A stretch of DNA of 64,000 nucleotides, taken from the NCBI RefSeq assembly GCF_902497775.2, contig NZ_OZ024668.1, forward strand, positions 2,627,826 to 2,691,825, in the 5' to 3' direction. Below the pieces are notes generated by a model, which was given only the letters and a program-made list of their open reading frames with translations, did no database searches and was not told the origin of the DNA. The DNA is from Pseudomonas fluorescens (GTDB lineage: Bacteria; Pseudomonadota; Gammaproteobacteria; Pseudomonadales; Pseudomonadaceae). The position numbers were made by a program, and so were the translations under genes. Position 1 is the stretch's first letter, and the number at the start of each line of letters is the position of its first letter. Positions 1 to 64,000 of the stretch are shown in pieces.

Positions 1-324
1 GACTGCGCCCTGGTGGTGTTCGAGGCCCGCCGCTATTCCCGCCACGCCCTGAACCTGTGCCGCAAGGCGCATGCGGCGGGCATTCCGGTCACCCTGGTGA
101 CCGACACCTTTTGTGACTGGGCCGATGCCAACGCCAGTGAGGTATTTCGCATCCCCACCGAATTCAATCTGTTCTGGGAGTCCACCGCGACGATGCTGTC
201 GTGGGTACACCTGATGGTCAACGAGGTCTGCAAGAAGCTAGGACCGGATGTTGAAAAACGCTTGGAAGCAACTGCAGCTCTACACAACGAATTCGTTGGC
301 TACACGTCAACGAGCAAACAATAG
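1..324 (+). CDS. RpiR/MurR-family transcriptional regulator, C-terminal part (5' truncated by window)
   Basis: The reading frame is open from base 1 and has no start, so only the last 107 residues are present. The visible part is the second half of a SIS (sugar isomerase) domain, with the Rossmann-like pattern ALVVFEARRYSR followed by AGIPVTLVTD. In RpiR regulators this domain follows an N-terminal helix-turn-helix and binds the effector, often a phosphosugar, though in Pseudomonas such regulators also control amino-acid catabolism. It ends 34 bases before the binding-protein gene of an amino-acid ABC operon on the same strand, so it probably controls that operon. The DNA-binding half lies outside the window. 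Confidence 0.75.
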   Translation, partial: DCALVVFEARRYSRHALNLCRKAHAAGIPVTLVTDTFCDWADANASEVFRIPTEFNLFWESTATMLSWVHLMVNEVCKKLGPDVEKRLEATAALHNEFVGYTSTSKQ

Positions 325-358
325 CAAGAGTGCAATCAACAACAGATCGAGGTGCGTC

Positions 359-1117
359 ATGAAACCCGTTATCCGCTTCGCAGGGGCTTGCGCCCTGCTG
401 CTCGCCGGCTCGACCATGGCCCAGGCCGAAACTCTGAAGATCGCCACCGAGGGCGCTTACCCACCGTTCAACTACGTTGACTCCGACAACAAGCTGCACG
501 GCTTCGACGTCGACATCACTCACGCCCTGTGCGAGCAGATGAAGGTCGAGTGCACCCTGGTGGCCCAGGACTGGGAAGGCATCATCCCGGCGCTGATGGC
601 CAAGAAATACGATGCGGTGGTCGCTTCGATGATCAACACCGAAGAGCGCCGCAAGAAGATCGCCTTTACCAATCACTACTACAAGACCCCGTTGTCGGTG
701 GCAGTGGCCAAGGACAGCGAAATCACCGACGCGCAGACCGACTTCAAAGGCTACACGGTCGGCGCGCAGTCCTCCTCGACCCAGGCCATCTACGCCGAAG
801 ACGTCTACGGCAAAGCCGGTGCCGACGTCAAACTCTACCCCACTCTCGATGAAGCCAACGCCGACCTCGCCGCGGGGCGCCTGGACGGGGTGATTGCCGA
901 CAAATTCCCGCTGACCGAATGGCTGGGCAAAGCCGGCAAGGACTGCTGCAAGATCCTTGGCGACGTCAACGGCACCAAGGCCGACGCCTCGATTGCCGTG
1001 CGCAAGGAAAACCAAGCCCTGCGCGAGCGCCTGAACAAGGCCCTGGATGAAATCGTCGCCAACGGCACCTACCAGAAGATCGCCAGTCGTTACTTCGACT
1101 TCGATATCTATCAGTGA
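359..1117 (+). CDS. Amino-acid ABC transporter periplasmic substrate-binding protein
   Basis: Encodes 252 residues. The N-terminus is a typical signal peptide (MKPVIRFAGACALLLAGSTM, cleavage after AQA). The mature protein has the SBP_bac_3 fold signature: TLKIATEGAYPPFNYVD, then GFDVDITHALCEQM, and DWEGIIPALMAKKYD. Family members of this length deliver polar amino acids (Lys/Arg/Orn/His, Gln or opine type). The start at 359 has GAGG about 7 bases upstream; an in-frame start at 248 would lie inside the upstream gene. It is the first gene of a transporter operon with two permeases, a DadA-like oxidoreductase and an ATPase. The substrate cannot be read from the sequence; a D- or N-modified amino acid is plausible because of the oxidoreductase. 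Confidence 0.9.
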   Translation: MKPVIRFAGACALLLAGSTMAQAETLKIATEGAYPPFNYVDSDNKLHGFDVDITHALCEQMKVECTLVAQDWEGIIPALMAKKYDAVVASMINTEERRKKIAFTNHYYKTPLSVAVAKDSEITDAQTDFKGYTVGAQSSSTQAIYAEDVYGKAGADVKLYPTLDEANADLAAGRLDGVIADKFPLTEWLGKAGKDCCKILGDVNGTKADASIAVRKENQALRERLNKALDEIVANGTYQKIASRYFDFDIYQ

Positions 1118-1120
1118 CTG

Positions 1121-1206
1121 ATCGCGGGTCCAGTCGAAGCGTCGCACCGCCGCTCCCACAAATACCCTGTGGGAGCGGCGGTGCGGCGTCCCGACTTGCC
1201 CCGCGA
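1121..1206. repeat. REP-type palindromic element
   Basis: Starts with ATCGCGGG and ends with CCCCGCGA, flanking a long inner dyad: GCACCGCCGCTCCCACA pairs with TGTGGGAGCGGCGGTGC around a 7-base loop (1161-1167). The outer arms and the CTCCCACA core match the usual Pseudomonas REP (extragenic palindrome) pattern. It sits between the binding-protein and permease genes of one operon, where REPs commonly stabilise the upstream mRNA and set differential expression. Confidence 0.8.
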
Positions 1207-1253
1207 AGAGGCCCTCCAAAGCACCATCACTCTTGAACCGAGAGGGTTCGCCC

Positions 1254-1973
1254 ATGCTCGAACAACTGTCACTGTTATCCTTCGCCAGCGGCGGCTGGGG
1301 CCAGGCTCTGCTGGCCGGCGCCCTGGTGACCATTTCCCTGGCCCTGGCCTGCCTGCCGATCGGCCTTCCGCTGGGCCTGGGCGTGGCCCTCGCCGCCCGC
1401 TCCTCCAAGCGCTTCCCGCGCGCCGCCGCGACGGTGTTCTCCACCGTGTTCCGTGGCCTGCCGGAATTGCTCACGCTGCTGATCATCTACTACGGCTGCC
1501 AGATCGCCGCGCAAAAAATCCTCCTGGCCATGGGCTATGAAGGTGAAGTGCTGATCAACACCTTCCTGGCGGCGATGATTGCCTTCAGCCTGGTGTTCGC
1601 CGCATTCTCCAGCGAAATCTGGCTGGCCGCGTTCAAGACCGTCGCCAAGGGCCAGTACGAAGCGTCGGCCGCGCTGGGCCTGAGCAAGGCCACCACCTTT
1701 CGCAAGGTGGTCTTCCCGCAACTGGTGCGCATCGCCCTGCCGGGCCTCTCGAACAACTGGCTGTCGCTGCTCAAGGACACCTCGCTGGTCTCGACCATCT
1801 CCCTGGTCGACCTGATGCGCCAGACCAACCTCGCGGTCAGCGTGACCAAGGAGCCGATGTTCTTCTACGGCGTCGCGTGCCTGGGCTACCTGTTGTTCTC
1901 GGCGTTGTCGGGGCGGGTGTTCAACTTTATCGAGCAGTACTTCAGCCGCCATCTGCGGGGGGCACGGACATGA
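1254..1973 (+). CDS. Amino-acid ABC transporter permease (HisQ-type)
   Basis: 239 residues, about five membrane segments. The EAA-loop signature of polar amino-acid permeases (EASAALGLSKATTFRKVVFPQ, near residues 138-158) contacts the ATPase. The ATG at 1254 has AGAGG eight bases upstream; a TTG at 1233 in frame is less likely. The stop overlaps the start of the next permease by 4 bases (ATGA), which indicates translational coupling. It forms the inner-membrane channel with the second permease. Confidence 0.9.
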   Translation: MLEQLSLLSFASGGWGQALLAGALVTISLALACLPIGLPLGLGVALAARSSKRFPRAAATVFSTVFRGLPELLTLLIIYYGCQIAAQKILLAMGYEGEVLINTFLAAMIAFSLVFAAFSSEIWLAAFKTVAKGQYEASAALGLSKATTFRKVVFPQLVRIALPGLSNNWLSLLKDTSLVSTISLVDLMRQTNLAVSVTKEPMFFYGVACLGYLLFSALSGRVFNFIEQYFSRHLRGART

Positions 1974-2680
1974 GCTTCGATCAACTGCTGGCGCTGGTGC
2001 TCGACCCCGATCTGCTGGAACGCTACGGCCCGCGCTTTATCGACGGCCTGCTGGTGACCGGCAAGCTGGTGGCACTGTCGTTTACCCTAGGCGCCCTGCT
2101 CGGCATGCTCCTGGCCCTGGCCAGGCTGTCGAACAACCTGGTGCTGCAACGCCTGAGCGCCGGCTACATCTACTTCTTCCGTGGCTCGCCGCTGCTGGCG
2201 CAGTTGTTCTTGCTGTACTACGGCCTGGGTTCACTCAAGGGCTTCTGGCAGGACGTCGGCCTCTGGTGGTTCTTCCGCGATGCCTGGTACTGCACGGTAC
2301 TGGCCTTCACCCTCAACACCGCCGCCTACCAGGCGGAGATCTTCCGTGGCAGCCTGCTGGCAGTCGCGCCCGGCCAGTACGAGGCCGCCAAGGCCCTGAG
2401 CCTGAAGCGCTCGACCACCTTCTTCAAGGTGATCCTGCCGCAGTCGCTGATCGTCGCCATCGGCCCGCTGGGCAACGAGTTGATCCTGATGATCAAGGCC
2501 AGCGCCATTGCCTCGCTGGTGACCATCTACGACCTGATGGGGGTGACCAAGCTTGCGTTCTCGCGCAGCTTCGACTTCCAGATCTACCTGTGGGCCGCCG
2601 TGCTCTACCTGCTGATCGTCGAGATCGTGCGCCGCAGCCTGAAACACATAGAAGCCCGCCTGGGCCGCCATCTGCGCTGA
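1970..2680 (+). CDS. Amino-acid ABC transporter permease (HisM-type)
   Basis: 236 residues, about five transmembrane helices, with the EAA motif EAAKALSLKRSTTFFKVILPQ. The gene opens with an ATGA overlap of the preceding permease. It lacks the insert seen in larger permeases and matches the HisM/ArtM half of the heterodimeric channel. Together with the preceding gene, the ATPase and the binding protein it makes a complete polar amino-acid importer. Confidence 0.9.
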   Translation: MSFDQLLALVLDPDLLERYGPRFIDGLLVTGKLVALSFTLGALLGMLLALARLSNNLVLQRLSAGYIYFFRGSPLLAQLFLLYYGLGSLKGFWQDVGLWWFFRDAWYCTVLAFTLNTAAYQAEIFRGSLLAVAPGQYEAAKALSLKRSTTFFKVILPQSLIVAIGPLGNELILMIKASAIASLVTIYDLMGVTKLAFSRSFDFQIYLWAAVLYLLIVEIVRRSLKHIEARLGRHLR

Positions 2681-2705
2681 CCGCCTGTTTGTGAGGAGCG
2701 TTCCA

Positions 2706-3947
2706 ATGCATTGTCAAACCATCGTTCTGGGCGCCGGCATCATCGGCGTCTGCACGGCCCTTCATCTGCAGGCACGCGGGCGCAAGGTGATCCTCATCGA
2801 CCGCGAAGAGCCGGGCAGCGGCACCAGCCATGGCAACGCCGGGCTGATCGAGCGCTCAAGCGTCATCCCCTATGCCTTCCCCCATGAGCTGTCGAGCCTG
2901 CTGCGCTATGGCCTGAACCGCCAGCCGGACGTGCGCTACAGCTTTACCCACCTGCCGAAGATCGGCCCGTGGCTGTTCAAGTACTGGCAGAACTCCTCGC
3001 CCGCCGGCCTTGCCGTAGCGACCCAGGCCATGCTGCCGCTGGTGCAGCGCTGCGTTGAAGAACACGATGCACTGATCGACGCGGCGGGCCTTGGCGAGCT
3101 GGTCAAGGCCAACGGCTGGATCGAGGTGTACCGCAATCAAGACGCCTACAGCAAAGCCGTGGCCGATGCCCACGCGCTGCAGGCCTATGGCTTGCAATAC
3201 GAAATCCTCGACCGCCAGCAGTTGCACGCACGTGAAGTGGACCTGAGTGACAACGTGGTTGGCGGTATCCACTGGCTCGACCCCAAGACCGTCAGCAACC
3301 CCGGCGGCCTGACCCGTGGCTATGCGGCGCTGTTCGTGCAGCGTGGCGGCCAGTTTATTCAGGGAGACGCCCGCACCTTGCGCCAGATCGGCAACGACTG
3401 GCAGGTCGACAGCCGCCAGGGGCCGATTAGCGCGCCGGAAGTGGTCATCGCCCTCGGTCCGCAGTCGGCCGAGCTGTTCAAGCCGCTGGGTTATCGCATT
3501 CCGCTGGAGATCAAGCGCGGCTATCACATGCACTACCGCGCCCGTGACGGCGCCCAACTCAAGCATCCGATCTGCGATGCCCAGGGCGGCTACGTGCTCG
3601 CGCCCATGGCCATGGGCATCCGCCTGACCACCGGCATCGAGTTCGCCGCCAGCAGCGATGCCGCCAACCAGATCCAGCTGCAACGCTGCGAAGCCCTGGC
3701 GCGCAAGGTCTTCCCGCTGGGCGAGCGGATCGAAGCCGAACCCTGGCTGGGCCGCCGCCCATGCCTGCCGGACATGCGCCCGGTGATTGGCCCGGCAGCT
3801 CGCCACAAGGGCCTGTGGTTCAACTTCGGCCATGCCCACCACGGCCTGACCCTGGGCCCGGTGACCGGCCGCCTGCTGGCGGAAATGATCACCGGCCAAA
3901 CCCCTTTTACCGATCCTGCGCCCTACCGCGCGGACCGCTTCAACTGA
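2706..3947 (+). CDS. DadA-like FAD-dependent amino-acid oxidoreductase
   Basis: 413 residues of the DAO superfamily (PF01266). The dinucleotide-binding motif VLGAGIIGV is near the N-terminus (residues 7-15), followed by the acidic end of strand 2 (VILIDREE) and GSGTSHGNAGLI, which contacts FAD in D-amino-acid dehydrogenases. The C-terminus has GRRPCLPDMRPVIGPA and NFGHAHHGLTLGP, typical of DadA/glycine-oxidase relatives. The ATG at 2706 has AGGAG 8 bases upstream; a GTG at 2691 is weaker. Being inside the transporter operon, it probably oxidises the imported amine or D-/N-substituted amino acid. The exact substrate is not deducible. Confidence 0.85.
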   Translation: MHCQTIVLGAGIIGVCTALHLQARGRKVILIDREEPGSGTSHGNAGLIERSSVIPYAFPHELSSLLRYGLNRQPDVRYSFTHLPKIGPWLFKYWQNSSPAGLAVATQAMLPLVQRCVEEHDALIDAAGLGELVKANGWIEVYRNQDAYSKAVADAHALQAYGLQYEILDRQQLHAREVDLSDNVVGGIHWLDPKTVSNPGGLTRGYAALFVQRGGQFIQGDARTLRQIGNDWQVDSRQGPISAPEVVIALGPQSAELFKPLGYRIPLEIKRGYHMHYRARDGAQLKHPICDAQGGYVLAPMAMGIRLTTGIEFAASSDAANQIQLQRCEALARKVFPLGERIEAEPWLGRRPCLPDMRPVIGPAARHKGLWFNFGHAHHGLTLGPVTGRLLAEMITGQTPFTDPAPYRADRFN

Positions 3948-3965
3948 TCGCGGGAGAATAACAAC

Positions 3966-4754
3966 ATGACCGCTTCACTGAGCCTTGCGACCCCAACCCC
4001 TGCCCCCCAGGCCGACCCGCGCAAAGTCGTGGTAAAGATTGAAGGCCTGAACAAGCACTACGGTGCATTCCACGTGCTGCGCGACATCAACCTCAACGTG
4101 CGCGAGGGCGAGCGCATCGTCTTGTGCGGCCCTTCCGGTTCCGGTAAATCGACGCTGATCCGCTGCATCAACCGCCTGGAAATCGCCGAACAGGGCAGCA
4201 TCCGCGTCAACGACACCGACCTCGCCCTGAGCACCCGCCAGGCTGGCGAGGTGCGCAGCGAAATCGGCATGGTGTTCCAGCATTTCAACCTGTTCCCGCA
4301 CATGAGCGTGCTCGACAACTGCACCCTGGCACCGATGAGCGTGCGCGGCCTGTCGCGCAAGGAAGCCGAAGAGCGCGCGCGTTTTTACCTGAACAAGGTG
4401 GGCATCGAAAGCCAGGCCGGCAAATACCCCAGCCAGCTGTCCGGCGGCCAGCAGCAACGGGTGGCGATTGCCCGGGCGCTGTGCATGAAGCCGAAGATCA
4501 TGCTGTTCGACGAGCCGACCTCGGCGCTGGACCCGGAGATGGTCGCTGAAGTGCTGGATGTACTGGTGAAACTGGCCGATACCGGCATGACCATGCTCTG
4601 CGTTACCCATGAAATGGGCTTTGCCCGTCAGGTGGCCGAGCGGGTGTTGTTTCTCGATGGCGGGCAGATCATTGAAGACGCCAGCCCCGAGGCGTTCTTC
4701 AACAACCCGCAGAGTGCACGGGCCAAGGGCTTTTTGGCGCAGATACTGCATTAA
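3966..4754 (+). CDS. Amino-acid ABC transporter ATP-binding protein (GlnQ/HisP-type)
   Basis: 262 residues with all ABC ATPase motifs: Walker A GPSGSGKST (about residue 56), Q-loop VFQHFNLFPHM, signature LSGGQQQRVAIARAL, Walker B IMLFDEPTSALDPE and switch histidine VTHEMGFA. An N-terminal extension of about 20 residues rich in Ala/Pro precedes the domain. GGAG lies 11 bases before the ATG. It is the last gene of the operon and energises the two permeases. Confidence 0.93.
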   Translation: MTASLSLATPTPAPQADPRKVVVKIEGLNKHYGAFHVLRDINLNVREGERIVLCGPSGSGKSTLIRCINRLEIAEQGSIRVNDTDLALSTRQAGEVRSEIGMVFQHFNLFPHMSVLDNCTLAPMSVRGLSRKEAEERARFYLNKVGIESQAGKYPSQLSGGQQQRVAIARALCMKPKIMLFDEPTSALDPEMVAEVLDVLVKLADTGMTMLCVTHEMGFARQVAERVLFLDGGQIIEDASPEAFFNNPQSARAKGFLAQILH

Positions 4755-4780
4755 CCTGGGATTACGAGCGCTGCGCGCTC

Positions 4781-4843
4781 GATCGCGGGTCAAGCCCGCT
4801 CCTACAGCGAACCTGTGGGAGCGGGCTTGTCCCGCGATGAGGC
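4781..4843. repeat. REP element
   Basis: Dyad of ATCGCGGGTCAAGCCCGCTCC and its inverted copy GGAGCGGGCTTGTCCCGCGAT around a short centre (ACAGCGAACCTGT). It matches the Pseudomonas REP consensus. It lies after the transporter operon and may serve as its transcript end. Confidence 0.85.
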
Positions 4844-4907
4844 CAGCGCAATAATATTGGTTATGTTATAACGCACCACCTCATCATTCCACGGCGCGAC
4901 CTCACCC

Positions 4908-6053
4908 ATGCCACCCGCCACCCAACGCCTGCTCTCCATCGACGCCCTGCGCGGCCTGGTCATTGTCTTCATGCTCCTCGACCACGTGCGCGAAACCTTC
5001 TTGCTGCACCGCCAGGTCGGCGACCCGATGGACGTCGCCAACACCGACCCCTGGCTGTTCCTCAGCCGTACCCTCGCCCACCTGTGTGCCCCGGTCTTCG
5101 TCCTGCTCACCGGCCTGGCGGCTTATCTGTATGGCGAAAAGCACCAGGGCAAAGCCGCGGTTTCGACGTTCCTGTTCAAGCGCGGCCTGGTCCTGGTGCT
5201 GCTGGAGTTCACCCTGGTCAGCCTGGCCTGGACCCTGGAGCTGCCGCCGAAGGTGATCTACCTGCAGGTGATCTGGGCCATCGGCCTGAGCATGATCGCC
5301 CTGGCTGGCCTGGTGTGGCTGCCGCGACCGCTGTTAGTAGCTCTAGGCGCGTTGATCGTCGCCGGGCACAACCTGCTCGATCCGCTGCACTTCGCTGCGG
5401 AATCGACGCTGCACATCCCTTGGGCCATCCTGCATGACCGCGGCTGGATCGAAGTAGCCGACAACCTGCGCCTGCGCACCTCATACCCGCTGCTGCCGTG
5501 GATCGGCGTGATTGCCCTGGGCTACGCCATGGGCCCCTGGTTTGCCAAGAGTTCGGACGCGCTCACACGTCAACGCAAGCTGCTGATCAGCGCTACCGGT
5601 GCACTTGCCGGCTTCCTGCTGCTGCGCCTGTTCAACCGTTACGGCGAGGCGCCGTGGCAGTTCGGCGAAACTCCACTGCGTACCCTGATGAGCTTCTTCA
5701 ACATCACCAAATACCCGCCGTCGCTGCTGTTCCTGGCCCTGACCCTGGGCGTCGGCCTGTTGCTTCTGCGCAAGTTCGAGCACCTGCAAAGCGGCCGCGC
5801 GATCCAGGTACTGAGTGTGTTCGGTGCTGCGCCGATGTTCTTCTACCTGCTGCACCTGTATGTACTCAAGGTGCTGTACCTGATCGGTGTCGCCTGTTTC
5901 GGCCTGAACCAGGGCAGCTACTTTGGTTTCGACGGGATCTGGGCCATCTGGTTGACGGCCATCGCCTTGAGCCTCGCGCTCTATCCGCCGGTGCGCTGGT
6001 TCGCCACGCTCAAGGCCCGGCGCCGGGATATCGGCTGGCTGAAGTACTTCTGA
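4908..6053 (+). CDS. DUF1624/heparan-alpha-glucosaminide N-acetyltransferase-like membrane protein
   Basis: 381 residues, about ten hydrophobic segments. The N-terminus RLLSIDALRGLVIVFMLLDHVRETF is the hallmark of the DUF1624/YeiB acyltransferase-like superfamily (R-x-D-x-x-R-G plus D-H). Eukaryotic members acetylate heparan glucosamine across a membrane; the bacterial role is unknown. The C-terminus is basic (LKARRRDIGWLKYF). It is flanked by a REP upstream and a hairpin terminator downstream, so it is probably monocistronic. Confidence 0.75.
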   Translation: MPPATQRLLSIDALRGLVIVFMLLDHVRETFLLHRQVGDPMDVANTDPWLFLSRTLAHLCAPVFVLLTGLAAYLYGEKHQGKAAVSTFLFKRGLVLVLLEFTLVSLAWTLELPPKVIYLQVIWAIGLSMIALAGLVWLPRPLLVALGALIVAGHNLLDPLHFAAESTLHIPWAILHDRGWIEVADNLRLRTSYPLLPWIGVIALGYAMGPWFAKSSDALTRQRKLLISATGALAGFLLLRLFNRYGEAPWQFGETPLRTLMSFFNITKYPPSLLFLALTLGVGLLLLRKFEHLQSGRAIQVLSVFGAAPMFFYLLHLYVLKVLYLIGVACFGLNQGSYFGFDGIWAIWLTAIALSLALYPPVRWFATLKARRRDIGWLKYF

Positions 6054-6059
6054 GCACAA

Positions 6060-6085
6060 GGTTGCCCCTGCAAACAGGGGCAACC
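6060..6085. terminator. Bidirectional hairpin terminator
   Basis: GGTTGCCCCTG and CAGGGGCAACC form a perfect 11-bp stem with a CAAA loop, between two convergent genes. There is no long T run, so it may depend partly on stem stability. Confidence 0.7.
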
Positions 6086-6095
6086 CTGGCACAGC

Positions 6096-6389
6096 CTACT
6101 GCGGGTGCATTTTCGATTTGATCAGGCCGGCGATGAACGTCAGCACGGCGCCACCGGCACCACCGCCGACGATACTGCTGATCAGCGCCGGCAGGTCGAG
6201 CGAGCCGCCCGCAGCCACCGCCGCACCGGGCTCACCGGTAAACGCCGCAATTATCTGCCCGACAATCACCCCGCCAACTCCACCGAAAATCGAGTTCAGT
6301 AGCGGCCCCATGCTCTGTTTGCTCATACCGGCTGCGTTACCGCCCACTACACCGGCAACAATCTGAATAATCAGACTGACAATATCCAT
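6096..6389 (-). CDS. Small glycine-rich hydrophobic membrane protein
   Basis: 97 residues, unrecognised. It contains two or three hydrophobic helices (IVSLIIQIVAGVVGG; FGGVGGVIVGQIIAAFTG; GGGAGGAVLTFIAGLIKSK) rich in Gly zipper-like spacing, a central loop (GEPGAAVAAGGSLDLP) and a short basic tail. A GGGG-containing ribosome site precedes the start at 6389. Gly-zipper helices are found in membrane-inserting peptides and in small stress proteins of the GlsB/YeaQ sort, but I cannot assign it. Convergent with the acyltransferase-like gene. Confidence 0.6.
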   Translation of the reverse strand: MDIVSLIIQIVAGVVGGNAAGMSKQSMGPLLNSIFGGVGGVIVGQIIAAFTGEPGAAVAAGGSLDLPALISSIVGGGAGGAVLTFIAGLIKSKMHPQ

Positions 6390-6550
6390 GATCCAACCCC
6401 TTTGTAGCGTTGAGAATTGACGACTCGCGTCCTGCTACTTCAGAAAGTCACGACCACGGGAACAGAGGCGCCTGGCTCCGGTCAACGACGGCACGCTGTT
6501 GCGGATGGGCACAGTATAGGTAGCAAGCGGCCAGCGCGCCAAAACGGCGC

Positions 6551-6973
6551 TCAGGGCTTGATGTTCTTCAGGCTGTTGAGCAGCCCCAACAGTTCTTGCA
6601 GTTTGTCTTCGCCGAACTGCTCAAGGATGCGCTGGTAGTTGTGTTCCATGTCTTCGCTCATGTCGACGAAGCACTGCTGGCCCTGTTCGGTCAGGCCGAC
6701 GAACACCCGCCGCTGGTCCTGGGTGGACTTCTTGCGCCGCACCAGGCCGTCACGCTCCAGGCGCGCCAGCACGCCGGTCATGCTGGGTTTAAGGATGCAG
6801 GCCTGCTCGGCCAGTTGATGGCTTTCCAGTTCGCCTTGCTGGCGCAGGATGCGGATCACCCGCCATTGCTGTTCGGTCAGGCCATGGGCGTTGAGCGAGG
6901 GGCGGAAGAAGGCCATGGCGGCTTCGCGGGCTTGCAACAGGGTCAGGGTCAGGGACGGTCTTGGCGTGGGCAT
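6551..6973 (-). CDS. hpaR: MarR-family regulator, HpaR-like
   Basis: 140 residues with the winged-helix of MarR proteins. The recognition region ESHQLAEQACILKPSMTGVLARLERDGLV and wing RRKKSTQDQRRVFVGLTEQG closely resemble HpaR, the repressor of homoprotocatechuate (4-hydroxyphenylacetate) degradation. The N-terminus LTLTLLQAREAAMAFFRPSL also fits HpaR. No hpa catabolic genes are visible nearby, so the target may be elsewhere or different. It is transcribed away from the glutamine-amidotransferase-like gene at 7341, with a 367-base shared upstream region. Confidence 0.7.
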   Translation of the reverse strand: MPTPRPSLTLTLLQAREAAMAFFRPSLNAHGLTEQQWRVIRILRQQGELESHQLAEQACILKPSMTGVLARLERDGLVRRKKSTQDQRRVFVGLTEQGQQCFVDMSEDMEHNYQRILEQFGEDKLQELLGLLNSLKNIKP

Positions 6974-7340
6974 GGTTCAGGCTGGTAGTCATCGGTGACA
7001 GTCAGCTTAAGAGAAACCGCGCGATGCAGCAAAGCCGCGCGGGCGCTGCTTCGGCCATATGCCGGACACTTGTTAAATATAATGAACTGGCCGCAACAGG
7101 CGCCACACCGGTTACCGGGGGCTACAGGCCAATAATTGCATTCAGGCAATCTCAAGCTTCGCCCGTGCAATCTGAAGTCGTTTGACATATTAAACGGCTC
7201 TGGCAAGCTATATGACAGGTTTCGACCGGATACAGCCCCTTGCTTGGCGTACCGGCAGTGCTCGAAACCTCAGGCAGCGCAAAGGTTCCAGCTGCGCGCC
7301 TGCACAATAATGACAGGCTGCGCCTGTCCCAAGGTGACAT
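6974..7340. other. Divergent intergenic region (hpaR / spuA-like)
   Basis: No gene seen. It holds imperfect direct repeats GCAATCTCAAG (7146-7156) and GCAATCTGAAG (7167-7177), 21 bases apart, placed just before a TTGACA at 7182-7187. A ribosome-binding AAGGTGAC precedes the start at 7341. I see no convincing -10 at the normal spacing from the TTGACA. Confidence 0.5.
7146..7177 (+). promoter_or_regulatory. Candidate activator site: 11-base direct repeats, two helical turns apart
   Basis: GCAATCTCAAG and GCAATCTGAAG differ at one base and start 21 bases apart, ending 4 bases before a TTGACA hexamer. The geometry is that of a response-regulator or activator tandem site adjoining a -35 element. 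No regulator can be named. Confidence 0.35.
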
Positions 7341-8156
7341 ATGCCCAACAGCAACATTGGCAATAAGAATCAAACCTCTCGCAAACCCGTCGTGCTGATG
7401 ACCATGGGCTCCCAGGAGCGCAAAGGCCACGACTATCAGGTAATGACCCACAAATACATCGTACCGCTGGTTGAACACGCCGGTTGCGTACCTGTGCTGG
7501 TGCCGACCTGCTGCGGTACCGACGACCTCGAAGCCTACCTGGACATGGCCGACGGTGTTTACCTGACCGGCGCCGGCAGCAACATCGACCCGGCCCTGTA
7601 CGGCCAGGAAAACGAAACCCCGGGCAAGGCCCAGGACCGCAACCGCGACCTGTTCGACCTGCCGCTGGTGCAACTGGCCATCGCCCGTGGCCTGCCGATC
7701 TTCGGCATTTGCCGTGGCATGCAGGAAATCAACGTGGCCCTGGGTGGCGACATCTACCAGAAGGTCTACGCCGAACCTGGCTTCAACGACCACCGGGAAA
7801 ACCCGGATGATCCTGTCGATGTTCAGTACAGCGCTGTTCACAGCGTCAAACTGGCGCAAGGCAGCTGGCTGCACAAGCTGTTGCAGAGCGATGAAATCCG
7901 CGTCAACTCGCTGCACGGCCAGGGCCTGAAAAACCTCGGCGAAGGCATCGAACCCCTGGCCCGCGCCGAAGATGGCCTGGTCGAAGCCATCCACGCCCCG
8001 AGCCTGTCGCCGTTCCTCTTCGCGGTGCAATGGCACCCGGAATGGCAAGCGGCGAAAAACCCCGACTCGGTGAAGATGTTCCAGGCCTTCGGCGAAGCCT
8101 GCCGCAAGCAGGCTGCCAAGGGTCAGGTGGTAAAGAAGCTGGGTACGGCTGCCTGA
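7341..8156 (+). CDS. Gamma-glutamyl-GABA hydrolase-like class I glutamine amidotransferase (PuuD/SpuA family)
   Basis: 271 residues, peptidase C26 family. The nucleophile elbow IFGICRGMQEINVALGG contains the catalytic Cys; the His-x-Glu pair is in FAVQWHPEWQA. PuuD hydrolyses gamma-glutamyl-gamma-aminobutyrate in putrescine degradation; the Pseudomonas homologue SpuA sits in polyamine operons. Here it is alone, without the glutamylpolyamine synthetase or aminotransferase, so it may be an accessory copy. It is followed by a hairpin terminator. Confidence 0.8.
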   Translation: MPNSNIGNKNQTSRKPVVLMTMGSQERKGHDYQVMTHKYIVPLVEHAGCVPVLVPTCCGTDDLEAYLDMADGVYLTGAGSNIDPALYGQENETPGKAQDRNRDLFDLPLVQLAIARGLPIFGICRGMQEINVALGGDIYQKVYAEPGFNDHRENPDDPVDVQYSAVHSVKLAQGSWLHKLLQSDEIRVNSLHGQGLKNLGEGIEPLARAEDGLVEAIHAPSLSPFLFAVQWHPEWQAAKNPDSVKMFQAFGEACRKQAAKGQVVKKLGTAA

Positions 8157-8163
8157 TTGTTGA

Positions 8164-8202
8164 TTGAACTGGTTCCTTCGTGATTCCTTGGGACCAGTTC
8201 AA
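8164..8202. terminator. Hairpin terminator between convergent genes
   Basis: TTGAACTGGT at 8164-8173 pairs perfectly with ACCAGTTCAA at 8193-8202; three more inner pairs (TCC with GGG) extend the stem. It lies between the PuuD-like gene and the minus-strand transporter and could stop both. Confidence 0.6.
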
Positions 8203-8203
8203 A

Positions 8204-9127
8204 TCACTGCTGACACATTTTTTTCATCGCTGGCATGGCCACCAGCAGTGCCAATAGTATCCAGACAAACACTATAACTGTCGCGACGGTAACGTTGATC
8301 GGCTGCTTGTACACGACTACAGCCAGTACGAACTGAGTGGTTGGTAACAGAAACTGGAATGCGCTCATTGTCGTCAACGCTAAGTGTTTGGCCGAAAAAG
8401 CGATCAGCAGTAAAGGCAAGACCGACACGAACCCGGCAAGTAGCAGGATAATCGACGTCGACTGAGGCAACGTCCTAGGTAGTGCCATATCCCACGAAGT
8501 AAAAAACATCGCTCCGAGACAGATCAGTGATAACAGTAACGTTTCCAGCGTAGTGCCACAAAAGGCATCAATCATCGAAAACCTTTTCAGACACACATAC
8601 CCGCCCCACGTAAGTGCTATCGCCAGATAGATGCCAGTATTCAGCCCCTCTGCGTACACCACCAAATAGACCAGTGCGATGCCAATCAGGAGAAAGGCAA
8701 CGGAGTGCAGCCTGCTTAATCGCTCGCTCAGCATCAACACGCTGGCCGCTACCGTGATGCAGGGAGCGATCAAGTACCCCAGACCAGACTCCAGAACGTA
8801 GCCCTGGATGGAGGCGTAAATAAATACTCCCCAGTTCGTCGCCAGGAGTAATCCAGCTACCCCGTGAACGACCACACTCTTGGGCGTTAAATTCCGGTAG
8901 AGCGTAATCAGCTTGCCCAGTACCACCAGCACCAGCATCAACACAGCCAGCGAAAGGAACACCCGGTACGCAACGAGCACCAAGGGTGAAATTTCCCGCA
9001 GCGCCTTCCAGTACAGTGCCGACCCTCCCAACCAGATATTGGCGCCCACCCCAGCGATGATCGCAAGTAAGTTGCTGTTGCCTATTAGCTGCTTAGACTT
9101 TGTCGTTACGGACTCTAAAGGCGACAT
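8204..9127 (-). CDS. EamA/RarD-like drug/metabolite transporter
   Basis: 307 residues with ten predicted membrane segments in two EamA halves. The first half ends with YVLESGLGYLIAPCITVAAS, like the SxLGYxxxP motif of RarD proteins. Base composition is visibly lower in GC than in the neighbours and codon choice is more relaxed (many AT-ending codons), which suggests acquisition by transfer. No clear ribosome site precedes the ATG at 9127. Substrate unknown. Confidence 0.75.
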   Translation of the reverse strand: MSPLESVTTKSKQLIGNSNLLAIIAGVGANIWLGGSALYWKALREISPLVLVAYRVFLSLAVLMLVLVVLGKLITLYRNLTPKSVVVHGVAGLLLATNWGVFIYASIQGYVLESGLGYLIAPCITVAASVLMLSERLSRLHSVAFLLIGIALVYLVVYAEGLNTGIYLAIALTWGGYVCLKRFSMIDAFCGTTLETLLLSLICLGAMFFTSWDMALPRTLPQSTSIILLLAGFVSVLPLLLIAFSAKHLALTTMSAFQFLLPTTQFVLAVVVYKQPINVTVATVIVFVWILLALLVAMPAMKKMCQQ

Positions 9128-9463
9128 GGAAGGACCAGGCGGGGCCAGAGGCAGGAGGCGCTGAGCCTATTCGATATTCAGATTTGTCGAAATGCGACTT
9201 CTCTGACATTCACGAAGGATTGATCCTGGTTATCCCAGCTAGGGAAAGACCTGTAAAGCATGTCTCCGGTTTACGGACCACCTGCCGCAAACACAGCAGT
9301 GCCCAGGCCGAGCACGACTGCACCCAGCAGCGATTGCATGACTTTCTTCATGGGGTATTCCAGATCCTGTGGAATCGAGAGGTGCCGACTGGCGGCACAC
9401 TCTAAAGACCGCAGCCGCGGAAAAGATTCCAAGGATGTAACCACGCAGCTGTGAGTTGCTACG
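9128..9463. other. Intergenic region with one possible short peptide gene
   Basis: 336 bases between the RarD-like and MOSC genes. Apart from a 26-residue signal-peptide-like reading frame (9271-9351, minus) I see no gene, repeat or strong hairpin. The composition is closer to the AT-richer transporter on the left. Confidence 0.5.
9271..9351 (-). CDS. Possible 26-residue exported peptide (signal peptide only)
   Basis: The frame encodes MKKVMQSLLGAVVLGLGTAV followed by FAAGGP and a TAA stop. It has a basic N-terminus, a hydrophobic core and an A-x-A-like cleavage region, so almost the entire product is a signal peptide. A weak GGA-type ribosome site lies upstream. It could be a genuine small secreted peptide, or the surviving 5' end of a truncated periplasmic protein gene. 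No downstream continuation is visible in any frame. Confidence 0.35.
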   Translation of the reverse strand: MKKVMQSLLGAVVLGLGTAVFAAGGP

Positions 9464-10162
9464 TCATCCCTGTACAGGCCCCTGCAAACGCGGTGCCCAG
9501 TCCTCGACTTCGGCCTTTTCCAGACGCCGCGAAAGCGTCCGGCGCCAGGAGGCAGCTAACGGCAGTTCCAGGCACTGGCGAATGACCTCAAGGTCGACCT
9601 GCTTGTCGAACAGTACCGAAGACAAGCGTGCCACCGACCATTGTGGATGCGGCCGCTCGATCAGCTCGATATTCATCCCGGCGGCCAGCACGCCCTCCTC
9701 CAACACCCGGTAGTACCAGCCGGTGCGGCCGCTTTGCTGCACCCGCAGCGACATGTCCTTCACGCCAAAGCGGTCATTGAGCTTCCAGCACGGCATGCGA
9801 CCCTGGGAGATTTCCAGCAGGGCGCTGCCAGCGCGAAAACGGTCGCCCAGGCAGACGGTCTGTTCGGTCCAGCCACTCGTGCTGAGGTTTTCGCCGAAAG
9901 CGCCCGGTGCTTGCAGCAGCGGATGCTCGCCCAACTCCGCAGCCCAGGCGGCATAGTGCTCACGCGGATAGTGGTGGATGGCCTTTTCGATCCCGCCATG
10001 CACGCGCAAATCACCCTGCTCGTCGCCGGCCAGGCCCAGCGCGGTCACTGCTACCTCACCGTCGCGCGGTAGCTTGGCGATAGCGCTGGCTGAATCCGGT
10101 CGGGTGAAGGGCACGGCACGGCCGGTCAATACGTTGTCTAGGGTCAGTTGCTGCTTCTGCAT
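9464..10162 (-). CDS. MOSC domain protein (YiiM-like)
   Basis: 232 residues. The MOSC core shows DEQGDLRVHGGIEKAIHHYPREHY, GAFGENLSTSG and the conserved cysteine in QGRMPCWKLNDRFG, followed by a C-terminal three-helix extension, as in E. coli YiiM. MOSC proteins carry sulfur or molybdenum cofactor chemistry; YiiM reduces N-hydroxylated bases with Moco. Length and domain order fit this family. Confidence 0.85.
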   Translation of the reverse strand: MQKQQLTLDNVLTGRAVPFTRPDSASAIAKLPRDGEVAVTALGLAGDEQGDLRVHGGIEKAIHHYPREHYAAWAAELGEHPLLQAPGAFGENLSTSGWTEQTVCLGDRFRAGSALLEISQGRMPCWKLNDRFGVKDMSLRVQQSGRTGWYYRVLEEGVLAAGMNIELIERPHPQWSVARLSSVLFDKQVDLEVIRQCLELPLAASWRRTLSRRLEKAEVEDWAPRLQGPVQG

Positions 10163-10230
10163 GGGTTCACTCTTATACAGATGTCAAGACTGTCTCTATT
10201 ACAGCCTGGTTACTCAATTGGCAACAAGCG

Positions 10231-10875
10231 TCAACGGTAGACACCTGGCTGCACCTTCCACTGTGCCCAGCGGATCGTCGGATCCATGGGAAAACGCTTG
10301 AGAATGCGTTTTTCACCTCGGCGCTTGAGTTCAGCGTTGTCAGCCCAGGCTTTCCAGCCACCGGCATGAACGCCGGTATAGATCGTAGTAACCGTAGCGA
10401 AGTCAATCCTGAAATCCTTCATGCACAGTTTGAGGATCTCATCGCAAGCGTCCCGTTCAAGGGATTGGTCCCAATACAGATAGTCATGAATAACCGCTGC
10501 ATACGCATAAAGACCGTCCGGTCGCAGGAGTGAATAAAACTCCCTGGGAATACTGGCAAAATCAGTCACAAAACCGACAGGCACTTCGACCGCCTCATGC
10601 TTGCCGATTTCGCCCCGCCCAGGCCTCCAGCCGATGGGCTCCCTCAGGTAGTACACTGGGTCGGCGAATCGCCCAATGAACAACGGCCCCACCGGTACCT
10701 GCTCACCAGTGGGCGAGCGTTTACCAGCTTCGTTCATCCACTGACGCATCCACTCATCAGCCACTCCCTGATCCGCATAGTCCACCGCTGTGTCGGCTTT
10801 CCTCGCTGTGCAGGCAAGCATCGGCATGATCAGGGCGCCGCCAAGACACGCCAGTGTTGTACGTCGGGTCATCAT
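10231..10875 (-). CDS. DUF1353 putative lipoprotein, last gene of exported-protease operon
   Basis: 214 residues from the ATG at 10875, which has AGAGG about 6 bases upstream; a longer frame from 10932 would overlap the previous gene. The N-terminus (RR pair, then TLACLGGALIMPMLACT) looks like a lipoprotein or Tat-like signal with a Cys at the cleavage point. The body has the DUF1353 signature: VPVGFVTDFASIPREFYSLL and AYAAVIHDYLYWDQ. DUF1353 is found mainly in phages and scattered bacteria; its function is not known to me. It follows three secreted proteases with a 16-base gap, so it may be a substrate, inhibitor or surface partner for them. Confidence 0.7.
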   Translation of the reverse strand: MMTRRTTLACLGGALIMPMLACTARKADTAVDYADQGVADEWMRQWMNEAGKRSPTGEQVPVGPLFIGRFADPVYYLREPIGWRPGRGEIGKHEAVEVPVGFVTDFASIPREFYSLLRPDGLYAYAAVIHDYLYWDQSLERDACDEILKLCMKDFRIDFATVTTIYTGVHAGGWKAWADNAELKRRGEKRILKRFPMDPTIRWAQWKVQPGVYR

Positions 10876-10891
10876 TTCATTTCCCTCTGCG

Positions 10892-11590
10892 TTATGGGCT
10901 TGGGTGCACAGCTGAAACCACAGGTGCCCCATAGACTGTCCGCACGGATGCTATGTCCAGCTGGCTGAGTTTTCCGTCTCCAATCCAAACCGGATTGCAA
11001 TAGTTCATGATCGACGATGGGTCATAGCGAGTGACCAGGTAGTCGCCACGGATCCCCTGCGAATCGGCCTTGCACTCTTCAGGAGCATCCGGTCGGTTCT
11101 GCTCATGGGTAAAGCCAATGGCATGGCCGAACTCATGTACCGCGATGGCCGCCACACAAAATTCCAGTTGCCAGTGACAGGAAGGTCTCCAGCGTTCGGG
11201 GCGAAAGTTGAGCACCATGCCGTCCTGCATCTGATCCAGGTATCTGCCTACTCGCTTGGTATGGGGGTGATCCTCAGCAACTCTGATATGTATGCCCGGA
11301 CTGGCAGCCTGGCAGGCTTGCCAGCCCTCGAAATGCAACGCACTGTTACGCTGCCAGGTGTCTTCAACGGCACGTTTGACCACTTCCCGCAACTGCCTGT
11401 CCGTACTTTGGGAGCTCTCCCAGCACACCGCGATGGTTGTGCCGGGCCACTTGCTCAATCGCACTATGGTGCCGAAGTCCTGCTCTATGATCTTTCCTGC
11501 GGGTAAAGCCGGCTGAGCGAGCGCTGCGCCTGTCTGGTTCAGCAGAACAACACTCAGACCTATCGCAACCCCGGCCATGCGACTCAACAT
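10892..11590 (-). CDS. Secreted astacin-like metzincin zinc metalloprotease
   Basis: 232 residues with a signal peptide ending in GAALA-QP. The metzincin zinc motif is complete: HEFGHAIGFTHE (residues 152-163), with three His ligands, catalytic Glu and the extra Glu typical of astacins. A Met-turn SIMNY follows at 193-197, whose Tyr can be the fifth zinc ligand. The pro-region is very short and there are about eight cysteines in the mature part, suggesting disulfides. The start overlaps the stop of the upstream peptidase gene by 7 bases. Predicted to be a secreted or periplasmic endopeptidase; the substrate is unknown. Confidence 0.8.
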   Translation of the reverse strand: MLSRMAGVAIGLSVVLLNQTGAALAQPALPAGKIIEQDFGTIVRLSKWPGTTIAVCWESSQSTDRQLREVVKRAVEDTWQRNSALHFEGWQACQAASPGIHIRVAEDHPHTKRVGRYLDQMQDGMVLNFRPERWRPSCHWQLEFCVAAIAVHEFGHAIGFTHEQNRPDAPEECKADSQGIRGDYLVTRYDPSSIMNYCNPVWIGDGKLSQLDIASVRTVYGAPVVSAVHPSP

Positions 11591-12537
11591 GGCGAGAGCT
11601 CTTCGTCGCTCTCGGCAATAAATTGCTCGGCGCGTTTCTGCACGTCGATGAACTGCTGGATAATCTGCAGAATCTCGGGGTTGACGTTAGGTTGGCGCGC
11701 CAGCACCCCGGAGGTTCGATCCAGGACCCGGATGTAGCGCAAGATCGAAACCGGATGCTCCGATAGCCGTTGCGAGAGCATTTCGCTGCGCGCAATGTTC
11801 CCCGGGTCGGGGTCTACGGGCTCTGGCAACCACATGTTGGCCATCGATAGAACAATCGCCGAATCCCCAAGGCTGGCCAGGGCATCGACCGCGAAATCAT
11901 CGGCTTCGTACTCCATAGCCCGATACAGTGCCTTGATGCGCAGATAGTCGCACTGGTGTTGCGGGGTCGCGACATCAGGTGGTAAAGGCACGCGATAGTG
12001 GTTGTGATATTGGTGTCCGAGTTCATGCAGATAAGCAAACTCAAGCGTCGCATCAAGCTCTTGTTCGGCCCGGGCCTCTTGAAGCGCACCAAGCGGCAAG
12101 CGTGCCCGCATCGCGCTGCAATCGGCGCCTGTCTGTTCAAGGTACTTCTCAGGAACCGTGCGCGACCCAGTCCTATCCATGTGCTTGCGGTAGCGAGCGA
12201 TGCAGTTGAGCTCCCCACTTTGGGTAGCCAGGGTTGCCATGCGAGCCAGGTTTATAGTCCTGGCAACAAAAGCGTCAGGAATCTCAACTTTGCGCCCTTG
12301 AGCGTTATAGATCGAGTTTGGCTCACTGCTGGAATTGACTGAAATCACCCACTCGACCTGGCTTGCGATGTCTTTGAGCGCTGCAGTCCCTTGGCTCTGA
12401 ATCTTGTCGTGCAAACGGGCCAGCCTATCCGTGCTGTGTTCGACGCGAATCGCTTGCTTCGACCAGTCCTGCGCAACAGCCTGCGTCGCGGCGATCACGC
12501 TCAACAGAATCAGCAGCACTCGTGGTCCCCTGTTCAT
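11584..12537 (-). CDS. Exported HEXXH zinc peptidase (gluzincin/M48-like)
   Basis: 317 residues with a signal peptide (LLILLSVIAATQAVAQ). HELGH at 171-175 and EYEADDFAVDAL at 209-220 provide the three zinc ligands and catalytic Glu in the M48-like arrangement (HExxH then ExxxD). No transmembrane helix beyond the signal is visible, so it is a soluble exported enzyme, unlike HtpX. The gene starts in an ATGA overlap with the serine protease and ends overlapping the metzincin, so expression of the three is coupled. I cannot assign a named subfamily. Confidence 0.7.
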   Translation of the reverse strand: MNRGPRVLLILLSVIAATQAVAQDWSKQAIRVEHSTDRLARLHDKIQSQGTAALKDIASQVEWVISVNSSSEPNSIYNAQGRKVEIPDAFVARTINLARMATLATQSGELNCIARYRKHMDRTGSRTVPEKYLEQTGADCSAMRARLPLGALQEARAEQELDATLEFAYLHELGHQYHNHYRVPLPPDVATPQHQCDYLRIKALYRAMEYEADDFAVDALASLGDSAIVLSMANMWLPEPVDPDPGNIARSEMLSQRLSEHPVSILRYIRVLDRTSGVLARQPNVNPEILQIIQQFIDVQKRAEQFIAESDEELSPC

Positions 12538-13637
12538 TTCGCCACCGGCGACTGGAGCCGGGCAACTGACCCCATTGCCGTCGGGATCTGATCCAACACT
12601 ACCCGTCCGACCACCCGTCGTGCTTTACCTGGCTCTTGTGCACCTACAGGCTTGAGATCCAGCGTGGCATAAGTTCCCGATTCGCTGGCAGTGCACCAGA
12701 CTTCAGCCCCCTCAACCGACACACCTTCAAACTTGCAACGAGTAATTCTATAGTTGTCGCTGGCGCTGAACTTGCGTGGTGTCGGTAACGGCGAACCATC
12801 CTTCCAGTTCAGCGCAACCGGCAGGGCCAGCGTCAATGGCGTGGGCTTGTCGATGGGCGCCAGTGGATCGCTGCCAAGGCCGAACGATCCGTCAGCGTTC
12901 ATGGCGACCGCGCGCAAGCACCTGACATCCTCCTGCTCTTCCAGCACGCGTTTACCGACCTGGCTCTGCTGGAAGCGGATGGAAGGTACGAACTGCGCAA
13001 TACCTTGCACGTTACTGGTTTGCTCACCTACCTGGAAGCCAGTTACAGCGCCTTTGACAATCCCGACCAGATAGCCGCCACTGGTAAAGCCTGGCCCTCC
13101 ACTGTTGCCGACATTCAAATTGGCGTCGGTTTGCCATAACGCAAGCGTCGGATCGGCATTGATCGAAAGGATGCCGACTGATATGCGCAGCACGTCATCG
13201 ATAGGGAATCCCAGAAAAAACAGGTCAGCCCCCGGGCGGACTGCGTTGGAATCCGTGACCAGAAAGTACGGACAACCGGCTTCTACAGGCAGACCGTCGA
13301 CCTTTAGCAGGGCAACATCCACATCCGTGTCGGTAATTTCCAGGTGAGCCGAGTAGGGATTGGTATTACGCGACTCCAAACGTACATTGATCTGCACAGA
13401 GTCATAGTTACCGATCGAACTAAACAAGTGGGCATTGGTGACAACGTAAGGTTGCGCCACGCGGAACCCTGAGGCGGCCTGAACCAACTCACTGGTACCG
13501 TTCGCCAACTTTCCAATTACTTCGACATGCACTATTTTTTGATGATGAGCATCCCATATCAACGTGGCTTCACTGCCGGCAACACACCACGCGGGAAGAA
13601 ATAAGAACAGCATACCCAATACCATCAGGCAGCGCAT
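12534..13637 (-). CDS. Exported trypsin-like (S1/DegP-type) serine protease
   Basis: 367 residues from the ATG at 13637, which has GGGGTG eight bases upstream; a GTG at 13646 is an alternative. Signal peptide MRCLMVLGMLFLFLPAWCVA. The catalytic triad reads VVTNAHLF (His70), DVDVALLKV (Asp107) and TDANLNVGNSGGPGF (Ser179), very like the DegP/Do protease core. There is no PDZ domain; instead a C-terminal region of roughly 130 residues with several Cys pairs (YRITRCKFEG, AEVWCTASES) replaces it. It is the second gene of the exported operon. Confidence 0.8.
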   Translation of the reverse strand: MRCLMVLGMLFLFLPAWCVAGSEATLIWDAHHQKIVHVEVIGKLANGTSELVQAASGFRVAQPYVVTNAHLFSSIGNYDSVQINVRLESRNTNPYSAHLEITDTDVDVALLKVDGLPVEAGCPYFLVTDSNAVRPGADLFFLGFPIDDVLRISVGILSINADPTLALWQTDANLNVGNSGGPGFTSGGYLVGIVKGAVTGFQVGEQTSNVQGIAQFVPSIRFQQSQVGKRVLEEQEDVRCLRAVAMNADGSFGLGSDPLAPIDKPTPLTLALPVALNWKDGSPLPTPRKFSASDNYRITRCKFEGVSVEGAEVWCTASESGTYATLDLKPVGAQEPGKARRVVGRVVLDQIPTAMGSVARLQSPVAK

Positions 13638-13650
13638 ATTTAACACCCCG

Positions 13651-14007
13651 TTATTGAGGGCCTGGCGACCAGAACATACTCAACTTTCCGCTGGGTGCCT
13701 TGATCGCCAGCCACAGCATCTTGCCATTGGCGTGAGTGGCCTGGTAGACCTCGGCCGAACCTGAGGGCGTATCTTCATTACCTTTGAACTCGACGCTGGC
13801 CAACGGGCCCAACTGGGATAAAGCCTGCGTCATGCGATCTATCTGGCCCTCACAGCTTGCCTTTACCATGGTACTCAATACCTCCGAACATTCACCTTGC
13901 ATCGCCGCTTCTATGGCTTCGCGAACTTGGCCTTCAAGGTGCTCAGCCCGGGCCAACGAAGTCATCGCAAGCAGCATCGCACAGGTCACTCCGACAGCAA
14001 GTTTCAT
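13651..14007 (-). CDS. Small exported protein with one cysteine pair, first gene of protease operon
   Basis: 118 residues, starting at 14007 behind a strong GGAGGG site. A signal peptide (MKLAVGVTCAMLLAMTSLARA) precedes a helical region with two cysteines (GECSEV, KASCEG) and a C-terminal beta-like part (GKMLWLAIKAPSGKLSMFW). Unrecognised. It ends 13 bases before the serine protease start. Because it is small, exported and first in an operon of proteases, it could be an inhibitor, chaperone or adaptor, but that is inference. Confidence 0.65.
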   Translation of the reverse strand: MKLAVGVTCAMLLAMTSLARAEHLEGQVREAIEAAMQGECSEVLSTMVKASCEGQIDRMTQALSQLGPLASVEFKGNEDTPSGSAEVYQATHANGKMLWLAIKAPSGKLSMFWSPGPQ

Positions 14008-14043
14008 TGTCGAACCCTCCAAGTATAAAAGCGTAAATACCGA

Positions 14044-14139
14044 TCAATATAAACTGATTTCTGGCACCTTTACTGAATGCTTTGGATCCATGACAGACGG
14101 ATATGAAGTTAAGTAAAGCAGCTTTATTTTCTGCGTCAT
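14044..14139 (-). CDS. Possible 31-residue peptide upstream of the protease operon
   Basis: The frame begins MTQKIKLLYLTSYPSVMDPK and ends SVKVPEISLY. AAGGA lies 7 bases upstream of the ATG, a good ribosome site, and the stop is 36 bases before the next start. The stretch is AT-rich, as promoter regions are, so chance is possible. It could be a leader peptide controlling the operon or a short functional peptide. Confidence 0.35.
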   Translation of the reverse strand: MTQKIKLLYLTSYPSVMDPKHSVKVPEISLY

Positions 14140-14291
14140 TATTTTTTCCTTATTGTTTTTCGAATAAACGCCAACCTCTATATAGCGGCAGGTTGCCAAC
14201 CCCGTGCGGCCTGTGCTTCCAAATTGAAACAGGATTAGCCCAGCCCTGGGTTTGATCACGCTCACGTAGGCAGAACGCCCTTTGCCTCGCT

Positions 14292-14690
14292 ATGCTGCAA
14301 GGCATGAACGCCACCCTGCCCACCCGCACCCCCTGCCCGCCCGGCGCCTGCGATTGCGGCCGCGAGACGCTGCAGGACCCGCGCATCCTGCTGCTGACCC
14401 GCCAGGAAGAAAAGCGCCTGCTCGAACGCCTGGAAAACCTGCAGAGCCTGGCGGACCTGGAGCACATGCAACGACGCTTGTATGAGCAGTTGGGCATTCG
14501 CGTGCAGATCACCCCGAGCTTCAATGAAGTGCGGACCATACGTGGCATCAATATTCAAATCGAGGACCTGCCGGGCTTGTGTCGCAAGACCCGGCAGAAT
14601 ATTCCGGCGGCGATCCGGCGGGCGCTGGAGAAGCAACCGGAGATTGCCTACCGGCTGCTCGATGCCCATGACCTGTTGCGCGATGCCTGA
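14292..14690 (+). CDS. Conserved-looking hypothetical protein with N-terminal Cys cluster
   Basis: 132 residues (128 if the second ATG at 14304 is used; neither has a clear ribosome site). The N-terminus has CPPGACDCGRE, a compact three-cysteine cluster that could bind a metal. The rest is helical, with charged stretches (RQEEKRLLERLENLQSLADLEHMQRRLYEQLG) and a short conserved-looking block EVRTIRGINIQIEDLPGLC. I believe similar small proteins occur across Pseudomonas but know no function. Confidence 0.6.
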   Translation: MLQGMNATLPTRTPCPPGACDCGRETLQDPRILLLTRQEEKRLLERLENLQSLADLEHMQRRLYEQLGIRVQITPSFNEVRTIRGINIQIEDLPGLCRKTRQNIPAAIRRALEKQPEIAYRLLDAHDLLRDA

Positions 14691-14718
14691 CACAGCAGCG
14701 CGGCAAGCTGACTGCGAC

Positions 14719-15663
14719 CTAAATATCCCGGCCGATAAAACGGTCCGGATCCTCCGCCGCCACCCGCCGCCACTTCAGCAAGCGCCCGTCGATCGCCGCC
14801 AACCCCAGGGCAATCAGCCCCATACCGATAAAGTGCCTGGTCTCCAGACGCTCCCCCAGCACCAGCACGCCAAGCACGATGGCACTGAGCGGAATCAGGA
14901 AGGTCACCAGCATCAGGTTGGTCGCCCCGGCCGTGGCCAAGATACGAAAGAACACCACATAGGCCAGCGCGGTGGAAAGCAACACCAAACCGGCCACCGC
15001 CGCCCAGGTTGTCAGGCTTCGCGCGGCCAGCTTCCAGGGTAGGTCGATCAGCAACGCCAGCGGCACCAACAAGACGGCCGACGCACTGATCTGTCCGGCG
15101 GCAGTGATCAGCGGCGCCACCCCCATGACCTTGAAGCGCCGCCCGTAAACCCCGGCCACGGCGTATGACAAGGCCGCCGCCAACACTGCCAGTTGTGCCC
15201 ACAGGTTGCCGTCCAGGCCGGACCAAGCCGCCGAGCCAATCATGATCGCCACTCCGACAAAGCCCAGCGCAACACCGGCCAGCTTGTTGACGCTGATGTT
15301 TTCGTCCTCGGTCAGCAGGTGCGCAACGATCACCGCAAACAGCGGCGTGGTGGCATTGAGGATCGAGGCCAGGCCGCTGCCGATGCGGGCCTGGCCCCAG
15401 ACGATCAGGCAGAATGGCAACAGGTTGTTGAGCAGCCCCATGGCCAAAAACGCCCGCCAGATCCGCCACTCTCGCGGCATGTACAGCCCCAGCAGCCGTA
15501 CCAGCGCAAGCAGTACCAGCGCCGCCAGCCCCACGCGCAGCATCACCAGGGTGAAAGGCGGCAGTTCCTTCACGGCAATACCATTGAAGAAGAACGAACC
15601 ACCCCACAGTAGCGACAGGGCAATCAACAGGCCCCACTCCCTCAGGCTCATGACTTTGTTCAT
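14719..15663 (-). CDS. EamA-family DMT exporter
   Basis: 314 residues, ten membrane segments in two EamA repeats; motifs LLWGGSFFFNGIAVKELPPFTLVMLRV and SILNATTPLFAVIVAHLL in repeat one, LLSTALAYVVFFRILATAGATNLMLVTFLIPLSAI in repeat two. GAGGAG lies 9 bases before the ATG at 15663. It is transcribed divergently from a LysR-type gene, a common arrangement in which LysR controls an exporter. The substrate may be an amino acid or metabolite. Confidence 0.85.
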   Translation of the reverse strand: MNKVMSLREWGLLIALSLLWGGSFFFNGIAVKELPPFTLVMLRVGLAALVLLALVRLLGLYMPREWRIWRAFLAMGLLNNLLPFCLIVWGQARIGSGLASILNATTPLFAVIVAHLLTEDENISVNKLAGVALGFVGVAIMIGSAAWSGLDGNLWAQLAVLAAALSYAVAGVYGRRFKVMGVAPLITAAGQISASAVLLVPLALLIDLPWKLAARSLTTWAAVAGLVLLSTALAYVVFFRILATAGATNLMLVTFLIPLSAIVLGVLVLGERLETRHFIGMGLIALGLAAIDGRLLKWRRVAAEDPDRFIGRDI

Positions 15664-15813
15664 CGTGGCTAACTCCTCAAACGGGCGATCGAGATTGAGC
15701 TCTGCTAAGGTCAATTGGCAGCCTCTGGAGCCCTTCAATGCCAGTATTCATGGGCACCAGCACCACGACAAACGAGCATTTTTCGCCAGATGATTGAGGT
15801 GAACTAAAGCATC

Positions 15814-16682
15814 ATGACCCTCCCCTCACTCAGCGCCTTGCGCGCCTTCGAAGCCGCCGCCCGGCATGTCAGTATCACCCTTGCCGCCCGCGAGTTGTGC
15901 GTCACCCCCGGTGCGGTCAGCCTGCAGATCAAGGAACTGGAAGCGGCCCTGGGCGTGCAGTTGTTCGTCCGCCGCCCGCGCAGCCTCAGCCTCACCCCGG
16001 AGGGCGAGGACTACTTCGCGACCCTGCGCAGCGCCTTTCGCATGATTCGTGAGGCCACCAGTGCCCTCACTGCTCGCGCCAGACAACAGGTACTGACGCT
16101 CAGTTGCACACCCGGGTTTGCCGTTCAGTGGCTGCTGCCACGGCTAGGCGGTTTCGAGGCGCAGCAGAGCGGTGTCGATGTACGCATCAGCGCCTGCAAG
16201 CGCCTGGTGGATTTCGCCCGCGACGGCATCGACCTGGCGGTGCGTCATGGCTATGGCCGCTATGACGGGCTGGTCGCCGAACGCTTGCTGGATGATGATC
16301 TGGTGCCGGTGTGCAGCCCGCACTTGCGCAACATCCACGCCCTGCACAACCCGGCGACCTTGCCAGCGTGCACCTGCTGCACGATGAGCACCGCCACGAC
16401 TGGCGGATGTGGCTGGATGCAGCCGGGGCGCCACAGGTGGAGGCCAGTGGCGGTACCTTGTTCGTAGACAGCAACGGCGCGATTGAAGCGGCCAAGGCGG
16501 GGCTGGGCGTGGCGCTGGTGCGCCGCGGCTTTGTGCAGCGGGAGCTGGATGAAGGCATGCTGGTGACGCCCTTTGCACAGGGCATCGCCAGTGAGCTGGC
16601 GTATTACCTGGTGTACCCGGCGACGGCACTGGAACGGCCGCAGGTGGCCGGGTTTCGTCAGTGGTTGCTGGCTTGTCGCTAG
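15814..16682 (+). pseudogene. LysR-family regulator (GcvA-like), interrupted by a 1-base deletion
   Basis: The helix-turn-helix is intact (LSALRAFEAAARHVSITLAARELCVTPGAVSLQIKELE), and the effector domain continues to about residue 180 (PVCSPHLRNIHALHNPA). At about 16356 the reading frame must shift: restoring one G in GGCGAC gives the continuous product NPADLASVHLLHDEHRHDWRMWL, and that frame then runs to a TAG at 16680-16682. Without the shift translation ends at 16467 with nonsense sequence. Total restored length (about 289 residues) is normal for GcvA-like LysR proteins. It is either a recent pseudogene or a sequencing error. Confidence 0.8.
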
Positions 16683-16721
16683 CAGGGATTGCTTTGCAGC
16701 CCATCGCCGGGCAAGTCGGTC

Positions 16722-19196
16722 TTACCAGTTATAGGTCAGGTCAGTGGTAATGGTCCGCCCTTCGCCGTAGTAGCAATCCACGTCACTGGTGCAACGGCTG
16801 ACATACACCTTGTCTTCCAGGTTCTGCAGGTTGACCTGCAACTTCACCCCTTTCAGGCGCAATGGCGACTGCTGCAAGTCGTAGGAGACCATGCCGTCGT
16901 ACACGGTGTAGGACGGGATGCTGAAGTGGCCATCTGCAAAATCGGTGCCGTCACTGCCGCGCACATAACGTGCACCCAACCCCATGCCCAGGCCGGCAAT
17001 CGGGGTATCACCGGTGAAGTGATAGTCCAGCCACAGCGATGCGGTCATCGGCGGGGTGCCCGACGGATGACGACCTTCACGGCCATCGTTGTCCTTGGTG
17101 TAAACCACGTCGTTGTGCGATACCGAAGCGATCAGGCCCAGGTTATCGGTGAGGTTGGCCTTGCCTTCAAGCTCGACGCCGCGCGAGCGCAGTTCGCCGA
17201 CCTGGCTGTTGAAGCCGGGGTTGCCGACGTCGGCGGTGAGGATGTTCTGCTGGTTGATCTCGTACACCGACAACTGAATGAAGCTGTCCTGGCCAGGCGG
17301 TTGGTACTTGATACCCGCCTCGACCTGCTTGCCGGTGGACGGCTCGAACGCCTTGCCCGCGTAGTCGGCACCGCTCAGCGGCAGGAACGACTCGGAGTAG
17401 CTGACATAAGGCGTCACGCCATTGTCGAAGGCATAGCCAAGCCCCGCGCGGCCGGTGAACTTCTCGTCCTTGACGGTGGTATGGGTGCCAGCGATCGGCT
17501 CCTTGTTATCGGCCTCGGCCCAGTCGTAGCGGCCACCGAGGGTCAGGAACCAGTTGTCCCACTTGAGCTGATCCTGCACGTACAGGCCGGTCTGATTGAT
17601 GGTGCGGTCCCACTTGAACGGCTGGCCGAAGTTCATTGGCTTGCCGTACACCGGGTTGTACAGGTCGATGACCGGCGGATTGCGGTCGTACAGGCCGAGG
17701 AATTTGGAGTTGGAGTGGTAGTAATCAACGCCGATCAACAGGGTGTGGGCGACGTCGAAAGTGTTGAACTTGGCCTGGGCCATGTTATCGATGCCAAACA
17801 CCTTGTTGCGCTGGGCCCAGTCGACCCCGAAGCGGGTCATGGCGCTCTGGTCGTCGGCCCCGGTGACCGGGTTGGGCACGAAGGCGTAGCCGTGCAGCGG
17901 CGCCCGGTATTTGTCATCGACGTAGGCGTAGCGGGTGTTCTGCTTGAGGGTCCAGACGTCGTCCAGCTCATGACTGACTTCATAGCCAAAGGTGTACTGC
18001 TCGCGATCGTAGGAGTTGACCCCCGGCTCGCCGATGAATCGGCTGCGCTTGATCCGCCCATTGGGGCTGGCAAACACCGTGCCCACCGCCGGCAGGCCCT
18101 GGGCTTCCGGCACACCGTTGTCGCGCTGGTAGTGGCCGTAAACGGTCAGGCGCGTCTGCTCGTTGGGGCTCCAGGTCAGGCTCGGGGCGATCATGTAGCG
18201 CTGCTGTTCGACGTAGTCGGCCTCGCCGTTCTTGTCCAGGCCCATGCCGGTCACGCGGTACTGGTACTCGCCCTGGTCATCCACCGGGCCGGCAAAATCG
18301 AACGCGCCGTAACGCCGGTCCTGGCTGCCGCCACCGAGTTTGACTTCATGCAGCGGCGTCGCGGTCGGGCGCTTGGAGACCATGTTGATCAGGCCGCCTG
18401 GCTGGTTCTGGCCATAGAGCACCGAGGCCGGGCCCTTCATCACCTCGATACGTTCCAGCGCGTACGGATCGATCTGCAGCGCACCGCCAGTACTGCCGCC
18501 GCCATAAGGCAGGTGCAGGCCGTCCAGGTACAGCGGCGTCGGGCTGAAGCCGCGGGAGGTCGGCTCGTCGAAGATCCCGACCCGGTCGGAGAAACCACCC
18601 CCGGTGATACCCGGGGTGTAGCGCAGGGCCTGGGTGACCGTCTGCGAGCCAAGCGCCTTGATTTCATCCTGGGTGATGACGTTGATGGTCTGCGGCACCT
18701 CCAGCACCGAAGTGTCGGTCTTGGTCGCGGTGCCGGTGCGCTTGGCCACATAGCCCTGGACTGGGCCCCAGGCATCTTCGCTGGCGTTGGAAACGATCTG
18801 GGTCAGGCCCAGCTCCAGCGCCCCGCTCTGCTCGGCCGGCACCAGGTTCCAGGTGCCGTTGGCGGTGATGTTGAGGTTAAGACCGCTGCCATTGAGCGCC
18901 TGGGTGGCGGCCTGCTCGGGGCTGAACTGGCCGCTGACCGTAGCCGAGCGCTTACCCTGCACCAGCGCTGGCTTGACCGACAGCACCCGACCAGACTGAC
19001 GGGCGATGCGGCTCAGGGCTTCGCCCAAGTCACCGGCCGGGACATCAAAGCGTTGGCTGGCGCTGACGCTGCTGTCGGTTTGTGCCAGGGCGTACAGCGG
19101 TGCGCTGCTGCCCAGGGCGATGGCGAGGGCCAGCAGGCTGGGGCGGATCATGGAGTCGGGCATGGAGGTGTTGGCTCGTTGAAGGTTGTTGTCCAT
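16722..19196 (-). CDS. TonB-dependent siderophore receptor with N-terminal signalling (STN) domain
   Basis: 824 residues. A signal peptide ends near YALAQ, followed by the secretin/TonB signalling domain (QRFDVPAGDLGEALSRIARQSGRVL), a TonB-box/plug region (VPQTINVITQDEI, GSQTVTQALRYTPGI, RIEVMKGPASVLYGQNQPGGLINMVSKRP) and a 22-strand barrel ending in aromatic YNW. The final part (RCTSDVDCYYGEGRTITTDLTYNW-like region) has a Cys pair typical of ferrichrome/ferrioxamine-type receptors. The STN domain means it passes a ligand signal to the FecR-type protein encoded just upstream. Ligand specificity is inferred, not shown. An alternative start is 19163. Confidence 0.9.
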   Translation of the reverse strand: MDNNLQRANTSMPDSMIRPSLLALAIALGSSAPLYALAQTDSSVSASQRFDVPAGDLGEALSRIARQSGRVLSVKPALVQGKRSATVSGQFSPEQAATQALNGSGLNLNITANGTWNLVPAEQSGALELGLTQIVSNASEDAWGPVQGYVAKRTGTATKTDTSVLEVPQTINVITQDEIKALGSQTVTQALRYTPGITGGGFSDRVGIFDEPTSRGFSPTPLYLDGLHLPYGGGSTGGALQIDPYALERIEVMKGPASVLYGQNQPGGLINMVSKRPTATPLHEVKLGGGSQDRRYGAFDFAGPVDDQGEYQYRVTGMGLDKNGEADYVEQQRYMIAPSLTWSPNEQTRLTVYGHYQRDNGVPEAQGLPAVGTVFASPNGRIKRSRFIGEPGVNSYDREQYTFGYEVSHELDDVWTLKQNTRYAYVDDKYRAPLHGYAFVPNPVTGADDQSAMTRFGVDWAQRNKVFGIDNMAQAKFNTFDVAHTLLIGVDYYHSNSKFLGLYDRNPPVIDLYNPVYGKPMNFGQPFKWDRTINQTGLYVQDQLKWDNWFLTLGGRYDWAEADNKEPIAGTHTTVKDEKFTGRAGLGYAFDNGVTPYVSYSESFLPLSGADYAGKAFEPSTGKQVEAGIKYQPPGQDSFIQLSVYEINQQNILTADVGNPGFNSQVGELRSRGVELEGKANLTDNLGLIASVSHNDVVYTKDNDGREGRHPSGTPPMTASLWLDYHFTGDTPIAGLGMGLGARYVRGSDGTDFADGHFSIPSYTVYDGMVSYDLQQSPLRLKGVKLQVNLQNLEDKVYVSRCTSDVDCYYGEGRTITTDLTYNW

Positions 19197-19250
19197 AACG
19201 AGGACACGCCAGTGACCGAATCCCCTCAGGGAAATCGCAATTATTTTTAT

Positions 19251-20225
19251 TTAGATCACATCGATACGGGTCAGCCAGCTGCCAAAGCTGTCGACACGGA
19301 TCGGCAGGGTCTCGGCCAGGGAGCGCAAAGTACGCTCACTGTCGTCCAGCGGAAAGCTACCGTAGACGCGCACCTGCGCGGCTTGCGGGCTGATGCGCAG
19401 CACCCCGGCGCGGTACGGGCGCAAGGCCTCGATCAATTCGCCCAAGGGCTCGTCGCGAACATCCAGGCGACCTTCGGTCCAGCTCGCCCGGGTGCGCAGC
19501 GAAGCGGCCAGCGGCTGGCTGGTATGACCGTCGAAACGAAAGGCCTGGCCCTCCTCCACGCGCTGGGCAGGTGCGCTGCCGCTTCTGAGCAGGACACTGT
19601 GCTGCTGCACCGCGACCAGGCTCTGGCGCTCTTCCTGGCGCACGCTAAAGCGCGTGCCCAGGGCTTGCACCTGGCCTTCGCGGGTCGCGACGATAAACGG
19701 CCGGCCCGGCTCTGCACGAACATCGGCTTGCAGCTCTCCATCGCGCAGCAGCACCAGTCGCTGCCCGGCGCTGAAACGCACATCCACTGCGCTGCGCGCG
19801 TTCAGGCACAGGCGCGAACCATCGGCGAGGGTGAAGGTGCGGCGCTCACCGGTTCCGGTGCGCAGGTCGGCCAGCAGATCACCCAGCGGCGCCACACGAT
19901 TGCCGATTGCGCCGGCGCCCAGGCCCAGCAACAACATCGCCAGACCGCCGCCCAGCGCTTTACGCCGCGACGGCGAAGGCAAGGCGCGCAAACTGCGGCT
20001 GGCCATGGCCAACTGGCCCGGGTTGCGCTGCTCGGCCTGCTGCAGGTCAGCCAGGGGCTCGCCAAGCAGGGCATTGACCCGCTGCCAGGCGGCCTGATGC
20101 CCGGGCGACTGTTTGAGCCAGGCGTTGAACGCCAGCAGCAACGGGCTACCGACAGGGGCGTTCTCCAGCTTGAGCAGCCAGTCCACCGCTTCGTGGGTGG
20201 CGCGGTCCAGTTGCATGTTGCTCAT
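19251..20225 (-). CDS. FecR-family anti-sigma/sigma regulator
   Basis: 324 residues starting at 20225 in an ATGA overlap with the sigma gene. The cytoplasmic N-terminus has the DUF4880-type motif AVDWLLKLENAPVGSPLLLAFNAWLKQSPGHQAAWQRV; a single membrane helix follows (GGGLAMLLLGLGAGAIG); then the periplasmic FecR domain TGTGERRTFTLADGSRLCLNARSAVDV and C-terminal STN-like part. It relays receptor occupancy to the sigma factor. The order sigma, regulator, receptor is the classic iron-starvation cell-surface signalling unit. Confidence 0.92.
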   Translation of the reverse strand: MSNMQLDRATHEAVDWLLKLENAPVGSPLLLAFNAWLKQSPGHQAAWQRVNALLGEPLADLQQAEQRNPGQLAMASRSLRALPSPSRRKALGGGLAMLLLGLGAGAIGNRVAPLGDLLADLRTGTGERRTFTLADGSRLCLNARSAVDVRFSAGQRLVLLRDGELQADVRAEPGRPFIVATREGQVQALGTRFSVRQEERQSLVAVQQHSVLLRSGSAPAQRVEEGQAFRFDGHTSQPLAASLRTRASWTEGRLDVRDEPLGELIEALRPYRAGVLRISPQAAQVRVYGSFPLDDSERTLRSLAETLPIRVDSFGSWLTRIDVI

Positions 20226-20740
20226 TCCGGCCTCGCGCTCAGGCAATGCAGGAAGGCCCGGCGCAGGTCACGTTCGACCGTGGCCAGCGACACACCCAGC
20301 TGCGCGGCAATGTCCGGCTGGCTCATGCCTTCGAGGCGATGCAGGATAAAAGCGTGACGCACCCGCGCCGGCAGACCGTCGAGCATACGGTCGATTTCGG
20401 CCAGGGCTTCGCGCACCAGCAACACGTCTTCAGCCGAGGGCAGGCAATGTTCCGCAAGGCCCGCCAACTCGTCGAGGTAAGCCTGTTCCAGCGCCCGGCG
20501 GCGAAACAGGTTGCTCAGCAGGCGGCGGGCAACGGTGGCGAGAAAAGCGCGAGGCTCGTCGAGGGCGGGCAAGGCGCTGCTGGTCATGGCCCGGACGAAG
20601 GTGTCCTGGGCCAGGTCCGCCGCATCGTGCGGGCAGTTCAGGCGGCGGTACAGCCAGGCGCGCAACCAGCGATGATGGTCACTGTAGAGGTGGGCGACGA
20701 TAGCCTTGGAGTCGACAGAGCTCGGCACGAAAGTGATCAC
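20222..20740 (-). CDS. FecI-type ECF sigma factor
   Basis: 172 residues from a GTG at 20740. Region 2 reads HHRWLRAWLYRRLNCPHDAADLAQDTFVRAM, region 4 reads LPARVRHAFILHRLEGMSQPDIAAQLGVSLATVERDLRRAFLHC. The start has no clear ribosome site. A Fur box lies directly upstream (20749-20767), so the gene is expected to be induced by iron limitation. It should transcribe the adjacent TonB receptor gene when its ligand is present. Confidence 0.9.
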   Translation of the reverse strand: MITFVPSSVDSKAIVAHLYSDHHRWLRAWLYRRLNCPHDAADLAQDTFVRAMTSSALPALDEPRAFLATVARRLLSNLFRRRALEQAYLDELAGLAEHCLPSAEDVLLVREALAEIDRMLDGLPARVRHAFILHRLEGMSQPDIAAQLGVSLATVERDLRRAFLHCLSARPE

Positions 20741-20748
20741 ACATTAAT

Positions 20749-20767
20749 GGTAATTACTCTCATTATC
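20749..20767 (-). promoter_or_regulatory. Fur box upstream of the ECF sigma gene
   Basis: On the minus strand GATAATGAGAGTAATTACC matches the 19-base Fur consensus GATAATGATAATCATTATC at 15 positions. It lies 9 bases upstream of the GTG start. Confidence 0.75.
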
Positions 20768-20797
20768 ATGATGCGTGGGGAATTTCACAATCCCCTT

Positions 20798-20821
20798 TTC
20801 GCGGGGCAAGCCCGCGCCTAC
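20798..20821. repeat. Half REP element
   Basis: TTCGCGGGGCAAGCCCGCGCC resembles one arm of the Pseudomonas REP; the second arm is absent. It overlaps the stop codon of the M16 peptidase gene. Confidence 0.5.
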
Positions 20822-22227
20822 TGATCTTGCCCCACCACTACCGTCGCCATTTTCTGCGGCTGCACTACGCGTTTGAACGCCGTTTTTACTTGGTCAGGCG
20901 TCACCGCCTCCAGCCGCTGCCGCCAGGTCACCAGCGTATCGTCCGGCAGCTGGTTCAAGGCAATCTGGGCGACATGCTCCAGCAAACGCTGGCGGCTGGT
21001 GCCGTCAAAATGGGCAAGTAGCCGCGCCTTGGCCTCGTCCAGCTCCTCGGCGCTCGGGCCCTCACTGACGAAGCGCGCCAGCGCTTGATAGGCAGCTTTC
21101 TCCGCCTGCTCCTGGTACCCGGCAGGGACTTCCAGTGAGATCACCAAGGCCCCGCCCTGCTGGCCCATGGCAAAGTAGCTGGCCGACTCCCAGCTCACAT
21201 CGCCGCCAAGCGCCTTGCCAACAGCCCGATTGATTCGCGTCGGCCAGTGCTCGCCACCGAGAATGTCGCTGCCCAGCAGCAGCGCGAAGAAGTCCGGGTC
21301 GCTGCGCGGCACCGCTGGCTGGCCGATCTGCACCCACATCGTCCCCTGCTGCGGCTCCAGTTGCAGACGGCTGGCCTGGCTCAATGCTTGTACCTTGGGC
21401 AGCGCAGGGAGGGCCTCGCAGCCGTGCTGTGGCAAGCGTCCGAGCACTGCGCTGGCCACGGCTTCGGCTTGCGCCCGATCAAGGTTGCCGACCAGGCTGA
21501 CCGTGGCCCGGCATGGCAGCATCATTGCACTGTAGTGCGCGCGCAAATCTTGCATACGGGTGCGCTCGAGCATGGCCGGGGTCAGGGCATAGCCGAACGG
21601 CAGCGAGTATTCGTACAGGTCGATCTGCTTGTTGCGTTGCAACCCTGGGCGGGCCAACTCGCGGCCATAGGGATGGTCGCCATAGACCGCCTGGGCAAAG
21701 CGTTGCCCGACACCGGCAAAACGCCGGGGGCTTTCACCATTGACCTGGCGTATGTAATACGGCTTGGCCCGGAACCAGATGCTGCCGGCAAAGGCCGGTT
21801 CGCCAATCTGCCGCCCCAGCAACGCCGTGGCCTCAGCCTGGCGCTGGGGACTGTTGTCGGTGATGGTCAGGATGTAGCTGAAGCGGTCGGCATCGACCTG
21901 GGTATTCAGTGCACTGTCCAGGCGCATCCAGGCCATTCGCAGCGCGTTGCCGTTCAACTCCGGGTCATCGCCCTGAGCACGGATACCTTCCACCGCAAGC
22001 GCCGCGCCGAGCACCGCCAGGCCCGGCTGGTCCTGTGGGTCGCGGCGGCTGCCGGCATCAAAGTCGACCTGGATCTGCAGGTCGCTGGCCTGGCGTTGTG
22101 GCAACAGGTAGACCCGCGCGCCGTTGGCCTGGGTCCAGTGTTCAATGGCCAGCCTGTCGGCAGCCAGGGCCGGGGTCATCGCGCTCAATCCAAACGCGCA
22201 GGTGAAGAGTCGTTCCATCAGGGTCAT
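20818..22227 (-). CDS. M16-family peptidase-like protein lacking the zinc motif
   Basis: 469 residues with a signal peptide (LFTCAFGLSAMTPALAA). The two-domain M16B architecture is recognisable (RVYLLPQRQASDLQIQVDFDAGSRRDPQDQPGLAVLG near the N-terminus, and PCRATVSLVGNLDRAQAEAVAS), but the inverted zinc motif HxxEH is replaced by a sequence with no His, so the protein should be catalytically inactive. Such subunits normally pair with an active M16 encoded next to them; no partner gene is present here. The second domain contains QGTMWVQIGQPAVPRSDPDFFALLLGSDILGG. Confidence 0.8.
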   Translation of the reverse strand: MTLMERLFTCAFGLSAMTPALAADRLAIEHWTQANGARVYLLPQRQASDLQIQVDFDAGSRRDPQDQPGLAVLGAALAVEGIRAQGDDPELNGNALRMAWMRLDSALNTQVDADRFSYILTITDNSPQRQAEATALLGRQIGEPAFAGSIWFRAKPYYIRQVNGESPRRFAGVGQRFAQAVYGDHPYGRELARPGLQRNKQIDLYEYSLPFGYALTPAMLERTRMQDLRAHYSAMMLPCRATVSLVGNLDRAQAEAVASAVLGRLPQHGCEALPALPKVQALSQASRLQLEPQQGTMWVQIGQPAVPRSDPDFFALLLGSDILGGEHWPTRINRAVGKALGGDVSWESASYFAMGQQGGALVISLEVPAGYQEQAEKAAYQALARFVSEGPSAEELDEAKARLLAHFDGTSRQRLLEHVAQIALNQLPDDTLVTWRQRLEAVTPDQVKTAFKRVVQPQKMATVVVGQDQ

Positions 22228-22333
22228 AGCAATTACTCAAAGGACCAGGGCGCGGACGCTACGCACTTGGCCGCGGCAGATCAAGCCTGGGCAACGGCTG
22301 ACACGCCTGCCCGCAGGCTTTATGCTCAGCCCC

Positions 22334-22354
22334 GATTGCCGATTGCCGATTGCC
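22334..22354. repeat. Short tandem repeat, three copies of GATTGCC
   Basis: Three perfect copies of the heptamer, followed by a partial copy GATGCC, in the 282-base gap between the M16 and lipoprotein genes. The rest of the gap shows no gene I can support. Confidence 0.7.
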
Positions 22355-22509
22355 GATGCCATTGACCTTGAGAGCGTGAAGCAGATGCCAGCCCTGAGTG
22401 CCCGCGAGGTTTGCCAGCAATTGCGTGACGCCGCCCTGGGCGTGCGCCCGTTGCGCAGGGCTACTGCCTAGCCCGTCGCCGGCCACACCGGCACACATCC
22501 GATGACGCC

Positions 22510-23097
22510 TTACAGCAACTGGCGCTTGACCGCCTCATCCAGGGTGCTCTGGGTCAACTGCCGGACCAGTTCGCGGGTGTCCTGCTGGAACGCAATACCG
22601 ACGATCAACACCAGGTGCATCCAGGTGCGCACCGATTCGCTCTTGCTGATACGCCCCAACTCTTTGCCGTCCTTGTCCTTGAACACCGTGTCCAGGGTGA
22701 AGGTATTGCGCGCCGTGGACGGGATGATGAAAAAGGTCGCCCCGGTAATGATTGCCGACGCCACGCTGTACTGCTCATGGTTGGTCAGGGTCGATTCGGC
22801 GTAGATGTCCGCCGCGACCTTCTCGGTGCTCACCCGGGCAAAGCGCCCGGACTGGTTGTAGGTTTCGACCAGCGCCTGCTCCCAGGCTTCGGCCGGCTTG
22901 CCGGCGGTGGCATTGGGCTGGCCACGATTGACCTGGTATTGCGCGGTGGTGCGCACGTAGGCGGTAGGCTTGACCGCCTGGGCTTGCGCCTGCGGTGGCC
23001 AGCTCTGCACCGGCGCCAGTTCGTGTTGCGAATAGGAAACGCAGCCGGTCAGCAGCACAGCGCCGAGCAGCAGGTTGGCTTTGATCATACGCAGCAT
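22510..23097 (-). CDS. Putative outer-membrane lipoprotein A
   Basis: 195 residues with lipobox LLTGC (Cys 19) after a short signal. The next residues VSYSQHELAP are like the neighbouring lipoprotein (VSYNVTGP), suggesting a paralogous or partner pair. A hydrophobic stretch is present in the middle (SVASAIITGATFFIIPS) and another near VLIVGIAFQQD. AGGAAG lies 6 bases before the ATG. It follows the second lipoprotein with a 17-base gap, so they are co-transcribed. Function unknown. Confidence 0.7.
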   Translation of the reverse strand: MLRMIKANLLLGAVLLTGCVSYSQHELAPVQSWPPQAQAQAVKPTAYVRTTAQYQVNRGQPNATAGKPAEAWEQALVETYNQSGRFARVSTEKVAADIYAESTLTNHEQYSVASAIITGATFFIIPSTARNTFTLDTVFKDKDGKELGRISKSESVRTWMHLVLIVGIAFQQDTRELVRQLTQSTLDEAVKRQLL

Positions 23098-23114
23098 GGA
23101 ATTCTTCCTTGAAA

Positions 23115-23726
23115 TTACTGTTTGGCCAGCTTCAGCGTGGCGTCGTCGAGCAGCTTGGCAACCACGTCGTTGAGTTGCGGCGCACCCAAGGTCGGCGACC
23201 AGTATTCGCGGCGATAAAGGCCGACATTGCGCTCAAGCTTGAGCGCCTGGCGGGAGCTTGCCAGGACCTTGCCGTTGCGATCCTCGATCATCAGGTCACC
23301 GGCAACGTCGAAGGTGTCGACGTAGATCGGGCCATTGACCCAGATCCACACGGTCAGGGTCAGCAAAGCCCCCGGCACATAGCCTGGATGCGGTCCACGA
23401 TGGCCTTTGAGCGAGGTCATGTTGAACTTGAGCAGGACGTCCTGCTCATCCAGGCGGGTCGGGTATTCACTGACCTGCCTGAAGTACTTGCCGGCCTCGA
23501 CGTACTGGTCGAGCTGCACGGTCAGCGAGCGGCTGATGGCCTTGCGCGTGGCTTCGTCGATACCCGGCGCGGTGACCGCCACATCGGCCACTTGTGCGGT
23601 CCGTGGGCTGGTGCTGGCGGCAGGATGTTGCGGAGCGCCCAGAGGGCCGGTGACGTTATAGGACACGCAGCCAGTCATCGACAGGGTGGCGATGATAGCG
23701 GTGGCCTGAAGCAGCTTTCTCAACAC
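23115..23726 (-). CDS. Putative outer-membrane lipoprotein B
   Basis: 203 residues starting with GTG at 23726, preceded by AAGGAC. Lipobox SMTGC, then VSYNVTGPLGAPQHPAAS. The body has a beta-rich pattern and a hydrophobic segment (ALLTLTVWIWVNGPIYVDTFDV), plus DLMIEDRNGKVLASSRQALKLERNVGLYRREYWS. No recognised domain. It is the first gene of a two-gene unit with lipoprotein A. Confidence 0.7.
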   Translation of the reverse strand: MLRKLLQATAIIATLSMTGCVSYNVTGPLGAPQHPAASTSPRTAQVADVAVTAPGIDEATRKAISRSLTVQLDQYVEAGKYFRQVSEYPTRLDEQDVLLKFNMTSLKGHRGPHPGYVPGALLTLTVWIWVNGPIYVDTFDVAGDLMIEDRNGKVLASSRQALKLERNVGLYRREYWSPTLGAPQLNDVVAKLLDDATLKLAKQ

Positions 23727-23820
23727 GGAATGTCCTTATTTTAGAGCCCGGTGCCAGAGTGCTTCGGCGCCAGAAGCTGAAACTTGAGGCGCTGGGCCGG
23801 TCCGCAGCATCACCTGCGCT

Positions 23821-24531
23821 TTACAGCAGCCCACCACCATCGATGTCGAGAATACTGCCGGTCATGAAGCCGTTCTCCATGGCCAGGACAAACCCTGCGC
23901 CAACCTCATCGGCCTGGCCCACCCGCCCGACCGGCAGCCCGGCCGCCGCGCGATCAAACATCGCCACGCGCTGTCCGCTATCCATGGCCGCGTAAGCCTC
24001 GGTTTCGGTCAACCCGGGGCTGATAACATTGACGCGACGTGGCGCGAGTTCCTTGGCCAGTTGCTTGCCCAGGGCCTCAAGGGCAGCATTAAGGGTGGTT
24101 TTGATCAACTGCCCGGGGACGAACTTACGCGACAGCAGCCCCGACGTCAGGCTGATGCTGGCGCTTGGCGCAAGGTGCGGCAACGCAACCTGGATGGCCT
24201 GCAAGGCACCCCAGAATTTCACCTCGAACGCTTCGCGGGCCAGTTGCAGGTCGCTCTCTGCCAGCGGCTTGGCCTGTACCGCGGGGCCCGCAGTGATCAC
24301 CAGGTGATCGACCTGGCCAATGTTGGCAAACGCTGCATGCAGCGCAACGGCATCGGTAATGTCGAGCGCCAAGGCTTCAATACCTTCGCCAACAGCACCC
24401 GGTCGGCGACTGGCGACGATGACACGGGCGCCACGCTCCCGGGCCTGGCGCGCCACTGCCGCGCCGATGCCACTGGCGCCACCGAGCACGACGACGGTCT
24501 GGTTCAACAAGGATGGAGACGGGTTGTACAT
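23821..24531 (-). CDS. SDR-family oxidoreductase without catalytic tyrosine
   Basis: 236 residues. The Rossmann motif VVVLGGASGIGAAVARQA (TGxxxGIG-like) and the NNAG-equivalent VITAGPAV are visible. The catalytic segment is SISLTSGLLSRKFVPGQLIKTTLNAALEAL: Ser is present but the position four residues before the Lys is Gly, not Tyr. The C-terminal VNVISPGLTETEAY and GSILDIDGGGLL are typical. A small SDR clade has this altered site, so it may be a reductase of unusual substrate or a binding protein. Start 24531 is the only plausible ATG. Confidence 0.8.
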   Translation of the reverse strand: MYNPSPSLLNQTVVVLGGASGIGAAVARQARERGARVIVASRRPGAVGEGIEALALDITDAVALHAAFANIGQVDHLVITAGPAVQAKPLAESDLQLAREAFEVKFWGALQAIQVALPHLAPSASISLTSGLLSRKFVPGQLIKTTLNAALEALGKQLAKELAPRRVNVISPGLTETEAYAAMDSGQRVAMFDRAAAGLPVGRVGQADEVGAGFVLAMENGFMTGSILDIDGGGLL

Positions 24532-24616
24532 GATGATCACTGCCTGTGGTTGAAAGTGATTACATGCTGATGGCTTGCCAATCAAAGAAAAACCTCGCCA
24601 AAGGCGAAGCACCTGT

Positions 24617-24648
24617 AAAAATTACTTGAGGATATTCAGGGTAATTTT
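24617..24648. promoter_or_regulatory. Candidate operator: AAAATTAC dyad between SDR and LysE genes
   Basis: AAAATTAC (24617-24624) and GTAATTTT (24641-24648) are perfect inverted repeats around a 16-base spacer which is itself partly symmetrical (CTTGAGG..TTCAGG). It sits in the divergent promoter region, where a regulator would control both genes. Confidence 0.45.
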
Positions 24649-24712
24649 CTTCAATACGCGCTCGCTCCCACCCCTTAGGCTCTGCTCACTCCCACTTCTG
24701 GATGCTGTTCCC

Positions 24713-25300
24713 ATGAGCCTGATGCTGTCGATGGCCGCCTTCGCGCTGGCCGCTTCCATTTCCCCTGGCCCGGTCAATATCGTCGCCCTGAGCGCTGGCG
24801 CCCGCCATGGCCTGCGCGCCAGCTTGCGGCATGTCGGCGGTGCCACCTTGGGGTTTTGCCTGCTGCTGTTATTGATCGGCCTTGGCATGCACGAGTTGCT
24901 GCGTTACTGGCCAGGGCTGACTCAGGTGCTGCATGGGGCCGGCGTGTTGTTCCTGCTGTACATGGCCTGGAAACTGGCCAGCGATAACGGTGAACTGACC
25001 ACAGGCGGCGGCCAGAATGCGCCGTCGATGTTGGCCGGCGCCGCCCTGCAATGGCTCAATCCCAAGGCCTGGCTGGCCTGCGTGGCTGGCATCGGCGCCT
25101 ATGTCGGCGACGGCGAGCCCCGCCTGCTGTGGCAATTCACCGGCATCTACCTGGTCATCTGCTACCTGTCGATTGCCGCCTGGGCTTGGGCCGGCAGCAT
25201 GATCAGCCATTACCTGGGCGATCCGCGGCGCGTGCGCCTGTTCAATCGCAGCCTGGCACTGATGTTGCTGGCCAGCGCCCTGTACCTGCTACTGGGCTGA
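24713..25300 (+). CDS. LysE-family amino-acid/homoserine lactone exporter
   Basis: 195 residues, six membrane segments. The family signature ASISPGPVNIVALSAGARHGLRASLRHVGGATLG is at the N-terminus, followed by QWLNPKAWLACVAGIGAYV. It exports amino acids or related small molecules. The stop overlaps the end of the convergent AraC-type gene by 12 bases. Divergent from the SDR gene, with which it shares a dyad-bearing promoter region. Confidence 0.85.
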   Translation: MSLMLSMAAFALAASISPGPVNIVALSAGARHGLRASLRHVGGATLGFCLLLLLIGLGMHELLRYWPGLTQVLHGAGVLFLLYMAWKLASDNGELTTGGGQNAPSMLAGAALQWLNPKAWLACVAGIGAYVGDGEPRLLWQFTGIYLVICYLSIAAWAWAGSMISHYLGDPRRVRLFNRSLALMLLASALYLLLG

Positions 25301-26080
25301 CCGGTAATGCCCCGGGGTCGCCGCCAGATGCTGTTTGAAGGCCCGTTGCAAATGCGCCTGATCGGCGAAGCCAGCCTCCAGTGCCACCTCGGCAATCAAC
25401 CGTCCGCGCCGTAGCTGGGCGCGGGCATACTGCACGCGCTGATCAAGCAGATAACCATGAGGGGTAAGGCCGAACTGCTGCTTGAAGGCCCTGATCAGGT
25501 AGGACGTCGACAACCCGGCAGCCTGGCTGATGGCCGCAAGGCGCAACGGCTCGGTGCAGTGCTCACGGATGAATGCCGCAGCGGCCAACAAGCGCGGGTC
25601 AGGTTGCAGCACCGGGCGCTCGCCCCCGCCAAGGCGCAGACTCAGCCCACTGAAAAACAGCCGCAGTGCGGTCTCTTTGCTGGCTGGCGGGCATTGTTCA
25701 TCGAGCAGCGCGTCAAACAGCCTGAGCAGGTCGTTGAACAACGCCGGCGAACTACTGCTGATCGCCGCCAGCGGTGAAAACCCCAAGGCCTGCAACCAGG
25801 GCCAGTCGACATAGAGCATCAGGTACGACCAGGGCTGGCCGGCAATCGGGTTGCAGGTGTGCACCACCCCCGGATTCATCAATACCACGGTGCCGGCCGC
25901 AACCTGCTGATGGCGCTCGCCGCTGACATAGGTACTGTGTCCGGCGGTGATGGCGCCAATCGAAAAGCTCTCGTGCGAATGCGCCGCATAACAGACCTTG
26001 CGTCCATCGCTGACGCTGCGCGCCTCGACAAAAGGCAGCGCCGGGTCACGCCAGAAGCGCGAGTTCGCATCCATCGGCAT
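25289..26080 (-). CDS. AraC-family regulator with N-terminal cupin
   Basis: 263 residues. The N-terminal sensor (HSHESFSIGAITAGHSTYVSGERHQQVAAGTVVLMNPGVVHTC) is an AraC-binding cupin; the C-terminal helix-turn-helix pair is LAAISQAAGLSTSYLIRAFKQQFGLTPHGYLLDQRVQYARAQL and IAEVALEAGFADQAHLQRAFKQHLAATPGHYR. LysE exporters often have such an adjacent AraC regulator. The ATG at 26080 overlaps the upstream stop (TGATG), coupling it to the XRE-cupin gene. Confidence 0.85.
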   Translation of the reverse strand: MPMDANSRFWRDPALPFVEARSVSDGRKVCYAAHSHESFSIGAITAGHSTYVSGERHQQVAAGTVVLMNPGVVHTCNPIAGQPWSYLMLYVDWPWLQALGFSPLAAISSSSPALFNDLLRLFDALLDEQCPPASKETALRLFFSGLSLRLGGGERPVLQPDPRLLAAAAFIREHCTEPLRLAAISQAAGLSTSYLIRAFKQQFGLTPHGYLLDQRVQYARAQLRRGRLIAEVALEAGFADQAHLQRAFKQHLAATPGHYRSAQ

Positions 26081-26616
26081 CAATCCTCGGCGTCGTGCAC
26101 CACGACCAGCACCTGGGCCGGCGCCTCGCCCAGTGAACGCAGGCGATGCGGGGTCTGGGCATTGAAATACAGCGCGTCGCCACGCTCGAGAAACACCCGC
26201 TCGTTGACAAAATCGACCTCCACCTGGCCTTCATGAACAAACAGGAACTCTTCACCCAGATGCTCTTTGAAAGTGGCGTCGCTGAACTCTGGCGGCGGGC
26301 TGATGATGAACGGCAACAGGCTGCGGCTACCGATTTGCTTGGCCAGCACGGTATAGCCCGGCCCCTGCCCCGACACTGCCTGACGCTCGTGGCTGCGCAC
26401 CAGGCTGTAACGGCCCTGGCCTGGCTGGTCTTCGGCAAACAACTCCTCGACATTGACGTTCAAGGCACGTGCCAGTTTCAACGCCGCTGCAATCGACGGG
26501 GTGTTTAGCCCACGCTCGACCTTGGACAGGTAACTCTTGGTCATGCCGGACATTTCGGCCAACGCTTCCAGGGTAATACCTAGTTTTTTTCTTAACAGTT
26601 TCAATCGGATAGACAT
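26080..26616 (-). CDS. XRE-family regulator with C-terminal cupin
   Basis: 178 residues. The helix-turn-helix IRLKLLRKKLGITLEALAEMSGMTKSYLSKVERGLNTPSIAAALKLARAL is followed by a cupin (GEEFLFVHEGQVEVDFVNERVFLERGDALYFNAQTPHRLRS). Such proteins sense small metabolites and repress adjacent catabolic operons. It is divergent from the aldolase/DapA-like pair, and a clear palindrome lies between them (26661-26696). The start 26616 matches the usual length; upstream in-frame starts are less likely. Confidence 0.85.
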   Translation of the reverse strand: MSIRLKLLRKKLGITLEALAEMSGMTKSYLSKVERGLNTPSIAAALKLARALNVNVEELFAEDQPGQGRYSLVRSHERQAVSGQGPGYTVLAKQIGSRSLLPFIISPPPEFSDATFKEHLGEEFLFVHEGQVEVDFVNERVFLERGDALYFNAQTPHRLRSLGEAPAQVLVVVHDAED

Positions 26617-26660
26617 GTGACGCAATTTTCCCAATGCCATGGGCAAGTATTTTCTTGCTA

Positions 26661-26696
26661 ATGACACCTTGTGTCATATAGCCTTTATTGTGTCAT
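26661..26696. promoter_or_regulatory. Probable operator of the XRE-cupin regulator
   Basis: ATGACACCTTGTGTCAT (26661-26677) is a perfect 7+3+7 palindrome, and a third half-site TTGTGTCAT recurs at 26688-26696, 19 bases after the first copy of that string (26669-26677). This is the spacing expected of a repressor binding on one DNA face in the divergent promoter region. Confidence 0.65.
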
Positions 26697-26776
26697 GCGA
26701 TTGACCACCCCGTCACCTTCCAAGCAACCGGGGTGGGCCAGCCCTGACAACCCATCACGCCACCGAGGATAGCCCC

Positions 26777-27559
26777 ATGGCCAAGACAATGGCACTCCCC
26801 AAGGATCAACTGATTCACAAAGCCCTGACCCAGATGCAAGGCTCGCTTGCCGATAATACGTGGACCGTGCGCGAAAAGCTGGCCCTGACGTGCCGGATTC
26901 TGTTCGACAACGGGCACGACTCCGGCCTCGCCGGGCAGATCAGCGCCCGCGGCCCGCAACCGGGCACCTTCTACACCCAGCAACTGGGCCTGGGTTTCGA
27001 CGAGATCACTGCCAGCAACCTGCTGCTGGTCAACGAAGACCTGGAAGTCCTCGAAGGCCAGGGCATGCCCAACCCGGCCAACCGCTTCCACAGCTGGGTC
27101 TATCGTGCGCGCCCGGATGTCAACTGCATCATCCACACCCACCCGACCCACGTCGCCGCCCTGTCGATGCTGGAGGTGCCGCTTGAGGTGTCGCACATGG
27201 ACCTCTGCCCGCTGTATGAGGATTGCGCGTTTCTCGAAGCCTGGCCCGGCGTGCCGGTGGGCAACGAAGAAGGCGAAATCATCAGCGCCGCCCTGGGCGA
27301 CAAGCGCGCCATCCTGCTGTCGCACCACGGCCAGCTGTCGACCGGCACGAGTATCGAGCAAGCCTGCGTGATCGCCCAGTTGATCGAGCGCGCCGCCAAA
27401 CTGCAACTGCTGGCCATGGCCGCCGGCAGCATCAAGCCGATTGCGGCGGAACTGGGTCGTGAAGCCCATGACTGGATTTCCCGGCCCAAACGCCACAGCG
27501 CCGCCTTCAACTACTATGCGCGCCAGTGCCTGCGGGTGCATGGCGACTGCCTGAACTGA
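26777..27559 (+). CDS. Class II aldolase/adducin-family protein
   Basis: 260 residues. Metal-binding motif CIIHTHPTHVAALS (HTHP) and the later ILLSHHGQLSTG supply the zinc His ligands; a Glu in the LEVSHMDLCPLYEDCA region is expected. This is the fold of fuculose-1-phosphate aldolase, but several clades act on hydroxy-acid phosphates or non-phosphorylated keto compounds. The neighbouring DapA-like gene suggests a joint catabolic role in processing a sugar acid or similar compound. The substrate is not determined. Confidence 0.85.
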   Translation: MAKTMALPKDQLIHKALTQMQGSLADNTWTVREKLALTCRILFDNGHDSGLAGQISARGPQPGTFYTQQLGLGFDEITASNLLLVNEDLEVLEGQGMPNPANRFHSWVYRARPDVNCIIHTHPTHVAALSMLEVPLEVSHMDLCPLYEDCAFLEAWPGVPVGNEEGEIISAALGDKRAILLSHHGQLSTGTSIEQACVIAQLIERAAKLQLLAMAAGSIKPIAAELGREAHDWISRPKRHSAAFNYYARQCLRVHGDCLN

Positions 27560-27595
27560 TCCGAGCCTGTTGACTTACCTTGCGGAGTAGATTTC

Positions 27596-28480
27596 ATGTC
27601 CAAGACTTTTCACGGCATCATCGGCTACACCATCACCCCGTTCAGTGCCGACGGCGAACAGCTTGACCTCGATGCCCTGGGCCGCTCGATCGATCGCCTG
27701 ATCGACGGCGGCGTACACGCCATCGCGCCCCTGGGCAGCACTGGTGAAGGTGCCTACCTGAGCGACCTGGAATGGCAACACGTGGCTGCGTTCAGCCTGC
27801 GCCACATTGCCGGGCGGGTGCCAACCATCGTCAGCGTCTCCGACCTGACCACCGCTGGCGCCATTCGCCGCGCGCGCTTTGCCCAGGAACACGGCGCCGA
27901 TGCGGTGATGGTGCTGCCGGCGGCTTACTGGAAGCTCAGCGAAGCGGAGATTTTCGAACACTACCGGGCCATTGGCGCCAGCATCACACTGCCGATCATG
28001 CTCTACAACAACCCGGCCACCAGCGGTACCGACATGTCGGTGGAGCTGATTCTGCGCATCGTGCGCGAGGTCGAGAACGTCACCATGGTCAAGGAAAGTA
28101 CCGGTGACATCCAGCGCATGCACAAGCTGCAGTTGCTCGGTGAAGGCAAGGTGCCGTTCTACAATGGTTGCAACCCGCTGGCACTGGAGGCATTCGTGGC
28201 CGGCGCCAGCGGCTGGTGCACCGCAGCAGCGAACCTGATCCCGACGCTCAACCAGCAGCTGTACCAGGCCGTGCAGGCCAACGACCTGGGCACGGCCACG
28301 GCGGTGTTCTACCGGCAGTTGCCACTGCTGGAGTTCATCCTCAAGGGTGGCCTGCCGGCGACGATCAAGGCTGGCCTGGGCATGACCGGCTTGCCGGTGG
28401 GTGAGCCGCGCCGGCCTGTGTTCGCCCTCGACAGCGCAGGCCAGGCGCGCTTGCAGCAGTTGCTCAAGCAAATGCTGTAG
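27596..28480 (+). CDS. Dihydrodipicolinate synthase-family aldolase/lyase
   Basis: 294 residues, TIM-barrel DapA/NanA family. Signature GSTGEGAYLSDLEWQHV (GxxGE) and the Schiff-base region NVTMVKESTGD with the catalytic Lys. The Tyr-bearing loop IMLYNNPATSGTDMS is also present. The P-loop GxTGE pattern with catabolic context suggests a keto-acid lyase rather than lysine biosynthesis. It follows the class II aldolase by 36 bases in one operon, under the XRE-cupin regulator. Confidence 0.88.
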   Translation: MSKTFHGIIGYTITPFSADGEQLDLDALGRSIDRLIDGGVHAIAPLGSTGEGAYLSDLEWQHVAAFSLRHIAGRVPTIVSVSDLTTAGAIRRARFAQEHGADAVMVLPAAYWKLSEAEIFEHYRAIGASITLPIMLYNNPATSGTDMSVELILRIVREVENVTMVKESTGDIQRMHKLQLLGEGKVPFYNGCNPLALEAFVAGASGWCTAAANLIPTLNQQLYQAVQANDLGTATAVFYRQLPLLEFILKGGLPATIKAGLGMTGLPVGEPRRPVFALDSAGQARLQQLLKQML

Positions 28481-28494
28481 AGGCACGGGAGCAA

Positions 28495-28517
28495 CCCGGC
28501 ACTGAGGCAGTGCCGGG
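28495..28517 (+). terminator. Hairpin terminator candidate after the aldolase operon
   Basis: CCCGGCACTG pairs with CAGTGCCGGG around a 3-base loop. The stem is strong but followed by no T run, so termination may be partial. Confidence 0.5.
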
Positions 28518-28638
28518 AACCGGTCTAGAATCGCCAGTCAGCTCAAGAAACGTCCTGCATCGCTTGAGGAAACCCCATCTGGGTTCGCTGTTCCAACGTT
28601 TTTATCATCGACTGCCCCCCACTGACAGGACAGTCACC

Positions 28639-30168
28639 ATGAGCACCCACCGTTTTTCAGGCTCCACCCTGGGCGTAATCGCCTCGGCCTTACTGATGGC
28701 CAGCAACGCCCTCGCCGCTCCGCTTACCCGCGACAACGGCGCCCCGGTAGGCGACAACCAGAACTCGCAAACTGCCGGCGGCTCTGGCCCCACCCTGCTG
28801 CAGGACGTGCAGTTGCTCCAGAAGCTGCAACGCTTCGACCGCGAACGCATCCCCGAGCGTGTCGTGCATGCCCGTGGCACCGGCGCCCATGGCGAATTCA
28901 TCGCCTCAGCCGATATTTCCGAGCTGACCCGGGCCAAGGTGTTCACCCCGGGTGAGCGAACCCCGGTATTCGTGCGTTTCTCTTCGGTGGTGCATGGCCT
29001 GCATTCCCCGGAAACCCTGCGTGACCCACGCGGCTTTGCCACGCGTTTCTACACCGCCGACGGTAACTGGGACCTGGTTGGCAACAACTTCCCGACCTTC
29101 TTCATTCGCGATGCCATCAAGTTCCCGGACATGGTCCACGCCTTCAAACCCGATCCGCGCAGCAACCTTGGCAACGACGCCCGGCGCTTCGACCTGCTCT
29201 CGCACATGCCCGAAGCCACCCGCACCCTGACCCTGCTGTACTCCAACGAAGGTACGCCGCTGAGCTACAGGCACATGGACGGCAACAGTGTGCATGCCTA
29301 CAAGTTCGTCAACAAAGACGGCGAAACCACCTACGTCAAGTTCCGCTGGAAGACCCTACAAGGCCAGAAAAACCTCAACCCCGCAGAAGTGGCGAAAATC
29401 CAGGGGCATGACTTCAGCCACATGACCACCGATCTGGTCAACTCCATCAACCGCGGCGACCATCCGAAGTGGGACCTGTACATCCAGACGCTCAAGCCCG
29501 GGCAGTTGGCGGGTTTTGCCTTTGACCCGCTCGACCCGACCAAGATCTGGCCCGGGGTACCTGAGCGCAAAGTCGGGCAGATGGTGCTCAATCGCAACGT
29601 CAGCAACTTCTTCCAGGAAACCGAGCAGGTAGCGCTGGCGCCTTCCAACCTGATTCCCGGCATCGAGCCCTCGGAAGACCGCCTGCTGCAAGGCCGGTTG
29701 TTCTCTTATGCCGATACCCAGATGTACCGGGTCGGCGCCAACGCCGCCGGCTTGCCCATCAACCAGCCAAGGGTCAAAGTCAACAACGGCAACCAGGATG
29801 GTGCCCTGAACGCTTCGCGTACAGTTGGTGGGGTCAACTACGAGCCCAGCCGCCTGATGCCACGCCCACCGACCGAGTCAGCGCGCTACAGCCAGTTGCC
29901 GCTAAGCGGCAGTACGCAGCAACAGGGCATCGAGCGCCAGCAGAACTTCCTGCAGGCGGGCGAACTGTTCCGCGCCTACGACCAAAGCAACCGCCGCGAC
30001 CTGATCAACAGCTTCGGCCAGTCGCTGGCCAGCAGCGATGACCAAAGCAAGCACATCATGCTCTCGTACTTGTACAAAGCCGACCCGGCTTACGGCAAGG
30101 GCGTGGCCAAAGTTGCCGGCGGCGACCTGGTCAGAGTCAAGCAACTGGCGGCGCAGCTGCAGGACTGA
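28639..30168 (+). CDS. katB: Periplasmic monofunctional haem catalase (KatB-like)
   Basis: 509 residues including a signal peptide (GVIASALLMASNALA). Active-site His in RVVHARGTGAHGEF, Asn in GNNFPTFFIRDAIKFPDMVH, and the haem-ligand Tyr in RLFSYADTQMYR. Decomposes hydrogen peroxide in the periplasm. AGGAC precedes the ATG at 28639. It ends overlapping the convergent AraC-family gene by 32 bases. The upstream gap holds only the aldolase terminator; I do not see a clear OxyR site by eye. Confidence 0.88.
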   Translation: MSTHRFSGSTLGVIASALLMASNALAAPLTRDNGAPVGDNQNSQTAGGSGPTLLQDVQLLQKLQRFDRERIPERVVHARGTGAHGEFIASADISELTRAKVFTPGERTPVFVRFSSVVHGLHSPETLRDPRGFATRFYTADGNWDLVGNNFPTFFIRDAIKFPDMVHAFKPDPRSNLGNDARRFDLLSHMPEATRTLTLLYSNEGTPLSYRHMDGNSVHAYKFVNKDGETTYVKFRWKTLQGQKNLNPAEVAKIQGHDFSHMTTDLVNSINRGDHPKWDLYIQTLKPGQLAGFAFDPLDPTKIWPGVPERKVGQMVLNRNVSNFFQETEQVALAPSNLIPGIEPSEDRLLQGRLFSYADTQMYRVGANAAGLPINQPRVKVNNGNQDGALNASRTVGGVNYEPSRLMPRPPTESARYSQLPLSGSTQQQGIERQQNFLQAGELFRAYDQSNRRDLINSFGQSLASSDDQSKHIMLSYLYKADPAYGKGVAKVAGGDLVRVKQLAAQLQD

Positions 30169-31168
30169 GCATGCGTTGACGGTAACTGCCGGGGCTCTCG
30201 CCGGTCCATTTCTTGAACGCCCGGTGGAACGCACTGGGCTCCTGAAAGCCGGTGTGCTCGGCGACTTCGGCAATACTCAGGTGCGTCTGGCGCAGGCATT
30301 CAAAGGCCATGGCCCGGCGCACCTCGTCCTTGATCTGCTGGTACGAGCGGCCCTCGCGCTCAAGCTGGCGACGAAAGCTGCTGGGGCTCAGGCCCTGGCG
30401 CGCGGCCATGGCCAGCAGGGTCGGCCACTGACCGTACTGACGGGCGCGCAGGTAGCGATACACCTGCGCCACCTGGCCATTCTGGTTGCGGTAACGAATC
30501 ACCAGCCATTGCGGGGCACTGCGCAGGAAAGTCTTCAACGCCGCCAGGTCCTGGACCACCGGCAGGCGCAGGTAATCGGCGGAAAATTCGATCTCGGTGC
30601 GGCCACTGCCCAGTTGCACGTTGGCGCCCCACAGCAACGGATCATCCTCCTGGGCCGGACGCGTGTCGGTCAACGCCGTGCGATCAATGACGATGCGCCG
30701 CCCGGCCAGCCAGCACAGCAGGCTGATCACCAGGGCCAGGAAGGTTTCTTCGGCGTACACCCGGGTCAGCGGATCATCAATATCGGTACGCAGGCTGATC
30801 ACCGCGCGCCCGCCCTTGATCGTCAATTGCCCGCGAATATCGCGCAGGAACAGGGCGAAATTGTTCAGGCACTGGCGCAGGGCCTTTTCCAGGGTCGGTT
30901 CCTGGATCAGCCCGCGGCAGATCAGGGCAAAGCTGCCCAACGGCATGCCATGGCTGTCGAGGTTGAAGAACTCGTCATCGAGGGTCTCGATCAACAGCAG
31001 CCACAAGCGCGCAAAGGCCGACGCCGGCACGCGCGCTCCGGGCGTCTGCAACACCGCAGGTTCAATCCCGGCGTCCGCCAGCAGCGCCGCCGCCCGCTCA
31101 GGCTGGGCGCGCAGGGTGTGGAGCATGGTATGGACGAAGTAGATGGCGACTGTATCGTTTTCCCGCAT
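30137..31168 (-). CDS. AraC-family regulator (OruR/ArgR-like type with N-terminal Arabinose_bd domain)
   Basis: 343 residues. Long N-terminal sensor domain (ALLADAGIEPAVLQTPGARVPASAFARLWLLLIETLDDEFF...) and a C-terminal HTH pair (LAMAARQGLSPSSFRRQLEREGRSYQQIKDEVRRAMAFECLR; IAEVAEHTGFQEPSAFHRAFKKWTGESPGSYRQRM). It is divergent from the thiolase gene and probably activates that operon in response to a fatty-acid or aromatic breakdown product. Its 3' end lies within the end of the catalase gene on the opposite strand. Confidence 0.85.
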   Translation of the reverse strand: MRENDTVAIYFVHTMLHTLRAQPERAAALLADAGIEPAVLQTPGARVPASAFARLWLLLIETLDDEFFNLDSHGMPLGSFALICRGLIQEPTLEKALRQCLNNFALFLRDIRGQLTIKGGRAVISLRTDIDDPLTRVYAEETFLALVISLLCWLAGRRIVIDRTALTDTRPAQEDDPLLWGANVQLGSGRTEIEFSADYLRLPVVQDLAALKTFLRSAPQWLVIRYRNQNGQVAQVYRYLRARQYGQWPTLLAMAARQGLSPSSFRRQLEREGRSYQQIKDEVRRAMAFECLRQTHLSIAEVAEHTGFQEPSAFHRAFKKWTGESPGSYRQRMLSPAAAPPVA

Positions 31169-31338
31169 GGCGGTTTCCGCAAGGGTGTGGCAAAAAATAC
31201 CAGTATCAGTGGACAGTTATGGCATAGGCCCGCGCGCAGGCTTTGCCTAGACTCGATCCCCACCTGAAGGTGGCTGTGGGCAGCATTCTGGCAGACGCCA
31301 GGCCTGCCCCGCCACGCTTTCGCACACTGGAGTCGATC

Positions 31339-32523
31339 ATGAACACCCCGGACATCTATGTAGTCAGCGCTGTACGCTCGGCCATCGGCAGCTTCGGCGG
31401 CGCCCTCAAGGACCTGCCTCTGGCGGACCTGGCCAGCACCGTGACCCGTGCCGCCATCGACCGTGCAGGCGTTGCGCCTGAGCAGATCGGCCATGTGGTC
31501 ATGGGCAACGTGATCCCGACCGAGGCGCGCGACGCCTACCTTGCGCGGGTTGCGGCAATGAATGCCGGTATCCCCAAGGAAACCCCGGCGTTCAACGTCA
31601 ACCGCCTGTGCGGCTCGGGCCTGCAGGCCATTGTTTCGGCGGCGCAAAGCCTGCTGCTGGGCGATGCCGAAGCGGTGGTCGCCGCCGGTGCCGAATCCAT
31701 GAGCCGCGGCCCTTACCTGCTGCCGCACGCCCGTTGGGGCGCACGCATGGGTGATCTGCAGGGCATCGACTATATGCTCGGCATCCTCCACGACCCCTTC
31801 GCCGGTTTCCACATGGGCATCACCGCCGAGAACGTGGCCGAGCGCAATGGCATCACCCGCCAGATGCAGGACGAGCTGGCCCTGACCAGCCAGCGCCGCG
31901 CCGCCCGTGCCATCGCTGAAGGCCGCTTCGCCAGCCAGATCGTGCCGATCGAGATTCCCAGCCGCAAAGGCCCGGTACGGTTCGAGGTCGACGAGCACGT
32001 GCGCGGTGAAGTGACCGCCGAGCAACTGGCCGGCATGAAAGCGGTATTCAAGAAAGACGGCACGGTCACCGCCGGTAACGCCAGCGGCCTGAACGACGGT
32101 GCCGGTGCCCTGGTGCTGGCCACCGGCGACTTCGTCAAACGCCACAACCTGCAACCGCTGGCCCGCCTGGTGGCATACGCGCATGCTGGCGTCGAGCCTG
32201 AGCTGATGGGCCTGGGCCCGGTACCGGCCACCCGCAAGGTGCTCGACAAAGCCGGCCTGAGCGTGGCCGACCTCGACGTCATCGAGTCCAACGAAGCCTT
32301 TGCCGCACAAGCCTGCGCGGTGGCCGGTGAACTGGGCTTTGACCCGGAAAAGGTCAACCCCAACGGTTCGGGCATCTCCCTCGGCCATCCGGTGGGCGCC
32401 ACCGGGGCGATCATCGCCACCAAGGCCATCCATGAACTGCAGCGCATCCAGGGCCGCTACGCCCTTGCTACCATGTGCATCGGCGGTGGCCAGGGTATCG
32501 CCATCGTCTTCGAACGCGTCTGA
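31339..32523 (+). CDS. bktB: Acetyl-CoA C-acyltransferase / beta-ketothiolase (BktB-like)
   Basis: 394 residues. Catalytic nucleophile Cys in FNVNRLCGSGLQAIVSA, the NEAFAAQ loop, the His in NGSGISLGHPVGATGA and the second Cys in TMCIGGGQGIA. Cleaves 3-ketoacyl-CoA to acetyl-CoA or runs the reverse condensation, for short-chain acids. The following gene encodes hydroxybutyryl-CoA dehydrogenase, making a two-step beta-oxidation unit. The arrangement bktB-hbd-TetR next to an AraC regulator matches what I recall of the P. putida PP_3754 region. Confidence 0.9.
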   Translation: MNTPDIYVVSAVRSAIGSFGGALKDLPLADLASTVTRAAIDRAGVAPEQIGHVVMGNVIPTEARDAYLARVAAMNAGIPKETPAFNVNRLCGSGLQAIVSAAQSLLLGDAEAVVAAGAESMSRGPYLLPHARWGARMGDLQGIDYMLGILHDPFAGFHMGITAENVAERNGITRQMQDELALTSQRRAARAIAEGRFASQIVPIEIPSRKGPVRFEVDEHVRGEVTAEQLAGMKAVFKKDGTVTAGNASGLNDGAGALVLATGDFVKRHNLQPLARLVAYAHAGVEPELMGLGPVPATRKVLDKAGLSVADLDVIESNEAFAAQACAVAGELGFDPEKVNPNGSGISLGHPVGATGAIIATKAIHELQRIQGRYALATMCIGGGQGIAIVFERV

Positions 32524-32537
32524 GCCAGGAGTAAAAG

Positions 32538-33386
32538 GTGAGTATTGAAAATATTGCGGTGATCGGTGCTGGCACCATGGGCAATGGCATTGCCCAGGTG
32601 TGTGCCGTGGCCGGTTACCAGGTAACGCTAATCGATGTGTCCGACGCCGCCCTTGAGCGCGGTGTGGCGACCTTGCGCAAGAACCTCGAGCGCCAGGTCA
32701 GCAAACAGACCCTGGCCGCTGAAGATGCCGAAGCCGCCGTGGCGCGCATCCGCACCAGCACCGACTACGGGCAACTGCAACAGGCCGAGCTGGTGATCGA
32801 GGCCGCTACCGAAAACCTCGAGCTCAAGCTGCGTATCCTCAAACAGATCGCCGCCAGCGTCAGCGACCAGTGCGTGATTGCCACCAACACCTCGTCGCTG
32901 TCGATTACCCAGCTGGGCGCGGCGGTCAGCCAGCCTGAGCGCTTCATTGGCGTGCACTTCTTCAACCCGGTGCCGATGATGGCCCTGGTCGAGATTATCC
33001 GCGGCCTGCAAACCAGTGATGCCACCTACGCCAAGGCCATGGCCCTGACCGAAAAAGTCGGCAAGACGCCGATCAGTGCCGGCAACCGCCCAGGCTTTGT
33101 GGTCAACCGCATCCTCGTGCCGATGATCAACGAAGCGATCTTCGTGCTCCAGGAAGGCCTGGCCAGCGCCGAAGACATCGACACCGGCATGCGCCTGGGT
33201 TGCAACCAGCCGATCGGCCCGCTGGCCCTGGCCGACCTGATCGGCCTCGATACCCTGCTGGCGATCATCGAAGCCTTCCACGAAGGCTACAACGACAGCA
33301 AATACCGCCCTGCTGCGCTGCTCAAGGAAATGGTTGCCGCCGGCTACCTGGGGCGCAAGAGCGGTCGCGGTTTCTTCACCTACTAG
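32538..33386 (+). CDS. 3-hydroxybutyryl-CoA dehydrogenase
   Basis: 282 residues from a GTG start with AGGAG 9 bases upstream. NAD-binding GAGTMGNGIAQVCAVAGYQVTLIDVS, catalytic NTSSLSITQLGAAVSQPERFIGVHFFNPVPMMALVEIIRG and the C-terminal LADLIGLDTLLAI block. Oxidises 3-hydroxyacyl-CoA of short chain to acetoacetyl-CoA, the substrate of the adjacent thiolase. 14 bases follow the thiolase stop. Confidence 0.93.
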   Translation: MSIENIAVIGAGTMGNGIAQVCAVAGYQVTLIDVSDAALERGVATLRKNLERQVSKQTLAAEDAEAAVARIRTSTDYGQLQQAELVIEAATENLELKLRILKQIAASVSDQCVIATNTSSLSITQLGAAVSQPERFIGVHFFNPVPMMALVEIIRGLQTSDATYAKAMALTEKVGKTPISAGNRPGFVVNRILVPMINEAIFVLQEGLASAEDIDTGMRLGCNQPIGPLALADLIGLDTLLAIIEAFHEGYNDSKYRPAALLKEMVAAGYLGRKSGRGFFTY

Positions 33387-33397
33387 GGAGCCTTGTC

Positions 33398-33991
33398 ATG
33401 GACGCCGCTTTGCGTTGTGCGAACTTTGAAGAGCGGCGTGACAAGGCCCTGGAGCTGTTCGCCGAGAAGGGCTTCGGCCAGGTCAGCATGCGTGAACTGG
33501 CTGCGCACCTGGGGCTGACCGCAGGCTCCTTGTACCATCACTTCCCGAGCAAGCAGCACTTGCTGTTCGATCTGATCGAGGAGCTGTTCGAGGAGCTGCT
33601 GGCGACCCTCAACCCGGGGCGTCGCAACCAGCAGCAAACACTGGTCGAAGTGATTGCCGCCCACTGGGGCTTGCATGCCGAGCGGCCGCTGCAGTTTCGT
33701 CTGGCCGAGCGTGACCTGTGCTGCCTGAGTGTCGAGCAACAGGCGCGCATCGGCCAATTGCGCCAACAGTATGAAAGCGCCCTGCTGCGTCTGTTGGTGC
33801 CCAAGGCAACCCTGCGCGGCCAGGCCCTTGAAGTCACGGCCCATGTCATCGCCAACTTGCTCAACAGCCTGCCCGGCTGGCTGCAAACCTCACAACTGCC
33901 CCAGGCCCAGGGCCTGGCGCTGATGGAAAGCATGCTGCTGGGCGGGATCGAACGGACCTTGCGTGGCGAGAGCCTGAACTCGATGGCGTGA
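33398..33991 (+). CDS. TetR-family transcriptional regulator
   Basis: 197 residues. HTH at DKALELFAEKGFGQVSMRELAAHLGLTAGSLYHHFPSKQHLLFDLIEELFEEL. Located directly after the dehydrogenase, 11 bases downstream, so it is probably co-transcribed and may repress the operon in response to acyl-CoA. A second regulator (AraC type) lies on the other side of the unit. Confidence 0.88.
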   Translation: MDAALRCANFEERRDKALELFAEKGFGQVSMRELAAHLGLTAGSLYHHFPSKQHLLFDLIEELFEELLATLNPGRRNQQQTLVEVIAAHWGLHAERPLQFRLAERDLCCLSVEQQARIGQLRQQYESALLRLLVPKATLRGQALEVTAHVIANLLNSLPGWLQTSQLPQAQGLALMESMLLGGIERTLRGESLNSMA

Positions 33992-34004
33992 ATCAAACAC
34001 TGCC

Positions 34005-34382
34005 TTAGCGCAACTGTTCCTGAATCTGGTCGCGCAGGCTGTCCAGGTCGAAAGGCTTGGCCAGGATCGGCGCCTTGAAGGCGATCGGCCTGCCTGACTC
34101 GCGAATTTCTGCCGGGTAACCGCTGATGAAGATCACTTTCAGGTCCGGTCGCAACTTGACCGCAGGTTCGGCGATCTGCACCCCGGAGATCCCGCCCGGC
34201 AAACGAAAATCGGTGACGATCAGGTCCAGGTGCGGCTTGCTCGCCAGAATCTTAAAGGCTTGCTCACCGTTCTCCGCCACCAGCACGTGGTAACCCTCGC
34301 CCTTGAGGTAGTCCTCGAGAATCATGCGAATCACCGGTTCGTCTTCGACCACCAGTACTACGTCTTGCGCATCTTCACTCAT
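34005..34382 (-). CDS. Single-domain response regulator (CheY-like)
   Basis: 125 residues, receiver domain only. Acidic pair in VVEDEPVIRMI, phospho-acceptor Asp in LDLIVTDFRLPGG, and Lys in FKAPILAKPFDLDSL. It has no output domain, so it works through a partner, probably the kinases in the same operon. Last gene of the five-gene chemosensory operon; a 52-base gap separates it from the receiver-kinase. Confidence 0.9.
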   Translation of the reverse strand: MSEDAQDVVLVVEDEPVIRMILEDYLKGEGYHVLVAENGEQAFKILASKPHLDLIVTDFRLPGGISGVQIAEPAVKLRPDLKVIFISGYPAEIRESGRPIAFKAPILAKPFDLDSLRDQIQEQLR

Positions 34383-34434
34383 GCCATTGCCTTGTTCTGT
34401 AAATGCTCGATTGCATCGCTATACGACCCCGGCC

Positions 34435-35679
34435 TCAGGCAGAGGTTGCCTGCTGCCGGTCATTTTCTCGCGGTAGCTGCGGCAGCGGCAGCGGCAGCGG
34501 CAGCGGCAGGCGTACGGTAAAGGTCGCGCCCTGGCCTTCGATGCTGTGCACGCTGATACTGCCGCCATGGGCCAGGACGATCTGCTCGCAGATGTACAGG
34601 CCAAGGCCCAAGCCGGCGCTGCTCTGGCTGCAAGCAACCCGCTCGAACTGCTGGAAGATCCGCTGCTGGTTGTGCTCGCTGATACCAATGCCGTGGTCAC
34701 GCACCTCGATGCAGGCCATGCCGCTGTCCTTGAACGTGCGCACTTGCACCGGGCTTTTAGCGCCATAGCGCAGGGCATTGGTCAGCAGATTGGCGACCAC
34801 CTGCTCGATGCGAAACTCGTCCCACACCCCGGCCAACGGCACGCCAGCGTCGAACTCGATATGCGACTCGGCCGCTGCGGCCTGGGCTTCGAAGTTCTCG
34901 ATCAAGCCGCCGACCAGTTGCCCCAGGTCGAACTGGCTGGGGCGGATCGACAGCTTGCCGGTGCGGATCCGCGACACGTCGAGCATGTCCTCGATCAGGC
35001 GGATCAGGCTGTTGATCTGGCGCTCGTCACGCTCGACCATGGCGCGCATCTTGTCCAGGGTAAAGGCATCGGCGTTGTCCTTGGCCAGGTGCAGCTTGCG
35101 CAACTGGGTTTCGAGGATCAGGCCGTTAAGCGGCGTGCGCACCTCATGGGAAACGATCGACATGAAATCATCGCGCATGCGCACCGCGTGCTCCAGCTCG
35201 CGGCGGGTCACCTGCAACTGGGCCAGCAACAACTCCTGCTCTTCGCGGCTGCGCTCCAGGGCCTCCAGTTGCTGGCCGAGGGCCTTGCGCTGGCGGAACA
35301 GGTCGACGAACACCGCCACCTTGCTTTTCACCGCCAGGCTGTCCAGCGGCTTGTGCAGGAAGTCCACCGCGCCGCTTTCGTAGCCCTTGAAGGCGTAGTT
35401 CATCTCGCGCCCGGCGGCGCTGACAAAGACGATGGGGATGTTCTTGGTCTTCTCGGTGCCGCGCATCAGCTCGGCCAGCTCGAAGCCGTTCATGCCGGGC
35501 ATCTGCACATCGAGAATGGCCAGGGCGAACTCGTGCTCAAGCAGCAGCGCCAGGGCCTGGTCGGCGGACTGGGCCTGATGCACCTCGCGGTCTTCGCCTT
35601 TGATCAACGCCTCAAGGGCCAGGAGGTTTTCCGGCAGGTCGTCGACGATCAGCAGTTTTGCTTGTATGTGCCTTAGCAT
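34435..35679 (-). CDS. Response regulator-histidine kinase hybrid
   Basis: 414 residues. N-terminal receiver (LLIVDDLPENLLALEALI, phospho-site FALAILDVQMPGMNGFELAE, Lys in DFLHKPLD), a coiled-coil linker (LFRQRKALGQQLEALERSREEQELLLAQLQVTRRELEHAV), H-box SIVSHEVRTPLNGLI and an ATPase core with N-box NLLTNALRYGAKS and G-boxes DHGIGIS and SAGLGLGLYICEQ. The C-terminus ends with a Leu-Pro repeat (RLPLPLPLPLPQLP) encoded by a hexanucleotide repeat. No membrane helix, so it is cytosolic. Start overlaps the CheB gene end by 7 bases. Confidence 0.9.
   Translation of the reverse strand: MLRHIQAKLLIVDDLPENLLALEALIKGEDREVHQAQSADQALALLLEHEFALAILDVQMPGMNGFELAELMRGTEKTKNIPIVFVSAAGREMNYAFKGYESGAVDFLHKPLDSLAVKSKVAVFVDLFRQRKALGQQLEALERSREEQELLLAQLQVTRRELEHAVRMRDDFMSIVSHEVRTPLNGLILETQLRKLHLAKDNADAFTLDKMRAMVERDERQINSLIRLIEDMLDVSRIRTGKLSIRPSQFDLGQLVGGLIENFEAQAAAAESHIEFDAGVPLAGVWDEFRIEQVVANLLTNALRYGAKSPVQVRTFKDSGMACIEVRDHGIGISEHNQQRIFQQFERVACSQSSAGLGLGLYICEQIVLAHGGSISVHSIEGQGATFTVRLPLPLPLPLPQLPRENDRQQATSA
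34481..34509 (-). repeat. Hexanucleotide microsatellite in the kinase 3' end
   Basis: GGCAGC repeated nearly five times on the plus strand, encoding Leu-Pro pairs on the minus strand. The number of units can vary by slippage without changing frame. Confidence 0.8.
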
Positions 35680-36248
35680 TCAGGGGCTTCCAGGCTGGCG
35701 AGCAGTTGCCCGATACCATTCAAAGGGAGTATGTAGTCGGGCCGGTGCAGGGCCAGCGCCGCGCGCGGCATGGTCGACACTTGCGCCTCCTGGGGGTCCT
35801 GGACGATGGTCCGGCCACCTTGGCGCTTGATACTGGCAAGGCCACGGGCGCCGTCTTCATTGGCGCCGGTCAGCAGCACACCGAGCAGGCCCGGGCCATA
35901 GGCATCGGCCGCCGACTCGAACAAAAAGTCGATCGAAGGCCGGGAAAAATGCACGCGCTCTTCCTGGCTCAGCGACAGGCTGTAATCGCGCTCCACCGAC
36001 AGGTGATAACCGGGCCCTGCCACATAAATGGTGCCGGGGACGATATCTTCCTTGTCGCGGGCTTCGTGTACCGGGCGTTGGAGCCTGCGGGCAAAGACCT
36101 CGGCCAGATGGCTCTGGCGATCGTCCGGCAGGTGCAGCACGCACAGCAGCGGGATGCGAAACGCCGGCGGCAGGCTGTGGAATACCGCGAGCAAGGCGCT
36201 GACGCCGCCCGCCGAGGCGCCAAGGGCAATCGCCTGAACGCCGTTCAT
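35673..36248 (-). CDS. CheB-type protein-glutamate methylesterase domain protein
   Basis: 191 residues, catalytic domain only, with no receiver. The nucleophile Ser is in ALGASAGGVSALLAVF, His in CVLHLPDDRQSHLAEVFARR and Asp in GVLLTGANEDGARGL. Starts in ATGA overlap with the CheR gene. Together with CheR it resembles the methylation pair attached to sensory complexes of the PAS/CHASE3 kinase type rather than flagellar Che systems. Confidence 0.9.
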   Translation of the reverse strand: MNGVQAIALGASAGGVSALLAVFHSLPPAFRIPLLCVLHLPDDRQSHLAEVFARRLQRPVHEARDKEDIVPGTIYVAGPGYHLSVERDYSLSLSQEERVHFSRPSIDFLFESAADAYGPGLLGVLLTGANEDGARGLASIKRQGGRTIVQDPQEAQVSTMPRAALALHRPDYILPLNGIGQLLASLEAPEC

Positions 36249-37066
36249 GATTTGCGGTAGATCCGTTCAGGCTTGACCAGCGCCTCGAACTGGTCGGAGT
36301 AGGCCGAGAAGTCCAGGGTTTCCTTGCTGCCCAGCACCAGAAAGCCGCGATGGCACAGCGACTCGTGGAACAGGCCGAAAGCGCGATCCTGCAGGGTCTT
36401 GTTGAAGTAGATCAGCACATTGCGGCAGGAGATCAACTGGGTTTCGGAGAACACGCTGTCGGTGGCCAGGCTGTGGTCGGCGAAGGTCACGTTGTCGCGC
36501 AGGCTACTGTCGACGATGGCGTTGCCATAGGCCGAGGTGTAGTAGTCACTGAGCTCACCACGCCCGCCGGCCTTGCGGTAGTTGTCAGCATACAGGCGCA
36601 TGTTGTGCATGCTGTAGATGCCCTGCTTGGCCTTTTCCAGGGAGCTGGGGTTGATGTCGGTGGCGTAGATGATGGTGCGCTCCAGCAAACCTTCTTCGCG
36701 CAACAGGATGGCCATCGAGTAGACCTCCTCACCCGTGCTGCAGCCAGCGATCCAGATCTTGATCGACGGCCAGGTACGCAGCAGCGGCACCACCTCCTGG
36801 CGCACCGCGAGAAAGTGCTCGGGGTCGCGGAACATCTCGCTGACCGGGATGGTCAGGAACTGCAGCAACTGCATGAACATCCCCGGGTCATGCAGCACCC
36901 GCTCCTGCAGGGCCGAGACAGTCTTGCAGTCGAACTGGCGCAGGGCGTGCTGGATCCGGCGCTTGATCGAGGCGCCGGAGTAATCGCGAAAGTCATAGCT
37001 GTACTTGAGGTAGATCGCCTCGATCAGCAGCCGGATTTCAATGTCGGTATTGCGTTCGATACTCAA
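36245..37066 (-). CDS. CheR-type protein-glutamate methyltransferase
   Basis: 273 residues from a TTG at 37066 with GGAGCG upstream; the codon overlaps the preceding stop (TTGA), so translation is coupled. The N-terminal helical part (YDFRDYSGASIKRRIQHALRQF) precedes the SAM-binding core (IKIWIAGCSTGEEVYSMAILLREE, IYATDINPSSLEKAKQG, LISCRNVLIYFNKTLQDRAF). Substrate may be the large hybrid kinase or an unlinked receptor. Confidence 0.9.
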   Translation of the reverse strand: MSIERNTDIEIRLLIEAIYLKYSYDFRDYSGASIKRRIQHALRQFDCKTVSALQERVLHDPGMFMQLLQFLTIPVSEMFRDPEHFLAVRQEVVPLLRTWPSIKIWIAGCSTGEEVYSMAILLREEGLLERTIIYATDINPSSLEKAKQGIYSMHNMRLYADNYRKAGGRGELSDYYTSAYGNAIVDSSLRDNVTFADHSLATDSVFSETQLISCRNVLIYFNKTLQDRAFGLFHESLCHRGFLVLGSKETLDFSAYSDQFEALVKPERIYRKS

Positions 37067-40000
37067 ATTCGCTCCAGTTGCGGCAGCCAGACACGGATCA
37101 GCGAGAACAGCCGGTCGAGGTCGATGGGCTTGGCCAGGTAGTCGTTGGCGCCGGCCTGCAGGCAACGTTCCTGGTCATCCTTCATCGCCTTGGCGGTAAC
37201 GGCGATGATCGGCAGCTTGCGCCAGCGCGGGTCCTTGCGGATCAGGCGGGTGGCTTCGTAGCCGTCCATTTCCGGCATCATCACGTCCATCAGCACAAGG
37301 TCGATGTCCTGGTGCTGTTCCAGGCGCTCGATGGCTTCGCGGCCATTGCGCCCGATCTCGACGATCGCACCCTTGTGTTCCAGGGCGCTGGTCAGGGCAA
37401 AGATGTTACGCACGTCGTCATCCACCAGCAGCAGCTTGCGGCCTTCGAAGACCTTGTCGCGGCTACGCGCGGTCTTGAGCATGCGCTGCCTTTCATGGGA
37501 CAGCTTGGATTCGACTTTGTGCAGAAAAAGCGTCACTTCATCGAGCAGGCGCTCGGGCGAGCGTGCGCCCTTGATGATGATCGAGCGCGAGTACTTGAGC
37601 AGGTCGGCTTCTTCTTCGCGGGTGAGGTTGCGCCCGGTGTAGACGATCACTGGCGGGAACGAGCGGATGTCGTCGTCGGACATGCGCTTGAGCAGCTCGT
37701 TACCGAGCATGTCCGGCAGCTTGAGGTCGATGATCATGCAGTCGTAGATATTTTCGCGCAGCAGGTCCAGGGCTTGCTGGGCCATGCCCACCGCAGTGAT
37801 CTCGATGTCTTCGTCGCCGATCAGGCGGGCGATGCTTTCGCGCTGCAGGTCATCGTCCTCGACCAGCAGGATGTGCTTGAGCTTCTGGGTCAGCTTGGCT
37901 TCCAGGCGGGCGAACACCTGCTTGAGCTCTTCGCGGGTCGCAGGTTTTACCGCATAGCCGATGGCGCCCATGTGCAGCGCCGCCTCGACCCGGTCCTCGA
38001 CCGAGATCACATGCACCGGAATGTGCCGGGTGCTGGCCTGCTCCTTGAGCCGCTGCAGCACGGTCAGGCCGGAATGGTCCGGCAGGCGCATGTCCAGCAG
38101 CACGGCGTCGGGAATGAAGCTTGCCGCCAGTTCAAAGCCCTCGTCGGCAGCCTGGGCCACCAGGCAGCTGTAGCCCAGTTCATGGGCCAGATCATAGAGA
38201 ATACGGGCGAAATTGGGCTCGTCTTCGATCACCAGGATCAGCCGGTTGCTGAACGGCGCCTTGTTGCGATCGTCAGCAAAGCTTGGCGCCGGGCGTGGCA
38301 CGGGTGCCAGCGGGACCTCCTCCGCCACCGGGGCCGCGACCACCCGTGCCGGCTGATGAACGACCAGCGCCGGGCTCTGGTCGACAATAGGCTCGTAGCG
38401 CTCCGGCAGGATCAGGCTGAACACGCTGCCCTTGCCCAGGCTGCTGTCGACGCTGATCTGGCCGCCGAGCAACTGTGCCAGGTCCCGCGAAATCGACAGG
38501 CCCAGGCCAGTGCCGCCATAACGGCGGTTGGTGGTGCCATCGGCCTGGTGGAAGGCTTCGAAGATGCTCTGCTGCTGGTCGGCGGCAATGCCGATGCCGC
38601 TGTCGCGCACCGAGAAGACAATCCCGGCGCCGGCCTGCCAACCCACGCTGAGGCTGACCTCGCCGCGTTCGGTGAACTTCACTGCATTGGAAAGCAGGTT
38701 CTTGAGGATCTGCTCCAGGCGCTGGCGATCGGTGTACAGGGTCGCGGGGACTTGCGCCTCGACCGACACCGTAAAGCGCAGCTGTTTTTCGTTGGCCAGC
38801 GGCTCGAACAGGTTGCGCAAGCCTTCGGTCAGGCGCGCCACGTGGGTGGTTTCCGGACGCACTTCCAGCTTGCCGGCCTCGACCTTGGCGATGTCGAGGA
38901 TATCGTTGATCAGGTTGAGCAGGTCGTTGCCCGCCGAATAGATCGACTCGGCAAACTTGACCTGCTCACCGGAGAGGTTCTCTTCGGCGTTCTCGGCCAG
39001 CAACTTGGCCAGGATCAGCGAACTGTTGAGCGGCGTGCGCAGCTCGTGGGACATGTTGGCGAGGAACTCGGACTTGTACTTGCTCGAGCGCTGCAGCTCT
39101 TCGGCGCGCTCCTGCAGCTCGACCTGGGCCTGGTTCAACTCGCCGTTCTTGCGGTCCAGGGCGTCACGCTGTTCGGCCAGGGCTTCAGTGCGCTCGGCCA
39201 ACTGCTCGTTGGTCTGTTCCAGCTCGGCCTGCTGGGTTTCCAGGTGCGCCTGGGACTCCTTGAGCACCCGCGATTGCTCTTCGAGCTCTTCGTTGGCGGT
39301 TTTCAGCTCTTCCTGCTGCACCTGCAGCTCTTCGTTGAGCTGCTGGGTTTCGGCCAGCACTTCCTGCAGGCGCTGGCGGTAGCGGGCGCTTTCGATCGAG
39401 GTGCCCATGTTGGCCGCGACCAGTTCGAGGAACTCGATGTCCCGCTCATCAAGGCTGCGCAAAAAGCCCAGCTCGACCACCCCGTTGATCTGCCCGTCGT
39501 TGCTGGTCGGCATTACCAGCACACTGCGCGGCAAACCCTCGCCCAGGCCGCTGCTGACCTTGAAATAATCCGCTGGCAGATCGTCCAGGCGCAGCAGGCG
39601 CTCCTGCATCACCGCCTGGGCCAGAATCCCCTCGTGGCTGCCGACCACCTGCTCCTGCGCAGCCTGCTCGGCCGACAACCCGTAGCTGGCGACCCGGCGC
39701 AAGCCACCGTGCTCATCACGGGCGTACATGGCACCCACGGCGCTGCCCAGGTAACCGGCAAAGAAGCGCAGAATATTGCTGCCGAGCATCGGCAAGGTCA
39801 GCTGCCCCAGCACCTGGCCGGCCAGCTCGGTCTGCCCGGTACGCAGCCAGGCCTGGCGTTCAAGGCGCTGATTGGAGCGCTGTTGCGACTCCAGGGTGCT
39901 GGCATAGCTGCTGGACAGCGCCAACAGGTCGCGACGGCCCAGGTAGGCCAGCAGCCCACTGAGCAGGATGACGAACACAAGGTAGGCTGAAATCGACACG

Positions 40001-40554
40001 ATGGTGGTGGTATTCACCGTTTCGTTGCGGGCGACCCGCAACTGATGCTCCATGGCAATGAACGCGTCGAACTCCTTGCGAATTTCGTCGGTGAGGCGCT
40101 TGCCTCGTCCGGAGCCGATGGCCTCACGAAAATTACCGTTGTCGCGACGCAGGTTGATCATGGTCGCGGCGAAGGTGTTCCACTCTTCCTGCAGGCCCAG
40201 CAGGCGCTCCAGGCGGTCAACCTGTTGCGGGTTGTCGACCACCATTTGCTCCAAACCCTTGATCCCGGCAGTCACCTGGGGCTTGGCCACTTCATAAGGG
40301 TCTAGAAAGCGCTCCTCGCCGGTGAGCAGGAAGCCACGCATGCCGGTTTCCATGTCGATCGACAGCTTGACCGTCTCGTTGGCGTTATTGATCACCCGGT
40401 CGGTGTGCTCGACCCATTGAATGGCCGCCAGCAGGTAGCTGATGATGGTGACGAACACCACCGCACTGAGCAGTCCAACCCCTAGGGGCAGGCCGATGTT
40501 GCGGGTCAGCAGCTTGCGAAAGCTGCGCTGATCGATTGAGGCTGGTTGAATCAT
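37063..40554 (-). CDS. Hybrid sensor histidine kinase with CHASE3, GAF and three receiver domains
   Basis: 1163 residues. TM1 at about 24-46, a periplasmic CHASE3-like sensor (about 47-182), TM2 near 185-207, GAF (about 245-390), a long coiled coil (about 393-500, QQLNEELQVQQEELKTANEELEEQ), HisKA with SHELRTPLNSSL (His503), HATPase (G-box RYGGTGLGLSISRDLAQLLGG), then receivers with phospho-Asp at about 821, 943 and 1090. A Pro/Ala-rich linker divides the ATPase from the first receiver. This architecture with CheR and CheB behind it is a known Pseudomonas layout; the signal is unknown. The ATG at 40554 is preferred to the TTG at 40581. Confidence 0.92.
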   Translation of the reverse strand: MIQPASIDQRSFRKLLTRNIGLPLGVGLLSAVVFVTIISYLLAAIQWVEHTDRVINNANETVKLSIDMETGMRGFLLTGEERFLDPYEVAKPQVTAGIKGLEQMVVDNPQQVDRLERLLGLQEEWNTFAATMINLRRDNGNFREAIGSGRGKRLTDEIRKEFDAFIAMEHQLRVARNETVNTTTIVSISAYLVFVILLSGLLAYLGRRDLLALSSSYASTLESQQRSNQRLERQAWLRTGQTELAGQVLGQLTLPMLGSNILRFFAGYLGSAVGAMYARDEHGGLRRVASYGLSAEQAAQEQVVGSHEGILAQAVMQERLLRLDDLPADYFKVSSGLGEGLPRSVLVMPTSNDGQINGVVELGFLRSLDERDIEFLELVAANMGTSIESARYRQRLQEVLAETQQLNEELQVQQEELKTANEELEEQSRVLKESQAHLETQQAELEQTNEQLAERTEALAEQRDALDRKNGELNQAQVELQERAEELQRSSKYKSEFLANMSHELRTPLNSSLILAKLLAENAEENLSGEQVKFAESIYSAGNDLLNLINDILDIAKVEAGKLEVRPETTHVARLTEGLRNLFEPLANEKQLRFTVSVEAQVPATLYTDRQRLEQILKNLLSNAVKFTERGEVSLSVGWQAGAGIVFSVRDSGIGIAADQQQSIFEAFHQADGTTNRRYGGTGLGLSISRDLAQLLGGQISVDSSLGKGSVFSLILPERYEPIVDQSPALVVHQPARVVAAPVAEEVPLAPVPRPAPSFADDRNKAPFSNRLILVIEDEPNFARILYDLAHELGYSCLVAQAADEGFELAASFIPDAVLLDMRLPDHSGLTVLQRLKEQASTRHIPVHVISVEDRVEAALHMGAIGYAVKPATREELKQVFARLEAKLTQKLKHILLVEDDDLQRESIARLIGDEDIEITAVGMAQQALDLLRENIYDCMIIDLKLPDMLGNELLKRMSDDDIRSFPPVIVYTGRNLTREEEADLLKYSRSIIIKGARSPERLLDEVTLFLHKVESKLSHERQRMLKTARSRDKVFEGRKLLLVDDDVRNIFALTSALEHKGAIVEIGRNGREAIERLEQHQDIDLVLMDVMMPEMDGYEATRLIRKDPRWRKLPIIAVTAKAMKDDQERCLQAGANDYLAKPIDLDRLFSLIRVWLPQLERI

Positions 40555-40850
40555 CTCAAGACGCCCGAGCAAAGGTAGCAAACGAAAGAGTGTGGCGGAT
40601 TTTTCGAGTAAAGGTTCTATTTTCCGCGGGAACGGTCATTCTGCCAGCCTTCCCTACTCCGAGTCTAAACGCCTTTGGCCATTCTGGCAGGGCATTTAGC
40701 CAGCATTTGAGAGGTACCTTGCGCAAACGTTCCCTGCTTTTTCAATGACCGCTATGCTGTTCATTCGGGAGGCTTTTTTCAGCGCAGAGGGAACTTCGGG
40801 GCGCACCCGGCTTACAGATAATGAACAGACTTTTGTACAGGAATACCGCC

Positions 40851-41216
40851 ATGCCCCAGACACCCCAGCCCCTGCTTGTCGTCGAAGATGACGCTATCGT
40901 GCGCATGCTGACGGTCGAGGTGCTTGAAGAGCTCGGCTATCAGGTGCTGCAGGCTGCCGATGCACAAGCGGCGCTTGAAATATTGACCGACTCGCAACAA
41001 TCCCTGGCCTTGATGCTGACCGACGTTGGCTTGCCGGACATGAACGGCAAGGATCTGGCAGTCAAAGCCCGGGAACTGCGCCCGGCGCTGCCGGTGCTGT
41101 TTGCCAGCGGCTACGGCGACAACCTCGACGTACCGGCCGGCATGCACCAGATTGCCAAGCCTTTCAGCATCGACCAGTTACGTGACAAGGTGCAGGGCAT
41201 TCTCCCGGCCGTTTAA
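40851..41216 (+). CDS. Single-domain response regulator
   Basis: 121 residues. Receiver motifs LLVVEDDAIVRML, LMLTDVGLPDMNGKDLAV and the Lys in MHQIAKPFSIDQL. AGGAA lies 8 bases before the ATG at 40851. It is divergent from the five-gene chemosensory operon, with about 300 bases between, and may act downstream of the hybrid kinase. Confidence 0.85.
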   Translation: MPQTPQPLLVVEDDAIVRMLTVEVLEELGYQVLQAADAQAALEILTDSQQSLALMLTDVGLPDMNGKDLAVKARELRPALPVLFASGYGDNLDVPAGMHQIAKPFSIDQLRDKVQGILPAV

Positions 41217-41293
41217 GGATGAGTAGAGGCGGCGGTGCGACGCTCCCACGGAATCTGCTTTAATACGCGCTTTTGCCAAGGTCCCCGATCCCC

Positions 41294-42613
41294 ATGTCCG
41301 CCCCTGCCCTCAACCTCCTGGTCATTGGCTACGTCTGGCCCGAGCCGCGCTCTTCGGCCGCTGGCTCGCACATGATGCAGATCCTTGAAAGCTTCGTGCA
41401 GCGCGGCTGGCGCGTCACCTTCAGCAGCCCCGCGGCCATTGGCGAGCATAAGGCCGACCTGGCAAGCCTGGGCATCGCCGAACAGGCCATCGCCCTCAAT
41501 GACAGCAGTTTCGACCGCTTCGTCAGCGAACTGGCCCCGGACGTGGTGCTGTTCGACCGCTTCATGATGGAAGAGCAGTTCGGCTGGCGCGTGGAGAAAC
41601 ACTGCCCCAATGCCCTGCGCGTGCTGGAAACCTCCGACCTGCAGAGCCTGCGCGACGCCCGCCAGCAACTGCTGCGCCGGCGCCTGATCGAAGGCCTGGA
41701 CCCGAATGACTTTCGCGCGCTATTCAACACTTCCGGCCCCGACCTCTATCGGCAGATGGCCAGCGCCGACCTGACCCTGCGCGAACTCGCCGCCATTTAC
41801 CGCAGCGACCTGAGCCTGATGATTTCCGATGTCGAGATCGACCTGCTGATCAACGGCTTCGGCGTGCCCGAGCACTTGCTGCACTGGTGCCCGCTGATGC
41901 TCGACGCCCCCAGCGAGCCGTTCAAGCCATTTGCCGAGCGCGCGCATTTTCTCAGCATCGGCAACTTTCGCCATGCGCCGAACTGGGACGCGGTGCTGTG
42001 GATGAAGAACAGCCTGTGGCCGATGATCCGCCGGCGCTTGCCACAGGCGCAGCTGCACATCTACGGCGCCTACACCCCGCCCAAGGCCACGGCGCTGCAC
42101 AAACCCGCCGAGGGCTTTCACATCATGAACTGGGCCGAAGACGCCCTTGTGGTGATGAGCAACGCGCGCATTTGCCTGGCGCCGCTGCGCTTTGGCGCCG
42201 GGATCAAGGGCAAGCTCACCGACGCCATGCAGTGCGGTACCCCCAGCGTCACCACCCCCATCGGCGCCGAAGCCATGCACGGCGCCCTGCCCTGGCCCGG
42301 GGCAATCGCCGAAACCGCCGAAGGCCTGGCCGAAGCCGCCGCCACCCTGTACAGCGATGAAGCACGCTGGAACCGCGCCCAGCAGGACGCGCTGCGCTTG
42401 CTCGGCGCGCGCTACGACCGGCGCCAGCACGCCAGTGCTCTGGTCGAGCGCATCGAGTACGCCCTGGCCGACCTCGACCAGCACCGGCTGTTCAACTTCA
42501 CCGGCGCCATGCTCCGTCACCACCAGCACAAAAGTACCCAGTACATGTCCCAGTGGATCGAGGCCAAGACCCGCCTGGCTACAGCGGCCGACGCAGCAGA
42601 TACGTGTCCATGA
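41294..42613 (+). CDS. Glycosyltransferase family protein (GT4-like)
   Basis: 439 residues. The C-terminal half has GT-B features: LSIGNFRHAPNWDAVLWMKNSLWPMIRRRLPQAQLHIYGAY (donor side), RICLAPLRFGAGIKGKLTDAMQCGTPSVTTPIGAEAM with the ExxxxxE-equivalent altered. No signal peptide or membrane helix. The N-terminal LLVIGYVWPEPRSSAAGSHMMQIL is also like GT4 enzymes. No other polysaccharide genes are adjacent, so it could act on a glycan synthesised elsewhere. Its last 35 bases overlap the 3' end of the cobF gene on the other strand. Confidence 0.75.
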   Translation: MSAPALNLLVIGYVWPEPRSSAAGSHMMQILESFVQRGWRVTFSSPAAIGEHKADLASLGIAEQAIALNDSSFDRFVSELAPDVVLFDRFMMEEQFGWRVEKHCPNALRVLETSDLQSLRDARQQLLRRRLIEGLDPNDFRALFNTSGPDLYRQMASADLTLRELAAIYRSDLSLMISDVEIDLLINGFGVPEHLLHWCPLMLDAPSEPFKPFAERAHFLSIGNFRHAPNWDAVLWMKNSLWPMIRRRLPQAQLHIYGAYTPPKATALHKPAEGFHIMNWAEDALVVMSNARICLAPLRFGAGIKGKLTDAMQCGTPSVTTPIGAEAMHGALPWPGAIAETAEGLAEAAATLYSDEARWNRAQQDALRLLGARYDRRQHASALVERIEYALADLDQHRLFNFTGAMLRHHQHKSTQYMSQWIEAKTRLATAADAADTCP

Positions 42614-43328
42614 TCCAGCCCTTGCGCGCCCGTGCCTGTTCACGGGCGGCAAGGATCTGCGCCTTGACCGCAAGCAACGGCCCGGCAATCAGGATCTGAT
42701 CGGCCGTGCCCAGGTAGGCACCCCAGTAGATGTGCAACTGCGCATCTTCCAGCGCGGCAAAGGCGCACTGGCCATCGAGCATGACCACCAGGTTGTCGAT
42801 ACGCGGCTGTTCAGCCAGGCGGCGCCCGGGCAGCACGGTCAGTGGCTCGCCGATACGGTTCAAGGGGATGCGGTGACCGGCGGCCAGGGCCTGGACGCTG
42901 CTGATGCCGGGGATTACTTCAAGTGCCAGCGACAGGCCACGGGCCTGCACCAGGTCGAGAATGCGCAAGGTGCTGTCGTACAGGGTCGGTTCGCCCCAAA
43001 GCAGGAAAGCCCCGCATTCGCCGTCAGCCAGTTCGTTTTCGATCAGCTGGGCGTATAACGCCGCGCGCTGCTGGTGCCAGTCCTGCACGGCGCCGACGTA
43101 ATCGCTGGCAGCGCCATCGCGCAGCGGGTCCTCGACCTGCACCAGGCGATAGCCGGGCTGATCGATGTAACGTTCGAGAATGTTCTTGCGCAGCTGCAGC
43201 AACTCATCCTTGGCTGCGCCTTTGTCGAGCACGAAGAACACCTGGGCACGGTTCAGCCCGTCGATGGCTTCAAGGGTGATCTGGCGCGGATTGCCCGGCC
43301 CGATACCAATCAACAGCAGTTGTTTCAT
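42579..43328 (-). CDS. cobF: Precorrin-6A synthase (deacetylating)
   Basis: 249 residues of the tetrapyrrole methylase family. N-terminal LLLIGIGPGNPRQITLEAIDGLNRAQVFFV and the SAM/GEP motif LLWGEPTLYDSTLRILD plus VIPGISSVQALAAGHRIPLNRIGEPLTVLPGRR match CobF. It methylates C-1 of precorrin-5 with release of acetate in aerobic cobalamin synthesis. It stands alone, away from other cob genes, which is common in Pseudomonas. Confidence 0.88.
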   Translation of the reverse strand: MKQLLLIGIGPGNPRQITLEAIDGLNRAQVFFVLDKGAAKDELLQLRKNILERYIDQPGYRLVQVEDPLRDGAASDYVGAVQDWHQQRAALYAQLIENELADGECGAFLLWGEPTLYDSTLRILDLVQARGLSLALEVIPGISSVQALAAGHRIPLNRIGEPLTVLPGRRLAEQPRIDNLVVMLDGQCAFAALEDAQLHIYWGAYLGTADQILIAGPLLAVKAQILAAREQARARKGWIMDTYLLRRPL

Positions 43329-43400
43329 TGCACGTCACTTCCATGGCCCGGCCAGCCTCTATAGTCGGCTGGCCGAAGCACAATGGCAACGTACTGCTGG

Positions 43401-44690
43401 TTAGAAGATCGAGAAGTTGTAGCTGACGATTACCCGGGTTTCGTCCATGTCGCGCGCGTATTTCTCGTAGTTGCTGCGATAAGTAGAATTACGCAGGCGC
43501 ACGCTGACATCCTTGAAGGTGCCGCTCTGGATCTGGTACTTGAGCTCGCTGTCGCGCTCCCACTCCTTGCCCTCGGCCAGGCTGCCCGGGACCTTGATAT
43601 GGTCGCCGTTGATGTAGCGGGTGAAGAAGCTCAGGCCCGGCACACCCATGGCCTTGAAGTCGTAGTCGTAGCGCAGTTGCCAGGAACGCTCCTGGGCCGC
43701 AGCGAAGTCGTTGACCTGGGCGTAGTTGACCAGGTACGGGTTGCTGCCATCCAGGTACGGCATGGCGTTCTCGCCAAACATGCGCTGCCAGCCGGCGCTG
43801 ACCTTGTGGCCACCGAGGCTGTAACCGAGCATGCCGCTGAAGGCGCGGTGATCGATGTCACCGGCGCGGGCACGGCCGATGTCGTCGCTCTTGATCAGGC
43901 GCAGGTCGGCCGAGAGGCTGCCGACGCTCAGCGGCTGGCTGGCCAGCAGGCCAAAGAAGTGCTGGCGGTAGATGTTTTCAAGTTTGGCCACCTGGTATTG
44001 CGCGCTCAGGCGGTCATTGAACGTGTAATCGACCCCGGCCATGTCGAAATGATCGGCAGTGGTATTGCAGGCGTAACGTTTGTTCTTGCAGTGAACGCGG
44101 ATGTCCTGGCGGTCGGTGGAATCGCGCGCGGTGTATTTGTCCAGGCGGGCAACCGTGAACTTCAGGTTCTTGATTTCTTCGGACGTCAGCATCGCGCCCT
44201 GGAACATCGTCGGCAACAGACGCCCGTCGTTGTACTTGAGCAACGGCATGTCCGGCATCATCGAACCGACTTTAAGCACCGTCTGCGAGTAACGCATCTT
44301 GCCGGCCACACCCATCTTCGCGTACTGATCCACCGAACCCCGTGGATCATGTCCGCTGGAGGGCAACAGACCACTGTTACTGTCGGCCGGACTGGAGTCG
44401 AGTTTGAACCCGAGCATGCCTATCGCATCGACACCAAACCCTACAGTGCCTTCGGTGTAGCCGGACTGCATATTGAGAATAAAGCCCTGGGCCCACTCTT
44501 CGCGTTTCGAGGCTCCCTGATTGGAACGGGTATGACCATCACGAAAGTCACGGTTGAAGTAGACGTTGCGTGCTTCGACTTTGGCGCTGCTGTCTTCAAG
44601 AAAACCAGCGGCTTGAGTCGATACAGCAGCAAACATCGCGAGCAGGCCAACAAGGCTGCGCCCGGGCGCGAGAGGGTAGGGGGCAAACAT
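43401..44690 (-). CDS. OprD-family outer-membrane porin
   Basis: 429 residues from the ATG at 44690. Signal peptide (GRSLVGLLAMFAAVSTQAAGF), then the OprD start EDSSAKVEARNVYFNRDFRDGHTRSNQGASKREEWAQGFILN and NPYLVNYAQVNDFAAAQERSWQLRYDYDF near the end; 18-strand barrel with aromatic C-terminus (VIVSYNFSIF). Probably imports small carboxylic or amino acids. A terminator-like hairpin lies inside the 5' leader (44716-44745), and a palindromic operator candidate is at 44817-44832. Confidence 0.9.
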   Translation of the reverse strand: MFAPYPLAPGRSLVGLLAMFAAVSTQAAGFLEDSSAKVEARNVYFNRDFRDGHTRSNQGASKREEWAQGFILNMQSGYTEGTVGFGVDAIGMLGFKLDSSPADSNSGLLPSSGHDPRGSVDQYAKMGVAGKMRYSQTVLKVGSMMPDMPLLKYNDGRLLPTMFQGAMLTSEEIKNLKFTVARLDKYTARDSTDRQDIRVHCKNKRYACNTTADHFDMAGVDYTFNDRLSAQYQVAKLENIYRQHFFGLLASQPLSVGSLSADLRLIKSDDIGRARAGDIDHRAFSGMLGYSLGGHKVSAGWQRMFGENAMPYLDGSNPYLVNYAQVNDFAAAQERSWQLRYDYDFKAMGVPGLSFFTRYINGDHIKVPGSLAEGKEWERDSELKYQIQSGTFKDVSVRLRNSTYRSNYEKYARDMDETRVIVSYNFSIF

Positions 44691-44715
44691 GAGAAGCGAA
44701 ATCCGAAAGAAAGGC

Positions 44716-44745
44716 AAAAAACAACCGGCGCCGGTCCCGGCGCCG
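44716..44745 (-). terminator. Terminator-like hairpin in the oprD leader (possible attenuator)
   Basis: On the minus strand GGCGCCGG and CCGGCGCC (8-bp stem, 2-base loop) are followed by TTGTTTTTT, a proper intrinsic terminator shape. It lies about 26 bases before the OprD start, after the likely promoter region, not at a gene end. Confidence 0.55.
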
Positions 44746-44816
44746 ACAATGCTCCCAGCGTCGATGGCAGTCGACGGTGATCGACCATCATCTCGCAACC
44801 GCTCTAGACCGGGCCA

Positions 44817-44832
44817 TTGGACCATGGTCTAA
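44817..44832. promoter_or_regulatory. Near-perfect palindrome TTGGACCATGGTCTAA upstream of the OprD gene
   Basis: One mismatched pair in 16 bases. Half-site structure resembles GntR/FadR-type operators. It is about 130 bases upstream of the OprD start, in the promoter region of the minus-strand gene and about 225 bases from the MvaT-like start. Confidence 0.45.
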
Positions 44833-45055
44833 GGTGCCGAGCGCAGTGCCGACTAGTTCTTTGGTCAAGGGCCGTGGCTAATTAAGAAAGTTCCGTTATC
44901 AGCAATATATAAGTTTAATGTTTACCGGCCACGTGCAGACTACTACACTCTTTATTAGTGCGATGTTGTACCCAACCCGGTGGCGGCTGCGTTATACAGA
45001 ATGTTGCTGATCTTCACGCATGCCGGGCCATTGCAGACTTAAAGGAGTGATGACA

Positions 45056-45415
45056 GTGTCCAGACTTGCAGAGTTCCGCGCTGCCGAAAAGGCCCTTCAG
45101 GAACAAATGGCGCAATTGGAGGCGCTGAAAAAGGACGCCGGCCTGAAGCGCGAAATCGAGTTCGAAAAGAAACTTGTCGACCTGATGAAACACTACGACA
45201 AGGGCCTGCGCGATGTTATCGCCATCCTCGACCCCAAGGCGTCCCACAAAGGCCCGGTCAGCGCGCCAAAACAGCGCCGCGCGCGCGTGGTAAAGGTCTA
45301 TGAAAATCCGCACACCGGCGAACTGATCGAGACCAAAGGCGGCAACCACCGGGGCCTGAAAGCCTGGAAAGAACAGTACGGCGCCAAGACAGTCGACAGC
45401 TGGTTGCGCACGTGA
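45056..45415 (+). CDS. MvaT/Tur-family H-NS-like nucleoid silencing protein
   Basis: 119 residues from a GTG at 45056, eight bases after AGGAG; an ATG at 45050 is too close to that site. The N-terminal coiled coil (RLAEFRAAEKALQEQMAQLEALKKDAGLKREIEFEKKLVDLM) mediates oligomerisation; the C-terminal DNA-binding part contains VYENPHTGELIETKGGNHRGLKAWKEQYG, close to MvaT/TurB. It silences AT-rich DNA. The upstream stretch is itself AT-rich. Two terminator hairpins follow the gene. Confidence 0.9.
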   Translation: MSRLAEFRAAEKALQEQMAQLEALKKDAGLKREIEFEKKLVDLMKHYDKGLRDVIAILDPKASHKGPVSAPKQRRARVVKVYENPHTGELIETKGGNHRGLKAWKEQYGAKTVDSWLRT

Positions 45416-45486
45416 AAAACACCTTCACACTTTTTTCACATCGACTGGATCAGGATGAAGGCTGCTAACGGACTAGCGCCCCATAC

Positions 45487-45502
45487 GCCCGCCTCGGCGG
45501 GC
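45487..45502 (+). terminator. Terminator after the MvaT-like gene (hairpin 1)
   Basis: GCCCGCC and GGCGGGC pair around TC, followed by TTCTAATTCTT, a T-rich tail. Confidence 0.7.
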
Positions 45503-45511
45503 TTCTAATTC

Positions 45512-45542
45512 TTGCGCCCCGCCCCACAAAGGCGGGGCGCAA
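45512..45542. terminator. Hairpin 2 downstream of the MvaT-like gene
   Basis: TTGCGCCCCGCC and GGCGGGGCGCAA form a perfect 12-bp stem around CCACAAA. Being fully symmetrical, it could act in both directions, though no minus-strand gene ends here. Confidence 0.6.
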
Positions 45543-45631
45543 ATCGTTTGCGCAATCGCTTCAGTTCCGTATCATGACGCCCTGACTGTTTTGCTGGCAG
45601 CGCTGTTGCCGGCCTCAAATGCGGAGAGCCC

Positions 45632-46153
45632 ATGAGCCTGAACCATCTCGACACCCTCCCTGGTGTCACCGCGCAACCGGATGCCGCGACCCACAACTTC
45701 GTTTTCAACCACACCATGCTGCGGGTCAAGGACGTTGCCAAATCCCTGGACTTCTACACCCGCGTGCTGGGCTTCAGCCTGGTCGAGAAACGCGACTTCC
45801 CGGAAGCCGAGTTCAGCCTGTACTTCCTCGCCCTGGTCGACAAGGCGCAGATCCCCGCGGATGCGGCCAAGCGTACCGAGTGGATGAAATCGATCCCCGG
45901 CATCCTCGAACTGACCCACAACCACGGCAGCGAGAACGACGCGGCGTTTGCCTACCACAACGGCAACACCGACCCGCGCGGTTTCGGCCATATCTGCATC
46001 TCGGTACCGGATATCCGTGCCGCCTGCGAGCGTTTCGAGCAACTGGGCGTGAACTTCCAGAAGCGCCTGAGCGACGGCCGCATGAAGCACCTGGCGTTCA
46101 TCAAGGACCCGGACGACTACTGGGTCGAGATCATTCAGCCGACCGAGTTCTGA
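45632..46153 (+). CDS. gloA: Lactoylglutathione lyase (glyoxalase I)
   Basis: 173 residues. The vicinal-oxygen-chelate domain begins NHTMLRVKDVAKSLDFYTRVLGFSLVEKRDF; metal ligands are His (NHTMLRV), Glu (ILELTHNHG), His (GFGHICISV) and Glu (YWVEIIQP). Converts methylglyoxal-glutathione hemithioacetal to S-lactoylglutathione. The long insert (SLYFLALVDKAQIPADAAKRTEWMKSIPG) is characteristic of zinc-type GloA of Pseudomonas. GGAGAG precedes the ATG. Confidence 0.93.
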   Translation: MSLNHLDTLPGVTAQPDAATHNFVFNHTMLRVKDVAKSLDFYTRVLGFSLVEKRDFPEAEFSLYFLALVDKAQIPADAAKRTEWMKSIPGILELTHNHGSENDAAFAYHNGNTDPRGFGHICISVPDIRAACERFEQLGVNFQKRLSDGRMKHLAFIKDPDDYWVEIIQPTEF

Positions 46154-46168
46154 TCCCTTCCATCGGCT

Positions 46169-46197
46169 CCCACGCCCGTGGGGGCTGGCCTTGCCAG
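46169..46197 (+). terminator. Double small hairpin after gloA
   Basis: CCCACG/CGTGGG with a CC loop (46169-46182), then CTGGC/GCCAG with a CTT loop (46185-46197). Resembles a degenerate REP or a weak terminator; no T run. Confidence 0.4.
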
Positions 46198-46424
46198 CGC
46201 TCGCAGCTAACTGGCTCTCCTGCAACCACCCCCTCCCCGCATCGTCGATATTATGGTATTCCAACATTTCCATAAGGCCGATCTGGCGGCTTTTACTGCA
46301 ACTGATCTGATTTTCTTCACGCCATCATTCTTCTCGATTTGCTAAAAGCCGCGTATTTACTGGCCTTTAAGCAATTTCGTGCCATTCGTCGTGGCTGAAA
46401 ATTACACTTGCAAAACACGTATTA

Positions 46425-46434
46425 CGGTATACCA
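46425..46434. promoter_or_regulatory. Candidate operator CGGTATACCA upstream of the flavin reductase gene
   Basis: Perfect GGTATACC core 53 bases before the start at 46487. Related copies lie at 46254-46263 (TGGTATTCCA) and 48152-48161 (TGGTATACCA), around the flavin reductase and monooxygenase genes. Confidence 0.45.
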
Positions 46435-46486
46435 TCAGACACATAAAACAAAAACGCGGACCACCGCTGCTTCCGAGGACCACGCC

Positions 46487-46972
46487 ATGATCGACGCAAC
46501 CGTCTACAAAAACGTCCTGGGTTCCTTCCCGTCCGGCGTCACGGTGATTACCACCCTGGACGACGACGCCCAGGTCGTCGGCCTGACCGCCAGCGCCTTC
46601 AGCTCGCTGTCCATGGACCCGCCGCTGGTGCTGTTCTGCCCCAACTACAGCTCCGACTCCTACCCGGTACTGATCCGCAACAAGCGCTTCGCCATCCACT
46701 TGCTGTCCGGCGCCCAACAGGCCGAGGCCTACGCCTTTGCGCGCAAAGGCAAAGACAAGGCCCAAGGCATCGAATGGACCCTGAGCGCCCTGGGCAATCC
46801 GTTGCTGGCCAACGCCACCGCAATCATCGAGTGCGAACTGTGGCGCGAATACGAAGGCGGTGACCACGCGATCATGGTTGGCGCGGTGAAAAACCTCATT
46901 GTCTCCGAACAGGCCCCGAGCCCGCTGGTGTACTGCCGCGGAAAGATGGCCGAGCTGCCAGCCTTCGCCTGA
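46487..46972 (+). CDS. Flavin reductase (HpaC/NADH:FMN type)
   Basis: 161 residues. Flavin reductase-like domain: ATVYKNVLGSFPSGVTVITTLDDDAQVVGLTASAFSSLSMDPPLVLFC, and the NADH/flavin loop KRFAIHLLSGAQQAEAYAFARKGKDKAQG. The closing region contains AIMVGAVKNLIVSEQAPSPLVYCRGKMAEL. It supplies reduced FMN to the following luciferase-like monooxygenase, 94 bases downstream. The ATG 46487 follows a CGAGG at about 46475. Confidence 0.88.
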   Translation: MIDATVYKNVLGSFPSGVTVITTLDDDAQVVGLTASAFSSLSMDPPLVLFCPNYSSDSYPVLIRNKRFAIHLLSGAQQAEAYAFARKGKDKAQGIEWTLSALGNPLLANATAIIECELWREYEGGDHAIMVGAVKNLIVSEQAPSPLVYCRGKMAELPAFA

Positions 46973-47066
46973 GCCGCACTATTCTTACGACGGGCGCAGG
47001 GCGCAGGTCGAGAGTCATGCCGCCTGATCCGACAGGCGACCTACAACAAGATCCGAGGAATGCGTC

Positions 47067-48110
47067 ATGAAATTTTCGTTGTTCGTACACATGGAACGTT
47101 GGGATGAACAGGTCAGCCACCGCCAGCTGTTCGAAGACCTGACCGAACTGACCCTGATGGCCGAAGACGGCGGTTTCAGCACCGTATGGATTGGCGAACA
47201 CCACGCCATGGAATACACCATCTCGCCAAGCCCGATGCCGCTGCTGGCGTACCTCGCAGCGCGCACCAGCACCATTCACCTGGGTGCCGGAACCATCATC
47301 GCGCCGTTCTGGCACCCGTTGCGGGTGGCCGGTGAATGCGCCCTGCTCGACGTAATCAGCAACGGTCGCATGGAAGTCGGCCTGGCCCGCGGCGCCTACC
47401 AGTTCGAGTTCGACCGCATGGCCGGCGGCATGCCCGCCTCCGAGGGAGGCCAGGCCCTGCGCGAGATGGTTCCGGTAATCCGCGCGCTGTGGCAAGGCGA
47501 TTACGCCCATGATGGCGAGATCTGGAAGTTTCCCACCTCGACCTGCGTGCCCAAGCCGATCCAGAAGCCCATGCCGCCGATGTGGATCGCCGCCCGCGAC
47601 CCGGACTCGCACAACTTTGCAGTCAAACACGGCTGTAACGTCATGGTCACGCCGCTGATGAAAGGCGATGAAGAGGTTCTGGACCTTAAAAACAAGTTCG
47701 AAGCAGCGCTGGCCAACAACCCCGAGGTCCCGCGCCCGCAACTGATGGTGCTGCGCCATACCCACGTGCATACGGCCGAAGATGTCGACGGCTGGAAAGT
47801 CGGGGCCCAGGCCATTTCGCGCTTCTACCGCACCTTCGATGCCTGGTTCGGCAACAAGCAGGTGCCGGACAACGGCTTTCTGGCGCCCAGCCCGGAAGAC
47901 AAGTTCAAGGAGCGCCCGGAGTTCGCGCTGGACAACATCCGCAAGAACACCATGATCGGCACTCCGGCCGAGATCATCGCGCGCATCCGCTACTACCAGG
48001 AACTGGGCGTCGATGAGTTCAGCTTCTGGTGCGATAACAGCCTGCCCCATGCCGAGAAGAAAAAGTCCTTGGCGCTGTTCATCAACGAAGTGCTGCCGGC
48101 GTTTCGCTGA
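47067..48110 (+). CDS. Luciferase-like (LLM) flavin-dependent monooxygenase
   Basis: 347 residues, TIM barrel. MKFSLFVHMERWDEQV, DGGFSTVWIGEHHAMEYTISPSPMPLLAYLAARTSTIHLGAGTIIAPFWHPLRVAGECALLDVISNGR and the later FGNKQVPDNGFLAP. Group C (bacterial luciferase-like) enzymes oxidise diverse substrates with FMNH2 from a partner reductase, which is the preceding gene. AGATCCGAGGA lies before the ATG. The substrate is unknown; no desulfurisation or sulfonate genes are adjacent. Confidence 0.88.
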   Translation: MKFSLFVHMERWDEQVSHRQLFEDLTELTLMAEDGGFSTVWIGEHHAMEYTISPSPMPLLAYLAARTSTIHLGAGTIIAPFWHPLRVAGECALLDVISNGRMEVGLARGAYQFEFDRMAGGMPASEGGQALREMVPVIRALWQGDYAHDGEIWKFPTSTCVPKPIQKPMPPMWIAARDPDSHNFAVKHGCNVMVTPLMKGDEEVLDLKNKFEAALANNPEVPRPQLMVLRHTHVHTAEDVDGWKVGAQAISRFYRTFDAWFGNKQVPDNGFLAPSPEDKFKERPEFALDNIRKNTMIGTPAEIIARIRYYQELGVDEFSFWCDNSLPHAEKKKSLALFINEVLPAFR

Positions 48111-48143
48111 CGCTCACGTTCGTCGGCCAGGATCCAATCGGGC

Positions 48144-48204
48144 CGCTGCTGTGGTATACCAGAAAAAGCACCCTGACTGAGGCGCTTTCGATACCACAGC
48201 AGCG
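48144..48204. repeat. Long inverted repeat with 33-base loop
   Basis: CGCTGCTGTGGTAT (48144-48157) and ATACCACAGCAGCG (48191-48204) pair perfectly over 14 bases. The loop contains further complementary AAAGC and GCTTT. A TGGTATACCA motif overlaps the left arm. It lies between the monooxygenase and a small-protein gene. Confidence 0.8.
48152..48161. promoter_or_regulatory. TGGTATACCA palindrome (third copy)
   Basis: Perfect 10-base palindrome, the best copy of the motif also seen at 46254 and 46425. It lies 55 bases before the small gene start at 48216. Confidence 0.4.
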
Positions 48205-48215
48205 AGGTAAGGACG

Positions 48216-48464
48216 ATGAAGACCCTCCAATGCGTGCATCGCAACCACACCATCACCGCCAGCGTCGAAACCCATCCTGGCATCCCCACCCCGTTTAACG
48301 CCGGATGCCTAATTACCTATCCCGACGGCCACACCAGCCGGCGTTTGTCGCTGCCGGTGCAGATGGCTTACCTGGCCGACCTGGAAAACGCCCAGCATGC
48401 GGCGCTGGCCCACGGCAAGTGGCTGGTGGATCAACAGCTCGACCAGCGCGCCCAGCGGGCCTGA
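48216..48464 (+). CDS. Small conserved-looking hypothetical protein
   Basis: 82 residues preceded by GAGGTAAGGA. Sequence TLQCVHRNHTITASVETHPGIPTPFNAGCLITYPDGHTSRRLSLPV has no domain I recognise; it resembles a small beta-sheet fold with a His/Cys-containing loop. Placed just after the inverted repeat at 48144-48204, so it may be under its own control. Strand change follows at the next gene. Confidence 0.55.
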   Translation: MKTLQCVHRNHTITASVETHPGIPTPFNAGCLITYPDGHTSRRLSLPVQMAYLADLENAQHAALAHGKWLVDQQLDQRAQRA

Positions 48465-48492
48465 TACGATTCAATCCCGGGCCGCCTGCAGC

Positions 48493-48714
48493 TCAAAGGC
48501 GGCCCGCTCCTCCCCGCTCCGTTGCCTCGCTGGCGGAGGGCAACTCGAGCCCGTAATCACCCTGCTCGTTCCAGTCGTCGCCGAACATTTCCGCCGGGTG
48601 CATGGTGCGGTCGGCGCCGTTGCCGCAGGCCAGGGCGTTGGCCGCGCAGTAGCGATCACAGCCCCAGCAGATACGCTCGGGGTGCTTGGGGTTGATGGGA
48701 AAAGGCTTGGCCAT
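48493..48714 (-). CDS. DUF3079 small protein
   Basis: 73 residues. MAKPFPINPKHPERICWGCDRYCAANALACGNGADRTMHPAEMFGDDW, the DUF3079 signature, with Cys pairs that may bind a metal. Function unknown. Transcribed away from the iron-uptake operon; the C-terminal part is Ser/Glu/Gly rich and probably disordered. Confidence 0.8.
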   Translation of the reverse strand: MAKPFPINPKHPERICWGCDRYCAANALACGNGADRTMHPAEMFGDDWNEQGDYGLELPSASEATERGGAGRL

Positions 48715-48813
48715 AAGCTGCCTCTGACGGGCAATGGGCGAGTTTCCACGCTACTGCGCAGTTGCGGGCTTGCCCTTGATGCAGATCAAGGACGCTGACC
48801 GACATCCCGTAAA

Positions 48814-48832
48814 ATTGATAATAATCATTATT
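48814..48832 (+). promoter_or_regulatory. Fur box upstream of the ferrous-iron uptake operon
   Basis: ATTGATAATAATCATTATT carries an uninterrupted TAATCATTAT core (48822-48831) and matches the Fur consensus at about 14 of 19 positions. It lies about 57 bases before the P19-type gene. Confidence 0.7.
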
Positions 48833-48888
48833 GTTCGCACAGAAGCTTCCTAGACTCGGGCTCCCATTGCCCAGCCCAGGAAGTCATC

Positions 48889-49419
48889 ATGCGTAGCGCC
48901 CTTTCGCTCCCTCTTGCCTTGCTCCTGATCGCCCCGCTTGCCCACGCCAAGGAATACCCCATTGGCGAGCCGCAGTTGTGCCCCGGCCTTGAGGTCGCTG
49001 CGGTGTACCTGCAGCCGATCGAAATGGCACCCGCCGGGATGATGCGCGCGACCACTGACTCCGATATCCATCTGGAAGCCGACGTGCGGGCCACCGAAAA
49101 CAACCGCCAGGGCTTTCAGGAAGGCAGTTTCGTGCCCTACCTGAGCGTTGCCTTCAGCCTGCAAAAACAAGGCAGCGACACGCCCATCCACGGTGACTTT
49201 CACGCCATGGTCGCCAACGACGGGCCGCACTATGGCGACAACGTCAAGCTCCAGGGGCCCGGCAAGTACAGGCTGACCTTCACACTGCTGCCACCGGCCG
49301 GCCATGGCGCATTGGGCCGGCATACCGACAAGGAAACCGGGGTCGAGCCGTGGTTTGAACGCTGTGAACTGCACTATGAGTTCGTCTATGCCGGGATCGG
49401 CAAGAAAGGCGGTTACTGA
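48889..49419 (+). CDS. ftrA: FtrA: P19-type periplasmic iron-binding protein
   Basis: 176 residues with a signal peptide (SLPLALLLIAPLAHA). The P19/Tp34 fold shows EYPIGEPQLCPGLEVAAVYLQPIEM, DSDIHLEADVRATENN and the metal-binding Met/His segments (GDFHAMVANDGPHYGDNV). It collects periplasmic iron (and perhaps copper) for the Ftr permease. AGGAAG precedes the ATG. First gene of a four-gene iron operon. Confidence 0.9.
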   Translation: MRSALSLPLALLLIAPLAHAKEYPIGEPQLCPGLEVAAVYLQPIEMAPAGMMRATTDSDIHLEADVRATENNRQGFQEGSFVPYLSVAFSLQKQGSDTPIHGDFHAMVANDGPHYGDNVKLQGPGKYRLTFTLLPPAGHGALGRHTDKETGVEPWFERCELHYEFVYAGIGKKGGY

Positions 49420-49740
49420 ATGAAGGCCCTGGCCCTGTTGCTCGCCTGTGCGGCCCTGCCGCTGAGCGCCGCGCCGTTGCCGAGCTTCGAGCTGATCCTG
49501 CGCGACGGCCACTTCACCCCGGCCCTGCTCGAAGTGCCGGCCGGGCAGCGCTTCAAGATCGTGTTGAAAAACCTCGGCGAAGGCCCGGCGGAATTCGAAA
49601 GCACACCGCTGCGGGTCGAGAAAGTGCTGTCGCCCGGGGTGACCAGCTTCGTCGTTATCCACCCGTTGCGGCCCGGCCACTACCCGTTCTTCGACGAATT
49701 CAATCCGCAGTTGCCCGAAGGCGGCATCCTCGCGAAATAA
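49420..49740 (+). CDS. ftrB: FtrB: cupredoxin-like periplasmic protein
   Basis: 106 residues with a signal peptide (LALLLACAALPLSAAP). The mature part is a cupredoxin fold (FELILRDGHFTPALLEVPAGQRFKIVLKNLGEGPAEFESTPL), ending HPLRPGHYPFFDEFNPQLPEG. The copper-ligand set is incomplete. Begins directly after the FtrA stop, so translation is coupled. It is thought to assist ferrous iron oxidation before import. Confidence 0.88.
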   Translation: MKALALLLACAALPLSAAPLPSFELILRDGHFTPALLEVPAGQRFKIVLKNLGEGPAEFESTPLRVEKVLSPGVTSFVVIHPLRPGHYPFFDEFNPQLPEGGILAK

Positions 49741-49757
49741 CCTGTGCAGGAGGTTTC

Positions 49758-50612
49758 ATGAATCAGGCACTGTTCATCGTCTGGCGCGAAAGCGTCGAGG
49801 CCCTGTTGGTGATCGGCATCCTCCAGGCCTGGGCCGACCAGCAGCAAGGCGCCCGACGCCTGCTCAGGTTTGTCTGGGCGGGCGTGGCGCTGGGCCTGCT
49901 GCTCTGCGGTTTGCTGGCGTTGCTGATCCTGTTTGCCGGCGAGGCCATGAGCGGCGCCGCCAACGAGTGGTTCCAGGCTGGCCTGGCCCTGGCCGCGAGC
50001 CTGCTGATGGTGCAGATGGTTGCCTGGATGCGGCGCCACGGGCGCACGCTCAAGGGCGAACTGCAGCGCCAGGCCGAGCGGCAACTGACGCGCCAGGGCG
50101 GCCTGGGCCTGTTGCTGCTGGCGATGCTGGCGGTCAGCCGTGAAGGCAGCGAAACCGTGGTCTTTCTGTATGGCGCCGGCGCCCGCCTGCACGGGTCGCA
50201 ACTGGGCCTGTTTGCTGTGGGCGGGATCGCCGGGCTGGTGCTCTCGGGCCTGACCATCGCCCTGCTCCACGGCAGCCGCCAGTGGATTTCCTGGCGGCGC
50301 TTTTTTGCCCTGAGCGAATCTATTCTGCTGTTGCTTGCCGCCAGCTTGCTGGCCAGCGCAACGCAGCGGATCGGCGGTCAGTTGCTGGCCATGGACCTTC
50401 CGGAGATGGCCTACACCCTGGTTGGCGATGCGCTGTGGGACAGCAGCGCCTGGCTCAACGACAGTCATGGCCTGGGCAGCTTCCTGGCGGGCTTCGCCGG
50501 TTACCGGGCCAGCCCCAGCGCCCTGACGGTGCTGGTACTCGCCGGCTACTGGCTGAGCGTCGGTTGCTGGATGCTGCAACGCAGAACAGGCGCCCTGGCA
50601 TGTCCCGCCTGA
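49758..50612 (+). CDS. ftrC: FtrC: FTR1-family iron permease
   Basis: 284 residues with seven membrane helices. The REXXE iron-binding motifs are present: LFIVWRESVEALLVIGILQA and LAVSREGSETVVFLYG. It transports oxidised iron into the cytoplasm. AGGAGG precedes the ATG. The end overlaps the start of the next gene by 13 bases. Confidence 0.92.
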   Translation: MNQALFIVWRESVEALLVIGILQAWADQQQGARRLLRFVWAGVALGLLLCGLLALLILFAGEAMSGAANEWFQAGLALAASLLMVQMVAWMRRHGRTLKGELQRQAERQLTRQGGLGLLLLAMLAVSREGSETVVFLYGAGARLHGSQLGLFAVGGIAGLVLSGLTIALLHGSRQWISWRRFFALSESILLLLAASLLASATQRIGGQLLAMDLPEMAYTLVGDALWDSSAWLNDSHGLGSFLAGFAGYRASPSALTVLVLAGYWLSVGCWMLQRRTGALACPA

Positions 50613-51979
50613 GCCCGGTCAACCGCTGGCTGCAACGCCTGGGTGACGGCATGCGCCACAATGGCGCAGTGATTCGCCTGCTGCAGTGGGCGGTGGTGCT
50701 GTTCTATGCCCTGCTGCTGGTGCTGCCAGCGCTGCTGCCCTTGCCCGATAGCCAGGCGCGGATGCTCGACAACCTGACGCTGTTCGCCCAGTTCCTGTTC
50801 TGGGGGATCTGGTGGCCGTTCGTGCTGCTGTCGATCGTGCTGTTCGGCAGGCTCTGGTGCGGCGTGCTCTGCCCCGAGGGATCACTGAGCGAATGGGCCA
50901 GCCAGTACGGCAAGGGCATGGGTGTACCGCGCTGGGTACGCTGGGGCGGCTGGCCGACCCTGGCGTTCTGCCTGACCACCCTCTATGGCCAGTTGATCAG
51001 CGTCTATGACTACGCCCAGGCGGCGCTGCTGATCCTGGGTGGTTCGACGGTGGCGGCGGTGATCGTCGGTTTGCTGTTCGTGCGTGGCAAACGCATCTGG
51101 TGCCGCTACCTGTGCCCGGTCAGCGGCGTGTTCGCCTTGCTCGCCCGCCTGGCCCCGGTGCACTTTCAGGTGGATGAACAGCGCTGGCAGGCCAATGCCG
51201 GGCCACGCCTGGCACCGCCCAACTGCGCCCCCCTGCTGGATATCCGGCGGATGCGCGGCGCCCGTGACTGCCATGCCTGCGGCCGCTGCAGCGGGCAACG
51301 CGGTGCGGTGCAACTGATAGCCCGTTCCGGCAACCAGGAGATCCTGGAATCGGCCACGCACACACCTTCGCCCTGGGACACCCGCTTGCTGTTGTTCGGG
51401 GTGATCGGCCTGGCCATGGGCGCCTTCCAGTGGACCGTCAGCCCCTGGTTCATCGCCCTCAAACAAGGGCTGGCGAACTGGCTGGTGACGCATGAGGTGC
51501 CCTGGCCGCTACAGGACAACGCGCCCTGGTGGCTGCTGACCCACTACCCGCAACTCAACGACAGCTTCAGCTGGCTCGACGGTTTGAGCATCGTGCTGTA
51601 CCTGTGTGGCAGTGCCCTGCTGCTCGGTGGCGGGTTGCTGATCCTGCTGCGCCTGGCAGCGCGGCTGGCGGGCAATCCTGCCCTGTATTGGCCCCTGAGC
51701 CTGTGCCTCACGCCACTTGGCGGTGCGGGCCTGTTCCTCGGCCTGTCGGCGACCACGGTCAAGTTGCTGCGCTATGAAGGTTTGCTGCTGGACTGGGTGC
51801 AGCCGGCCCGGGCCGCATTATTGATCGCGGCCATGGGCTGGAGCCTGTTGTTGGCGAGCAAGCTGCTGGCAGTGCAACAGGTGCGAGGCTGGCGCCGTTG
51901 CGGCGCCAGCGTTTGCCTGCTGTTGGCCATAGCCGCAGTGGGCTATGGCGGGTGGTTGCAGTTCTGGGGCTGGAGCTAA
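50600..51979 (+). CDS. ftrD: FtrD: polyferredoxin-like membrane protein of the iron-uptake system
   Basis: 459 residues, about ten membrane segments. Cys motifs GRLWCGVLCPEGSLSE and RIWCRYLCPVSGVFALL are NapH/CcoG-like; a further DCHACGRCSGQRG in a soluble loop may hold a cluster. It is predicted to pass electrons to support the ferroxidase/permease cycle. It overlaps FtrC at its start and the convergent chemoreceptor gene at its end by 4 bases. Confidence 0.88.
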   Translation: MSRLSPVNRWLQRLGDGMRHNGAVIRLLQWAVVLFYALLLVLPALLPLPDSQARMLDNLTLFAQFLFWGIWWPFVLLSIVLFGRLWCGVLCPEGSLSEWASQYGKGMGVPRWVRWGGWPTLAFCLTTLYGQLISVYDYAQAALLILGGSTVAAVIVGLLFVRGKRIWCRYLCPVSGVFALLARLAPVHFQVDEQRWQANAGPRLAPPNCAPLLDIRRMRGARDCHACGRCSGQRGAVQLIARSGNQEILESATHTPSPWDTRLLLFGVIGLAMGAFQWTVSPWFIALKQGLANWLVTHEVPWPLQDNAPWWLLTHYPQLNDSFSWLDGLSIVLYLCGSALLLGGGLLILLRLAARLAGNPALYWPLSLCLTPLGGAGLFLGLSATTVKLLRYEGLLLDWVQPARAALLIAAMGWSLLLASKLLAVQQVRGWRRCGASVCLLLAIAAVGYGGWLQFWGWS

Positions 51980-53595
51980 ACCTTGAAGCGCGCCACGGTC
52001 TGGCTCAGGCTGCCGGCCATCTGCGCCAGGTCCTGGCCGGCGGTGTCAGTGTGTTGGGCGCCAAGCAGCACCTGCTCGGACAGGTTGCGAATGCCCACCA
52101 GGTTGCGGTCCACCTCGCGCGCCACCAGGGCCTGCTCTTCGGTGGCACTGGCGATCATCATGTTGCGCTCGTTGATCTGCGAGATCGACCGGGTGATCGC
52201 CTCCAGCGCCTCGCCGGCGCGTTGGGCCACGTCCAGGGTGGTGTGCACCCGCTCGCTGCTGCTGAGCATGGCGGTCACCGCCTCGCTGGTGTCCTGACGG
52301 ATATTGCCGATCATCTGCTCGATCTCCTGGGTCGACACCTGGGTACGATGGGCCAGCGCCCGCACCTCGTCGGCGACCACGGCAAAGCCGCGCCCGGCAT
52401 CCCCGGCGCGCGCCGCTTCAATGGCGGCATTGAGCGCCAGCAAGTTGGTCTGCTCAGCAATGCTGCGGATCACATCGAGCACGGTGCTGATGTCCTGCAC
52501 GCGCCCGGCCAGTTGCTGGATGCGCGCGGAGGTATCGCTGACGCCGTCGGCCAGGGTGCTGATCGAAGCCACCGTCTCGCGCACCTGTTCGCGGCCACGC
52601 TGGGCGGTTTGCTCGGACACCTTCGAAGCTTCGCTGGTACTCACCGCGTTGCGCGCCACTTCGTCCACCGCAGCGGTCATCTCGTTGACCGCCGCTGCTG
52701 CCTGTTCGATTTCCAGGCCCTGCAACTGCAGGCTACTGCTGGTCTGGCTGCTGACCGCGCTGAGTTCCTCGGAGGAACTGGCGACCCGCTCCACGGAGGC
52801 TGCGATGTGCTTGACCATGCTGTTCAGGCTCTGCTGCATCTGCTGCATGTTGAGCATCACACTGCCGTCGGCACTGCCATGGGTCGGCACTTCGATGGTC
52901 AGGTCGCCCTCGGCGATCTGGCTGAGCACCCGCGCAGCGGTAGCCGGCTCGCCGCCCAGCGGCCGGGTGACACTGCGGGTCACCAGCAGCGCGGCGGCGA
53001 CCACCGCCAGCAGGCACAGCACGAACAAGCCGAGCATGTTCAGCCGCGCATCGTTGTACAGAGCCTGGGCGGCCTGCTCGCGCTCGACGAAGATCTGCCC
53101 CTGCAGGGCCATCAGGCGTTCCAGGTGTTTGTAGACTTCGCGCTCGGCGGGTACCACATTTTGCTTGAGCTGGGCCATGGCCGCTTGCCCGTCACCCTGG
53201 CGAATCAGCGTCTGCACTTGAGTGAACGCCGCGACATAGGCTTCGCGGCTGGCTTTGAGCGCGGCATAGGCGGCCTTGCCTTCGGGCAGGTAGAACAACG
53301 GTTCAAGCGTCGCCAGGGCCTGGGTGATGCGCTGCTTGGTGGTGTCGATGGCCTGCTGCACCTGCAGGTTGTCCTTGTCGATCAGCAGGTCGCGGGTGTT
53401 GCGCGCGTTATCGCGCACCCCGGTGGCGATGAGCATGATCGGCTCGATCTTCGGCCAGTCCTGTTTGACGATTACCACCGCCTGCTCCTTGAGCGTGGCC
53501 AGGTCGTGCAGTGCATAGAAGGCCAGGCCCAGGAGCGCCAGGGGCGCGATGGCAAAACCGATGAGGATACGTTGTGCTGTGGTCAATCTGGTCAT
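51976..53595 (-). CDS. Methyl-accepting chemotaxis protein
   Basis: 539 residues. TM1 (ILIGFAIAPLALLGLAFYAL), a four-helix periplasmic sensor (about residues 33-188), TM2 (MLGLFVLCLLAVVAAALLV), HAMP-like segment and the signalling hairpin DVIRSIAEQTNLLALNAAIEAARAGDAGRGFAVVADEVRALAHRT. The periplasmic part resembles 4HB_MCP domains. The ligand is unknown. Its 3' end overlaps FtrD by 4 bases; it is followed upstream by the nrd operon but separated by a 12-base gap. Confidence 0.92.
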   Translation of the reverse strand: MTRLTTAQRILIGFAIAPLALLGLAFYALHDLATLKEQAVVIVKQDWPKIEPIMLIATGVRDNARNTRDLLIDKDNLQVQQAIDTTKQRITQALATLEPLFYLPEGKAAYAALKASREAYVAAFTQVQTLIRQGDGQAAMAQLKQNVVPAEREVYKHLERLMALQGQIFVEREQAAQALYNDARLNMLGLFVLCLLAVVAAALLVTRSVTRPLGGEPATAARVLSQIAEGDLTIEVPTHGSADGSVMLNMQQMQQSLNSMVKHIAASVERVASSSEELSAVSSQTSSSLQLQGLEIEQAAAAVNEMTAAVDEVARNAVSTSEASKVSEQTAQRGREQVRETVASISTLADGVSDTSARIQQLAGRVQDISTVLDVIRSIAEQTNLLALNAAIEAARAGDAGRGFAVVADEVRALAHRTQVSTQEIEQMIGNIRQDTSEAVTAMLSSSERVHTTLDVAQRAGEALEAITRSISQINERNMMIASATEEQALVAREVDRNLVGIRNLSEQVLLGAQHTDTAGQDLAQMAGSLSQTVARFKV

Positions 53596-53607
53596 TTCAA
53601 AGCCTTA

Positions 53608-54303
53608 CTAGTCGCGTACTTCGAACGCGGGAAACAGCGCGTGGAGGGTGCCCCACAGCTCGGGCAGCAAGCTTTGTGCCGAAGCACTCGGCAACTGCCC
53701 ATCGAGCATGCGTGCCGTGCGCACCAACTGCACGACGAAGCGTTTGACCCCGAGCGCGTTCAAGCGTCGGGCCAGGGTGATGAGTCGGGGGGGATCGATC
53801 AGGTGCCAGTGCACCGTGGTGCGGCATTCGTAGTCGACGCCGCTGGCCAGCAGGTAATCCAGGCTGCGCCAGTTGGCCCGGCCGCTGCCGCGCACGCCGG
53901 TGACCGCCTGGCAGTCCTCGGCCAGTGCCTTGACGTCAAAGCCCACCCAGTCGGCGCCGGGTAGCGCCCGGGCCAAGGCCTCGGGCTTGATCCCGGCACT
54001 GTGCAGGCCGATGGCAAAGCCCATGGCCCGTACTTGGGCCATGGCCTCGGGCAGGCTGTCTTGCAGGGTCGGCTCGCCACCGCTGAACACCACGGCGTCG
54101 AGCAGGCCCTGGCGCCGTTGCAAAAATTCCAGCACCTGCGCCCAAGGCAGTTCATCGCTGCCCCGGGGCGGGATCAGTTGCGGGTTGTGGCAGTAACGGC
54201 AGCGCCAGGCGCAGCCCTGGCAGAACAGCACACAGGCCAGTCTGCCGGGGTAATCGAGGGTGGTCAGAGGCACCATGCCCCCGACCCGTAGCGCTCGTTT
54301 CAT
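53608..54303 (-). CDS. nrdG: Anaerobic ribonucleotide reductase activase (radical SAM)
   Basis: 231 residues. Radical-SAM cluster CQGCAWRCRYCHNPQ (CxxxCxxC) near residue 29, then GGEPTLQD. It generates the glycyl radical on the class III reductase. The start 54303 forms an ATGA overlap with the separate glycyl-radical domain gene, so expression of activase and radical subunit is tightly coupled. Confidence 0.92.
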   Translation of the reverse strand: MKRALRVGGMVPLTTLDYPGRLACVLFCQGCAWRCRYCHNPQLIPPRGSDELPWAQVLEFLQRRQGLLDAVVFSGGEPTLQDSLPEAMAQVRAMGFAIGLHSAGIKPEALARALPGADWVGFDVKALAEDCQAVTGVRGSGRANWRSLDYLLASGVDYECRTTVHWHLIDPPRLITLARRLNALGVKRFVVQLVRTARMLDGQLPSASAQSLLPELWGTLHALFPAFEVRD

Positions 54304-54467
54304 GGATGCCCGGCCGTTGCCGCGCCCTCATTGAAGTGCAGCCGCTCGTGGTGCTCGGACTGTTTGCCGGGGTTGAACGCCGACACCGGGCGGTGATAGC
54401 CCATGACCCGGGTCCAGACTTCGCACCGTTGGCGTTGCGCCACGGGCAGGGATTGCTGTGCAGTCAT
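54300..54467 (-). CDS. Detached C-terminal glycyl-radical domain of class III ribonucleotide reductase
   Basis: 55 residues with a strong AAGGAG site before the ATG at 54467. The sequence RQRCEVWTRVMGYHRPVSAFNPGKQSEHHERLHF is the C-terminal glycyl-radical segment of NrdD proteins (RVxGYxRPVxxxNxGKxxE), where the Gly carries the radical. In most bacteria it is the end of NrdD; here it is a separate polypeptide, in a different frame, after the NrdD stop. It overlaps nrdG by ATGA. NrdD lacking this part should be inactive without it. Confidence 0.85.
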   Translation of the reverse strand: MTAQQSLPVAQRQRCEVWTRVMGYHRPVSAFNPGKQSEHHERLHFNEGAATAGHP

Positions 54468-54498
54468 GTTGAAGCTCCTTGCAGTTGAGGGTAATGAG

Positions 54499-56511
54499 TC
54501 AGTGCACGCTGCCCTGCTGCTGCGCCAGCAACAGGGCCTCGTCGCACGTGGGGCAGAACTCGTGTTCGCCGTCCAGGTAGCCATGCACCGGGCAGATCGA
54601 GAAGGTCGGGGTGATGGTCAGGTACGGCAGGCGGAAGCGCTCCAGGGCCCTGCGTACCAGTTGCTTGCAGGCCTGGGCCGAGGAGATACGCTCGGCCATG
54701 TACAGGTGCAGCACAGTGCCGCCGGTGTACTTGCATTGCAGTTCGTCCTGCAACTCCAGGGCCTCGAACGGGTCATCGGTGTAGCCCACCGGCAGTTGCG
54801 AGGAGTTGGTGTAGTACGGTGCCTGGCTGCAGCCGGCCTGGAGAATGTCGGCGAAGCGCTTGCGGTCTTCCTTGGCGAAGCGGTAGGTGGTGCCTTCGGC
54901 CGGGGTCGCTTCGAGGTTGTAGAGGTGGCCGGTGTCTTCCTGAAAACGCACCAGGGTGGCGCGTACATGGTCCAGTAGATTCAAGGCGAAGCGCCGGCCC
55001 TGGGCGGTGTGCAGGCCCATCTGGTCGTCGCTGAAGTTGCGCAGCATCTCGTGCAGGCCGTTGACGCCAATGGTCGAGAAGTGATTGCGCAAGGTACCCA
55101 GGTAACGCTTGGTGTAGGGGTACAGGCCCGCGTCCATGTGGTGTTGGATCACCTTGCGCTTGACCTCCAGGCTCTCCATGGCCAGTTCCATCAGGGCATC
55201 CAGGCGCTGCAGCAGGCCGCTGATATCACCTTTGAACAGGTAGCCCAGACGCGCGCAGTTGATCGTAACCACGCCCAGCGAGCCGGTCTGCTCGGCCGAG
55301 CCGAACAGGCCGCCGCCGCGCTTGAGCAACTCGCGTACATCCAGTTGCAGGCGGCAGCACATCGAGCGCACCTGGTTGGGCTGCATGTCCGAGTTGAGGA
55401 AGTTCTGGAAGTACGGCAGGCCGTAGCGCGCGGTCATCTCGAACAGGCGCTCGGCGTTGGCGCTGTCCCAGGGAAAGTCGTGAGTGATGTTGTAGGTCGG
55501 GATCGGGAAAGTGAACACCCGTCCCTTGGCGTCGCCAGCCTGCATCACCTCGATGTAGGCCCGGTTGAGCAGGTCCATTTCCGCTTGCAGTTCGCCATAG
55601 GCAAAAGGCATTTCTTCGCCACCGATTATCGGAATCTGCTCGCGCAGGTCCTGCGGGCAGACCCAGTCGAAGGTCAGGTTGGTAAACGGCGTTTGCGTAC
55701 CCCAGCGTGACGGCACGTTGAGGTTGTAGATGAATTCCTGGAGGGCCTGGCGCACCTCTGCAAAGCTCAGCCGGTCCTTGCGCACATAGGGCGCGAGGTA
55801 GGTGTCGAACGAGCTGAAGGCCTGGGCCCCGGCCCACTCGTTCTGCAGGGTGCCGAGAAAGTTGACCATCTGCCCCAGGGCGCTGCTCAGGTGCTTGGGC
55901 GGGCCGGCCTCGACCCGCCCGGGCACACCATTGAGGCCCTCGTGCAGCAAGCTGCGCAGCGACCAACCGGCGCAATAGCCAGCGAGCATGTCGAGGTCAT
56001 GGATGTGCAGGTCGGCCTCGCGGTGGGCGCGGCCGATGGCTTCGCTGTAGACCTCGTCGAGCCAGTAGTTGGCGGTGACCTTGCCGGAGACGTTGAGCAC
56101 CAGCCCGCCGAGGGAGTAGCCCTGGTTGGCGTTGGCCTGCACCCGCCAGTCTTCGCGGTTGAGGTATTCGTTCATCGAGGTGGCGACTTCGACCAGGGTC
56201 TTGCGATCGCGGCGCAGGCGCCCGTGCTGTTCGCGGTAGACGATGTAGGCGCGTAGCGAAAGGAAGTGGCCGGCGTCCATCAGCACCCGCTCGACCCGGT
56301 CCTGGATCTGCTCGACGTGCAGCTTGGAGTAGCCTTCAAGGTGGGCAAGGACTGCTTCAAGCAAACCCTCTGCCTCGGCGTCGGCATACTCGCCAGTGGC
56401 CTTGCCGGCGGCGATCAACGCTTGGCGGATCTTGTCGGCATCGAAGGCCACCAGGCTGCCATCGCGCTTGTGCAACCGGTTATGCCCTACCCTGATCAGC
56501 GTGCTGTGCAT
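54499..56511 (-). CDS. nrdD: Class III anaerobic ribonucleotide reductase large part, lacking the glycyl-radical tail
   Basis: 670 residues from the ATG at 56511 with GGAGGG upstream. An ATP-cone is at the N-terminus (IRVGHNRLHKRDGSLVAFDADKIRQALIAAGKATG), then the barrel with active-site Cys (RSMCCRLQLDVREL) and the zinc site CPVHGYLDGEHEFCPTCDE at the very C-terminus. It ends 15 residues after the zinc site, so the radical-bearing Gly loop is missing and is supplied by the following small gene. Reduces NTPs to dNTPs without oxygen. An Anr box lies upstream. Confidence 0.9.
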   Translation of the reverse strand: MHSTLIRVGHNRLHKRDGSLVAFDADKIRQALIAAGKATGEYADAEAEGLLEAVLAHLEGYSKLHVEQIQDRVERVLMDAGHFLSLRAYIVYREQHGRLRRDRKTLVEVATSMNEYLNREDWRVQANANQGYSLGGLVLNVSGKVTANYWLDEVYSEAIGRAHREADLHIHDLDMLAGYCAGWSLRSLLHEGLNGVPGRVEAGPPKHLSSALGQMVNFLGTLQNEWAGAQAFSSFDTYLAPYVRKDRLSFAEVRQALQEFIYNLNVPSRWGTQTPFTNLTFDWVCPQDLREQIPIIGGEEMPFAYGELQAEMDLLNRAYIEVMQAGDAKGRVFTFPIPTYNITHDFPWDSANAERLFEMTARYGLPYFQNFLNSDMQPNQVRSMCCRLQLDVRELLKRGGGLFGSAEQTGSLGVVTINCARLGYLFKGDISGLLQRLDALMELAMESLEVKRKVIQHHMDAGLYPYTKRYLGTLRNHFSTIGVNGLHEMLRNFSDDQMGLHTAQGRRFALNLLDHVRATLVRFQEDTGHLYNLEATPAEGTTYRFAKEDRKRFADILQAGCSQAPYYTNSSQLPVGYTDDPFEALELQDELQCKYTGGTVLHLYMAERISSAQACKQLVRRALERFRLPYLTITPTFSICPVHGYLDGEHEFCPTCDEALLLAQQQGSVH

Positions 56512-56597
56512 TTGCCCTCCAGACACTACATATAGATGTTTATTAGATAGAAAACACAATATGCGGTGAAGGCTACGGGTAAAGCGGGTGGAAGAAA

Positions 56598-56611
56598 TTG
56601 ATCGATATCAA
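56598..56611 (-). promoter_or_regulatory. Anr/FNR box upstream of nrdD
   Basis: TTGATCGATATCAA is a perfect match to the FNR/Anr consensus TTGAT-N4-ATCAA. It lies about 87 bases upstream of the nrdD ATG, consistent with activation of nrdD under oxygen limitation. Confidence 0.85.
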
Positions 56612-56613
56612 GA

Positions 56614-56664
56614 ATCGCGGGGCAGGCCCGCTCCTACAGGGTGGGAGCGGGCTTGCCCCGCGAT
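56614..56664. repeat. REP element
   Basis: ATCGCGGGGCAGGCCCGCTCC and GGAGCGGGCTTGCCCCGCGAT around a short loop, matching the Pseudomonas REP consensus. It lies between moaA and the nrdD promoter, immediately after the Anr box. Confidence 0.88.
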
Positions 56665-56683
56665 AAGGCCCTGACGGCCACCC

Positions 56684-57676
56684 TCACCCGCCGCTCATGT
56701 TCATGAACCGCAAGATCTGCACCTCCCCCTGCGCACTGAAATCATGGCGCAACGGCTTGCGCCGCAACGCCTGTTGCAGTGCGTTGACAATGGGTTGGTC
56801 ATCCAGCGGGTAGCGCCGTAACAAGCCACGCAAATCCAGCGAATCCTCCTGCCCCAGGCACAGCAACAAGCGCCCCTCCACAGTCATCCGCACCCGGTTG
56901 CAGCTGGCACAAAAGTTGTGACTGTTGGGCGAAATGAAACCGATGCGGGTCGCCGGGTGCCGGGCCAGGCGCACATAGCGCGCCGGCCCGCCGCTGTTCT
57001 CGGCGCTGTCGAGCAAGGCATGGCGGCTGGCAATCAGCGTGCGCACCTCATCGCTGGCGCAGAACGACTCACCGCGCGAACGGCCCACCTCGCCCAAGGG
57101 CATTTCCTCGATAAACGTGATGTCGATGCGCTGGTCGATGGCGTACTGCACCAGGTCCAGCACTTCGTCGAAATTGCGTCCTTTCATCACCACACAGTTG
57201 AGCTTGATGCCCTCGAAGCCGGCATCGCGCGCTGCCTCGATACCGCGCAGCACCTGGTCCAGATCGCCATTGCGAGTAATCGCCCGAAAGCGCTCGCCAT
57301 CCAGGCTGTCGAGGCTGATGTTCATGCGCTTGACCCCGGCGTCTACCAGCGGCCGGGCCAAACGCTGCAGTTGCGAGCCATTGCTGGTCATCACCAGTTC
57401 ACGCAGGCCCGGCAAGGCGGCAATGTCACGGCACAGGTCGACGATGCCGGGGCGAATCAACGGCTCGCCACCGGTCAGGCGGATCTTGCGCACGCCCTGG
57501 CCCACGAACAGCGTGGCCAGGCGCCGCAACTCCTCCAGGGTCAGCACCTGCTGGCGCGGCAAAAAGGTCATGTGCCTGGCCATGCAGTACACACAGCGAA
57601 AGTCACAGCGATCGGTCACCGACATGCGCAGGTAATCGATCTGCCGTCCGAAGCCGTCCTGCATCACAGTGCTCAT
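56684..57676 (-). CDS. moaA: GTP 3',8-cyclase (molybdenum cofactor biosynthesis)
   Basis: 330 residues from the ATG at 57676. Radical-SAM cluster CDFRCVYC near residue 24 and a second [4Fe-4S] binding site [18 protein letters not shown] near the C-terminus; the terminus ends in GG, as required in MoaA. It makes the first step of molybdopterin, needed for the nitrate reductase encoded upstream. The gene is in one direction with the nar genes, 10 bases after the PpiC-type gene. Confidence 0.93.
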
Positions 57677-57686
57677 CACCTTCCCC

Positions 57687-58613
57687 TTATTGCACCAGCG
57701 GTGAATCGGCGCCCTGCAAGCGGATGCCGCGAATATCGGCGGCGCCGATCAGGGTTTGCAGGTACTGCACCAACGCCTTCTGCCACACGCCCTGCTGCAA
57801 CTGGGTGCGGATCGCCGTGGCCACCGCCTCATAAGGCAAGGCCTGGCCTTCGATACGCAGGTCGACACTGACCAGGTGCCAGCCGTAGCGGCTTTCCAGC
57901 GGCTTGCCGGCCAGCCCCGGGGCCAGGGTGAACAGCTGGCGCTCCAGCTCCGGCACGGTCTGGCCTTTGCTGATCTGCCCCAGCTCACCGCCCTGGGCCT
58001 TCGACGGGCAGGCCGAATACTTCTGCGCAAGCTCGGCGAACTGCTCGGGAAATTGCATCAGGCGCTCATGGAGGATCTCGGCCTGTGCCAGCGCCAGGCT
58101 GCGCGCTTCGGCATCATCCGGCGCACACTCCAGCAGGATGTGCCGCACCGCCAGCAGCGGCGCGCTGTGAAAGCGCGCGCGGTTGCTGTGGTAGTAGCGT
58201 TGGCAGGTGGCCTCGTCACACACCGGTACCTGCACTTCGCGCTCCAGCAGCAAGCGGGTGGCCGCCTCCTCCTGGTTCTCGCCGGCGCCGACCTGCAATT
58301 GCAGCCCCAGCTCGGCAATCCGCTGCTGCATCAGCTCGCGGATCACCAACGCGCGGGCGGCCATGTACACCGCCTCTTCGCGATCCGCTGCCGGGTGGTA
58401 TTGCAGCTCCTGGGCCAACGCCTCGGGGCTGAGGGATACACCGTTGACGCTGATGATCGGCCATTCCTGTTCACTGCTGGCGATCAGTTGCGCCGGCGGC
58501 TCGAGCTCCACCGCCAGGGCACTTGGCGCGGTTTCAAGGACCGTCGAAGACGCGCAACCACCGCCACCGCCGTTACCGCCGTTACCGCCACCACATCCAC
58601 ATCCGCTAGTCAT
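57687..58613 (-). CDS. PpiC/NifM-like peptidyl-prolyl isomerase in the nar operon
   Basis: 308 residues. The C-terminal parvulin domain ([100 protein letters not shown]) follows a helical region. The N-terminus is unusual: [20 protein letters not shown], a Cys/Gly-rich tail without signal peptide. It sits between narI and moaA, as in other pseudomonads, and may help mature the nitrate reductase. The function of the Gly-Cys tail is unknown. Confidence 0.85.
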
Positions 58614-58623
58614 GGCAACCTCC

Positions 58624-59304
58624 TCAGGCTTTCTGCCGAACGATTTGATAACGCCGCCCCAGGTACCACACCGGCGCGCTGACGATGTGCACCAGGCGGG
58701 TGAAGGGGAACAGCACGAACAGGGTCAGGCCCAGCAGCACGTGCAGCTTGTACACCAGGCTGACCGGGGCAATCGCTGCCGCCGCTTCAACCGGGCGCAG
58801 CAGCACGGTGTTCTGCGCCCAGTCGGCGAGCATCACCATCACCGAGCCGTCCATATGGCCGGTGGAGGCGACGATGGTCAGCAAGCCGAGCACCAGTTGC
58901 GCCAGCAATACCAGCAAAATCAGGATGTCCGAGGTGCTGGAGGTGGCGCGTACCCGCGGCTCGGTCAGGCGCCGGTGCAGCAGCATGATCAGGCCGATCA
59001 GGCACAGCAAGCCGAAGAAACCACCAGAGACCATCGCCAGCAGTTGCTTGTGCTCGGTGCTGATCACATGGTGATAGACCGACGCCGGGGTCAGCAGGCC
59101 GACAAAATGCCCGGCCAGGACGAACAGCACGCCGATGTGAAAGAAGTTGCTCGCCACGCGCATGCCGCGCTTGTCGAGCATCTGGCTGGAGCCGGCCTTC
59201 CAGCTGTACTGCGACAGGTCGAATCGCGCCCAGCTGCCAAGCAAGCAAATCGCCAGCGCCACATAGGGATACACCCCGAACAACAACAGGTTCCACTTAA
59301 ACAT
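58624..59304 (-). CDS. narI: Respiratory nitrate reductase gamma subunit
   Basis: 226 residues, five membrane helices. NarI b-type haem-ligand histidines are in HIGVLFVLAGHFVGLL and SLVYKLHVLLGLTLFVLFPFTRLVHIVSAPVWYLGRRYQ. It passes quinol electrons to NarH. The start overlaps narJ by 8 bases. Ends in basic RQKA. Confidence 0.93.
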   Translation of the reverse strand: MFKWNLLLFGVYPYVALAICLLGSWARFDLSQYSWKAGSSQMLDKRGMRVASNFFHIGVLFVLAGHFVGLLTPASVYHHVISTEHKQLLAMVSGGFFGLLCLIGLIMLLHRRLTEPRVRATSSTSDILILLVLLAQLVLGLLTIVASTGHMDGSVMVMLADWAQNTVLLRPVEAAAAIAPVSLVYKLHVLLGLTLFVLFPFTRLVHIVSAPVWYLGRRYQIVRQKA

Positions 59305-60058
59305 TGCTCACCTCCCCGGCCGGCGCGCTGGCCTGGCCCTGATGCTGAAAATCGACCCAGTGCAGCGGTACCGCGCTCTCTTCCCGGGCCTTGCCCGGCG
59401 CGCTTGGCATTGAGCTGCAGCGCTCCTGCTGCTCAGCCTTGAGAAAGTCCACCGCCTCCTCTTCCCAGATCTTGTCCAGGGCTTCGAGGGAGTCATCGCG
59501 TTGCTCGGCGGCCACCTGTTCGCGCAGGTCGGCCACCGCCTGGTGCGGCTCGGCGCCGGCAATCTGCAGCAGCGCCCGGAAGCAACTGGCGTAGGCGCTC
59601 TCGCGCTCCTCCAGGCGTGCGGCAAGCAGCGCCAGCAGGTGCGCGACATCGGCCAGGCCCTCGCGGGCGTCGAGGTCTTCGCGGGTCGAGAGGTATTCCA
59701 GGTACAGCGGGATGTAGTCCGGCAGCTCCTTGACGCCGATGGCAAAGCCCGCGTTTTCATACTGGGCAAGCATGTCGACCATGGCCTGGCCGCGGTCGCG
59801 GGACTCGCCATGCACATGCTCGAACAGCAACAGCGACAACGAACGGCCACGGCCGAACAGCGCGCCGTAATGCTCCTGGCCATCCATCAGGTCGTTGTTG
59901 CAGATCAGCTCCAGCAGCTCGAACAGCGCGCCGCGCTGGCGCGGGCTGATTTCCCGCGCCTGGATGATCGCCTGCTCCAGCTCGTCGCGGCCGGCAACCA
60001 GGGTTTCGTTCGGGTAATCGAGCAGCAGTGAAATCACTTTAAGGATGCGCATGCTCAT
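59297..60058 (-). CDS. narJ: Nitrate reductase molybdenum cofactor assembly chaperone
   Basis: 253 residues, mainly helical. The TorD/NarJ-family region includes LLLDYPNETLVAGRDELEQAI, GALFGRGRSLSLLLFEHVHGESRDRGQAMVDML and GVKELPDYIPLYLEYLS. It keeps NarG in a state able to receive Mo-bis-MGD. The ATGA overlap with narH sets the start at 60058. The C-terminus is extended and rich in Ala/Gln/Ser. Confidence 0.92.
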   Translation of the reverse strand: MSMRILKVISLLLDYPNETLVAGRDELEQAIIQAREISPRQRGALFELLELICNNDLMDGQEHYGALFGRGRSLSLLLFEHVHGESRDRGQAMVDMLAQYENAGFAIGVKELPDYIPLYLEYLSTREDLDAREGLADVAHLLALLAARLEERESAYASCFRALLQIAGAEPHQAVADLREQVAAEQRDDSLEALDKIWEEEAVDFLKAEQQERCSSMPSAPGKAREESAVPLHWVDFQHQGQASAPAGEVSNV

Positions 60059-61593
60059 TCCTCCCACAGCTGTACGGTTTTGAGGATGTCGCGGCGGTTG
60101 GCCTTCTTCGCCCCGAACATGTTGGTGTCGGAGCTGCCGCTGCAGCCGCTGCCGAAGCTGAAGCCACACCCGGAGCGCTCGGCGAAGGCGTCGCTCATGG
60201 CCTCTTCGCGGTGGGCACTCGGTACCACGTAACGGTCTTCGTAGTTGGCGATGGCCAGGTAGCGGTACATCTCCTCGACCTGGTTCACGCTCAAGCCGAC
60301 GTCGCTGAGCACCTTGAGGTCCTGGACGCCTTCGACCTGCTCGGCACGCTTGTAGGCGCGCATGGCCAGCAGGCGCTTGAGGGCGCGCTTCACCGGTTTT
60401 TCGTCACCGGCGGTCAGCAGGTTGGCCAGGTAGCGCAGCGGGATGCGCAGGCTGTCGACATCCGGGATCACCCCGTTCATGCCCACGGTGCCGGCAGCTG
60501 CGGCGTTCTGGATCGGCGACAGCGGCGGCACGTACCAGACCATCGGCAAGGTGCGGTATTCCGGGTGCAGCGGCAGCGCCAGCTTCCAGTCGACGGCCAT
60601 CTTGTACACCGGCGAGCGTTGCGCGGCGTCGATCACCGACTGCGGTACGCCGTCCTCCAGGGCCTGGCGGATCACCGCCGGGTCGTTGGGGTCGAGGAAG
60701 ATCTCCAGCTGCTTCTCGTACAAGTCGTGCTCGTTGGCGGTGCTCGCCACTTCCGCGATGCGGTCGGCGTCATACAGCAGCACGCCGAGGTAGCGGATAC
60801 GGCCCACGCAGGTTTCGGCACACACGGTGGGCATGCCGGCCTCGATGCGCGGGTAGCAGAAGATGCACTTCTCGGACTTGCCGCTCTTCCAGTTGAAGTA
60901 GATCTTCTTGTACGGGCAGCCACTGATGCACATGCGCCAGCCGCGGCATTTTTCCTGGTCGATGAGGACGATACCGTCCTCTTCGCGCTTGTAGATCGCC
61001 CCGCTCGGGCAGGACGCCGCGCACGCCGGGTTCAGGCAGTGCTCGCACAGGCGCGGCAGGTACATCATGAAGGTGTTTTCGTACTCACCGTAAATGTCGG
61101 CCTGGATCTGGTCGAAGTTCTTGTCCTTGCGCCGCTTGGCGAACTCGGTGCCGAGGATCTCTTCCCAGTTCGGGCCCCACTCGATCTTCTCCATGCGCTT
61201 GCCGGACACCACCGAGCGCGGCCGCGCCGTCGGCTGGTGCTCGCCCAGGGGCGCGGTGTGCAGGTGCTGGTAGTCGAAGTCGAACGGCTCGTAATAGTCA
61301 TCCAGGCTCGGCAGGTCGGGGTTGGCGAAGATGTTCGCCAGCACCCGGAACTTGCCGCCGATGCGCGGGTTGATCGAGCCGTTGGCGTTGCGCACCCAGC
61401 CGCCCTTCCACTTGTCCTGGTTTTCCCACTCTTTCGGGTAGCCGACCCCGGGCTTGGATTCAACGTTGTTGAACCAGGCGTACTCCATGCCTTCACGGCT
61501 GGTCCAAACGTTCTTGCAGGTGATCGAACAAGTGTGGCAACCGATGCATTTGTCCAGGTTCAGGACCATGCCAATTTGTGAACGGATCTTCAT
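60055..61593 (-). CDS. narH: Respiratory nitrate reductase beta subunit
   Basis: 512 residues. Four Fe-S binding Cys groups: CIGCHTCSITCKNVW, CEHCLNPACAASCPSGAIY, CRGWRMCISGCPYKKIYFNW and CIFCYPRIEAGMPTVCAETCVGRIRYLGV. The Trp in the third group (CRGW) is consistent with a [3Fe-4S] centre. It transfers electrons from NarI to NarG. The C-terminus FGSGCSGSSDTNMFGAKKANRRDIL is typical. Confidence 0.95.
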   Translation of the reverse strand: MKIRSQIGMVLNLDKCIGCHTCSITCKNVWTSREGMEYAWFNNVESKPGVGYPKEWENQDKWKGGWVRNANGSINPRIGGKFRVLANIFANPDLPSLDDYYEPFDFDYQHLHTAPLGEHQPTARPRSVVSGKRMEKIEWGPNWEEILGTEFAKRRKDKNFDQIQADIYGEYENTFMMYLPRLCEHCLNPACAASCPSGAIYKREEDGIVLIDQEKCRGWRMCISGCPYKKIYFNWKSGKSEKCIFCYPRIEAGMPTVCAETCVGRIRYLGVLLYDADRIAEVASTANEHDLYEKQLEIFLDPNDPAVIRQALEDGVPQSVIDAAQRSPVYKMAVDWKLALPLHPEYRTLPMVWYVPPLSPIQNAAAAGTVGMNGVIPDVDSLRIPLRYLANLLTAGDEKPVKRALKRLLAMRAYKRAEQVEGVQDLKVLSDVGLSVNQVEEMYRYLAIANYEDRYVVPSAHREEAMSDAFAERSGCGFSFGSGCSGSSDTNMFGAKKANRRDILKTVQLWEE

Positions 61594-61604
61594 GACAGCA
61601 CTCC

Positions 61605-64000
61605 TTATTCCATCTCGGTCGGCAGCGGACCTGGCAGCTCATCGCCGCGCGAACCGTCGAGCCAGTCGACCTTGGCCATCTTGCGCACCACGACGAATTC
61701 GTCGCGGTTGCAGCCGACCGTGCCGTAATAGTTGAAGCCATAGGCCTGTTGGGCATAACCGCCGATCATGTGGGTCGGCTTGAGCACCACGCGGGTGACC
61801 GAGTTGTGGTGGCCACCGCGGGTCTTGGTGGTCTCGGCGCCCGGCACGTTCACGATCCGCTCCTGGGCGTGGTACATCATCACCATGCCTTCCTTGACCC
61901 GCTGGCTGACCACCGCCCGCGCGGTCAGCGCGCCGTTGGCGTTGAAGCACTCGATCCAGTCGTTGTCCTCGATGCCGGCCTTCTTCGCGTCGATTTCCGA
62001 GAGCCAGACAATCGGCCCGCCACGGCTCAGGGTGAGCATCAGCAGGTTGTCGCTGTAGGTGCTGTGGATGCCCCACTTCTGGTGCGGGGTGATCCAGTTG
62101 AGGACGATCTCGGTCTCACCATTGCTGCGCTTGCCTTTCACCCCGGCGATGGTGCGGGTGTTGACCGGTGGCCGGTAGCTCATCAACTGCTCGCCGAACG
62201 CCTGCATCCACGGGTGATCCTGGTAGAACTGCTGGCGGCCGGTGATGGTCCGCCACGGGATGTTCTCGTGAACGTTGGTGTAGCCGGCGTTGTAGCTGAC
62301 GTGATCGTCTTCGAGACCCGACCAGGTCGGGCTGGAGATGATCTTGCGCGGCTGCGCCTGGATATCGCGAAAGCGGATTGCTTCGTGAGCCTTGGGCAGC
62401 GCCAGGTGGCTGTGGTCGATGCCGGTGAACTGCGACAGCGCCGCCCAGGCCTTGACCGCGACATGGCCGTTGGTTTCCGGGGCCAGCGAGAGGATCACCT
62501 CGGCAGCGTCGATGGCGGTGTCGATTTTCGGCCGGCCCTGGCTGATGCCCGCCTCGACTTCGCGGTAATTCAGCTCACCGAGGAACTGCACTTCCTCATC
62601 GGTGTTCCAGTTGATGCCTTTGCCGCCGTTGCCGAGTTTTTCCAGCAGCGGACCGAGCGAGGTGAACTGCTTGTAGATGTTCGGATAGTCGCGCTCGACC
62701 ACCTGCAGGTTCGGCGCATTCTTGCCCGGCTGCGGCGCGACACCGGCGGTTTTCCAGTCGGTACCGCCGAATGGCTGGGCCAGCTCGCCGACGCTGTCAT
62801 GCATCAGCGGCACGGTGACCAGGTCCTGCTCGATGCCCAGGTGCCCTTGGGCCATGGCCGAGAAGGCCTTGGCGATGCCCTTGTAGATCTCCCAGTCCGA
62901 ACGCGATTCCCAGGCCGGATCAATGGCTGCCGACAGCGGGTGGATGAACGGGTGCATGTCCGAGGTGTTCATGTCGTCCTTCTCGTACCAGGTTGCGGTC
63001 GGCAGGACGATGTCGGAGTACACGCAGGTCGAAGACATGCGGAAATCCAGGGTGGTGACCAGGTCGAGCTTGCCGATGGCGCCCTCGTCGACCCATTCGG
63101 CCTCTTGCGGCTTGCAGTCGCCGACCTGGCCGATGTCCTCGTTCATCACGCCGTTGCGGGTACCGAGCAGGTACTTGAGCATGTACTCATGGCCCTTGCC
63201 CGAGGAGCCGAGCAGGTTGGAACGCCAGATGAACATGTTGCGCGGGAAGTTCACCGGGTTGTCCGGCTGCTCACAGGCAAAGCGCAGGCTGCCTTCGTGC
63301 AGGCCCTTGACCACGTAGTCCTTGGGCGCCATGCCGGCTGCAGCGGCGTCGCGGCAGATGTGCAGCGGGTTGGTGTTGAGCTGCGGCGCACTGGGCAGCC
63401 AGCCGGCGCGTTCGGCGCGGATGTTGTAGTCCAGGGCGTGCTCGGGGAACTCGCGCTTGTCGGCCAGCGGCGAGAGCACGTCGTGCATGCTCATCTTCTC
63501 GTGACGCCATTGCGAACTGTGGGCGTAGAAGAAGCTGGTGCCGTTCATCTGCCGTGGCGGCCGGCTCCAGTCCAGGCCAAAGGCCAACGGCAGCCAGCCG
63601 CACTGCGGACGCAGTTTTTCCTGGCCGACATAGTGGGCCCAGCCACCACCGGTCTGGCCGACGCAACCGCAGAGCATGAGCATGTTGATCAGCCCGCGGT
63701 AGTTCATGTCCATGTGGTACCAGTGGTTCATCGCCGCGCCGACGATGATCATCGAGCGGCCACGGGTCTTGTCGGCGTTGTCGGCGAACTCGCGGGCGAT
63801 CTGGATGGCTTTCTCGCGGCTGACGCCGGTGATCTGCTCCTGCCAGGCCGGGGTGCCCGGTACGTTGGCGTCATCGTAGTCGCGAGCCACGTTGGCCCCG
63901 CCCAGGCCACGGTCGATGGCAAGGTTCGCCGCCGACAGGTCGAACACCGTGGCGACCTTGACCTGGCTGCCGTCGGCCAGGGTCAGGCTGCGCACCGGCA
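61605..64000 (-). CDS. narG: Respiratory nitrate reductase alpha subunit, C-terminal part (truncated by window)
   Basis: The frame runs to the right edge without a start, so about 798 of roughly 1250 residues are present. Molybdopterin-oxidoreductase sequence includes IIVGAAMNHWYHMDMNYRGLINMLMLCGCVGQTGGGWAHYVGQEKLRPQ, TLDFRMSSTCVYSDIVLPTATWYEKDDMNTSDMHPFIHPLSAAIDPAWESRSDWEIYKGIAKAF and the C-terminal dinucleotide-binding domain. narG lies 11 bases before narH in the operon. The N-terminal Fe-S and Tat-like signal are outside the window. Confidence 0.95.
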   Translation of the reverse strand, partial: PVRSLTLADGSQVKVATVFDLSAANLAIDRGLGGANVARDYDDANVPGTPAWQEQITGVSREKAIQIAREFADNADKTRGRSMIIVGAAMNHWYHMDMNYRGLINMLMLCGCVGQTGGGWAHYVGQEKLRPQCGWLPLAFGLDWSRPPRQMNGTSFFYAHSSQWRHEKMSMHDVLSPLADKREFPEHALDYNIRAERAGWLPSAPQLNTNPLHICRDAAAAGMAPKDYVVKGLHEGSLRFACEQPDNPVNFPRNMFIWRSNLLGSSGKGHEYMLKYLLGTRNGVMNEDIGQVGDCKPQEAEWVDEGAIGKLDLVTTLDFRMSSTCVYSDIVLPTATWYEKDDMNTSDMHPFIHPLSAAIDPAWESRSDWEIYKGIAKAFSAMAQGHLGIEQDLVTVPLMHDSVGELAQPFGGTDWKTAGVAPQPGKNAPNLQVVERDYPNIYKQFTSLGPLLEKLGNGGKGINWNTDEEVQFLGELNYREVEAGISQGRPKIDTAIDAAEVILSLAPETNGHVAVKAWAALSQFTGIDHSHLALPKAHEAIRFRDIQAQPRKIISSPTWSGLEDDHVSYNAGYTNVHENIPWRTITGRQQFYQDHPWMQAFGEQLMSYRPPVNTRTIAGVKGKRSNGETEIVLNWITPHQKWGIHSTYSDNLLMLTLSRGGPIVWLSEIDAKKAGIEDNDWIECFNANGALTARAVVSQRVKEGMVMMYHAQERIVNVPGAETTKTRGGHHNSVTRVVLKPTHMIGGYAQQAYGFNYYGTVGCNRDEFVVVRKMAKVDWLDGSRGDELPGPLPTEME

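Follow-up and report, generated by a model that had tools for sequence, protein, structure and literature searches.

A 64,000-nucleotide stretch of Pseudomonas fluorescens DNA (the window) carries five tightly spaced minus-strand genes, A to E, whose products include three types of peptidase, a DUF1353 protein and a small protein with two cysteines. The host is a soil Pseudomonas. What might such a set do, and do its members come together anywhere else?

Results

A compact operon at an acquired site

Inspection of the open reading frames and the sequence shows that genes A and B are separated by 13 nt and D and E by 16 nt, while B and C overlap by 4 nt and C and D by 7 nt. This bears out the original prediction of one five-gene minus-strand unit, whose gaps, overlaps and motif positions had all been given correctly. 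The predicted export of all five products also fits, as A to E have signal-peptide-like N-termini; because these calls come from a home-made heuristic, not SignalP, and the heuristic gives a positive call for a membrane protein next door (8204-9127) as well, we treat them as supportive only. A promoter and terminator scan gave results at chance level only.

Table 1. Genes of the operon and the segment that contains them, in window positions
Feature	Position	Strand	Description
Gene A	13651..14007	minus	118 aa; small, exported-looking; C40 and C52 in the mature part; no recognised family; candidate inhibitor/regulator
Gene B	12534..13637	minus	367 aa from ATG; exported-looking trypsin-like serine protease; C-terminal region with two Cys; PDZ match absent
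Gene C	11584..12537	minus	317 aa; exported-looking M48-like zinc peptidase; four conserved Cys
Gene D	10892..11590	minus	232 aa; exported-looking astacin-like metzincin
Gene E	10231..10875	minus	214 aa; DUF1353, Tat-like signal; predicted exported phospholipase A2, possible lipoprotein
Acquired segment	10183..14286	.	Missing from sister genome G007; blastn against L005 and L047

The operon had been suspected of foreign origin from a GC content below that of its flanking genes. The GC of genes A to E (0.556-0.572) is indeed lower than in most of the window, where 51 of 64 one-kb stretches reach at least 0.60, but the flanking genes share this property, since the low-GC stretch extends from about 7 to 15 kb, beyond the operon. 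Acquisition itself is borne out by the sister genome G007, which shows the site without the block: about 105 bp lies where the operon does in the window (blastn, L005 and L047). A search at the ends of the acquired segment revealed no long direct repeats. The cassette is horizontally acquired and, on our reading, mobile.

Three peptidases with intact motifs and a rare small protein

The catalytic triad of gene B is intact (H70, D107, S179), and the protein matches PF13365 (Trypsin_2) above the cut-off with an E-value of 5.9e-15. The trypsin domain of the proposed DegP-like protease therefore stands, but membership in the DegP/HtrA family does not, given that a PDZ domain is absent in the Pfam scan and the NCBIfam cut-offs are missed (54 bits against 416.2 for the Do family). 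Among 72,556 plasmid records, the best matches to B are trypsins that adjoin a D homologue in Bradyrhizobium (8 records). All four cysteines in the mature part of B align with cysteines in these trypsins; the C-terminal similarity is weak (E 0.007).

Gene C carries the zinc-peptidase motifs HELGH (171-175) and EYEAD (209-213), as predicted. We call it M48-like: its match to PF01435 (E 0.0015, 18.9 bits) falls just under the cut-off of 20.3 bits, and all 8 members of the C alignment match the same model at E<=1, the best at 6.3e-5. Counting its own, 8 clusters of the protein turned up in a set of 5.8 billion proteins; HELGHQ and E[YF]EAD occur in every one, and no relatives were found in IMG/VR. 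A distant relative (25.6%) is present on four Klebsiella plasmid records; in the one record viewed, no such cassette surrounds the gene, and a viral scan with this Klebsiella protein gave no match.

Astacins (M12A) are characterised by the zinc motif HExxHxxGxxHE and a Met-turn with Tyr. Gene D contains HEFGHAIGFTHE at 152-163 and SIMNY at 193-197, and passes the Pfam cut-offs for both Astacin (E 1.7e-7, 31.5 bits against 22.5) and Matrixin, so the prediction of an astacin-like metzincin is upheld. In the D alignment, 8 of 8 sequences have an intact zinc motif and 8 of 8 a Met-turn of the form S-[IVE]-M-N-Y. The best solved relative of the D profile is myroilysin, which like other astacins shares these two motifs; D differs in its length of 232 aa, its short N-terminal stretch and its place in a multi-peptidase operon. 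Searches of the annotated phage collection, at the thresholds applied, gave no match to D.

Gene A has no match in Pfam or NCBIfam at E<=1 and forms just 3 clusters among the 5.8 billion proteins, again counting its own; C40 and C52 are invariant in all three. Its structure model (pLDDT 52.6) is too poor for use.

Gene E is a predicted phospholipase A2

Gene E matches PF07087 (DUF1353) with 67.1 bits against a cut-off of 22.5 (E 1.1e-18). This domain had been described to us as one mainly of phages and scattered bacteria, but it is more than a domain of unknown function: as reported in PMC11525133, the DUF1353 protein TtaP was demonstrated to be a phospholipase A2 in 2024, with a catalytic dyad of H70/D85 and with D71 following the His. 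Residues H129, D130 and D144 of gene E reproduce the TtaP catalytic spacing. HD with an Asp at +15 is found in 120 of the 120 E clusters listed, own included. The original prediction had raised the prospect of non-functional active sites in homologues; instead, the residues are kept in the aligned homologues except that the second Asp, present in 7 of 8 rows of DUF1353 alignment A3, is missing from the Sinorhizobium sojae DUF1353 protein. Judging from TtaP and these conserved residues, we predict that gene E encodes a phospholipase A2; as TtaP has this activity, the membrane would be its likely substrate.

The N-terminus of E, MMTRRTTLACLGG, is a Tat-like start, and Arg-Arg occurs within the first 25 residues, as in Tat signals, in 105 of the 120 E clusters listed. 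The start of the window's E comes with MLAC, a possible but non-canonical lipobox; the lipid-anchor signal is clearer in three relatives (P0014, P0031, P0037) than in the window's E. DUF1353 proteins are widespread, with 1043 relatives reaching the threshold for E alone. The AlphaFold model of E has a pLDDT of 83 and a pTM of 0.76, and neither its 36 Foldseek matches nor 408 re-examined chains include the phospholipase A2 fold (a three-helix core, 1LWB-like). We found no solved relative of the E profile. Group XIV secreted phospholipases A2 (from S. violaceoruber, and TbSP1 of Tuber borchii) likewise have a His/Asp dyad and an N-terminal sequence that is removed, according to PMC11525133; in contrast, the E profile has no detectable sequence similarity to this group, nor is a fold match listed.

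We considered and rejected the idea that E is a plain phage gene. Its HMM separates the two kinds of protein, with phage-type DUF1353 at E>=4e-40 and E-type at <=6e-55; a signal-peptide-like N-terminus is seen by our heuristic in only 15 of 78 phage-type proteins; and the phage-type genes have other neighbours. These differences argue that E is not simply a phage gene. At the thresholds applied, the annotated phage collection yielded no match to E either.

Peptidases recur with DUF1353 proteins

If the five genes came together only here, as the original prediction had allowed, their rare relatives should not share contigs. In metagenome data, clusters of C and of E have the exact contig sizes 4411, 7814 and 9962 in common, which cover 3 of the 7 C clusters other than the window's own; a rough density model expects about 0.05 (P ~2e-5). 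On a 7051-bp compost contig, relatives of A and E carry the tags D9M68_336580 and D9M68_336620. Given these shared contigs, the combination is unlikely to be a coincidence. At least A, C and E recur on common environmental contigs. The types of C, D and E are also found in the absence of such partners, which makes the unit modular and not fixed.

Parts of the set recur in other replicons. The D-type metzincin lies beside a trypsin on two rhizobial plasmid lineages, those of Bradyrhizobium and S. terangae, and on a phage contig; in Sinorhizobium sojae it lies beside a subtilase and a DUF1353 protein. The metzincin is present on two viral contigs, of which one also has a trypsin; a viral scan with this phage-borne trypsin matched its own contig alone. 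E-type DUF1353 adjoins a caspase in four other loci (L051, L054, L055, L068), with lysozyme or peptidoglycan-binding proteins nearby in L055 and L054.

We compared these with phage-type loci, taken as the best 80 of 177 viral relatives minus L068 and L069, which were counted as E-type. By our own HMMs, a peptidase of these types is present in 5 of 8 E-type loci but in only 2 of the 78 phage-type ones (Fisher p 3e-5). The two phage-type exceptions are L124, where a weak metzincin match adjoins DUF1353, and L130, where a trypsin lies about 5 kb off. As a control we ran Pfam on the 147 nearest neighbours in 77 of the 78 phage-type loci, omitting L147 and ORFs >1500 aa and calling ORFs by length only. 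The commonest families were lysozyme (5), GH108 (4) and M15 (3), all small numbers. No C14, trypsin, S8, astacin or matrixin family had two or more members; as the listing covers 25 of the 51 matched families, one lone trypsin or metzincin may have escaped notice. These results show a recurrent association of such peptidases with E-type DUF1353.

Whole genomes gave few matches because the parts are rare. With their own copies included, D was found in 4 of 398 genomes of the phylum and 2 of 398 of the genus, and E in 2 of 249 of the genus; in the class of G237, the counts were 2 of 385 for D and 1 of 289 for E. The co-occurrence search with C yielded 1 of 115 relatives, its own copy. The second genus match to E (G983) and the class match (G616) cover lipoprotein-like DUF1353 genes only in part, and our HMMs place no such peptidase next to either.

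Discussion

Two described systems help to interpret this operon. TtaP shares with E its Pfam domain and the His-Asp...Asp spacing and, as PMC11525133 describes it, sits in the small typhoid toxin islet with an envelope-acting muramidase; DUF1353-containing proteins are also said there to carry several protease domains and one lysozyme domain. In the same account, TtaP is a 125-aa protein lacking an overt signal sequence and has toxin subunits and the muramidase as partners, whereas E is exported-looking, carries an additional conserved segment at its N-terminus (W41, W45) and is accompanied by three peptidases. Proteins A to D have no Pfam or NCBIfam match to these islet partners. The closest concept, by analogy, is that of multi-peptidase conflict systems, namely System 3 (Kaur et al, 2020; PMC7159879). 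That paper presents peptidases from different clans, trypsin and sometimes subtilisin, joined to a destructive effector in a proposed proteolytic cascade, mostly in alphaproteobacteria and in some cases with lysozyme-type partners. B, C and D likewise place several peptidases in one operon. The System 3 effector, in that description, is a NucA nuclease, several of its peptidases have transmembrane segments and some systems contain EAD1 or STAND; here the effector would be a predicted phospholipase, all products are exported-looking, and a Pfam search found neither a nuclease, NucA-type endonuclease core included, nor an NTPase among the five proteins. Apart from this concept, we found no description of such a cassette in the titles and abstract openings of the papers listed.

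We give an even chance to the following explanation: the five genes are an acquired member of a group of modular, exported envelope-hydrolase cassettes, in which the phospholipase is the membrane-active effector and the peptidases process, activate or cooperate with it. E would be a Tat-exported, perhaps lipid-anchored phospholipase A2 whose products are fatty acids and lysophospholipids. The peptidases B, C and D may activate one another and/or E, or may act alongside it in removing envelope proteins. The first gene, A, may encode an inhibitor or trigger by which the producer keeps the set quiet. The target could be neighbouring cells after release, as a type II gspD is present, or the producer's own envelope.

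The same export-like signals, called by our heuristic on all five products, would also suit a secreted degradative arsenal against eukaryotes (amoebae, fungi, nematodes, plant tissue) or dead matter, with each enzyme leaving singly by type II secretion and no cascade. GspD scores over its cut-off and GspL gives a weak match about 5 kb from it, the closest solved relatives of D are secreted astacins and collagenases, and root nodules or other plant material are the source of many plasmid relatives. The possible lipid anchor of E, clearer in its relatives, fits poorly with release, however, as do the caspases and a lysozyme beside E-type DUF1353, the viral contigs with the metzincin, and L054 and L055, whose proteins have no signal peptides by the heuristic. 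We regard this arsenal as possible but rather unlikely.

A lysis or release module akin to the typhoid toxin islet and phage lysis cassettes, in which E loosens the outer membrane for cargo release or vesicles while the peptidases clear the envelope, strikes us as improbable. Peptidoglycan enzymes are the commonest neighbours of phage-type DUF1353, and the TtaP authors favour toxin secretion and consider vesicles. Yet they report in PMC11525133 that they saw no secretion or vesicle phenotype; Pfam found no peptidoglycan hydrolase in the operon, and obvious cargo is absent besides the enzymes themselves.

The mobile distribution, the phage-like carrier and a mix-and-match protease/effector design as in conflict systems would also fit an envelope-localised anti-phage defence in which the proteases detect or cleave the proteins of incoming phages while the phospholipase kills or seals the infected cell. 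B is weakly similar to the PADLOC RT-protease model and C to capP, but the search at E<=0.1 yields no PADLOC model for A, D or E, no sensor domain was recognised and every product is exported-looking, which leaves this defence a slim prospect. That unrelated exported housekeeping or quality-control proteins share a transcript by chance is already disfavoured and very hard to credit: the types of C, D and E do occur elsewhere, but the same rare proteins recur together on the same contigs, and the same protease and DUF1353 types in unrelated replicons.

Returning to the modular envelope-hydrolase cassette, the similar mix-and-match blocks on rhizobial plasmids, a phage contig and environmental DNA suggest an undescribed envelope-aimed weapon or self-destruct kit. 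A more specific version, which we offer as speculative and unlikely, is an NTP-independent killing cascade in the envelope: damage or a foreign protein would trigger exported peptidases of interchangeable clans (caspase, trypsin, subtilisin, astacin, M48-like) to cut the conserved Trp-containing N-terminal segment off an exported DUF1353 zymogen, freeing a membrane-destroying phospholipase A2. If true, this would be a periplasmic analogue, in bacteria, of the death pathways in which a protease activates a pore or lipase.

Through this operon and the loci related to it, an exported DUF1353 subfamily of Tat type is linked on mobile DNA with peptidases from several clans, which gives the hypothesis of a protease-controlled phospholipase in the envelope. 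If this is right, the multi-peptidase conflict systems, described with other effectors, would gain a branch that is exported and cuts lipids.

The operon lies in a region that was probably exchanged recently

The window comes from a genome of 5.97 Mb in one contig. ORF and sequence inspection confirmed the five minus-strand genes (A to E) of the original prediction, with all their gaps, overlaps and motifs, and a home-made heuristic found a signal-like N-terminal stretch in all five products (5/5). Against the NCBIfam models none of the five reached the cut-off, and PADLOC gave weak matches only, for B and C; the gspD gene of type II secretion was found in the genome.

The operon had also been predicted to be acquired, and comparison with the sister genome G007 bears this out: G007 aligns up to window position 10182 and again from 14287, with only about 105 bp in between where the operon segment sits. 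The gene at 8204-9127 is missing from G007 as well and may have been exchanged together with the operon. The GC content of the five genes is 0.556-0.572. The same locus is present in P. wadenswilerensis CCOS 864, a forest-soil isolate from the P. putida group; its A, B and C proteins are identical to those of the window, and D differs by one residue and E by two. The two sequences show 0-12 differences per 500 bases in 8500-18499, compared to 14-70 per 500 outside it, except for 8 in 8000-8499. G007 too shows 98% identity in part of the right flank (14287-18013), so that a recent shared exchange is likely, with uncertain limits.

Features of the operon region and of related loci (named relatives obtained by tblastn of plasmid records)
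Feature	Coordinates	Strand	Description
Operon A-E	window 10231-14007	minus	five genes
A, small protein		minus	Pfam: no match
B, trypsin-like		minus	Pfam: Trypsin_2
C, M48-like		minus	Pfam: Peptidase_M48, slightly below cut-off
D, metzincin		minus	Pfam: Astacin + Matrixin
E		minus	Pfam: DUF1353
EamA-like transporter gene	window 8204-9127		adjoins operon site; near-identical in CCOS 864
LysR-type regulator	window 15814-16682		seemingly split, two overlapping ORFs in different frames; alignment to CCOS 864 frame falls into four blocks
Bradyrhizobium guangxiense (1 of 8 similar Bradyrhizobium records)		one strand	lipoprotein-like protein, metzincin, trypsin, alpha/beta hydrolase
Sinorhizobium sojae			subtilase, DUF1353, metzincin
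S. terangae			metzincin overlapping trypsin-like gene (B match E 4e-13); caspase fused to GH25 domain on opposite strand, few kb off
S. terangae, L048	12-1943		this fusion of caspase domain and GH25 lysozyme domain; signal-bearing protein
Rhizobium leguminosarum			M23 peptidase, metzincin, small lipoprotein-like ORF, CHAT protein; caspase further upstream
B. barranii			E-type DUF1353; exported-looking caspase protein on opposite strand
R. ruizarguesonis, S. fredii			E-type DUF1353, caspases, peptidoglycan-binding or lysozyme protein
S. fredii, L055	1692-3824		signal-bearing 710-aa protein with CATHDYCY stretch, two genes from DUF1353 gene; no Pfam match
IMG/VR contig			CotH, exported-looking caspase, E-type DUF1353
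Phage contig L148	7333-10204		199-aa exported-looking protein, metzincin, trypsin; flanked by head genes and tail terminator
Klebsiella plasmid L034 (108 kb; n=4 such plasmid records)	5563-6519		exported-looking distant C relative (25.6% over 63%), HELSH + EKEAD motifs; plasmid has dnaE- and exonuclease-like genes

A, C and E recur together

In a search of 5.8 billion proteins C proved very rare (8 clusters, its own included) and A rarer still (3 clusters, own included). The protein searches, which covered A, C and E, themselves carry no gene context, so co-occurrence of A, C and E was read from equal longest-contig sizes. Leaving out the window's own, three of the seven C clusters match an E cluster exactly: P0002 with P0013 (4411), P0004 with P0037 (7814) and P0006 with P0031 (9962), where a rough density model expects ~0.05 (P ~2e-5). 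The A cluster P0011 and the E cluster P0014 likewise agree in longest-contig size, 7051 bp, which is absent among the 8 C clusters found; their compost-metagenome tags are D9M68_336580 and D9M68_336620. Locus tags conventionally step by ten; if these do, three genes lie between A and E, as in the window. These matches of contig size and tag suggest that the operon's genes belong together.

E is a predicted phospholipase A2

TtaP, the DUF1353 protein of the typhoid toxin islet, is a phospholipase A2 with an H70/D85 dyad, whose activity is abolished by D85A and in which D71 is important too (PMC11525133). H129, D130 and D144 of E are spaced like TtaP H70, D71 and D85. Among the best 120 of 1043 relatives of E (E<=0.001; clusters, own included), HD with Asp at +15 is kept in 120/120 and Arg-Arg occurs within the first 25 residues in 105/120; when E is aligned with 49 of these clusters, R4, W41, W45, H129, D130 and D144 do not vary. 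Among more distant relatives from plasmids, aligned in eight rows, the second Asp is kept in 7/8, the S. sojae protein having His there. The AlphaFold model of E is good (pLDDT 83); comparing it with structures, neither Foldseek nor a second aligner found a phospholipase. We predict from these residues that E is a phospholipase A2. The CATHDYCY stretch of the S. fredii protein resembles phospholipase A2 active sites.

Peptidases often accompany E-type but rarely phage-type DUF1353

We compared strong E-type loci (DUF1353 loci on the high-scoring side of a gap in scores) with the 78 remaining, phage-type loci of a viral scan. Using home profiles, a peptidase of these kinds lies near 5/8 E-type loci (the window, L051, L054, L055 and L068, versus L052, L053 and L069 without) and 2/78 phage-type loci (Fisher p 3e-5), the E-type limit having been chosen after the fact, though inside a gap of scores. 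Counting L054/L055 once gives 4/7 (p 2e-4). Adding the weaker non-viral L056, L066 and L067, in which the home HMMs found no such peptidase, gives 5/11 (p 2e-4), or 4/10 with L054/L055 once (p 1e-3); L056 has an annotated serine protease ~4 kb away. L057, a duplicate B. barranii record, was left out.

Because the home profiles were partly seeded from these loci, the control side was redone with Pfam for 77 phage-type loci, covering the 147 genes closest to DUF1353. Lysozyme (5), GH108 (4), its peptidoglycan-binding domain (4) and M15 (3) were among the commonest families, and C14, trypsin, S8, astacin and matrixin were absent from families with at least two members (25 of 51 families listed). 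The lysozyme, GH108 and M15 neighbours (L070-L146) hint at a phage lysis role.

A search of 72,556 plasmid records with B, independent of D, also placed the B. guangxiense trypsin among the top matches, and the four Cys of mature B all align with the Bradyrhizobium trypsin. DUF1353 and caspase of R. ruizarguesonis and S. fredii lack signals by our heuristic. The L148 set sits in a typical phage cargo position. By home HMMs, 6/15 metzincin loci have such a partner (weak L124 left out); nine do not (three Caballeronia, Nostoc, G247, G408, G237, G684, L149), nor do the E-type DUF1353 genes of Methylobacterium, Methylorubrum and L069, which ends at a contig edge.

Discussion

The operon is real, acquired and recurrent. 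Of the predicted five-gene combination, A, C and E types recur on shared environmental contigs, and similar sets occur on plasmids and a phage contig. By their signal-like starts all five products would be exported; E would cut membrane lipids, and B, C and D proteins. Together with the peptidoglycan enzymes of some related cassettes, this makes the cell envelope the most likely common target. The cassette might act on neighbouring cells, on predators, on siblings infected by phage or on the producer.

TtaP is kept inactive or spatially restricted until needed, its authors argue (PMC11525133). The cassette peptidases would be obvious candidates for keeping the phospholipase under control, the conserved extra N-terminal segment of E could be the regulated part, and A, first in the operon, is a candidate inhibitor.

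The closest concept is the System 3 described by Kaur et al. (2020), which combines several peptidases with a nuclease and for which a proteolytic cascade is suggested (PMC7159879). The operon has a predicted phospholipase instead of the nuclease, and its every product looks exported; as it lacks the NucA feature, it is not a System 3 member. No description of such cassettes was found in a search of open-licence papers, mostly by title and abstract, four of which mention DUF1353. We see the operon as a further type of multi-peptidase system for conflict or attack, built around a predicted enzyme whose activity can be tested.
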